A stretch of DNA of 33,599 nt from Steroidobacter sp. GTDB taxonomy: Bacteria > Pseudomonadota > Gammaproteobacteria > Steroidobacterales > Steroidobacteraceae. Positions within the stretch are counted from its first letter, which is position 1, and the number at the start of each line of letters is the position of its first letter. The notes beneath the pieces are model-generated. The model did not search any database. It saw nothing but the letters and a program-made list of their open reading frames with translations, and was not told where the DNA came from. Of this stretch, positions 1 to 33,599 are shown piece by piece. The stretch is from NCBI RefSeq assembly GCF_016790065.1, contig NZ_JAEUPY010000426.1:1-33599 (forward strand), written 5' to 3'. The translations under genes were made by a program, and so were the position numbers.

Positions 1-1
1 A

Positions 2-1123
2 GCACTGCGTGGCGAGCGGAGCTTGCCCGGCGGCGTGTCCGTCGACTCGGGCGCGAAGCAGAGAGCACAGCGGAGTATCGAGTTGCTAGCGCGGCAGCTC
101 GAGCATTCTGTCAGCAACCGATCTATGCAGCGAGACGACAAGACGTTGGGCAATTTCGACGTCGGCCGCTTGCTGGCGCTAGCCTATCCCGACCGCATCG
201 CTCAATCGCGCGGCAGCGGCGGGCGATATTTGCTTTCCAACGGTCGCGGCGCTCAGTTGCCGCCGGCACAAAGCCTGGCGCAGGCTGAATTCCTGGTGGT
301 CGCCGATCTCGACGCCGGCGATCGCGAAGCTCTCATTCGCCTGGCCGCGCCTTTGAGTCGCGAGTTACTCGAAGCCGACTTCGCCGCCCACATCGAACAT
401 CGCGAACGTTTCGAATGGGATTCCCGCGAGCAAAGCGTCGTCGCTCGCGACGAGCGCTGGCTCGGCGCATTGAAACTCTACGAACGACGCATCGACAAAC
501 CCGATCCCAGCCGCATGCTCGACGCGATGCTCGCCGGCGTCCGTGAATTGGGTTTGTCCGCCCTGCCTTGGACCAAACCGGCGCGTGCGCTACAAACTCG
601 TTTGATCTTCGCCAAGCATCACGACGAACGCGGCTCGTGGCCCGACGTGAGCGATGCAGCGCTGCTAGAACATCTCGATGAATGGTTGGCACCGTGGCTC
701 AACGACATGAGCCGCCGCGATCATCTATCGCGACTCGACCTGCACGGCATTCTCACATCGCTACTCGATTGGAACGCACAACAGCGCCTCGAAGCATTCG
801 CCCCAACGCATCTCGAAGTGCCCAGCGGTTCACGCATTCCCATCGACTACACCGACGACGCACCAACTGTTGCGGTTCGTCTGCAGGAAGTTTTCGGGAT
901 GCACGAAACGCCGACAGTGGCAGAAGGGCGTGTGCCCTTGACCCTGCAATTACTCTCGCCCGCCCACCGCCCTGTTCAGGTCACCCGAGACCTGGTGAGT
1001 TTTTGGGCGCGCGGCTACCTGGACGTGAAGAAAGAGCTAAAGGGCCGGTATCCCAAGCATTACTGGCCGGATGACCCGCTGACCGCCCAAGCCACTGCCC
1101 GAGCCAAACCCCGGCCCCGCTAA
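2..1123 (+). CDS. hrpB: ATP-dependent RNA helicase HrpB, C-terminal part (5' truncated by window edge)
   Basis: The reading frame is open from base 2, so the gene begins upstream of the window and about 373 C-terminal residues are visible. HrpB is a DEAH-box (superfamily 2) helicase thought to act on RNA; the helicase motifs lie in the missing part. What is seen is the HrpB-specific C-terminal region, with the closing signature PLTLQLLSPAHRPVQVTRDL, then FWARGYLDVKKELKGRYPKH and YWPDDPL. These match the end of proteobacterial HrpB as I know the family. The tail after WPDDP is short and Arg-rich, as usual. The gene ends 35 bases before the next start on the same strand. Identification is firm; only the 5' part is unknown. 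Confidence 0.93.
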   Translation, partial: ALRGERSLPGGVSVDSGAKQRAQRSIELLARQLEHSVSNRSMQRDDKTLGNFDVGRLLALAYPDRIAQSRGSGGRYLLSNGRGAQLPPAQSLAQAEFLVVADLDAGDREALIRLAAPLSRELLEADFAAHIEHRERFEWDSREQSVVARDERWLGALKLYERRIDKPDPSRMLDAMLAGVRELGLSALPWTKPARALQTRLIFAKHHDERGSWPDVSDAALLEHLDEWLAPWLNDMSRRDHLSRLDLHGILTSLLDWNAQQRLEAFAPTHLEVPSGSRIPIDYTDDAPTVAVRLQEVFGMHETPTVAEGRVPLTLQLLSPAHRPVQVTRDLVSFWARGYLDVKKELKGRYPKHYWPDDPLTAQATARAKPRPR

Positions 1124-1158
1124 GGTAGAATCGGGCCATCGCCCAGCAGGAGCCTCGC

Positions 1159-1959
1159 ATGATCCCCAAAACGTTATCGCTCTTGATCCTGGGCCTGAGT
1201 GTGGGCATGAGTACGGCTCACGCCGGCACCAAGCTGGAAACGGTGAATCGCGATCTGTCCGGCGGCCGCACCACCACCATCAACACCTGGGCCCAGGCCG
1301 GCATGATCCGCGTCGAGACCGCACCCAACGACTCGACCATGATTTTCAAGGACGACACCATCTACGCCATCAGCCACAAGGAAAAGAGCTACATGGCCAT
1401 GGACCGCGCGTCCATGAAGAAGATGGCCGAGACGCTCAATCCAGCGCTGCAAATGCTCCAGGAACGCATGAAGACCATGACTCCGGAACAGCGCGCACAA
1501 ATGGAAAAAATGCTCGGCGGCAAATTGCCGAATGGTGTGGGCGGCGAGCCCGAGCCGCAGCAGGAAATCAAGCGCACCTCGCGCAATGACAAGATCAACG
1601 GTTACAGCTGTAGTTATGTCGAAGTGCGCGAAGCCGGCGTGCTCACCGACGAAATGTGCGTAGTGCCGGGCAACGGCCTGAAAGGCTCCGCCGAGTTGAT
1701 GGCCGCCGCCAAGAAAATGGCAGCAGTGATGCAAGACATGATGTCGAGCATGGACGCGCCCTGGTTGAAACAGATGGCACAGAAACAAATGCAAAACTTC
1801 GAAGCGCTCGGCGGCATTCCAGTGCTGAGCCGGCACTTCGTCGACGGCAAGCCGCAAAACGAAACCACCTTGACCGACATCAGCAGCGCACCGTTGGCCG
1901 CCACGCTGTTCGAAATTCCGGCGGGATATACCAAGAAAGACATCATGGCGCCGCGCTAA
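1159..1959 (+). CDS. Exported DUF4412-like protein
   Basis: A 266-residue protein with a clear Sec signal peptide (MIPKTLSLLILGLSVGMSTAHA, cleavage after about residue 22). An AGGAG ribosome site lies seven bases before the ATG. The mature part begins with a beta-rich segment (GGRTTTINTWAQAGMIRVE, then MIFKDDTIYAISHKEKSYMAMD), typical of DUF4412 proteins, whose function is unknown. It continues with a Met/Lys/Glu-rich helical middle (residues 85-125) and a C-terminal beta segment ending ATLFEIPAGY. Two cysteines (YSCSYVEV and EMCVVPG) could form a periplasmic disulfide. It probably acts in the periplasm or at the outer membrane. It lies between hrpB and the DUF4404 gene and may be co-transcribed with the latter. 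The DUF assignment comes from memory of the family pattern, not from a search. Confidence 0.8.
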   Translation: MIPKTLSLLILGLSVGMSTAHAGTKLETVNRDLSGGRTTTINTWAQAGMIRVETAPNDSTMIFKDDTIYAISHKEKSYMAMDRASMKKMAETLNPALQMLQERMKTMTPEQRAQMEKMLGGKLPNGVGGEPEPQQEIKRTSRNDKINGYSCSYVEVREAGVLTDEMCVVPGNGLKGSAELMAAAKKMAAVMQDMMSSMDAPWLKQMAQKQMQNFEALGGIPVLSRHFVDGKPQNETTLTDISSAPLAATLFEIPAGYTKKDIMAPR

Positions 1960-1992
1960 CATGCCGTTGCCGACGCTGATTGGAGCATCACT

Positions 1993-2259
1993 GTGAATCA
2001 AGATATCCAGCAACACATCCTCGCTCTGCACGCCAAGCTGGAGCGCCTCGATGGCGACTCGCTCGATCCTGGCACTCGCGACTCGTTGCTCGTGTTGCTC
2101 AACGACCTGACGCGCCTACTCGGCGCCCCGACCGCCGACGAGCATCAGCCGCTGACCGAACGCCTCGAAGAAGTAGCGGTGCGTTTCGAAGCCGAGCATC
2201 CGGCCGTCGGCACGGCCGTGCGTCAGTTGATCGATGCGCTGGCCAAAGCCGGCATCTGA
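1993..2259 (+). CDS. DUF4404 family protein
   Basis: An 88-residue soluble, acidic, almost wholly helical protein with no signal peptide or membrane segment. The GTG start is supported by a TTGGAG ribosome site seven bases upstream. The pattern of an N-terminal helix (QQHILALHAKLERLD), a middle helix (LLVLLNDLTRLLG) and a C-terminal LTERLEEVAVRFEAEHP followed by VRQLIDALAKAGI is that of the DUF4404 family, whose function is unknown. The stop codon is 11 bases before the HIT gene start, so the two are almost certainly co-transcribed. I assign no function. Confidence 0.8.
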   Translation: MNQDIQQHILALHAKLERLDGDSLDPGTRDSLLVLLNDLTRLLGAPTADEHQPLTERLEEVAVRFEAEHPAVGTAVRQLIDALAKAGI

Positions 2260-2270
2260 AGGAGCCCGCG

Positions 2271-2702
2271 ATGTACGACCAGAACAATGTGTTCGCCAAA
2301 ATCCTGCGCGGCGAAATTCCGTCGTTCAAGGTTTACGAAGATGCGCAAGTGCTGTCGTTCATGGACGCCATGCCGCAGTCCGAAGGCCACACGCTGGTGA
2401 TTCCGAAAGTCGAAGCTCGTAATTTTTTCGACATCGCACCCGCCGCGCTCGCCGATCTGATCAAGGCCACGCAGTACGTTGCCAAAGGTGTGCAGCAGGC
2501 ACTGAAGCCGGACGGCATGCGCATCATTCAATTCAACGAGTCGGCCGCCGGCCAGACGGTATTTCATATTCACTTTCACATCCTGCCTTGCTACGAAGGC
2601 GTGGAACTGCGTGGCCATACTCGCGATTGGGGCGACAAAGGCGTGCTCGCCGCACAGGCTGAAAAAATTCGCGCCGCGCTGGCTACGCTGCCGCCGCGGT
2701 AA
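2271..2702 (+). CDS. HIT family nucleotide hydrolase
   Basis: A 143-residue histidine-triad protein of the HINT branch, a cytoplasmic purine-nucleotide phosphoramidate or dinucleotide hydrolase. The catalytic triad is visible as HIHFH (His99, His101, His103), with His101 the expected nucleophile. The N-terminal half carries the usual FAKILRGEIPSFKVYED and the nucleotide-binding stretch MPQSEGHTLVIPK. The open frame extends upstream in the same phase. I chose the ATG at 2271 because AAGGAG lies directly before it, the protein then has normal HIT length, and the upstream extension overlaps the DUF4404 gene. It probably forms an operon with DUF4404 and possibly acs downstream (30 bases away). 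Confidence 0.93.
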   Translation: MYDQNNVFAKILRGEIPSFKVYEDAQVLSFMDAMPQSEGHTLVIPKVEARNFFDIAPAALADLIKATQYVAKGVQQALKPDGMRIIQFNESAAGQTVFHIHFHILPCYEGVELRGHTRDWGDKGVLAAQAEKIRAALATLPPR

Positions 2703-2732
2703 TAATTTCGGGCCCTCATTTCGATCAGCACC

Positions 2733-4757
2733 ATGAGTCAGAAGATCTATAAAGTTCCCGAAGACTTCGCCGCGCTCGCGCATCTGCGGCTGGCGGACTA
2801 TCAGCGCCTGTATCAAGAATCGGTGCGTGATCCGAACAGCTTCTGGTCCCGCATCGGCCGGCGGCTCGACTGGATCCAACCGTTCGCCAAGGTCAAGGAC
2901 ACCAGCTTCGACGAGCACGATTTCCGGATCCGCTGGTACTACGACGGCAAGCTCAATGTCGCCGCCAACTGTCTGGATCGGCATCTGATCAAGCGTGGCG
3001 ACAAGACCGCCATCATTTGGGAAGGCGACGATCCCAAGCTGTCCGAGCGCATCACTTATCGTCAGTTGTATGAGCGCGTCTGTCAGTGCGCCAATGCACT
3101 GAAGTCGCTGGGCGTGAAAAAAGGCGATCGGGTCACCATTTATTTGCCGATGATTCCCGAAGCCACCGTCGCGATGTTGGCGTGCGCACGCATCGGCGCG
3201 GTTCATTCGGTGGTGTTCGGCGGCTTCTCTGCCGACTCGCTGGCCGGCCGCATTGCCGACTGCGGCTCCACCGTCGTCATCACCGCGGATGAAGGCATTC
3301 GCGGCGGCAAGCGCGTGTCGCTGAAGACCAATGTCGATCTCGCGTTGACCATGCCGAACACCGACTGCGTCAAGAACGTGCTGGTCGTACGACGCACGGG
3401 CATTCGCGTACCCATGTACGGCGCTCGTGATCTTTGGTTCGACGACGTGGTGAATTCGCAGCCCAAGGAATGTGCGCCCGAAGTCATGGACGCGGAAGAT
3501 CCGTTGTTCATTCTTTATACGTCGGGCTCCACCGGCAAACCCAAAGGCGTGCTGCACACTAGCGGCGGCTATTTGGTGTACGCGTCGATGACCCACGAGT
3601 TGGTGTTCGATCTGCGTGAGGACGACGTCTTCTGGTGTACTGCCGATGTGGGTTGGGTCACCGGCCACAGCTACGTGGTGTATGGCCCGCTCGCCAACGG
3701 CGCGACCACGGTGATGTTCGAAGGCGTGCCGAATTATCCGGACAGCGGACGTTTCTGGCAGGCCGTCGACAAGCACAAAGTCACATTGTTCTACACCGCG
3801 CCTACGGCCATTCGTGCGTTGATGCGCGAAGGCGAAGAGCCGGTGAAGGAATGGTCGCGCAGCTCGTTACGGCTGCTCGGCACGGTGGGTGAGCCGATCA
3901 ATCCGGAAGCGTGGGAGTGGTATCACCGCGTGGTCGGCGATGGCCGCTGCCCGGTCGTCGATACCTGGTGGCAAACCGAGACCGGCGGCATTCTGATTTC
4001 ACCGCTGCCCGGCGCCATCGATCAAAAGCCAGGCTCCGCGACATTGCCGTTCTTCGGTGTGAAGCCTGCCATCGTCGACAACGAGGGCAACACGCTGGAA
4101 GGCGCGTGCGAAGGCAATTTGATTCTTAGCGACAGCTGGCCCGGGCAGATGCGCACCGTGTTCGGCGATCATCAACGGTTCATCGAAACGTACTTCAAGA
4201 CTTTCCCGGGTCGCTACTTCACTGGCGATGGCGCACGTCGCGACGAGGATGGTTATTACTGGATCACGGGCCGCGTCGATGACGTGTTGAACGTGGCCGG
4301 CCATCGGCTCGGCACTGCTGAAATCGAGAGCGCGATGGTCGCGCACGCCAGCGTTGCGGAAGCGGCTGCGGTCGGCTACCCGCACGACATCAAAGGCCAG
4401 GGCATTTATGTCTATGTGACTTTGATTGCCGGAGCCGAGCCGAGCGAAGCGTTACGAGCGGAGTTACGAGATTTTGTTCGTAAGGAAATCAGCCCGATTG
4501 CCACGCCTGATTTGATTCAATGGGCGCCCGGGTTGCCCAAGACCCGCTCGGGCAAAATCATGCGCCGAATCTTGAGAAAGATTGCTGCCAACGAGCACGA
4601 TCAATTAGGTGACATTTCGACGCTGGCCGATCCCAGCGTGGTCGAGAACCTGGTGCGCGAACGCATGAATCGGCCGGCAGCCGAGATCGCCGCCGCTCAG
4701 CAAGCCGCTGCGCCGGCGAAAGCGCCGTCCAAGCGAAAGAAAAAGAAAGCCGAATGA
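2733..4757 (+). CDS. acsA: Acetyl-CoA synthetase (acetate--CoA ligase, AMP-forming)
   Basis: A 674-residue ANL-superfamily enzyme that converts acetate, ATP and CoA to acetyl-CoA via acetyl-AMP in the cytoplasm, allowing growth on or scavenging of acetate. Visible motifs are the ATP-binding loop [14 protein letters not shown], the substrate and adenylate motif [11 protein letters not shown] (the tryptophan is typical of acetate-specific enzymes), the hinge region [21 protein letters not shown], and the C-terminal lysine motif [11 protein letters not shown]. Lys608 of that motif is the residue usually controlled by acetylation. The family is normally about 650 residues. Here there is an extra Ala/Pro/Lys tail ending KRKKKKAE. 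No strong ribosome site is visible before the ATG. The stop is only four bases from the stop of the convergent NlpC gene. Confidence 0.96.
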
Positions 4758-4761
4758 TCCG

Positions 4762-5253
4762 CTAGAACAACCGCCCAGCGCCGGCCAGGCGCGGGCGGTA
4801 GAAGTCATCGTCGAGCATGCGCAGCTCGACGGGGCGGCCGGTCTGTGGGGCGTGCACGAAGCGCCCTTCGCCGGTGTAGATCGCCACGTGCGAAATGCGC
4901 CCATTGATCCGAAAGAACAACAAGTCTCCCGGCTCGATCTGGCCCAACGCCACCGGGGTGGCCGCCGAGTACTGCTCGGCCGCGGTTCGCGGCACGAATA
5001 TTCCCAACTGATCGTGGATGAAACGCACCAACCCGCTGCAATCGAACGTGGTGGGTCCGTTGCCACCCCACTGATACGGCGCACCCAGTAGCGAAATGGC
5101 TCGGATGGCGACTTCATTGCCCACCGAAGTCGGCAGCGCCACCGGCGGGCGAATGATGGTGGAGGTTGGCGTCGAAGGCGTATAGGGCTGCGGCACAGAG
5201 CAACCCTGCAGAGTAAGGACGATCGCGGCCCAGAGAAGTAGTTTACGGTTCAT
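4762..5253 (-). CDS. NlpC/P60 family lipoprotein (murein hydrolase)
   Basis: A 163-residue cell-wall hydrolase of the NlpC/P60 type (Spr/NlpC-like), expected to cut peptide stems of peptidoglycan in the periplasm. The N-terminus has a lipoprotein signal ending LTLQGC (lipidated Cys18), then a Pro/Thr linker and the papain-like domain. That domain holds the catalytic Cys72 in FDCSGLVRF, His122 in GRISHVAIY and His134 in VHAPQTGR. The upstream GTG at 5286 would add 11 residues before the signal peptide. I prefer the ATG at 5253, which begins the signal sequence cleanly, although neither start has a strong ribosome site. It is convergent with acs and divergent from the M28 peptidase gene. Confidence 0.92.
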   Translation of the reverse strand: MNRKLLLWAAIVLTLQGCSVPQPYTPSTPTSTIIRPPVALPTSVGNEVAIRAISLLGAPYQWGGNGPTTFDCSGLVRFIHDQLGIFVPRTAAEQYSAATPVALGQIEPGDLLFFRINGRISHVAIYTGEGRFVHAPQTGRPVELRMLDDDFYRPRLAGAGRLF

Positions 5254-5388
5254 GGTGACACCGTTGGCAGCATGCCGGAGCTTCACGCTAGATGCCAGGC
5301 ACTGAACCTCGGATGAACCCTCGTGACCTGCGAAACGACCTCGCCAATGGTACTGTTGCGCCCCTCGCTCCTTGCTCTTCAGGACATC

Positions 5389-7020
5389 ATGCGCGGATTG
5401 CTCAGCTCGTCGTTGCTGTTACTCGCTGCCGGAACGTTGCAGGCGGCGGAACGCGGCCCGTGGAGCGAGGTGCAATCCGACGTCATCCGTAGCCACGTTG
5501 AATTTCTTGCAGCCGATCTGCTGGAAGGCCGTGCCACCGCATCGCGCGGCTATGACATCGCAGCCGCCTACGTCGCCTCGCAGTTCCGGCAGGCTGGCCT
5601 GCAACCCGCTGGCGACGACAAGAGCTTTCTACAGAAAATCCCGCTGCTGGAAGCGACCCCGGTGCTCCCCGGCTCGTCCGCCGCATTGGTCCGCGGCGAC
5701 GACACATACAACTTCGAATACGGCACTCACTATTTGCCGAGCGCCGACTTTTCCTCAGCCAGTTCGACGCTCAGCGCGCCGCTGGTGTTTGCGGGCTTCG
5801 GCATCGACGCACCCGAGCTCGACTACAACGACTTCGAAACGGTCGACCTGAAAGGCCGCATCGCAGTGATCTTCAGCGGCGCGCCGGCCAAGTTCTCCAA
5901 TGAGAAGCGCGCTTACTACTCGTGGGAAGAACGCAAACTCTCGACGCTGGTGGAGCGCGGCGCCGTCGGCGTCATCACCATCGATTCGACCGCCGATATC
6001 AAGCGCACGCCTTGGGAACGTCGGGTCGCGATGAGCTGGATCCCACAGATGCGCTGGCTCGACGAAACCGGTGCGCCTCAGAACGCCTATCCCGCGCTGA
6101 AACTGCGTTTTCGTTTCAATCACGACGCCGCCACGCAGCTGTTCGAAAATGCCCCCAGCAACTTTGCCACTGCGCTCGCCACCTCGGAAGAAGGCACGCC
6201 GCAAGGCTTCGACATGCCAGGCATGCTGACGTTGTCGGCAACCACCGGCTTGCGCAGAACCGAGAGCGCCAACGTGGTGGGCTTGCTGCCCGGCTCGGAT
6301 CCGCAGTTGAAGAACGAATACATCGTCGTGACCGCGCATCTCGATCATCTGGGCCGCGGCACGGCGGTGAACGGCGACGCGGTTTACAACGGCGCACACG
6401 ACAATGCCGTCGGCATCGGCATCATGCTCGAGATCGCCCGCTCAATGTATGCATCGAATGCCAAGCCTCGGCGCTCAGTACTGTTCGTCGCGGTGACCGC
6501 GGAAGAGAAAGGTTTGCTGGGCTCGGATTTCTTCGCCGCTCAAGCACTGGCGCAAGAAAAGAAATTGGTGGCCAATATCAACGTCGACATGCCGCTGACG
6601 TTTGCTCCGGTGTTCGATTTCGTCGCGCTCGGCGCGCAGCACTCGACCTTAGGAACGGCCGCACGCCAGGCAGCATCAGCGCAAGGCTATCGACTCAGCG
6701 CCGACGCCGCACCCGAACAAGTTAGATTCATTCGTAGCGACCAGTTTTCGTTCATTCGTCGCGGCATTCCGGCGCTGGTGCTGGGCTCCGGTTATCAACC
6801 CCGTAACCCCAGCGACGATTTGGAAGAGATGCGCCGCGTGTTTCTTGCGACTCATTATCACCAGCCCAGCGACGATTTAACATTACCGATCGATTACCCC
6901 ACTGCGGCCGACCTGGCTCGCATCAATCTTCGTATCGTGCTGAACGCGGCCAACGCACCGAGCGCGCCCCGCTGGGCCACTGGCGATTTCTTTGCGGAGA
7001 AATTTTCCGCACGCAGGTAA
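5389..7020 (+). CDS. M28 family zinc peptidase with PA-type insert, exported
   Basis: A 543-residue secreted metallopeptidase of the M28 (aminopeptidase Y-like) family. The signal peptide MRGLLSSSLLLLAAGTLQAA starts at the ATG at 5389, where AGGA lies four bases upstream. The longer open frame (from 5323) puts 22 unlikely residues in front of it. A protease-associated insert follows (residues about 110-240, with LVFAGFGIDAPELDYNDFETVDLKGRIAVI). The catalytic domain then shows zinc ligands and active residues: HLDHLG (His317), GAHDNAVG (Asp338), TAEEKGLLGS (Glu372/Glu373), NINVDM (Asp400) and a late His in THYHQPSDD (489 or 491). All expected M28 residues are present, so it should be active. 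The substrate cannot be told from sequence. Confidence 0.93.
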   Translation: MRGLLSSSLLLLAAGTLQAAERGPWSEVQSDVIRSHVEFLAADLLEGRATASRGYDIAAAYVASQFRQAGLQPAGDDKSFLQKIPLLEATPVLPGSSAALVRGDDTYNFEYGTHYLPSADFSSASSTLSAPLVFAGFGIDAPELDYNDFETVDLKGRIAVIFSGAPAKFSNEKRAYYSWEERKLSTLVERGAVGVITIDSTADIKRTPWERRVAMSWIPQMRWLDETGAPQNAYPALKLRFRFNHDAATQLFENAPSNFATALATSEEGTPQGFDMPGMLTLSATTGLRRTESANVVGLLPGSDPQLKNEYIVVTAHLDHLGRGTAVNGDAVYNGAHDNAVGIGIMLEIARSMYASNAKPRRSVLFVAVTAEEKGLLGSDFFAAQALAQEKKLVANINVDMPLTFAPVFDFVALGAQHSTLGTAARQAASAQGYRLSADAAPEQVRFIRSDQFSFIRRGIPALVLGSGYQPRNPSDDLEEMRRVFLATHYHQPSDDLTLPIDYPTAADLARINLRIVLNAANAPSAPRWATGDFFAEKFSARR

Positions 7021-7056
7021 GATCCGCGCAACGCCGCTACCAAGGATGAACGCGCC

Positions 7057-7311
7057 ATGACGGATCTGGGTGCCATCAAGGCCATCGACGTCGCCGCCAG
7101 CGATCTGGCCGAATTGAAACAAAGCTTCGACGCCTGCGACAGCAATAGCGATGGCTGGATCCTGAATCAGGAATTCAGCGCGCTGCTCAAGAGCCTGGAT
7201 CAGGACTTGTCCGAAGATGAATGTTTGCTGGCCTTCGAACTCACCGACGCCGATGGCGACGGCTCGATCAGCTTCGAGGAGTTCATGGGTTGGTGGAACG
7301 ATATTCAATAG
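7057..7311 (+). CDS. Small EF-hand calcium-binding protein
   Basis: An 84-residue acidic protein with two canonical EF-hand loops. Loop 1 is Asp28-x-Asn30-x-Asp32-Gly33 with Glu39 at position 12. Loop 2 is Asp64-x-Asp66-x-Asp68-Gly69 with Glu75 at position 12. Both have all calcium ligands, and the paired arrangement resembles half a calmodulin. No signal peptide or membrane segment is seen, so it is probably cytoplasmic. AAGGA lies about ten bases before the ATG. It is 36 bases downstream of the M28 peptidase gene and may share its transcript. It could be a calcium buffer or sensor; no partner is evident. Confidence 0.9.
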   Translation: MTDLGAIKAIDVAASDLAELKQSFDACDSNSDGWILNQEFSALLKSLDQDLSEDECLLAFELTDADGDGSISFEEFMGWWNDIQ

Positions 7312-7359
7312 CGCAGTCGCGCAGCGACGGATTTAGTTAAAAACCACCGCCCACGATTG

Positions 7360-7375
7360 TGTGACAGGACTCACA
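7360..7375. promoter_or_regulatory. CRP/FNR-type palindromic operator (TGTGA-N6-TCACA)
   Basis: Bases 7360-7364 and 7371-7375 are exact inverted copies, TGTGA and TCACA, separated by six bases. This is the consensus half-site arrangement for cAMP receptor protein. The symmetry extends one base on each side (GTGTGA and TCACAC). It lies in the 205-bp gap between the EF-hand gene and the 80-codon gene at 7517, about 142 bases upstream of that start, which suits an activator site. Whether this organism has a Crp-like regulator is not shown in the window. Confidence 0.45.
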
Positions 7376-7516
7376 CGCCCGGTCGTCGCCACGCGTGACG
7401 TATTGCTCATTCTCCGCAAGAACTCGCCGCTTACTGCTTTCCCCTAGTCGAACATCAATAACCGCACCCCTAGGCTTGTCGCTGCTCGTGCCGATAGCGG
7501 TAGTCAAGGAGACATC

Positions 7517-7759
7517 ATGAGCAGCGAATTGAGCGAGTTGGTGCGCAACGAATTGCGTATCGGAGATCCGGTCCGACTCAAGGACAGCGACGTAGATTTA
7601 CGAGGCGACGTGTGGCAACTGCGCACCGGTCGCTACGTGGTCGTGCGTTGGCAGGACGAATGCCGCAGCACTCATTCGGAAACGGCCGTCGAGTACGACA
7701 GCTCCCGCAGCCGCGCCGAGTGGAGCCGCAACATCAGCCACGAAGATAGAGACCGCTAG
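7517..7759 (+). CDS. Hypothetical protein, 80 aa
   Basis: A short gene with a strong ribosome site (AAGGAGACATC directly before the ATG) and a hairpin terminator after it, so I take it as real. The product is hydrophilic and charged, with no signal peptide. The central part (ELRIGDPVRLKDSDVDLRGDVWQLRTGRYVVVRWQDE) reads like a small beta-barrel of the SH3/KOW kind, and the C-terminus is rich in Ser/Arg/Glu. I do not recognise the family. It stands alone behind the CRP-type palindrome at 7360-7375. Confidence 0.65.
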   Translation: MSSELSELVRNELRIGDPVRLKDSDVDLRGDVWQLRTGRYVVVRWQDECRSTHSETAVEYDSSRSRAEWSRNISHEDRDR

Positions 7760-7796
7760 GTCTCGACCCTGACCCATGAAGCAGGCTCCATAAAAG

Positions 7797-7821
7797 AAGG
7801 CCGCGCCGAGGCGCGGCCTTT
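7797..7821. terminator. Hairpin terminator, possibly bidirectional
   Basis: A perfect 10-bp stem (AAGGCCGCGC at 7797-7806, GCGCGGCCTT at 7811-7820) with a four-base loop. On the plus strand it follows the 80-codon gene by 38 bases and has a short T run. On the minus strand it is followed by CTTTTA and could also stop transcription coming from the two-component cluster. Confidence 0.7.
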
Positions 7822-8095
7822 GAAGTGCGCAGCCGTCAACATGGTGTCCGATGGGTTCTCAGCGGGTGCCCCCATCGTCCTGGGGAGGTCCATGTAACGA
7901 GTTGCGCAGGGTTCGATAAAAACTTCAGTCCTTCGACGATCCAGGCTCACAAACCAGGCTCACAAACCAAGATCAATGAGCCGGTGCATTGGAACCTGAA
8001 CGCCCCAACCGGTGCGCAGGATCCTGAGTATGTTCCGTGATTCAGTGATGAATTCGTTTCGGCCGTTACGGACAGACAGCGGACTGTCGCCTCGC
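7822..8095. other. Non-coding gap between terminator and receiver gene
   Basis: Together with the terminator this makes 336 bases without a convincing gene. The only open frames are short, have no ribosome site and give low-complexity products. It holds a small tandem duplication (7941-7966) and a weak 5-bp hairpin (GACAG/CTGTC, 8075-8088) just beyond the stop of the minus-strand receiver gene, which might act as a weak terminator. Nothing else is recognisable. Confidence 0.5.
7941..7966. repeat. 13-bp perfect tandem duplication
   Basis: The unit CCAGGCTCACAAA occurs twice head to tail, followed by a partial third copy (CCA). It lies in non-coding DNA and is probably a replication-slippage product; no function is suggested. 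Confidence 0.8.
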
Positions 8096-8476
8096 TCAAG
8101 CCGCATCGATCTGTAACAACACCTCGCGAACCTTGTGAAACTCCGAAGCCTTGTCGAAGAAATGATCCGCGCCACACTCGCGGCTCGCAATCCGGTAATC
8201 ATCTGATGGATGGTTGGTAACCACGATCACCGCCTCGGGTCGGCTGCGGCTGGTACGCAGTTGCTTCAACACCTGAAAGCCGCTGCCGCCTCGTAGCTGG
8301 ATGTCCAGAATCAGCACGCGCGGTTGCCACTGCCGCATGCCTTCCAGCGCGGCAGCAACCGCATCGGCGCTGCCTACTACCTTGGCGTTGGGAATGTCGC
8401 CGACGGCTTCGACCAGGCGTTCCATGACCGCGGGCGAATCCTCAACGATGTATATCGTCAGTTCGGATCCGGCCAT
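8096..8476 (-). CDS. Single-domain response regulator (receiver only)
   Basis: A 126-residue CheY-like receiver with no output domain. Visible residues are the acidic pair Glu12-Asp13 (YIVEDSP), phospho-acceptor Asp58 (VLILDIQL), Thr87 (VIVVTNHP) and Lys109 (FFDKASEF), so phosphorylation should be possible. The Glu-Asp form of the acidic pair is a tolerated variant. It is the last gene of the minus-strand signalling cluster, 77 bases after the LuxR-type regulator. It may compete for phosphate from, or report on, the same kinase. No strong ribosome site is visible. Confidence 0.9.
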   Translation of the reverse strand: MAGSELTIYIVEDSPAVMERLVEAVGDIPNAKVVGSADAVAAALEGMRQWQPRVLILDIQLRGGSGFQVLKQLRTSRSRPEAVIVVTNHPSDDYRIASRECGADHFFDKASEFHKVREVLLQIDAA

Positions 8477-8553
8477 GATATGGGCTCAGGCTCGATCACT
8501 GTCGCGAGGCGAGCAATCCGTCGGCTCATCCCCCGGCCTCCAGCTAGTGCGGC

Positions 8554-9258
8554 TCACTCCACCAATTGATTGCGGACTGCATAGGCCGCGATCTCGGCGT
8601 TGCTGCGCATTCCCATCTTTTCGAGAATGCGCGCGCGATAAGTGCTCACGGTCTTGACGCTGAGGCCGAGCTCGTTGGCCATGACGGCCGGCGAGACGCC
8701 GCGCGCAATTCGAGTGAACACCTGCAGCTCGCGCTCGGAGAGCCGGTTGTGCATCGGGCCTTCTTCATCGGCCGCACACTCGGAAGCCAATAGCTCGGCC
8801 ACCAGCGGCGTGATGTAGCGGCGCCCGGTGCCGACCGCTCGCACGGCCTTCACCAGCTCCTCCGGCACGATCATCTTCGGCACATAGCCGTTGGCGCCGG
8901 CACGCATCAGGCGCACAGCAAAGCTGCGCTCCGGATGCATGCTCAACACCAATATCGCCAGCTCCGGCTGATCGCGCTTCAACTGCTTCAGCAGATCGAT
9001 GCCGCTCTGGCCGGGCAGCGTGATGTCCAGCACCACCACTTCCACTTGCAAGCCATTGCGCAACTGCTGAAGCGCGTCCTCGGCGGAGCCGGCTTCGGCG
9101 ACCACCTGCAGGTCCTGTTCTTCAGACAGCATCTCGCGCACACCGGCGCGCAAGATGGCATGGTCGTCGACGATCAGTACGCGGATCGGCGTATGCATGG
9201 CCTGAAACGCATCCCTAGCTTCGTTTTCCCGCGGGGCTAAATCGGTTGGGTTCAACAT
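8554..9258 (-). CDS. NarL/FixJ-type response regulator (receiver + LuxR HTH)
   Basis: A 234-residue transcription factor. The receiver domain (about residues 25-145) has Asp31-Asp32 (IVDDHAILRAG), phospho-acceptor Asp78 (VVLDITLPGQSG), Ser106 and Lys128 (GYVPKM). The LuxR-type HTH (about residues 172-230) shows LSERELQVFTRIARG, then SVKTVSTYRARILEKMG. It resembles the UvrY/GacA/NarL group. The start at 9258 overlaps the stop of the Fis-type gene by seven bases, suggesting coupled translation. The ATG at 9198 (MHTPIRVLIVDDH) gives the more usual family N-terminus and remains possible. Its likely partner is the CHASE3 kinase two genes upstream. Confidence 0.93.
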   Translation of the reverse strand: MLNPTDLAPRENEARDAFQAMHTPIRVLIVDDHAILRAGVREMLSEEQDLQVVAEAGSAEDALQQLRNGLQVEVVVLDITLPGQSGIDLLKQLKRDQPELAILVLSMHPERSFAVRLMRAGANGYVPKMIVPEELVKAVRAVGTGRRYITPLVAELLASECAADEEGPMHNRLSERELQVFTRIARGVSPAVMANELGLSVKTVSTYRARILEKMGMRSNAEIAAYAVRNQLVE

Positions 9259-9662
9259 CGCTGTGGTACCTCGCTCATTGCTTCACGGAGGTCGCCCCCC
9301 TGCAAGGTGGTGATGGCAACTTCCTGTCCGTCGTTCAGGCCGTAGTCCATGGCCAGGCCTTGCGCACGGTATGCGTTGAGGCGGTTGTACAGAGTCTTCA
9401 GACTCACCCCGAGCAACGCCGCTGCGCGGGTCTTGTTTCCCCCGCACTTCTGCAACGTTGCAAAGATCATCCAGCGTTCCACGTCGGCCAGATTGGTGCC
9501 TACCGGAATGCGTAAGGCCACTGGTGCCGGCGTTAAATTGCGCTCACCACTTGCTGCTGCTTGCTCGACCGCCATCTCCTCAGCGGAATGGTCCTGCGAT
9601 TCATCGCCTGCATAGTTGCCGCGATGCTCGTTGTGGGTCGCCCTTTCGACATGATTCTCCAT
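9252..9662 (-). CDS. Fis-type helix-turn-helix protein without AAA+ domain
   Basis: A 136-residue protein. The N-terminal 50 residues are hydrophilic and probably disordered. Residues about 55-100 form a Fis-family DNA-binding domain (LADVERWMIFATLQKCGGNK, then TRAAALLGVSLKTLYNRLNAY), the type usually found at the C-terminus of NtrC-like activators. No sigma-54 ATPase domain or receiver precedes it. I chose the ATG at 9662 because AGGAG lies seven bases upstream; the longer frame to 9743 lacks support. It sits between the kinase and the LuxR-type regulator and overlaps the latter. It may bind DNA as a co-regulator of the cluster. Its targets are unknown. Confidence 0.85.
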   Translation of the reverse strand: MENHVERATHNEHRGNYAGDESQDHSAEEMAVEQAAASGERNLTPAPVALRIPVGTNLADVERWMIFATLQKCGGNKTRAAALLGVSLKTLYNRLNAYRAQGLAMDYGLNDGQEVAITTLQGGDLREAMSEVPQRC

Positions 9663-9803
9663 GCGCTCGCTCCTGACGGTCAGCTTTACACTCGTGGCCC
9701 GATGGATCACAACGGCGTCAGGGCGAGGAAAAGTTCCCCACAAAGTGAAGTTCGTACCGTCAGACGTTTCCTACGTATTGACCTCGATGACACTTGGAGG
9801 CCC

Positions 9804-11231
9804 TCAAGCCGACACAGCAGTCGCATTGGTTGCGGGAATAAATGCCTCAACCATGGTGCCCGAGCCCTCCGCCGGGCGCTGGATCTGGAACCGGCCACCC
9901 ATCTGTCGCATTCGCTCTCGCATGCCGACGATGCCGTGCGACTTGGGCTTGCTCAGTGACTCCTCGGCCACGCCGACGCCGTCGTCGATGATTCGTAGCC
10001 GGATGCCGCCATCCTCGCGGCCGAGCACGATGCGCACCTTGCTGGCCTGCGCATGCTTGGCAATGTTGGTGAGCGACTCCTGAGCGATGCGATAGAAGGC
10101 GATGGACCAGGCCGGATCCAGGTCATCGAAGTCTTCCTGCACGTCGACCTCGCAAGGCAGACCGGTGCGCCGAGTGAACTCGCGACAATGCGAGCGCATG
10201 GCGAAGGCCAGCCCGAGATTGTCCAGATGACTGGGCCGCAGCCCCTCGATGACCTCGTGCTTGAGCTCGACGGTCTCGGTCAACATTTGCAGCACTCGTT
10301 GCAACCGTTCCCGGATCTCGCGCGTACCTTCCGGCAAGCGGCGTTGAATCCAGTTCAAGTCCATGTTGATGGCGGTGAGATTGCTGCCCAGCGTGTCATG
10401 CAGCTCACGCGCGAGTTTGGCCTTCTCTTCCTCCGAGACCCGGATCAGATGTTGCGACAACTCGGTCAGCTCGGCGGTGCGTTGCTCGACCTGCACGTTC
10501 AACACCTGGTTGGCCTCGAGCATTGCATTCTCGGCAATCTGGCGAGCCGCCACGTAGCGAAGCAGAAGTTTGTTCAGGCCAATCAACACGGCGACCGTGA
10601 CCACCGTGGTGAGTAACGCCAGACCGCCGGCGACCAGCAGATCACGGAGCACTTCACGGCGCAGCGCTTCGATACGCGCGTCCTCCTCCGCCATCATTCG
10701 ATCGACGATGCCACGCACACGGTCCATGGTGGTGGTGGCTCTTTCGGTACCGGCAACGTCGGCCGTGCCATTCGGTCCTGGTTGCGGACTGCTACTGATC
10801 GTCGCCTTCAAGCGACTGACGGCATCGGCGGTGAACTCTTCCAACTCCGTGATATCCGTTTGCCGCGCGACGTTGTCTGCGGTCAGAGTGCGCAACTTTT
10901 CGATTTCGCTGCGCCAGCTGCGCATCGCGACGTAATAAGGCTCGAGATAGCCGGTCTGGCCGGTGAGCAAATAGCCGCGCTGCCCCGACTCGGCCGCGGT
11001 GATGACCGATTGGAACGAACTCAGCGAGCGCTTGATTTCATAGGAGCGCGCGTACTGCGCATGCGAATCCATGGTGGCCGCGGTGTTGATGACCAGCAGC
11101 GTGGCATTGACCATCAGCAGCGCAATCGAAATCACGATCACGATGCGCACATGCAATGGCACACCGCCGCTGGCAGCGGGTGGTGTTTGTAAAGTTGTAG
11201 AAGGCAAGGGACTGGAATGCGTTGCGGCCAC
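9804..11231 (-). CDS. CHASE3-domain sensor histidine kinase (NarX/DegS type)
   Basis: A 475-residue inner-membrane kinase. Order of parts: cytoplasmic Pro/Ser-rich N-terminus, membrane helix 28-50, periplasmic CHASE3 sensor about 55-195 (AAESGQRGYLLTGQTGYLEPY is diagnostic), and membrane helix 198-219. These are followed by a coiled linker, HisKA_3 dimerisation domain with phospho-acceptor His278 (LARELHDTLGSNL), and HATPase with N-box Asn389 (ESLTNIAKHAQAS) and G-boxes IDDGVGV and GIVGMRERMRQMGG. This type phosphorylates LuxR-type regulators, matching the gene at 8554-9258. The start is a GTG without a clear ribosome site, so the first few residues are uncertain. A 141-bp gap separates it from the Fis-type gene, so that gene may have its own promoter. 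Confidence 0.94.
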   Translation of the reverse strand: MAATHSSPLPSTTLQTPPAASGGVPLHVRIVIVISIALLMVNATLLVINTAATMDSHAQYARSYEIKRSLSSFQSVITAAESGQRGYLLTGQTGYLEPYYVAMRSWRSEIEKLRTLTADNVARQTDITELEEFTADAVSRLKATISSSPQPGPNGTADVAGTERATTTMDRVRGIVDRMMAEEDARIEALRREVLRDLLVAGGLALLTTVVTVAVLIGLNKLLLRYVAARQIAENAMLEANQVLNVQVEQRTAELTELSQHLIRVSEEEKAKLARELHDTLGSNLTAINMDLNWIQRRLPEGTREIRERLQRVLQMLTETVELKHEVIEGLRPSHLDNLGLAFAMRSHCREFTRRTGLPCEVDVQEDFDDLDPAWSIAFYRIAQESLTNIAKHAQASKVRIVLGREDGGIRLRIIDDGVGVAEESLSKPKSHGIVGMRERMRQMGGRFQIQRPAEGSGTMVEAFIPATNATAVSA

Positions 11232-11312
11232 GGGGTGTAACGGCTGTGTCTATTTTTTGGTTCCTTAGGTCAGCGCTCGCCGACAGGCACCTTCTGGCAC
11301 TGCGTTGGGCGC

Positions 11313-11338
11313 GGAACCTTACTTTAGATCGACACGTT
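11313..11338 (+). promoter_or_regulatory. Possible ECF-sigma promoter (GGAAC-N17-CGTT)
   Basis: GGAAC at 11313-11317 and CGTT at 11335-11338 are 17 bases apart, which fits the general -35/-10 pattern of extracytoplasmic-function sigma factors. It lies in the 226-bp gap between the divergent CHASE3 kinase and the coiled-coil lipoprotein and points at the lipoprotein, about 120 bases before its ATG. The match is short and could be chance. Confidence 0.3.
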
Positions 11339-11457
11339 ATCGACGCGAATTCCACGCGCTTCCCGGCGGGTTGAACGCCAATCGGGGGGATCGCGGTGTC
11401 GCAGGAGCATTGCGCCTGGCGCGTGGTTAGTTAGTCAACAAAGATGAGGTTACGCAC

Positions 11458-11883
11458 ATGAAGGGCAATATTTATTTGGTTCTCGCCGCCGCCGGTTTGG
11501 CGCTGGCGGGCTGCAACAAAGCCGAATCTCCGGCCGAAGTTCAGCACGATGTGGCAACGGCACAAGCCGAAGCACAACGCGATGTGAGCGATGCGCAGGC
11601 CGATGCCAAGGAACAGATGGCCGATGCGCAGAAGGACGTGGTCGATGCCCAGAACGATCACGATGCCGATGACGTGGCCGATCAGGCTCGCGACGCCAGC
11701 GAAACCGCCGCCAAGGGCGATTTCAAAGTTGCTGTAGCCCGCGCCGAAGCCACGCATAAAATTGCGACCGAGAAGTGTGAGGCTCTGCAAGGCAATGCCC
11801 AGGAAGATTGCAAGGCGCGCGCCGATGCCGATCTGGACGCTGCCAAGCGTGCGGCCGAAGCGCGTCGCGATGGCTCGGGTTGA
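11458..11883 (+). CDS. Ala-rich coiled-coil lipoprotein
   Basis: A 141-residue lipoprotein with signal ALAGC (lipidated Cys19) and a GAGG ribosome element about eight bases upstream of the ATG. Residues 25-85 are an Ala/Asp/Gln-rich amphipathic helix with recurring DAQ units at 7- and 11-residue spacing, so a long coiled coil is likely. The C-terminal segment (ATEKCEALQGNAQEDCKARA) with two cysteines is a pattern I know from many beta- and gammaproteobacterial small envelope proteins of unknown role. It probably sits in the outer or inner membrane facing the periplasm. It precedes a BON-domain lipoprotein, which suggests an envelope-stress setting. Confidence 0.85.
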   Translation: MKGNIYLVLAAAGLALAGCNKAESPAEVQHDVATAQAEAQRDVSDAQADAKEQMADAQKDVVDAQNDHDADDVADQARDASETAAKGDFKVAVARAEATHKIATEKCEALQGNAQEDCKARADADLDAAKRAAEARRDGSG

Positions 11884-11966
11884 GGGTTGATGGTCGACTA
11901 GTAGTTCGCGCTAGTTAGTTCGATTCACCTATAGTTTGGAACTCACGTAGTTCAGGAGCGATGGAT

Positions 11967-12287
11967 ATGGCACGGCAAAAAACGGCGGCATTGTTGTTGG
12001 CCGCAATCATGGCCTCGACCGTCGTCGCATGCTCGTCGACCCCGACGCAGCAATCGACCGGCCAGGCGATCGACGACGGCGTCGTGACGGCCAAGGTCAA
12101 GGCCAAACTCATCGAAGATCCGGTGACCAAAGCGCATCAGATCAACGTTGAGACCTTCAAGGGCACGGTACAGTTGAGCGGCTTCGTGGAGACCGACCAG
12201 GCTCGTAACCGAGCGCTGCAGCTGGCTCGCGACGTGGACGGCGTCAAGAGCGTCAAGGATGCGCTGGAGATCCGCAAAGGCGGCTAA
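11967..12287 (+). CDS. BON-domain lipoprotein (OsmY-like)
   Basis: A 106-residue protein with lipoprotein signal STVVAC (lipidated Cys22) and a single BON domain (residues about 38-104). The domain is seen as DDGVVTAKVKAKLIEDP, a central VETFKGTVQLSGFVET and DGVKSVKDALEI. BON domains bind phospholipid or act at the envelope under osmotic and other stress. Two in-frame ATGs occur (11961 and 11967). I prefer 11967 because AGGAG is then eight bases away instead of two. It is followed by a strong terminator, so transcription of the buf operon must start anew. Confidence 0.92.
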   Translation: MARQKTAALLLAAIMASTVVACSSTPTQQSTGQAIDDGVVTAKVKAKLIEDPVTKAHQINVETFKGTVQLSGFVETDQARNRALQLARDVDGVKSVKDALEIRKGG

Positions 12288-12311
12288 TCGCAGCTCGTCA
12301 CTGAGTAGCGG

Positions 12312-12339
12312 AAGGGCGGGTGCATACCCGCCCTTTTTT
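12312..12339 (+). terminator. Rho-independent terminator
   Basis: A perfect 10-bp stem (AAGGGCGGGT at 12312-12321, ACCCGCCCTT at 12326-12335) with loop GCAT, followed directly by TTTT. It lies 25 bases after the BON gene and separates it from the bufferin operon. Confidence 0.93.
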
Positions 12340-12422
12340 ATGGTGAATCCGAATCGGACGGCGCTGCGTATAACCCTGCGCTTCGGCTTCGAAGCGTCCA
12401 CTCTTCACGAGGAATGGCAGCG

Positions 12423-12680
12423 ATGACCTACGGCAAGAAACTTTCCACTCTGGCATTGGCCACCGCCGCCGCGGTGCTGTTCAGCAGCGCGCCGCTGACG
12501 GCCGCCAAAGCAGCGGATGAAGCCAAGGTGAAATGCGAAGGCGTGAACGCGTGCAAAGGCACCAGCGCCTGTGGCACGGCGAGCAACGCCTGTGCCGGCA
12601 AGAATGCCTGCAAGGGCACCGGCTTCTTGATGTTGAGCAAGGCTGAATGCGACGCCGCCAAGGCCAAGCTGAAGAAATAA
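12423..12680 (+). CDS. bufA: Bufferin-type RiPP precursor (BufA2-like metallophore)
   Basis: An 85-residue precursor with a Sec signal peptide ending LTAAKA (cleavage about residue 30) and a short mature part with six cysteines (38, 44, 50, 57, 63, 76). Five lie in a regular array (CEG, CKG, CGT, CAG, CKG). This is the look of BufA2-type bufferins, secreted peptides in which cysteines are turned into thiooxazoles by a DUF692 enzyme and which bind copper in the periplasm; that chemistry is family knowledge. The DUF692 and DUF2063 genes directly downstream support it. ATG at 12423 has GAGGA nine bases upstream; the ATG at 12414 overlaps that site and is less likely. The preceding terminator implies its own promoter between 12340 and 12410. 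Confidence 0.85.
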   Translation: MTYGKKLSTLALATAAAVLFSSAPLTAAKAADEAKVKCEGVNACKGTSACGTASNACAGKNACKGTGFLMLSKAECDAAKAKLKK

Positions 12681-12746
12681 CTTCGGGCCTGGCCCGGTCC
12701 GATGATTTATCGTGCCGCTTCTCCCAAGCGGCCCATCGGAACCCCA

Positions 12747-12775
12747 AGCAGGGCGGCGGCTGCGGCCGCCCTGCT
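12747..12775 (+). promoter_or_regulatory. Perfect 11-bp hairpin between bufA and bufB
   Basis: AGCAGGGCGGC (12747-12757) and GCCGCCCTGCT (12765-12775) form an exact 11-bp stem with a seven-base loop. It sits in the 114-bp gap between the precursor gene and the GTG of bufB. There is no T run after it. It is therefore more likely an mRNA-stabilising or attenuating hairpin that keeps precursor mRNA in excess over enzyme mRNA than a full terminator. Confidence 0.65.
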
Positions 12776-12794
12776 GTTCACTCGAGACTGTGAC

Positions 12795-13643
12795 GTGCCC
12801 AAATCGCCTGCGACCTCGCTCGGCTTCGGCCTAGGCGTCCGCCCGGTTCACTACGAGGCCCTGCTCGGTGAACGCAAGGGCAGCGTCAGCTGGCTGGAAG
12901 CTTTGACTGAAAACTACCTGCTGCCGGGTGGCCGGCCGCTGCATTACCTGGAACGGCTGCGCGCCGAATACCCGATCGTGCTGCATGGAGTGTCGCTCTC
13001 CATCGGCAGCACCGACCCGCTGAACGAAAGCTACTTGCGCGAAGTGAAAGCGCTCGCCGACCGCATCGAGCCGACCTGGGTGTCGGATCACCTGTGCTGG
13101 ACTGGCGTCGACGGCGTCAATCTGCACGATCTGATGCCGCTGCCGTTCACCGAAACGGCGTTACGCCACGTAGTCTCGCGGATCGCCGCCGTCCAGGAGC
13201 GGCTCGGCCAGCGTCTGGTGCTGGAGAACGTGTCGAGCTATGTGAGCTTCAGCAGCTCGGACATGACCGAGTGGGAATTCCTGCGCGAAATCGCCGAACG
13301 CGCCGACTGTAAGTTATTGCTGGATGTGAACAACGTTTACGTCAGCAGCGTCAATCATGGCTTCGACCCCATGACCTATTTGCGCGGCCTCCCGGTGGAA
13401 CGCGTCCAGCAGTTTCATCTCGCCGGTCATCGCAACATGGGCGACTATCTCATCGATACTCACGACGAACCGGTGTGCGAAGCCGTGTGGCAGTTGTTTC
13501 ATGCGGCCGTCGAACGGTTCGGCCCGGTGGCCACCATGATCGAGCGCGACGACAACATTCCCGAGCTGGACGAGTTGCTCACCGAACTCGAGCGCGCTCG
13601 AAACATCACTCAGGCAGCGCAGATGTCGAAGTCAGCCGCATGA
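12795..13643 (+). CDS. bufB: DUF692 multinuclear iron enzyme, bufferin maturase BufB
   Basis: A 282-residue TIM-barrel protein of the DUF692 (MbnB/TglH/BufB) family. These iron enzymes modify cysteines in RiPP precursors, acting with a partner protein in the cytoplasm. Residues likely to bind the metals are visible: His64 (LHGVSLSIGS), Asp98-His99 (VSDHLCW), Glu144 (VLENVSSY), Asp177/Asn180 (LLDVNNVYV), His188, His208 and His212 (FHLAGH), and Asp221/His223/Glu225 (DTHDE). The open frame runs further upstream, but the first 31 residues do not resemble the family. The GTG at 12795 gives the normal length and the family start FGLGVRPVHYEALL. It overlaps bufC by four bases (ATGA). Confidence 0.92.
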   Translation: MPKSPATSLGFGLGVRPVHYEALLGERKGSVSWLEALTENYLLPGGRPLHYLERLRAEYPIVLHGVSLSIGSTDPLNESYLREVKALADRIEPTWVSDHLCWTGVDGVNLHDLMPLPFTETALRHVVSRIAAVQERLGQRLVLENVSSYVSFSSSDMTEWEFLREIAERADCKLLLDVNNVYVSSVNHGFDPMTYLRGLPVERVQQFHLAGHRNMGDYLIDTHDEPVCEAVWQLFHAAVERFGPVATMIERDDNIPELDELLTELERARNITQAAQMSKSAA

Positions 13644-14428
13644 GCGCTGAAATCGACAGCCGCGCGCTGGCGGACCTGCAGCGAGATTTTCAGCGCCATG
13701 TGATGCATGGTCATGAGCGCATCGTCGATGCGGTCGAAGGCACGGAACGCGTGCCGGCGACGCTGCGGCTCGCGGTCTATTCCGACGCTTATCGTTTGCG
13801 CCTGACTGAAGCGCTCGCCAGCACCCTGCCCCGGCTGCAACAGCTGATGGGCAAGGAGCCGTTCGCGACGCTCGCGAACCAATACATCGACCTGAGTCCG
13901 TCGACTTATCCTTCGATTCGCTGGTTCGGCGATCGCGTGCCCGTGTTACTGCGTCGGTCGTTTCCCGAGCAACCATGGTTGGCGGAGCTCGCCGAGTGGG
14001 AGTGGGCCATCGCCGCCGCTTTCGACGGCGCCGATGCCGCGCCGGTGGGCATCGAAGCCTTAGCCACAGTCCCACCGGAGCGCTGGCCGGAGTTGCGCTT
14101 CCAATTTCATCCGACAGTGCAGTGCCTGCAGGTGCGGACCAATGCGCCGGTGTTATTCAAGGCGCTGTCAGCAGATGCCCCGCTGCCCGAGTGCGTCAGT
14201 CTCTCCGAGCCGCAGAGCTGGCTGATCTGGCGCGAACAGTTGAAGACACAATATCGGTCGCTCGCTGCTGACGAAGCCGCGGCACTGACACTTATGCGCG
14301 CCGACGGCACCTTCGAGACCCTGTGCGACACGCTGTGTACCTGGCACGAAGCGGATACCGTGCCCGCGCAAGCCGCCGGCATGCTGAAGCGCTGGGTGGT
14401 CGAGCAAATGATCGTCGGAGTATCCTAG
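13640..14428 (+). CDS. bufC: DUF2063 family partner protein BufC
   Basis: A 262-residue protein with the N-terminal DUF2063 (HvfC/BufC) domain: LADLQRDFQRHVM, then RLAVYSDAYRLRLTEALAST, LMGKEPFATLANQYI and PSTYPSIRWFGDRVP. A less conserved C-terminal half follows. In bufferin and related systems this protein is the partner of the DUF692 enzyme and is thought to deliver the precursor; that is family knowledge. The ATG at 13640 overlaps the bufB stop as ATGA, the classical coupled-translation arrangement. The open frame upstream of it is only a shadow of bufB. An imperfect hairpin (GCGGCC/GGCCGC) overlaps the stop and may mark the operon end. Confidence 0.9.
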   Translation: MSAEIDSRALADLQRDFQRHVMHGHERIVDAVEGTERVPATLRLAVYSDAYRLRLTEALASTLPRLQQLMGKEPFATLANQYIDLSPSTYPSIRWFGDRVPVLLRRSFPEQPWLAELAEWEWAIAAAFDGADAAPVGIEALATVPPERWPELRFQFHPTVQCLQVRTNAPVLFKALSADAPLPECVSLSEPQSWLIWREQLKTQYRSLAADEAAALTLMRADGTFETLCDTLCTWHEADTVPAQAAGMLKRWVVEQMIVGVS

Positions 14429-14455
14429 CGGCCCGAACTTTTCGGCCGCGACCTC

Positions 14456-15139
14456 ATGACCTTCGTTTTCCCGCCGCCGGCGCCGCCCTCCGTAGCCATC
14501 GTTGGACGCACTGAGCGCTTTCCCGTCCATCGCATCTATTGCGTCGGCCGCAATTACGCCGCTCATGCCCGCGAGATGGGCAAGGATCCGGAGCGGGAAG
14601 CGCCGTTCTTCTTTTGCAAACCGGCTGATGCTGTTGTCGCCAACGGGTCGGCTTTGCCTTATCCGTCGCGGACTGCTGATCTACATCATGAGATCGAGTT
14701 AGTTGTCGCTATCGGGACTGGCGGAACCAACATTGGTTTATCGCAGGCGCTGTCGCATGTATATGGCTACGCCGTTGGCTTGGATCTCACGCGACGCGAC
14801 TTGCAAGCTGAAGCCAAAGACAAAGGCCGGCCTTGGGATACCGGCAAAGCGTTCGATCGCTCCGCTCCTGTGAGTGCGATTACTCCCGCCGCGGCTGCTT
14901 CGCTCTCGGAGAGTAAGATCTGGCTCAAGGTCAACGGCGCGCTGCGCCAGCAAGGTGCTCTTGCTGACATGATCTGGAGCGTGCCGGAGATCATCGCCGA
15001 GCTGTCGACGCTGTTCGAACTGGCCCCCGGCGATTTGATCTTCACCGGTACGCCTGCCGGCGTCGCTGCGCTCCGCCCCGACGACCGCCTCGAAGGCGGC
15101 GTCGATGGGCTGGAAACATTGCGGCTCTCTGTGGTGTAG
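14456..15139 (+). CDS. FAA hydrolase family protein (acylpyruvase/fumarylpyruvate hydrolase-like)
   Basis: A 227-residue enzyme of the short fumarylacetoacetate hydrolase family, which cleaves C-C bonds in acylpyruvates with a divalent metal. Visible parts are IYCVGRNYAAHAREMG, the metal-binding Glu-x-Glu in LHHEIELVVAIG, the Asp and Lys in GLDLTRRDLQ and KDKGRPWDTGKAFD, and the closing GDLIFTGTPAGV. At this length it is not a classical 420-residue fumarylacetoacetase; it is closer to FAHD1/YcgM or the gentisate-pathway fumarylpyruvate hydrolase. It starts 27 bases after bufC. The following gene is a zeta-class isomerase, a common pairing that makes maleylpyruvate or maleylacetoacetate breakdown plausible. 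No strong ribosome site is visible. Confidence 0.9.
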   Translation: MTFVFPPPAPPSVAIVGRTERFPVHRIYCVGRNYAAHAREMGKDPEREAPFFFCKPADAVVANGSALPYPSRTADLHHEIELVVAIGTGGTNIGLSQALSHVYGYAVGLDLTRRDLQAEAKDKGRPWDTGKAFDRSAPVSAITPAAAASLSESKIWLKVNGALRQQGALADMIWSVPEIIAELSTLFELAPGDLIFTGTPAGVAALRPDDRLEGGVDGLETLRLSVV

Positions 15140-15233
15140 CGCTTTAAGAGGTTTTGCACGGGATGAGCAGAGTCCTTCGCTGCCGCAGAGCGCCCACCGA
15201 CCTATCAGTTAATTCGCCGAAGTACCCACAACC

Positions 15234-15872
15234 ATGAAGCTCTACAACTTCTTCCGCAGTTCCGCCGCCTTCCGAGTTCGGATTGCTCTGAATCTGAAAG
15301 GACTGGACTACGAGCGCATCTCCAAAGCCTTCGCGAAAAACGAGCATCGCGCAGCGGACTACCTGGCACTCAATCCGCAAGGCTTGATCCCGGCACTAGA
15401 AATCGACGGCGCAGTGATTTCCCAATCGCTGGCCATCATCGAATATCTCAACGACCTCAACCCGCAACCGGCACTGCTCCCAGCCGACCCGCTGAGCCGA
15501 GCGCAGGTGCGCTCGATGGCGCTGGCCATCGCTTGTGACATTCATCCGCTCAACAACCTGCGCGTACTGAACTACCTCCGCAAGGATCTGGCACAGAACG
15601 ATGACGGCGTGAATACCTGGTATCGCCACTGGGTCACCGAAGGCTTCCGGGGTCTGGAACAGCAAGTAGCGAAGCACTCGAGCGCACGCCGCTACTGTTT
15701 CGGAGACACCGTCTCCTTGGCCGACGTATGCCTGGTGCCGCAGATGTACAACGCTCGCCGCTTCGAAACCGACCTCACGCCGTTCCCGACCTTGGTCGCG
15801 ATCAGCACCCACCTGGAATCGTTGCCGGCGTTCGATAGCGCCCGCCCCGAAGCGCAACCCGACGCGAAGTAA
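15234..15872 (+). CDS. maiA: Maleylacetoacetate (or maleylpyruvate) isomerase, zeta-class GST
   Basis: A 212-residue glutathione-dependent cis-trans isomerase. The N-terminal thioredoxin-fold domain has the zeta-class signature in the form RSSAAFRVRIALNLKGL (the catalytic serine pair is kept and the usual cysteine is Ala, as in many proteobacteria). It continues LNPQGLIPALEIDGAVISQSLAIIEYL, which binds glutathione. The helical C-terminal domain has CDIHPLNNLRVLNYL and the family motif FGDTVSLADVCLVPQMYNARRF. It follows the FAA hydrolase gene with a 94-bp gap. Together they fit the last steps of tyrosine or gentisate breakdown, but no dioxygenase gene is in the window, so the substrate is open. 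Confidence 0.93.
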   Translation: MKLYNFFRSSAAFRVRIALNLKGLDYERISKAFAKNEHRAADYLALNPQGLIPALEIDGAVISQSLAIIEYLNDLNPQPALLPADPLSRAQVRSMALAIACDIHPLNNLRVLNYLRKDLAQNDDGVNTWYRHWVTEGFRGLEQQVAKHSSARRYCFGDTVSLADVCLVPQMYNARRFETDLTPFPTLVAISTHLESLPAFDSARPEAQPDAK

Positions 15873-15889
15873 GTGCAGCGAGCATTCAC

Positions 15890-16696
15890 ATGAAGCAATC
15901 CGGGAGTCTGGTGTGCGTCGGAATCGGCATGACGCTCGGTTCGCACCTCACTCCTCTGGCTCGGGATCACATCGAGAACGCCGATGTAGTGTTCACGGGC
16001 CTGTCCGACGGCATCGTCGAGATGTGGATCGCCGGCATGAATGCCGACGTGCGCAGCCTTCAGTCGCTGTATCAGGAAGGCAAGTCGCGCATGGAAACCT
16101 ACCGCGACATGGTCGAAACCTTGCTCACCGAAGTGCGGGCGGGCAAGCGCGTTTGTGCCGCATTTTACGGCCACCCCGGCGTGTTCGCCTGGCCCACTCA
16201 CAAGGCGATCGAAATCGCACGCAGCGAAGGTTATAGCGCGCACATGGAGCCGGGTGTGTCCGCTGCCGATTGTATGTACGCGGATCTAGGCTTCGATCCC
16301 GGCAAGTATGGCTGCCAGCACTACGAAGCCAGCCAGTTCATGTTCAATCGCCGTCGGGTCGATACCGGCGCTTATTTGATCCTGTGGCAGGTCGGACTGT
16401 CAGGCGATCAATCGCTGGCGCGATTCTCCACCGGCGCGGCGTATCGTCAGGTGCTGGTCGATGTTTTGAATCGCGACTATCCACTGACCCACGAAGTCAT
16501 CCTGTATCAAGCAGCGACCTTGCCCACTTTCCGCCCCACCATCGTTCGGGTGCCACTGGCGGAGCTGCCCGACGCCGAAGCAGATATGCATTACACGCTG
16601 GTGATTCCACCGGCCCAGTCGTTGCAACCGGACCATCACATCCGCGATCGGCTGTCCGCACTCGATCGCAAATTCACACCGGCCGCGCAAAGCTGA
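15890..16696 (+). CDS. Split-borosin peptide alpha-N-methyltransferase
   Basis: A 268-residue SAM enzyme of the tetrapyrrole methylase fold, in the branch that N-methylates peptide backbones (OphMA in fungi, SonM in Shewanella). Diagnostic stretches are GSLVCVGIGMTLGSHLT, FYGHPGVFAWPTHKAIEIA, PGVSAADCMYADLGFDPG and GCQHYEASQFMFN. The OphMA catalytic residues Tyr66, Arg72, Tyr76 and Tyr98 correspond here to Tyr61, Arg67, Tyr71 and Tyr93 with one constant offset. There is no C-terminal core peptide, so it must act in trans on a separate precursor, for which the gene at 17406-17705 is the candidate. It starts 17 bases after maiA and ends 11 bases before the GNAT gene. A porphyrin or corrin methylase is the alternative reading, but the motifs above are not those of cobalamin or siroheme enzymes. 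Confidence 0.92.
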   Translation: MKQSGSLVCVGIGMTLGSHLTPLARDHIENADVVFTGLSDGIVEMWIAGMNADVRSLQSLYQEGKSRMETYRDMVETLLTEVRAGKRVCAAFYGHPGVFAWPTHKAIEIARSEGYSAHMEPGVSAADCMYADLGFDPGKYGCQHYEASQFMFNRRRVDTGAYLILWQVGLSGDQSLARFSTGAAYRQVLVDVLNRDYPLTHEVILYQAATLPTFRPTIVRVPLAELPDAEADMHYTLVIPPAQSLQPDHHIRDRLSALDRKFTPAAQS

Positions 16697-16707
16697 GCCC
16701 CGGCAGC

Positions 16708-17316
16708 ATGCACGTATTTCCGGTCGAGACTGCGCGTTTACAGATGCGACCGCTCACCGCCGGCGACGCGTGGCTGTACCAACATCTGTACAGCGATGCC
16801 GACACCATGCGTTTCATCGGCACGCCACTGTCGCCTGAACATGCCGCCAAAAGTTTTCAGAGCGCCCTGGCCGGGATGCAACGGCGACCCATCGAGCGCC
16901 TGTTTCTGACAGTGACAGAGAAGGCCACCCGCAGCGACGTAGGGATTTGCAGCCTGCAAAACTTCGACGAGCAGCAGCGCTGTGTACAAGCCGGCGTCAT
17001 GTTCGTGGCCTCGGCGCGCGCCCAGGGCTATTCCAAAGAAAGCTTCATCGGCCTGATTCAGCAAGTGTTTGTCGAACTGCCGGTGGATGAGCTGTGGGTG
17101 CAGTTCGCTGTGAACCACGTGGCTGTGCAGCGGGCAGTGCTTAGCGTAGGCTTTGCACGCCGACAGGACTCGGCCCGGCAAGAAGGATCTCGCCAAGGGA
17201 GTGCGCCAAGCCATGCAACCAATCATCCCCCCTCAGCTGCAATCGATGGGCAGCCCACCGCCTGGGCGGTGCGCCGCGAATCGTGGTCGCCGTCCGCCCT
17301 CCGGAACGCGCAGTAA
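16708..17316 (+). CDS. GNAT family acetyltransferase in the borosin locus
   Basis: A 202-residue protein. Residues 1-150 form an Acetyltransf_3-type GNAT domain. It begins VETARLQMRPLTAGDAWLYQ, with an acetyl-CoA-binding region near SARAQGYSKESFIGLIQQ and a final strand-helix ELWVQFAVNHVAVQRAVLSVGFAR. This matches the RimJ/RimL-like pattern in which small molecules or peptide N-termini are acylated. The last 50 residues are Ser/Pro/Ala/Arg-rich and look disordered. The ATG at 16708 lies 11 bases after the methyltransferase stop. The open frame reaching back to 16270 is a shadow of the methyltransferase. Its place between methyltransferase and precursor suggests it could tailor the peptide, which is inference. 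Confidence 0.85.
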   Translation: MHVFPVETARLQMRPLTAGDAWLYQHLYSDADTMRFIGTPLSPEHAAKSFQSALAGMQRRPIERLFLTVTEKATRSDVGICSLQNFDEQQRCVQAGVMFVASARAQGYSKESFIGLIQQVFVELPVDELWVQFAVNHVAVQRAVLSVGFARRQDSARQEGSRQGSAPSHATNHPPSAAIDGQPTAWAVRRESWSPSALRNAQ

Positions 17317-17390
17317 CCCACCGAAACAGGCATAATTAAGTTAAGTCGCGCGCACAGACGCGGGCGATGCAAGCAATAAACAACTTGGGG

Positions 17391-17397
17391 AAGGAGG
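17391..17397 (+). promoter_or_regulatory. Strong Shine-Dalgarno site for the borosin precursor
   Basis: AAGGAGG, a near-perfect anti-16S complement, lies eight bases before the GTG at 17406. It fixes the precursor start at this GTG instead of the ATG at 17367, which has no ribosome site. It is one of the strongest ribosome sites in the window, fitting a gene that must be made in excess over its modifying enzyme. Confidence 0.8.
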
Positions 17398-17405
17398 AAA
17401 CCATC

Positions 17406-17705
17406 GTGTCCAATGTCGTCGATTGGTTGGCAAGGATCGGTCAGAGCTCGCGACTGCAAGCACTCAGCGGCGAACAACTGGCGCAGGAACTGGCCCGCGC
17501 CGGCCTCGAGCCCGCGGTGCAAGCGGCCATCGTCCAGCAACGCCGGCACCAGCTCGAACAGCTGATCGGCGCCAGCAAGAACGTCTGTTGCCTGATCCAT
17601 GCGCCGCAGGACGAAGAGCCTGAGGAGCAAACACCCGAGGACGATAAGAGCCTCGCCCTGTCGGCCCCGTCCGATGCCGCGCATCGTGTCGCCCGCGCCG
17701 GTTGA
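17406..17705 (+). CDS. Candidate split-borosin precursor peptide
   Basis: A 99-residue peptide. Residues 4-56 form a helical leader (VVDWLARIGQSSRLQAL, then LAQELARAGLEPAVQAAIV, then HQLEQLIGAS). As I recall it, this aligns in length and pattern with the borosin-binding domain of SonA (a DFFTQLGQDAQL-like start and a helix ending just before the core). The putative core is NVCCLIHAP (59-67), whose hydrophobic-hydrophobic-x-His pattern resembles the SonA core YLVISH. A long acidic, Pro-rich stretch follows (68-80), then a Ser/Ala/Arg tail. The GTG start is set by AAGGAGG. It lies 89 bases after the GNAT gene on the same strand as the methyltransferase. Which residues are methylated and where the peptide is cut cannot be seen. 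Confidence 0.8.
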   Translation: MSNVVDWLARIGQSSRLQALSGEQLAQELARAGLEPAVQAAIVQQRRHQLEQLIGASKNVCCLIHAPQDEEPEEQTPEDDKSLALSAPSDAAHRVARAG

Positions 17706-19527
17706 ATCATCGCGTGTCCGACTAGATTCCGTCCGGCACTGGTGGCTGGGCGGAATCGCTCATTTGTGTTTATTGGTGGCTGCCGTGCCGGCACTCGCCA
17801 TCGGCGCCGAGGATTTCACCGGCCTGTTGCAGCGGGCGGACGCCATGAAAAGCGTCAACCCGGTCGAGTTCGTGCGCCTGCTGGATAACCTGCACGAGCA
17901 ACAGACCCAACTGTCCGAGTCGCAGCGCGAGCACCTTCAATATCTCCAAGGCTGGCGTCATGCCTATGCCGGCGAATACGCCGCCGCCATACCTTTGCTG
18001 GAATCCATCGTCGACAAGGCCTCCGATCCGACGCTGCAGTTTCGTGCCGGCTCGACTGCCACCAATGTCCGCGCGCTGTCCGCGCAATACGAAGGCGCTT
18101 TCCTGCAACTCAACAAACTGTTGAACAAGCTGCCGGAAGTCACCGACCAGGACGCGCGCTTGCAAGGCATGTCGGTGGCCGCCGATTTATATGTATTGGT
18201 CGGCGAGTACGATCTGGGCATCCACTACGCCGAACAAGTGGTCAAAGAAAACGCTCGCGGTCGCGGCGTTTGTCGCGGCGAGCAAATCCGCCTCGACGCG
18301 CTGTGTAAGAGCAAACGCATCACGGCCGACAATCCCGATTTGCAGACCGCGGTCAACGCCTGCTTGTCGCAAGGCGAGTCGCTGGCTGCCAATGCCATCC
18401 GCACCACCCAGGCGCGTTTGTTCCTGAGAGAACATCGGCTGGACGAAGCCATTGCATTGCTCGAACGTCATTACGGCGAGGTCGAGCAATCGCGCTATCC
18501 ACGCGGCATCTCCGAATGGGAATCGCTGATGGCGCAGGCGTATCAACAACGCGGCTCGGGCAACGTCGCGCAGCGTTTGGCACTCCGCTCGGTCGAGCAC
18601 AGCGTGAAGGATCAGTTCACGCAGCCGTTGGTCGGCGCATATCGCGTGCTGTATGAAGAAGCCGAGAAACACGGCGACATTGCTAACGCCATCGCTTATC
18701 TGAAGAAATCCGCGCGCGCCGACAAGGCTTATCTCGACGACGTGACCGCGCGTCAGTTGGCGTATGAGCGAGTCAAATCGAACACGCTGTCCGCCAAATC
18801 TCAGATCGAAGCGCTCAATCAAGAAAACAAACTGTTGCAGCTACAACGCGAGCTGGACAGCAAGGCCGCCGAAACCAGCCGCCTGTACATTGCGCTACTG
18901 ATGCTGGTGGTGGTGTTCATCGCGCTGTGGGCTTATCGCACCAAACGTTCGCAGCTGCATTTCATGAAGCTGTCGCAGGTGGACAGCCTGACCGGCATTT
19001 CCAATCGGCCGCGTTTCATTCAGCTCGCCGAAGGCGTGTTGGAAAACGCACGCAAGTCGCAACAGCAAGCCAGCGTCGTGCTGTGCGATCTGGATCATTT
19101 CAAAGCCATCAATGACCGTTGCGGTCACGCGGCCGGCGACCATGTATTGCGCCAGGCGGTGATGGCTTGTCAGACGCACCTGCGCGTCAGCGACATCTTC
19201 GGCCGGGTCGGCGGCGAGGAGTTCGGCATCGTGCTGCCAGGCTGCGGCCTGGAGGATGCCAAACAACGCGCCGAACGGTTGCGCCAGGCCTTGAGCAGCA
19301 TCGATCCAATGTTCGAAGGCGAGCGCTGCCCGGTGTCGGCCAGCTTCGGCGTCACCTCCACCGAAATCTCGGGCTACGAGCTCCGCCAATTGCTGGCCCA
19401 TGCCGACGCAGCCCTGTATCGGGCCAAGGCCGCCGGCCGCGATCGGGTCATGCCGTTCGACGGCGCCCTCGCCGACAAGCCGGCGGTTGCCATCGGCGAG
19501 GCACTACGCAACGTCGGGCACGCCTAG
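17674..19527 (+). CDS. Membrane diguanylate cyclase with TPR-like sensor region (GGDEF)
   Basis: A 617-residue protein. It has a signal or anchor segment near residues 25-43, a periplasmic region of TPR-like helical repeats (about 45-380), a coiled segment (QIEALNQENKLLQLQRELDS), and a membrane helix about 405-425. The GGDEF domain at the C-terminus carries an intact GGEEF active site (513-517). An RxxD inhibitory site (Arg504-Asp507) lies exactly five residues before it. It should make cyclic di-GMP and be feedback-inhibited. The chosen ATG lies inside the 3' end of the borosin precursor gene (32-base overlap, different frame); a GTG at 17686 is also possible. The far upstream start at 17599 is unlikely. 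Confidence 0.9.
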   Translation: MPRIVSPAPVESSRVRLDSVRHWWLGGIAHLCLLVAAVPALAIGAEDFTGLLQRADAMKSVNPVEFVRLLDNLHEQQTQLSESQREHLQYLQGWRHAYAGEYAAAIPLLESIVDKASDPTLQFRAGSTATNVRALSAQYEGAFLQLNKLLNKLPEVTDQDARLQGMSVAADLYVLVGEYDLGIHYAEQVVKENARGRGVCRGEQIRLDALCKSKRITADNPDLQTAVNACLSQGESLAANAIRTTQARLFLREHRLDEAIALLERHYGEVEQSRYPRGISEWESLMAQAYQQRGSGNVAQRLALRSVEHSVKDQFTQPLVGAYRVLYEEAEKHGDIANAIAYLKKSARADKAYLDDVTARQLAYERVKSNTLSAKSQIEALNQENKLLQLQRELDSKAAETSRLYIALLMLVVVFIALWAYRTKRSQLHFMKLSQVDSLTGISNRPRFIQLAEGVLENARKSQQQASVVLCDLDHFKAINDRCGHAAGDHVLRQAVMACQTHLRVSDIFGRVGGEEFGIVLPGCGLEDAKQRAERLRQALSSIDPMFEGERCPVSASFGVTSTEISGYELRQLLAHADAALYRAKAAGRDRVMPFDGALADKPAVAIGEALRNVGHA

Positions 19528-19639
19528 CAATAGTTACGCATTGTGTCGCCTCGCACCGGCGCAATACTTAGTTACAATGTTGCCGGGCGCGAACCGCGGT
19601 CATTGGTCATGATGCGAATCGGGCCCCCGACTACACACC

Positions 19640-20359
19640 ATGACCGAGACTCGACACATCCTGATCGTCGATGACGATCGCGAAATCCGCACCCTGCTGG
19701 GCGACTTCCTGCAGAAGAACGGTTATCGAGCCACTGCCGTCGCCGATGGCAAAGCCATGCGCCGCGCGCTCGAACAAAACCATTTCGACCTGATCGTGCT
19801 GGACCTGATGCTGCCCGGCGAGGACGGCTTGAAGCTCACCCGTGAGCTGCGGGCTCATTCGCAGGTACCCATCATCATGCTCACCGCGCTGGGCGAAGAG
19901 ATCGATCGCGTGGTCGGCCTGGAGGTCGGCGCGGACGACTATCTGTCCAAGCCATTCAGCCCTCGCGAACTGGTCGGTCGCGTCAAGGCCATCCTGCGAC
20001 GGACAGCGCACATGCCTCGCGACCCGGTGCAGAGCACGGCGGCCATCTATCGTTTCGGCGACTGGCAACTCGACGTGACCGCCCGGTCGCTGACCCATGG
20101 CGATGGCTCGCAACACTCGCTGAGCGGCGCCGAGTTTCGGCTGCTCGCCATTCTGCTGGCGCATCCGACCCGAGTGTTGTCGCGTTCGCAGTTGATGGAG
20201 CTGCTGCGCGGGCGTGACATCGATCCGTTCGATCGCAGCGTCGATGTTCGTATCAGCCGTCTGCGCCAGGTGCTGCGCGACGATGCGCGTTCCCCTAAAA
20301 TCATCAAGACGGTTTATGGCGAAGGTTATGTGATGGGCGTGCCCGTCGAGCAGGAATGA
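19640..20359 (+). CDS. OmpR/PhoB-family response regulator
   Basis: A 239-residue transcription factor. The receiver domain shows Asp11-Asp12 (ILIVDDDREIRTL), phospho-acceptor Asp55 (IVLDLMLPGEDG), Thr in IIMLTALGEE and Lys in YLSKPFSPREL. The winged-helix output domain (about 140-235) shows LSGAEFRLLAILLAHPTRV, then VDVRISRLRQVL and IIKTVYGEGYVM. It overlaps the kinase gene as ATGA, so the two are translated together. A possible -10 element (TACAAT, 19573-19578) lies in the gap after the cyclase gene, without a clear -35 partner. Confidence 0.96.
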   Translation: MTETRHILIVDDDREIRTLLGDFLQKNGYRATAVADGKAMRRALEQNHFDLIVLDLMLPGEDGLKLTRELRAHSQVPIIMLTALGEEIDRVVGLEVGADDYLSKPFSPRELVGRVKAILRRTAHMPRDPVQSTAAIYRFGDWQLDVTARSLTHGDGSQHSLSGAEFRLLAILLAHPTRVLSRSQLMELLRGRDIDPFDRSVDVRISRLRQVLRDDARSPKIIKTVYGEGYVMGVPVEQE

Positions 20360-21810
20360 TGGCTTGGCGTCCGGATACTTTGTTCGGACGTTTGTTCGTG
20401 GCCACGGTGGGCGTCATCGGCGCCATGCTGCTGATCTTTGTCTTGCTGATCGTGCGCGAGCGTCGCGAGCTGGCCTTGCTCGACAGCGGCGCCGGCAGCT
20501 CGGCGAGCACCATCGCCGAGACCAGCGAATACCTGGCCAGCCTGACACGCGAGCAACGTGACGACGCTCGCAGCAAACTTCGCGAACAGCGCTTGACCCC
20601 CGACGACGTGCGGCCACCGCCGCCGCGCATTCGGGATGAGGAACAAGCGGCGTTGGAACGCTCGTTCGCAACTCACCTGCAACGTCATCTCGGCCCGCAA
20701 TACAAAGTCGCTACCGGGCCGCCGCGTGCACGTCGCGGTGAAGTCATTCCACTGTTTTCCATGCGCCCGGACATGCGTCCGGAGATGGCCCCGCCGCCGC
20801 CCGGAGCAGGACCCGGCCCCGGGCCTGGACCGCGCAATGAAGGCGGGCCACCACCGCCACGGCGCGATCGAGTGTTCGACGTCACGGTGACCTTACCCGA
20901 CGGCGATAAAGCCATCTTTCGCACCGTCGCACCTCGTTCCGGACCGCGTTTGCCGCGTCAGATCTTTTTGGAGTTGGGCATTCTCGCTGTGGCGTTGAGT
21001 GTCGTGTTGTATGCGGTGACGCGCACGATCACGAGACCGCTAGGCGACCTTGCTCGCGCGGCCGACGAAGCAGGACGAGGCGCGACCATGACGCCTCTCA
21101 AGGAAACGGGCTCGCGCGAAATCCGTCGCGCCACTCGAGCGTTCAACGCCATGCAGGAACGCTTGCGCCGTTATCTCGACAGTCGCACTCAAGTGCTGGC
21201 GGCAATGTCACATGACTTGCGCACGCCTCTGACACGCATACGCTTGCGGGTCGAATCCATCGACGACGATCAACTGCGTCAGCGTTGCGTCGAAGATCTG
21301 GATGAGATGTCCAACATGATTCGTGGCGCGCTCGGCGTGTTTCGCGGCCTCAACGACGAAGAGACCGCCGTGCCCGTGGACATCAATGCGCTCGCGCTGG
21401 AGCTGCAGCGACAACATGCTGAGCTCGGTGGTGAGGTCAGCATCGTCGGCTCGGCCAAAGCCCCCTACGTCGCCAAGCCGCTGGCACTGAAACGCTGCTT
21501 GAACAACCTGGTGATGAACGCGATCCGCCACGGCGTGCGCGCCACCATCCAGATCGAGGACGGCCCACGACTCATCGTGCACGTCTACGACGAAGGCCCG
21601 GGCATTCCTGAGGACATGCTGGAGAAAGTGTTCGAGCCGTTCTTCCGCCTCGAGCAATCGCGTAATCGCGATACCGGCGGCACCGGCCTGGGCCTGAGCA
21701 TCGCCCGCGACATCGCGCAGGCGCACGGGGCTTCACTATCTCTGCACAATCGTCAGAGCGGCGGTTTGGAAGCCCGGTTGGTGCTGCCTAGAGAGACTAC
21801 AAAGCACTGA
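20356..21810 (+). CDS. EnvZ-type sensor histidine kinase with Gly-Pro-rich periplasmic domain
   Basis: A 484-residue kinase. Membrane helices are at about 12-33 and 202-223. The periplasmic domain between them contains a striking Pro/Gly stretch (residues 146-168, PPPPGAGPGPGPGPR and GGPPPPRR). Next come HAMP (224-275), HisKA with His286 (AAMSHDLRTPLTRIRLRVE), and HATPase with NNLVMNAIRHG, DEGPGIPEDM and GGTGLGLSIA. It should phosphorylate the regulator encoded just before it. The next gene is a Spy/CpxP-like protein with a similar GPGPGPGR run, so a Cpx-like envelope-stress loop is plausible. A second in-frame ATG at 20359 is an equally good start. Confidence 0.95.
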   Translation: MMAWRPDTLFGRLFVATVGVIGAMLLIFVLLIVRERRELALLDSGAGSSASTIAETSEYLASLTREQRDDARSKLREQRLTPDDVRPPPPRIRDEEQAALERSFATHLQRHLGPQYKVATGPPRARRGEVIPLFSMRPDMRPEMAPPPPGAGPGPGPGPRNEGGPPPPRRDRVFDVTVTLPDGDKAIFRTVAPRSGPRLPRQIFLELGILAVALSVVLYAVTRTITRPLGDLARAADEAGRGATMTPLKETGSREIRRATRAFNAMQERLRRYLDSRTQVLAAMSHDLRTPLTRIRLRVESIDDDQLRQRCVEDLDEMSNMIRGALGVFRGLNDEETAVPVDINALALELQRQHAELGGEVSIVGSAKAPYVAKPLALKRCLNNLVMNAIRHGVRATIQIEDGPRLIVHVYDEGPGIPEDMLEKVFEPFFRLEQSRNRDTGGTGLGLSIARDIAQAHGASLSLHNRQSGGLEARLVLPRETTKH

Positions 21811-21949
21811 TCTATAAAGATTTTTCGCTCTTACAGTTAGTAACTATTCATTACCGCAAAGGACGCGGCGCGCGCCTATTCTGTAACCGTGTTCCGAAGA
21901 GTCTGTGGACCCCCGAAGGACACGCTTCTAACCCAACGGAGAGATCGCG

Positions 21950-22375
21950 ATGAAAACCAAAGTCACCCTGCTTGCGCTTGCCTGGCTTGCCAGCGGCGTG
22001 GCCTTTGCCGCCGACAAGCCGGCGACCCCGCCCGGCCCGAATATGGACCGTATGGCCCTGCTGCTGGACCTGGATGCTTACCAGAAGACCGAGGTCGAGA
22101 AGATTCTGAAGGCGCAGCACGAACAGATACGCACTGAGCGCGAAGCCGCTCGTGCTTCGGGCGCCGAGCGACCGTCTCGCGAAGAGATGGAAGCCAAACG
22201 CACGCAGTACAGGCAGGACTTGCAGACCAAGCTGAGCGGCGTGCTGAACGAGACGCAGCTGAAGAAGTTCGAAGCGCTGCATGAGCGCGGTCCTGGCCCC
22301 GGCCCGGGTCGTGGCTTCGGCAAGCGTGATCGCGGTGGCAAAGACAGCTCGACCACCGAGAGCTCGAAGAAGTAA
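21950..22375 (+). CDS. Spy/CpxP-like periplasmic protein
   Basis: A 141-residue exported protein with signal peptide MKTKVTLLALAWLASGVAFA and a mature part that is a charged helical hairpin. The LTxxQ-type motifs of the Spy/CpxP family appear as DLDAYQKTEVEKIL and LNETQLKKFEALHE. The C-terminus is low-complexity (GPGPGPGRGFGKRDRGGK, then Ser/Thr/Lys). Family members are periplasmic chaperones or metal- and stress-sensing partners of Cpx-like kinases. It lies 139 bases after the kinase and probably has its own promoter, perhaps controlled by the adjacent regulator. It is followed by a strong hairpin. Confidence 0.85.
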   Translation: MKTKVTLLALAWLASGVAFAADKPATPPGPNMDRMALLLDLDAYQKTEVEKILKAQHEQIRTEREAARASGAERPSREEMEAKRTQYRQDLQTKLSGVLNETQLKKFEALHERGPGPGPGRGFGKRDRGGKDSSTTESSKK

Positions 22376-22394
22376 CGGGTTCTGTAACGAAGTT

Positions 22395-22425
22395 GCGACG
22401 GCGGTAGCAATACCGCCGTCGCTTT
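22395..22425. terminator. Shared hairpin terminator between convergent genes
   Basis: A perfect 12-bp stem (GCGACGGCGGTA at 22395-22406, TACCGCCGTCGC at 22411-22422) with loop GCAA, then TTT. It lies between the stop of the Spy-like gene and the stop of the convergent DUF4394 gene and can serve both. Confidence 0.85.
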
Positions 22426-22443
22426 CCCAGACCGATTAGAAGA

Positions 22444-24474
22444 TCAACGCAGCGCCGTCTGACCCACCGTCAAACCCGTCACGCCGGCCGGCAAAGCGCC
22501 CAGATCCGTGGCGCGAGCGTTACTGAGATCGATCGAATACAACCGCGTCGTGGTGCCCACAGTGAGCGCTGCGAATCCCGACCCCGTCGCCGGTGCCGCT
22601 GAAGTCGTCACTCGCACCGTGGTCGGAATATCGAAGCCGCTGGCTTCGGTGAAATCCAACGTGCTGCCATTCAAAGTAATGGTCTGACCCGCGGTCAACG
22701 TGCCGTTGTTGGGCGGATTCTGAATGAACAGCATGTTGCTCACCGGATCGATCACGTATTGCGTGGTCACGCCGCCAGTGAGCGATTGGCCGAAGCTGTT
22801 GGTGTAAGCAGCGGCCGTCACACCGGTGGAGCCGGCCGGCTGGCCGTTGATGCCACCGTCCGGGTTGGTGCCGTTGGCCGCATTGGCGTCGTTGTCGACC
22901 GCCACGCCGGTGTTGGGATTGAGCCGGAAATTCAAGCCCGTGCCGGTCACCACCCGAATCCGATCCACCGTGGGATTGAAGTCGAAGCCATAGCCCGCCG
23001 CAGCCGGCGGCAGATCGACGACCACACCGGCCGTCGTCACGAACGACACGGCACCCGCCGTACCGACCACACTGGCCGCGCCGGATTGGGGATCGAGGAA
23101 ATACACCGTGCCGGTATCGGTCGTGGCATTCACCCCGAACGCGAACAGCTGACCGGTGGCCGGACGAAAGTCGATGCCGACCAATGTTTCTCCCGCCGTG
23201 ATGCCCGCGATGGTCAGCGTGGTGGGAGTCGCCAAGGCAGTGCTCAACAGACGGAACAGTTGTGTGCCATCGGCGGACAGAGCAAACAACGGCGTCGCCG
23301 CCGGCTGCTGAAGCGCCACACCGATGATGCCGGTCGTGCTGATCGGACCCGATGTCGTCACACCACCGGTCGCGAGATTGACGCTGACCAATTCATCTTG
23401 CGTCCGTCCCGAGGCGCGCACGACCGCTGTACCTGAACCTGTTGCTGCCGTGTTCGACGTCGCTACGGTGACCGAAGGCGGAATATCGAAGCCTTGCACC
23501 GTTTCCACCGGCACGGACAGCGGCATGCACAGCGTCTGCGTGCCAGTGTTCGGCGGATTCTGAATACACAGCGCATCGATGGTTTGATCGAGCGTGTACT
23601 GCGTGGTCGCGGCGGCTCCCGGCAGGCTATTGGTATAGGCCGTCTCCTGCACCGACACGGTGGGGCCGTTGATGCCGCCATCCATATTCACGCCCGGCGC
23701 CACCGTGTCGCCATCGACCAGCGCGCCGCTGTTCGGATTGATGCGGAAGTTCTGGCCAGCACTGTTCACCACGCGCACCCGATCGACGGTGGGATTGAAA
23801 TCGATACCGAACACAGTGGTCGCATCCAAGCCGATACGAACCGGCGTCGTGCCGTCAGCCGCCACGAAGCCGCCGACCACACCAATCGGCGTCGCCACCG
23901 CGGTTCGGGCAGAAACGTTGTAGAGCTGAACGGTGCCGGCGGTGGCGTTGTAGCCCAGTCCATACAGAGCGCCGTTCTGCGGCCGACGATCGATGCTGAC
24001 CAACACATCGCCTGCATTCACGCCAGTGATCGCCACCGGGGTTTCGAAGCCGAGCGGAAAAGTGGCAGGAAACGCCGTCAGCATGTTGTTGGATAACAGC
24101 GCATTGCTATCCACCGCTGGCGTAGTGACATCCTGCGAGTACGCACGGCTGTCGGTGCCGAAATTGTTGGTGGCAGTCACTGTGAATGAATAACTGCCCG
24201 CCATGGTCGGCGTACCTGCGTAGGCACCGCTAGTGCCGTTCAGCGTCAGGCCAGGCGGCAAACTGCCGGTACTCACACTCCACATCACCGTGCTGCCGGC
24301 AGAAACGAAGTTGGCTGTATAGGGAATGCCCAGAGAACCGGTGAGCAGCGGTGAATCCGGCGCCGTGATGCGCGGCCGTCGCGCTTCGTCGTTGCCGTTA
24401 TCGCTGCAAGCGGACAGCAGAATAAAAGATGCGCAGATCAGCACCGCGCTCGAGCCCAACTTCATCACTCTCAT
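22444..24474 (-). CDS. Surface lipoprotein with Ig-like domain and duplicated DUF4394
   Basis: A 676-residue lipoprotein with signal ILLSAC (lipidated Cys23) and an AAGGGA ribosome site before the ATG. After a short charged linker comes a putative Ig domain (about 35-115, SVSTGSLPPGLTLNGTSGAY and AGTPTMAGSYSFTVTATN). Two DUF4394 units follow, at about 125-345 and 370-676. Each carries the set FNPTVDRVRVV or FNPTVDRIRVV, then NFRINPNSG or NFRLNPNTG, DGGING, and IQNPPN. DUF4394 proteins are secreted beta-rich proteins of unknown function. It stands alone, divergent from the AcpH gene. Base composition matches its neighbours. Confidence 0.88.
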   Translation of the reverse strand: MRVMKLGSSAVLICASFILLSACSDNGNDEARRPRITAPDSPLLTGSLGIPYTANFVSAGSTVMWSVSTGSLPPGLTLNGTSGAYAGTPTMAGSYSFTVTATNNFGTDSRAYSQDVTTPAVDSNALLSNNMLTAFPATFPLGFETPVAITGVNAGDVLVSIDRRPQNGALYGLGYNATAGTVQLYNVSARTAVATPIGVVGGFVAADGTTPVRIGLDATTVFGIDFNPTVDRVRVVNSAGQNFRINPNSGALVDGDTVAPGVNMDGGINGPTVSVQETAYTNSLPGAAATTQYTLDQTIDALCIQNPPNTGTQTLCMPLSVPVETVQGFDIPPSVTVATSNTAATGSGTAVVRASGRTQDELVSVNLATGGVTTSGPISTTGIIGVALQQPAATPLFALSADGTQLFRLLSTALATPTTLTIAGITAGETLVGIDFRPATGQLFAFGVNATTDTGTVYFLDPQSGAASVVGTAGAVSFVTTAGVVVDLPPAAAGYGFDFNPTVDRIRVVTGTGLNFRLNPNTGVAVDNDANAANGTNPDGGINGQPAGSTGVTAAAYTNSFGQSLTGGVTTQYVIDPVSNMLFIQNPPNNGTLTAGQTITLNGSTLDFTEASGFDIPTTVRVTTSAAPATGSGFAALTVGTTTRLYSIDLSNARATDLGALPAGVTGLTVGQTALR

Positions 24475-24648
24475 GGGGAATCCCTTTCTAGCTGTTCAGC
24501 TCACACAAGGATGTGCAGCGTTATTCGGGATTCACTGCCACGCGGATGCAGAATGTCGCGGAATGCAGTGTCTGACGCCGGCGACAACTAACTCGACGCG
24601 CTGCTATCGCTAGGCTAAATTGCCGACCATTCACTGCAAGGAACTCTC

Positions 24649-25236
24649 TTGAATTGGCTGGCCCATGTGTTTCTGTCCGAGTCCGACGTCCACTATCGCC
24701 TCGGCAATCTGCTGGCCGACATCGTCCGAGGCGAAGAGCTGCGCGGCATGAGTGCCGGCTTTCAACGCGGCGTACAAAAGCATAAGCAGATCGACGCGTT
24801 CACCGATGCGCATCCGCTGGTGAAGCGCAGCCGTGCACGCGTGAGCAGCGAGTTCCGGCGTTTCAGCGGCGTGCTAGTGGATATTTTTTACGATCATTTG
24901 TTAGCGACTCATTGGGATCGCTACTCGCCCATCGTGCTCGACGCGTTCACCGCGAAGTTCTATGCAGACATCGAGGCCAGCAACATCGAGCTGCCGTCCT
25001 CGGCGCGTGTCACCGTCGATCGCATCATTCGTCACGACCTGCTCGGGGCTTATCGAGGCACCGAAGGCGTCGAGCGCTCGTTACGGCGACTGTCCGCCTA
25101 CTTGTCGTCGCGCTGGCGGCGAGAGTTCGCATTGGAAAAAGGCGTGGCCGACCTGGTGGCCGACCTGTCCGGCTTCGAAGCCGACTTCGTGGAATTTTTT
25201 CCGCAGCTGCAGGCGGCCGTCACCCAGCGGCGCTGA
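24649..25236 (+). CDS. acpH: Acyl carrier protein phosphodiesterase
   Basis: A 195-residue cytoplasmic hydrolase that removes the 4'-phosphopantetheine arm from holo-ACP. The N-terminus MNWLAHVFLSESDVHYRLGN and the following LLADIVRGEEL are the AcpH signature. HKQIDAFTDAHPLVKRSRAR, then VLVDIFYDHLLATHW, carry the conserved Asp/His metal-site residues. Length equals that of the E. coli enzyme. The start codon is TTG, supported by AAGGAA six bases upstream; there is no ATG nearby that keeps the conserved N-terminus. It is divergent from the DUF4394 gene. Confidence 0.94.
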   Translation: MNWLAHVFLSESDVHYRLGNLLADIVRGEELRGMSAGFQRGVQKHKQIDAFTDAHPLVKRSRARVSSEFRRFSGVLVDIFYDHLLATHWDRYSPIVLDAFTAKFYADIEASNIELPSSARVTVDRIIRHDLLGAYRGTEGVERSLRRLSAYLSSRWRREFALEKGVADLVADLSGFEADFVEFFPQLQAAVTQRR

Positions 25237-25433
25237 ATGAGTTGGTCGAAGGGGTACTTTCCCGACGTCGAGAACCCGCGCAGTTCCAGTGACCGTCGCG
25301 GAAGTTCCGTACATTAGGACTTCCGACCACTGACATCGTTAGGTGATTGGTTTAGCTTGGCCTGCAGAGCGAGCCGGGCTTGCGCTGTAATGCAGCACCG
25401 ACCCGCACCGCTCGCACCCTGGGGGATAAGCGC

Positions 25434-26789
25434 ATGGCCACCGATACTGCGCGAGTAAAACTCGAACTAGCGTCCGGGAAAAACGAAATCACTGCGCCGT
25501 TTTATGAAACCGCGCAGCGCAAGCGAAAATTACCAGCACCTCCAGACGCAGTAACCGTAGCAGCGCCGGCCGAACCGCCGGTTGCCAATGCCTATGTCGT
25601 CGATGTGCCGTTGGCCGAGACCGTCATGACGACGGCCACACCGGTCGCGCCACCCGAATTCGCCGCGGAGCGACCCGTAGTCGCGCGCCCACCCTGGATT
25701 GCCTTCGGCGTTGCTTTGATCGCCGTCGCTGTCGGTGTGTGGTGGGTGATGTCACAGCGCATCCCTGCCATCGATCCGGCCGTAGTGATAGCGCGCAACC
25801 TCGACGATGCGCAAACGGCCATGGCCGACGGTCGCTACACCGATCCGCCGGAACGCAGTGCCTTTCATTACTACAGCACCGTGCTGGCGCTCGACCCGAC
25901 CAATGCCGACGCCATGGCCGGCATCGACGCCATTGCCGATCGTCATCTCACCAACGCGCGAGTGCTATTGGCAGAGCAACGCATTGCCGAAGCAGGCGTG
26001 GCACTGGAGAAGGCACGACGCGTGCGGCCCGAACACAATGGTCTCGCTGTTCTCGATACTCAATGGCGCGCGGAGCTACGCAAGATTCTCGCAGCGGCCA
26101 CCGTGATTGCGACGCCTGCGGCGGTCGAACCAGCCACCAAGTCGACTGTTAGCAAGAAGCGCGAGTCGGTGCCTTCGGAATCTGCCTTGGCGGCGGCCGA
26201 ATCGGCCATTCAGAAAGTGGTTCGGGAAGCGGCCGGCGCGGGACCGAACACCAAGACTAAAGCGGGTGCGAGGCCGGTCGCGGCTGATCCTGCCGCGGTC
26301 GTTGCCGATGTCGCTGCTATTACTGCATCGCTGGCTGCGGCCCCAGCAGTAGCTCAGCCGGAAGCTGTCACGCCGACGGCGACTGAAGCATCAGCGTCGA
26401 CGATGGCAGTGCATGTGCCCGCCGCTACGGCCGAAGACAAAGCCGGCGCCGTCGTGGCTCCGGTCGAGGAAAAGGCTAGCGCCGCGCTGCCGCCCGATCC
26501 GGTCGTGGTCGCAGCGACGCGTCCGTTCGAGCCGAAGCTGGTAAAGATGGTTCAACCTGAGTATCCGCAGGAAGCCGTGATCCGCGGCATCGAAGGTTGG
26601 GTCGATGTGAGCTTGCAGATCTCACCCAACGGCGATGTGATCGATCCGCGCATCGAGGCCACCAGCCGCGGCCGGATGTTCAATCGATCTGCGCTAGCCG
26701 CCGTTGAACAATGGAAGTACGAGCCACGCGGCGCTGGAGCGAACAGCGAACGAGTGGTGGTTCGTGTGCAGTTCCGGCGGTCGAACTAG
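25434..26789 (+). CDS. TonB-like energy transducer with long linker
   Basis: A 451-residue protein anchored in the inner membrane by one helix (about 88-107, WIAFGVALIAVAVGVWWVM), with an unusually long cytoplasmic N-terminus. After the helix comes a helical TPR-like region (about 115-225) and a long Ala/Pro/Val-rich linker. The C-terminal TonB domain (about 365-451) reads KMVQPEYPQEAVIRGIEGWV, then QISPNGDVIDPRI and ALAAVEQWKYEPR. TonB proteins carry proton-motive energy to outer-membrane receptors. No ExbB/ExbD is nearby, so it may be an orphan or serve a structural role. ATG at 25434 has GGGGGAT upstream; the longer frame to 25380 is less likely. Its stop overlaps that of paaK in the palindrome CTAG. 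Confidence 0.85.
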   Translation: MATDTARVKLELASGKNEITAPFYETAQRKRKLPAPPDAVTVAAPAEPPVANAYVVDVPLAETVMTTATPVAPPEFAAERPVVARPPWIAFGVALIAVAVGVWWVMSQRIPAIDPAVVIARNLDDAQTAMADGRYTDPPERSAFHYYSTVLALDPTNADAMAGIDAIADRHLTNARVLLAEQRIAEAGVALEKARRVRPEHNGLAVLDTQWRAELRKILAAATVIATPAAVEPATKSTVSKKRESVPSESALAAAESAIQKVVREAAGAGPNTKTKAGARPVAADPAAVVADVAAITASLAAAPAVAQPEAVTPTATEASASTMAVHVPAATAEDKAGAVVAPVEEKASAALPPDPVVVAATRPFEPKLVKMVQPEYPQEAVIRGIEGWVDVSLQISPNGDVIDPRIEATSRGRMFNRSALAAVEQWKYEPRGAGANSERVVVRVQFRRSN

Positions 26790-28096
26790 CCCGAGCCCTT
26801 CTGCCGTCGGTCAGTGACGCGCTTGGCTTTTCCTGCCGAGCGCTCCAGCGAGTTCGCCGGATGCACCAGCACTGTGGTGGTCACTCCGATGTACGACTTG
26901 ATCAGCTGCACCAGCTCGATCGCCACATCATCACGCCGAGCACGATGATCCTCCACTCCGCTGAGCAGCTCGACATTCACCGTCAGTGAGTCGAGATGGC
27001 CCTCGCGAAATATCTCCAGGTGATAGTGAGGCGCCAGCGCGGTCTGCTTCAGGATCAGTTCTTCGATCTGGGTAGGAAACACGTTCACGCCGCGGATGAT
27101 CATCATGTCGTCGGTGCGGCCGGAGATGCGCTCGATGCGTCGCATGGAGCGAGCGGTGGGCGGCAACAATCGGGTTCGATCTCGCGTGCGATAACGAATC
27201 ACCGGCAGCGCTTCTTTGGTCAACGAGGTGAGCACCAGCTCGCCCTCCTCGCCATCGGGCAGCACGCGGCCCGTCTCGGGATCGATGATCTCGGGATAGA
27301 AATGATCTTCCCACAGCACCGGGCCATCTTTGCTCGACACGCACTCCATGGCGACCCCCGGGCCCATCACTTCCGACAAGCCATAAATGTCGACGGCATC
27401 GATGCCCATGCGCGCTTCGATTTCCTGGCGCATGGCATTGGTCCACGGCTCGGCCCCGAAGATGCCGGTACGCAGCGAGCATGAAGCCGGATCCAAGCCT
27501 TGCCGCGCGAACTCTTCAGCAATGGCCAGCATGTACGAAGGCGTGACCATGATGATGCGCGGCTCGAGATCGCGAATCAGTTGAACCTGCTTTTCCGTTT
27601 GGCCGCCCGACATGGGAATGACAGTGCAGCCCAACTTCTCGGCGCCGTAGTGAGCGCCCAGTCCGCCGGTGAACAAACCATAGCCGTAAGCGATATGGAC
27701 GATATCGCCCGCACGGCCGCCCGCGGCGAAGATGGAACGCGCAACCAAGCCAGCCCAAGTGTCGATGTCATTGCGCGTATAGGCGACGACGGTCGGCTTA
27801 CCGGTCGTGCCGCTGGACGCATGCAATCGAACAGCTTTCTCGCGCGGTACGGCGAGCAATCCAAACGGATATTGACTACGGAAGTCTTGCTTCACCAGAA
27901 ACGGAAAGCGACTCAGATCTTGCAGCGAGCGCACGTCATCGGGATGCGCGCCGGCCGCATCGAATGCCTGCTTGTAGTGAGGCACATTGTCGTACGCATG
28001 CCGCAACGACCATTGCAAACGCTGTAACTGCAGCGACCTCAGCTCGTCGATGCTGGCGCGTTCGATGGGCTCGAATGTTTCTTTATCCGACGACAT
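26786..28096 (-). CDS. paaK: Phenylacetate--CoA ligase
   Basis: A 436-residue adenylate-forming enzyme that activates phenylacetate to phenylacetyl-CoA, the first step of aerobic phenylacetate breakdown. Visible parts are LQLQRLQWSLRHAYDNVPHY, the ATP loop LHASSGTTGKPTVV, YGYGLFTGGLGAHYGAEKLG, VDIYGLSEVMGPG, RTDDMMIIRGVNVFPTQIE and the C-terminal GKAKRVTDRR lysine motif. The ATG at 28096 has GAGG upstream and gives the normal family length. The 20 extra residues of the longer frame are a shadow of paaI. It overlaps the end of paaI by 14 bases. The ring-oxidising paaABCDE genes are not in the window. Confidence 0.95.
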   Translation of the reverse strand: MSSDKETFEPIERASIDELRSLQLQRLQWSLRHAYDNVPHYKQAFDAAGAHPDDVRSLQDLSRFPFLVKQDFRSQYPFGLLAVPREKAVRLHASSGTTGKPTVVAYTRNDIDTWAGLVARSIFAAGGRAGDIVHIAYGYGLFTGGLGAHYGAEKLGCTVIPMSGGQTEKQVQLIRDLEPRIIMVTPSYMLAIAEEFARQGLDPASCSLRTGIFGAEPWTNAMRQEIEARMGIDAVDIYGLSEVMGPGVAMECVSSKDGPVLWEDHFYPEIIDPETGRVLPDGEEGELVLTSLTKEALPVIRYRTRDRTRLLPPTARSMRRIERISGRTDDMMIIRGVNVFPTQIEELILKQTALAPHYHLEIFREGHLDSLTVNVELLSGVEDHRARRDDVAIELVQLIKSYIGVTTTVLVHPANSLERSAGKAKRVTDRRQKGSG

Positions 28097-28496
28097 GCGA
28101 GCGCCCTCGGAACAATGCAATGGTGTCGCCATTCTGGTTGGCAACAGTGACTTCATATACTCCGTTGCGCTTCGAGCGCCAACGCTCGACGGCGACGGCG
28201 GTCAACTCGTCGCCGCCACGGGCCGGCGCCAGAAAGTCGATGGCTGCTGCAGCAGCGACCACGGTTCCGCCATGCGAGTTACAGGAAAACGCAAACGCAC
28301 TGTCCGCCAAGGAAAAAATCAGACCGCCATGGCAGGACGCGACCCCGTTGAGCATGTCCTCGCGCACGAGCATCGCCAGCTTGGCGTAGCCGGGACGAGT
28401 TTCGAGGATGCGCATGCCCAGGCTCTGGGAGGCGCGATCATTGGCGTACATCGCAGCGGCAGAGCGCTCTGCGAGGGCTTGGGCGGCGTCTGACAC
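28083..28496 (-). CDS. paaI: Hydroxyphenylacetyl-CoA thioesterase PaaI
   Basis: A 137-residue hot-dog-fold thioesterase that releases dead-end CoA esters of the phenylacetate pathway. The family core is plain: MLNGVASCHGGLIFSLADSA, with the catalytic Asp in SLADSAFAFSCNSHG, then AAIDFLAPARGGDELTA, and the end VANQNGDTIALFRGRSHVVG. The GTG at 28496 is preferred over the GTG at 28508 because GGAG lies six bases before it and the N-terminal length then matches E. coli PaaI. It is the first gene of a paaI-paaK pair and overlaps paaK by 14 bases. Confidence 0.94.
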   Translation of the reverse strand: MSDAAQALAERSAAAMYANDRASQSLGMRILETRPGYAKLAMLVREDMLNGVASCHGGLIFSLADSAFAFSCNSHGGTVVAAAAAIDFLAPARGGDELTAVAVERWRSKRNGVYEVTVANQNGDTIALFRGRSHVVG

Positions 28497-28564
28497 GCAA
28501 AGCTCCACGATAACGGGGTGTCCGAAGATGACACACCATTTCGCTCATCTCAACTTTTTCTGTG

Positions 28565-31500
28565 TCATGTCGTTCGCGGGCTGCCGGCCGGGTCGGTCGG
28601 CTGAGTCGAGGTCGAGCCGTCGTCTGCGACCGCTTCTTGAGGCTGGCCGCGGCGCCAACGGGCTTTGACGCGCTCGGTGAAGCCGTGAATGTAGGTGTAC
28701 AGCACCGGCACGATCAGCAGGGTCAACAACGTCGAGGTAATCACGCCACCGATGACGGCGCGTCCCATCGGCGCGAGCATCTCGCCGCCGGCGCCGACCC
28801 CGATGGCCATCGGCAACATGCCGAAGATCATGGCCAGCGTGGTCATCAAGATCGGCCGCAAACGCACTTGGCCGGCTTCGAAGATGGCTTCGCGCACACT
28901 GCGTCCGGAACGGATCGCCTGATTGGTGAAGTCCACCAACAAAATGGCGTTCTTGGTCACCAGGCCCATCAGCATGATGAAGCCGATGATGGAAAAGATG
29001 TTGAGCGTGGTGCCGGTGAGGGCCAACGCCAGCAGCACACCGATCAACGACAGCGGCAACGACACCATGATGGCCACCGGCTGCAAGAAGCTGCCGAACT
29101 GCGAGGCCAACACGAAGTAAATGAAGATCACCGCCAGACCCAGCGCTGCGCCGGCAGCGGCCGACGTCTCATTCATTTCCTGCTGAGCGCCGCTGATGTC
29201 GAAGCGATAGCCCGGCGGCAAGTGCATGGCCTTCACTACATTCTCAGCATCGGTGCCTACGTCACCCGACGGCCGACCTTGCGCGTTCGCATAGATGGTG
29301 ATGCGCCGTTGCAAGTTCAGACGCTTGATCTGTTGCGGGCTGGTGGTCTCGACAAAATCCGCGATCTGACGCAGCGGCACCAGCAACGGCGTGCCATTCG
29401 CATCGGTGCGCGTGCTGGTGACATACAAATCCCCCAGGTCAGCCGCGATCTCACGCCGCTGCTTGGGCAATTGCACGATCACGTCATAGTCCTGACCGTC
29501 CGGGCCGAGCCAGGTGCTGATTTGATCGCCCGCGATCAACGGCCGCAGCGCATTGCCGATGCTGGCCGTGGTCAGCCCTAAATCGCTGGCCACCTCATTC
29601 TTGATGCGCACGGCAATGGTCGGATTGGCACCGCGTTCGCTGCTTTCCAGATCGGCGATGCCGGGAATCTTGGCGAGCCGCGCCATCAGCTCCTGCGACA
29701 GCTCGGTCAACTTGACGTTCTCCGGCCCGAGGATGGAAATCACCACCGGCTGATTCTGGCCCTGCACCGTCAAGCTCAAACCGGCCATGGTCGACAGCCG
29801 GGTACGAATCTGTTCTTCGATCTTTTTCTGCGACGGCCGTTTGAACTGGGCTTTGTCCTTGAGCAGGATGCGCACGCGCGCGTAGTTGCGGCCTTCCTCG
29901 GTGCCGATGGTCGTCACCAGACTATCGACGCCTTCGATCTCACGAATGGCCACTTCGGCATCGGCAATCTTGGCATCGGTGTATTCGAGGCTCGAGCCGA
30001 TGGGCGTATTCATGCGCATGAACATGATGCCTTCGTCCTGCTCGGGCACGAACTCCGTACCCACCAGCGGCACGATCAGGAAGCTGCCGAAGAACGACAA
30101 CGCAGCCACGATCAGCAGCAAGGCGCGCGGACTGACGCTGGCACGACGAGTGACACCGTAACGACGATCGCTCAATGCCCAGCGCAGCAACTTGTCGTAA
30201 ACGCGATGCGCGTATTCGATGACGCTCTCGACCCGTTCCATCAACTTGCCGAGCCACGGCACGCGACGGAATCGACCTTCGCTCGGATCCGGCCACACCG
30301 ACGACAGCATCGGATCGAGCGTGAAGCTGACGAACAGCGACACCATTACCGCCACCGCCACCGTGATACCGAAAGGCAGGAAGAACTTGCCGATGACCCC
30401 GCTCATGAACGCGACCGGGATGAACACCGCCAGGATCGCGAACGTGGTCGCCATCACGGCCAGGCCGATTTCGCTGGTGCCTTCCAGCGCTGCGTCCCGA
30501 TGACTCTTGCCCATGTCGGCGTGACGCACGATGTTTTCGCGCACCACGATGGCGTCGTCGATCAACAGGCCGATACACAACGACAGCGCCATCAAGGTCA
30601 TGAAGTTGAGCGTGAAGCCGAACGCATGCAACGCGATGAAGGTAGCAATCACCGAGATCGGCAAGGTCAAGCCGGTGATGATGGTAGAACGCCACGAGTG
30701 CAGGAACAGGAACACGATCAGGATGGTCAGCGCCGCGCCTTCCAGAATGGTTTCCTTGACTCGATCCAGCGAGCCTTGGATGAACTTGGCATCCGACCAC
30801 AAGGTGCGGATCACGATGTCCGCAGGCAGGCGCGACGTGAGTTCGGCGACCGCTTCGTCGATGCCCTTACCCACTTCGACGATGTTGGCCTGCTGCACCT
30901 TGAACACGTCCAGCGACACCGAGCGCATGCCGTTGACGCGCGAGATGGATTGCTCTTCGGCCTCACCGTCGACGATGTCGGCAATCTGGCTCAGGTAAAC
31001 CGGCGCGCCGCCCTGATTCGCAACGATGATGCGTTCGAAAGCGCGCGGGTCCTTCATCTTGCCTTCGACGCGGACCAGCTGTTCCGTAGCACCGCGAGAA
31101 ATATTGCCGGCCGGCAGATCCTGGTTGGCCGCGCGCACCGCTTCGATCACTTGATCGACGCCGACCCGGAAGCTTTGGAGCTGTTCGGCGCGAAGGAAAA
31201 TCTGCACTTGCCGCTCGACGGCGCCGCCGACGGACACATTGCCCACGCCGTAAGAGTTCTGTAGACGTTTGACGATCTGCTGATCGGTGATGGTCGAAAC
31301 TTCGCGCAGGCTACGAGTGGTCGAGTAAACCACCAAGCTCACGACCGGCTCGCTGGAGCTGTCGTTGTTGGCGCGAGAAATCATTGGCTCGCGAACTTCG
31401 CGCGGCAACGAGGGGCGGATCTGCGCCACCTTATCGCGAACTTCCTGAGTCGCGGCGACCACGTCGACTTCCATCCGGAAATCGATCATCAGGAACGCAT

Positions 31501-31762
31501 TGCCCTCACGGGCCGTGGCATAGACGTTCTTGACGCCTTCGACGCCGTTGATGACGTTTTCCAGCGGCTTGATGACGTCGTTCTCGATGGCCTCGGGCGA
31601 GGCACCGGGATAAGTCACCGACACGAACGCTTGCGGGATGGCGATCTCGGGCATTTGTTCGACCGGCAACAGCCGATACGAATAAAAGCCGAGCACCACC
31701 AGGGCCAGCATGACCATGGTCGCGAAGACCGGCTGGTTGATGCTGGTGCGAGTAATCCACAT
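28565..31762 (-). CDS. RND efflux transporter, HAE1 family
   Basis: A 1065-residue inner-membrane proton-driven pump subunit of the AcrB/MdtB type. The N-terminus is MWITRTSINQPVFATMVMLA. Two large periplasmic loops and twelve expected membrane helices are present. The proton-relay residues are there: Asp402-Asp403 in CIGLLIDDAIVVRENIVRH and Lys937 in GLVTKNAILLVDFTNQA. The repeat-boundary motifs (RTLWSDAKFIQGSL, GTEFVPEQDEG) are typical of the family. The C-terminus has a short Gly/Ser/Thr tail. It follows the adaptor gene by 37 bases in the same operon. Drug or solvent export is likely; the substrate is unknown. No outer-membrane TolC-type gene is in the window. Confidence 0.96.
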   Translation of the reverse strand: MWITRTSINQPVFATMVMLALVVLGFYSYRLLPVEQMPEIAIPQAFVSVTYPGASPEAIENDVIKPLENVINGVEGVKNVYATAREGNAFLMIDFRMEVDVVAATQEVRDKVAQIRPSLPREVREPMISRANNDSSSEPVVSLVVYSTTRSLREVSTITDQQIVKRLQNSYGVGNVSVGGAVERQVQIFLRAEQLQSFRVGVDQVIEAVRAANQDLPAGNISRGATEQLVRVEGKMKDPRAFERIIVANQGGAPVYLSQIADIVDGEAEEQSISRVNGMRSVSLDVFKVQQANIVEVGKGIDEAVAELTSRLPADIVIRTLWSDAKFIQGSLDRVKETILEGAALTILIVFLFLHSWRSTIITGLTLPISVIATFIALHAFGFTLNFMTLMALSLCIGLLIDDAIVVRENIVRHADMGKSHRDAALEGTSEIGLAVMATTFAILAVFIPVAFMSGVIGKFFLPFGITVAVAVMVSLFVSFTLDPMLSSVWPDPSEGRFRRVPWLGKLMERVESVIEYAHRVYDKLLRWALSDRRYGVTRRASVSPRALLLIVAALSFFGSFLIVPLVGTEFVPEQDEGIMFMRMNTPIGSSLEYTDAKIADAEVAIREIEGVDSLVTTIGTEEGRNYARVRILLKDKAQFKRPSQKKIEEQIRTRLSTMAGLSLTVQGQNQPVVISILGPENVKLTELSQELMARLAKIPGIADLESSERGANPTIAVRIKNEVASDLGLTTASIGNALRPLIAGDQISTWLGPDGQDYDVIVQLPKQRREIAADLGDLYVTSTRTDANGTPLLVPLRQIADFVETTSPQQIKRLNLQRRITIYANAQGRPSGDVGTDAENVVKAMHLPPGYRFDISGAQQEMNETSAAAGAALGLAVIFIYFVLASQFGSFLQPVAIMVSLPLSLIGVLLALALTGTTLNIFSIIGFIMLMGLVTKNAILLVDFTNQAIRSGRSVREAIFEAGQVRLRPILMTTLAMIFGMLPMAIGVGAGGEMLAPMGRAVIGGVITSTLLTLLIVPVLYTYIHGFTERVKARWRRGQPQEAVADDGSTSTQPTDPAGSPRTT

Positions 31763-31799
31763 GTGAGCAATACCCGCGCGCGAATGCGCCGTGAGTTAA

Positions 31800-33113
31800 T
31801 TAGTTGCTGGCGATTTCGCTAGCGATCGCAGCCGTCACTTCAGACTTACGCACGCGGGCGACACCACCGGCTTTGTCATCGCCGATGTCGGCCACGATGA
31901 CTTGATCGCCGGCCCGCAGACCGTCGCGAACTTCGACGAACGCCTCGCCTTCGCTACGCGGCCCGACCTTCACGTTGGTACGAACGATCTTTTCGTCGCG
32001 CAGAACGTAAACGTAAGACGCACCTGCTTCATCGCGCACGGCACGTTGCGACACCGCCAACACCGGCTGCGTCGAGTTCAGCATCAGCTCGCCTTGCGCG
32101 AACATGCCACCCTTGAGCGCGCTATCCGCATTCGGCACGGCGATATAGATAGGAATGGCGCGCGAACCGTCGGCCGTCATCGGATTGATCCGCTGCACTT
32201 CGCCTTGGAACACGCGATCGCCGAAACCACCGACACGGAAACTCACTTTCTGACCGACCCGCACCGCCGGAATCTCAGCGGCCGGTACCGCCGCTTCCAA
32301 CACCATTTGTTTCAGATCGACCAGATTCACGATGGCAGAGTCGGGCGACACTTTTTCGCCCGGCTGTACCAAGCGCTTGGCAATGGTGCCGGAGAACGGT
32401 GCGCGAATGACGGCATCGTCCAGATTGATCTTGGCAACGCGCGCTTCAGCTTCGGCGAGCTTGAAGCTCGCGACGCTACCGGCGTACGCGCTCTCGGTCT
32501 GTTCGAACGTATTCTGCGAAATGAACTTCTGTTCGAGCAGGGTGCGATTCTTGTCGCGATTCAGTTTCGCGAGATTGAGATCGGCGCGAGCCTTTTCCAC
32601 CGCTGCAGCTTCGCGATCGTATTGAGCTTGCAAGTTACGAGTGTCGACGCGAGCAATCACATCGCCTTCGCGCACATCCTGACCTTCGCGCAGCTTCAGC
32701 TGCTCGACTTCACCACCGACTTTGGATTTCACCGTCGCCTGCACGAACGGCGCGATGGAACCGGACAACGGCAAGTGACGCGACAACACGCGAGGCTCGA
32801 CAGTTACAACATCCACCGCCGCCAATTCCACCGGCGCAGCATTGATTGCGGGGCCCGCAACAACAGGCGTCGCTGGTTCACGGGTAGCAACCCATGCGAC
32901 AGCACCCAGCGCTGCCAACACTGCGACTGCGATCAAAGCTTTCATAGGTTTGATCTGAACGAAGCCAGCGCCGTGATCGGGCGTAGCAATAGTTGCATGA
33001 GTCAGTTCTTCTGACTGGGCCGCGGGCCGAGATTCCACCGGTCGGGTCGGAAACGGCGTGACCGCCGCCGAATGCGGTTCACGTATAGATACTTGCTGTG
33101 CACTGGTTTTCAT
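31800..33113 (-). CDS. RND efflux periplasmic adaptor (membrane fusion protein)
   Basis: A 437-residue adaptor linking the RND pump to an outer-membrane channel. It has a long hydrophilic N-terminus (about 55 residues), then a membrane anchor (about 58-76, KALIAVAVLAALGAVAWVA), and the lipoyl half-motif TVKSKVGGEVEQLKLREGQ. A coiled-coil hairpin (LQAQYDREAAAVEKARADLN, then DKNRTLLEQKFISQNTFEQ), the second lipoyl half (IRAPFSGTIAKRLVQPGEKV) and the beta-barrel domain follow. The start is uncertain: GTG at 33125, ATG at 33113 or ATG at 32945 just before the anchor. I give 33113. It is transcribed first, followed by the pump gene. Confidence 0.92.
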   Translation of the reverse strand: MKTSAQQVSIREPHSAAVTPFPTRPVESRPAAQSEELTHATIATPDHGAGFVQIKPMKALIAVAVLAALGAVAWVATREPATPVVAGPAINAAPVELAAVDVVTVEPRVLSRHLPLSGSIAPFVQATVKSKVGGEVEQLKLREGQDVREGDVIARVDTRNLQAQYDREAAAVEKARADLNLAKLNRDKNRTLLEQKFISQNTFEQTESAYAGSVASFKLAEAEARVAKINLDDAVIRAPFSGTIAKRLVQPGEKVSPDSAIVNLVDLKQMVLEAAVPAAEIPAVRVGQKVSFRVGGFGDRVFQGEVQRINPMTADGSRAIPIYIAVPNADSALKGGMFAQGELMLNSTQPVLAVSQRAVRDEAGASYVYVLRDEKIVRTNVKVGPRSEGEAFVEVRDGLRAGDQVIVADIGDDKAGGVARVRKSEVTAAIASEIASN

Positions 33114-33344
33114 TGCGGATTCCACGACCGGATGTCCTAAAGGCCGGCGGACGAGGACAGGCTTAGAACCCGGCAGCTCGCCCTTAGTTGCACTGTTTGG
33201 CTCAAAGAGCCCGGCAGTGCGCTTGCTGATTGGACGGAGGGCAAGCGTAAAAGGTTACAAGGACGGGGAAATTCTTTCTGCGACCGGATGCCGGCCCAGT
33301 GCGATGAGTCAGGGCGACGAGTCGGTGGATTCAGGCGTCGACTG

Positions 33345-33599
33345 TCAGATTTGTTTTTGTTTCCAGCGCCCGCGCCGGAATAACACCAGGCTCCACAAGG
33401 CCAGTGCCGAAAAACCGATGGGCACTGCAATGAATACACCCAGCGGCCCGAGTCGGAAAAATTCCGCCAACAGCCAGGCCAGTGGGATTTGAAACAACCA
33501 GAAACAGAAAAAATTCAGACGCGTTGGCGTCCAAGTGTCGCCCGCGCCATTGAAGGCGGCTTCCAGACACATGCCGGCTGCATACAATGGAAACGCCAG
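33345..33599 (-). CDS. MATE family efflux transporter, C-terminal end (truncated by window edge)
   Basis: The minus-strand frame is open to the window edge and ends at 33345, giving the last 84 residues. It shows the MATE pattern LAFPLYAAGMCLEAAFNGAG followed by DTWTPTRLNFFCFWLFQIPLA, then a last pair of membrane helices (LGVFIAVPIGFSALALWSLVLF) and a basic end. MATE transporters export cationic drugs and toxins in exchange for Na+ or H+. It is upstream of the RND adaptor on the same strand, separated by 231 bases with no clear terminator. Confidence 0.88.
   Translation of the reverse strand: MAFPLYAAGMCLEAAFNGAGDTWTPTRLNFFCFWLFQIPLAWLLAEFFRLGPLGVFIAVPIGFSALALWSLVLFRRGRWKQKQI

Follow-up and report, generated by a model that had tools for sequence, protein, structure and literature searches.

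A split-borosin locus in Steroidobacter and its genomic tie to a sensor diguanylate cyclase

Results

A split-borosin methyltransferase and its neighbours

The window, by which we mean the whole 33,599-nt stretch of Steroidobacter DNA analysed here (contig NZ_JAEUPY010000426.1), carries on its forward strand a methyltransferase (MT) gene at 15890–16696, a GNAT acetyltransferase gene at 16708–17316, a precursor peptide gene at 17406–17705 and the gene of a membrane diguanylate cyclase at 17674–19527, whose product we propose as the receptor of the borosin. The likely start of the cyclase gene, at 17674, overlaps the end of the precursor gene by about 32 nt; its longest open frame begins at 17599. 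An earlier note on this DNA had described a split-borosin locus with a separate precursor, and this description is borne out by the sequence, the catalytic residues and the predicted fold of the precursor. The MT, GNAT and precursor genes were found where the note had placed them; its account of the locus was nevertheless incomplete, since it had missed the adjoining sensor cyclase.

The MT (268 aa) belongs to the SonM family. A phmmer search of the PDB matched it to SonM with 253 bits (E 2.7e-74) and to OphMA-type chains with 157–170 bits (E 4e-49 to 5e-45), whereas the top corrin methylase reached 17 bits (E 0.025). Its superfamily-level Pfam match was PF00590, and no NCBIfam model scored above its cut-off, the best of them, YabN, reaching 45.8 bits where 525 are required. 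The earlier note had suggested weighing SonM and OphMA against the corrin methylases, and this comparison comes out on the borosin side; an identity as a corrin or porphyrin methylase is ruled out by scores far below those of SonM and OphMA in the PDB and NCBIfam.

The residues that the note had named as catalytic, Tyr61, Arg67, Tyr71 and Tyr93, align with SonM Tyr58, Arg67, Tyr71 and Tyr93, residues of SonM that were mutated in PMC8429565 (numbering of that paper). They are conserved in 112, 113, 112 and 112, respectively, of the 114 rows of an MT alignment in which the window sequence is present twice. With 268 aa against 263 aa for the SonM chain, and with its precursor encoded separately, the window MT has no fused core, as the note had stated. 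The closest named relatives of the MT come from Peristeroidobacter and Steroidobacter (88–89% identity). By its sequence the window MT is thus a split-borosin alpha-N-methyltransferase, which would methylate a peptide backbone in trans.

A second RiPP system lies just upstream, at 12414–14425 of the window, and is conserved in four Steroidobacter relatives (L001–L004). It consists of a BufA2-type bufferin precursor (NF050166) and a BufB MNIO maturase (NF050167), as identified with NCBIfam, together with an HvfC/DUF2063-like partner that scored below its NCBIfam cut-off.

The precursor peptide

The precursor gene encodes 99 aa and starts with GTG, 8 nt downstream of the ribosome binding site AAGGAGG (17391–17397); both GGAGG and GTG are conserved in L001–L004, in agreement with the note's view that a strong ribosome site fits a precursor. 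Over residues 1–70, differences from these four relatives at the first, second and third codon positions number 7/7/27, 8/7/28, 7/10/29 and 11/6/26. Since third-position changes dominate, and residues 56–70 show zero second-position changes, the precursor is coding and under constraint at the protein level. No signal peptide was seen in the precursor by inspection. A promoter scan found none against 0.9 expected by chance, and six terminator-like sites were found against 3.6 expected, neither count being informative.

AlphaFold, run with eight sequences, predicted helices at residues 3–13, 15–18, 22–31, 36–43 and 47–53. The mean pLDDT of the model is 69, with blocks of 75–89 within the first 60 residues and a low-confidence tail. 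We assign residues 1–53 (17406–17564) to a predicted borosin-binding domain (BBD), like the five-helix BBD that spans residues 1–53 of SonA in the main text of PMC8429565; a SonA-like BBD on a 99-residue downstream peptide is what the earlier note had proposed. In a Foldseek search with the precursor model SonA ranked first and SonA chains made up 11 of the 18 rows (TMt up to 0.79, best E 1.0); with E-values of 1 or more, this match is supporting rather than decisive. An HMM built on window-type precursor seeds detected the SonA-like peptide of locus L062 (E 1.4e-5). As a single sequence the window precursor had no match in the PDB with phmmer; the precursor profile matched SonA at 9e-27, a match that is not independent because the profile itself contains SonA-like rows. 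The same profile also gave matches to TALE repeats over 19 positions (28–46), none of which passed alone as a stretch, and these were treated as chance.

The predicted core comprises residues 56–67, ASKNVCCLIHAP (17571–17606), and is followed by an acidic tail at residues 68–80, QDEEPEEQTPEDD (17607–17645), which is modelled with low confidence and without a helix. The alignment with SonA-like peptides is free of gaps to column 68 save in three rows (L007, L214 and L224), and Leu63 of the window precursor therefore stands opposite position 63 of those peptides. In SonA, according to the main text of PMC8429565, the methylated residues are Leu63 and Ile65, and from these sites we infer those of the window core. 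The precursors of two other loci (L040 and L041) have long Lys-rich tails rather than acidic ones.

The GNAT gene is an optional partner

The GNAT (202 aa) falls in PF13302 (E 2.1e-18) and is RimJ/RimL-like, with a low score; its nearest PDB sequence, a putative ribosomal-protein-serine acetyltransferase, is a weak match (E 0.0095). A loose acetyl-CoA motif is present in 21 of 45 GNAT domains. Among the 74 loci whose MT is at least 45% identical to that of the window, 32 have a GNAT match within 2.6 kb of the MT, on its 5' or its 3' side, and in one of them (L136) on the opposite strand. MT and GNAT share one reading frame in L040 (7134–8591) and L041 (7591–8949, in MT orientation), and the fusion in L040 was confirmed with Pfam. 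No GNAT match was found in seven SonM-type loci (L207–L213). The GNAT is therefore a recurring but optional partner of the borosin MT, and we read it as a probable lineage-specific tailoring enzyme.

Cysteine was present in the extracted core at 18 GNAT loci and absent at 12, as compared with 9 and 28 loci without a GNAT (Fisher p 0.005), an association on which we do not rely because the automatic core extraction was wrong in many rows. Two loci show other arrangements of these genes. In L160 (6536–8716, in MT orientation) five BBD precursors lie between MT and sensor, with a second GNAT within the array; in L038 an AbiEii-like nucleotidyltransferase (8003–8671; PF08843, 1.1e-7) occupies the GNAT position between MT and precursor.

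A membrane diguanylate cyclase with a predicted TPR sensor domain

Counted from its likely start, the cyclase has 617 aa. A hydrophobic N-terminus is followed by a 360-residue sensor domain (17800–18879), a hydrophobic segment at the junction with the output domain (18883–18936), predicted from sequence and family hydropathy to be a transmembrane helix, and a GGDEF domain (18976–19446; PF00990 at 4.4e-42) with an intact GGEEF active site and an RxxD inhibitory site (RVSD-x5-GGEEF). GGEEF is kept in 117 of 119 members of the family and the RxxD site in 86. A hydrophobic segment precedes the sensor domain in 116 of 129 family members and follows it in 125 of 129, so that this domain should face the periplasm.

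The model of the sensor domain (pLDDT 91.3) is a helical superhelix with 76 Foldseek matches in the PDB at 0.001 or below, among which LGN chains rank at the top. Pheromone receptors are also matched, namely Rap with pheromone (7.3e-5, TM 0.61), Rap-CSF (1.1e-4, TM 0.62) and NprR-NprX (9.8e-5, TM 0.55). Pfam TPR models stayed below threshold in the window protein, and TPR_12 passes in its homologues at L207 and L235; no HTH domain was found in the window protein. The sensor occurs once only in its own genome, beside the borosin genes. Elsewhere the same domain also heads histidine kinases, GGDEF being the output at some loci and a kinase at others.

Sensor and methyltransferase occur together

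The most constant partner of the MT is this downstream TPR-sensor diguanylate cyclase, and not the GNAT. Among 97 genomes sampled from another family, f182, MT and sensor are both present in 62 and both absent in 35, and no genome has one without the other. Within these genomes 83 of 85 MTs have a sensor within 6 kb, which in 82 cases lies downstream on the same strand, and 99 of 123 sensors have an MT no more than 6 kb away. The Fisher value for this co-occurrence (p 3e-27) overstates independence because the genomes are related; we therefore put the weight on recurrence of the tie in separate families. It recurs in several families and in Pleionea, where the neighbours are otherwise different.

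Of the first 88 loci collected, a sensor lies near the MT in 73 of 74 with at least 45% MT identity, in 2 of 9 with 40–45% and in 0 of 5 below 40%, which leaves 12 of the 14 loci below 45% without a sensor. MT identity by itself does not separate loci with a sensor from those without one: MTs of only 38–43% identity from family f141, fetched later, do carry the sensor. The single exception among the 74 is L042; its genome (G141) also has no sensor match, and a short contig may therefore not explain it. In a further set the sensor was found at 6 of 9 loci; of the remaining three, two are f182 loci that have both an MT and a precursor, and the third is L241, from outside the class.

SonM-type and related loci carry the sensor in 20 of 20 cases. 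Seven SonM-like loci (L207–L213), whose MTs are 67–81% identical to SonM, have the order MT, SonA-like precursor and TPR-GGDEF sensor, with sensor and GGDEF on two ORFs in L211. Neither GGDEF nor kinase was detected in the sensors of L217, from the SonM-type and related set.

In family f141 (118 genomes, MT threshold 1e-20, genome tallies made by hand) there were sensor matches in 39 genomes and MT matches in 47: both in 35, MT only in 12, sensor only in 4 and neither in 67. Ten of the 12 MT-only genomes were examined (G545 and G760 among them, G735 and G746 being left out), and all ten have the sensor domain on a histidine kinase beside the MT. In four of these ten loci (L236, L237, L239 and L240) the next gene is an RR-GGDEF gene, which would return the output of a kinase-type sensor to c-di-GMP. 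The four sensor-only genomes gave no MT match at the 1e-20 threshold, and the stretches fetched from them hold neither an MT nor a precursor.

In the family of the window itself the sensor was found in 13 of 200 genomes, and 11 of these 13 have an MT of at least 66% identity. The contig of one genome (G135) begins with precursor and sensor, and in another (G096) the sensor stands alone on a 5.7-kb contig. Of the 20 genomes of this family with an MT at 1e-20, nine, G141 among them, have no sensor match; the MTs of these nine are of 41–47% identity.

Other borosin-like MTs were seen in the collection. The loci L043–L049 and L063–L067 encode distant ones (31–44% identity) with no recognisable precursor or sensor nearby. 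In L241 (6839–10363, reverse strand), which comes from outside the class, the MT makes up the N-terminal portion of a protein of 1174 residues; on inspection by eye the remainder contains a BBD-like stretch and repeated domains, as well as a hydrophobic segment and an end that is acidic, and no sensor match was found.

Precursor and sensor form a pair

A BBD precursor lies directly upstream of 103 of 129 sensor ORFs, with a median of 127 nt from the precursor stop to the sensor domain. Several of the 26 sensor ORFs without such a precursor are second, tandem sensors. Where no precursor had been detected between MT and sensor, the gap holds an ORF of at least 54 residues in 18 of 19 cases inspected, many of them BBD-like by eye; the gap in L226 holds a 32-residue ORF only, and short ORFs can arise by chance.

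In f182, 24 sensors have no MT within 6 kb, and 20 loci covering 21 of these sensors were fetched. In 16 of these 20 loci a precursor lies directly upstream of the sensor, with no MT there. These results suggest that precursor and sensor are a pair that mostly stays together, and that the MT can evidently work from elsewhere.

Distances between cores correlate with distances between sensors (Spearman 0.51) and between GGDEF domains (0.52) to a similar degree over 99 pairs. The partial correlation of core and sensor is 0.16 given GGDEF (0 of 200 permutations were as high) and 0.40 given BBD (99 pairs); that of core and GGDEF given sensor is 0.21. Specific coevolution of core and sensor was thus not found by distance correlations over these 99 pairs: the core–sensor correlation is no better than that of core and GGDEF, and the core thus shows no tie particular to the sensor domain. 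Precursor core, sensor and GGDEF evolve together as a unit.

Discussion

We propose that the operon encodes an N-methylated peptide signal together with its own receptor, with c-di-GMP as the output, and put the probability of this reading at roughly 60%. The MT would bind the precursor at the helical N-terminal domain and N-methylate the backbone of the short hydrophobic core (the NVCCLIH region). The product may then be acylated by the GNAT in this lineage, most likely on an amino group. No exporter or protease is evident in the operon, and factors presumably encoded elsewhere would cleave and export the peptide, which would resist proteases and be able to cross membranes. Once released, it could be bound by the periplasmic TPR superhelix of the downstream protein, which in the bound state would switch the cytoplasmic GGDEF domain and so change c-di-GMP. 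This reading rests on homologies, conserved catalytic residues, predicted folds, the gene overlap and the genomic tie, and from these we infer methylation, acylation, release, binding and signal output. One point against the receptor reading is how generic TPR folds are: LGN chains lead the PDB matches of the sensor domain. It is also weakened by the lack of a specific core–sensor correlation, by the borosin-type MTs that have no sensor (12 of 14 loci below 45% identity, nine MT genomes in the window's own family and two f182 loci with MT and precursor) and by the four sensor-only genomes of f141.

The chief rival to the receptor reading is that the sensor reads an outside, non-borosin cue and controls borosin production through its c-di-GMP, the peptide being secreted for some other use, for example metal binding or antagonism. 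Biosynthetic clusters often include their own regulator; the alternation of outputs between GGDEF and histidine kinase, the Cys residues in several cores, which could bind metal, and the bufferin-type metal-peptide operon just upstream are all in line with it. We nevertheless consider it unlikely, given that 16 of the 20 MT-distant sensor loci retain the precursor without the enzyme and that the fold of the sensor resembles peptide-binding TPRs, among others. In addition, each of the 35 f182 genomes that lack an MT also lacks the sensor, a pattern not required of a protein that senses a general cue.

The 32-nt gene overlap and the close pairing of precursor and sensor would also suit two proteins that contact each other: the BBD or the acidic tail, tuned by methylation, might regulate the cyclase directly inside the cell or at the membrane, with nothing released. 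An operon without an evident protease or exporter fits this arrangement, as do tails that vary from acidic to Lys-rich (in L040 and L041). It appears quite improbable to us, since the TPR domain should be periplasmic, judging by the hydrophobic segments on its two sides (116 and 125 of 129), and the precursor has no signal peptide. Finally, the cyclase could be a neighbour of an ordinary split-borosin cluster by inherited synteny, with no functional link. The Steroidobacter relatives L001–L004 are indeed syntenic far to both sides, from the bufferin operon to a two-component system; even so we give this explanation hardly any credence, because the same tie is found in several families and Pleionea despite different neighbours, because MT and sensor are jointly present or absent in 97 genomes, and because the sole sensor copy of the window's own genome sits beside the borosin genes.

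The receptor reading may extend beyond this locus. It is about an even bet that many gammaproteobacterial split borosins, those of SonA type included, are N-methylated signals, each with its own periplasmic-TPR receptor that acts on c-di-GMP either directly, through GGDEF, or via a kinase and RR-GGDEF. If so, they would make up a Gram-negative signalling class, the membrane counterpart of the RRNPP pheromone systems. The tie to the sensor turns the purpose of bacterial borosins into a simple question, namely whether the peptide switches the adjacent cyclase; if it does, N-methylation of the peptide backbone plays a part in signalling by bacteria, and a class of ligand is found for TPR-GGDEF proteins. 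Our literature search found no paper joining borosins with diguanylate; the main borosin surveys (Imani 2022, Cho 2022) lay outside its scope and may already have remarked on the sensor tie. GGDEF, histidine kinase and tetratricopeptide do not occur in the main text of PMC8429565.

The window locus is a variant of the known split borosins, new in its acidic tail and its GNAT. With SonM/SonA of Shewanella oneidensis (type IV), as presented in the main text of PMC8429565, it shares a separate MT, the same catalytic residues and a predicted five-helix BBD, and the spacing from BBD to core in the window precursor is also the same. It differs from SonA in its core, NVCCLIHAP, and in an acidic tail some 30 residues long where SonA has a short end, and from the SonM-type loci L207–L213 in having a GNAT gene. 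The MT domain is also that of the fused fungal borosins such as OphMA (about 1e-46); unlike OphMA, the window MT carries no fused clasp or core, and its substrate is supplied in trans. The window GNAT belongs to the PF13302 family, like the RimJ/RimL N-terminal acetyltransferases, and is set apart from them by being linked, and elsewhere sometimes fused, to a borosin MT. GNATs acting on RiPPs exist.

RRNPP receptors are soluble cytoplasmic regulators, mostly with an HTH domain, and the peptide genes of Rap and NprR lie near the receptor gene. The window sensor resembles Rap and NprR in its predicted TPR superhelix (Foldseek TM about 0.5–0.6, at an identity of about 12–13%). In contrast to RRNPP receptors, its TPR domain is predicted to be periplasmic and is linked through the membrane to GGDEF or, in other loci, to a histidine kinase, with no HTH found, and in contrast to RRNPP peptides the window peptide is by prediction an N-methylated RiPP. 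The window sensor is therefore not a member of the RRNPP family, though it may work alike.
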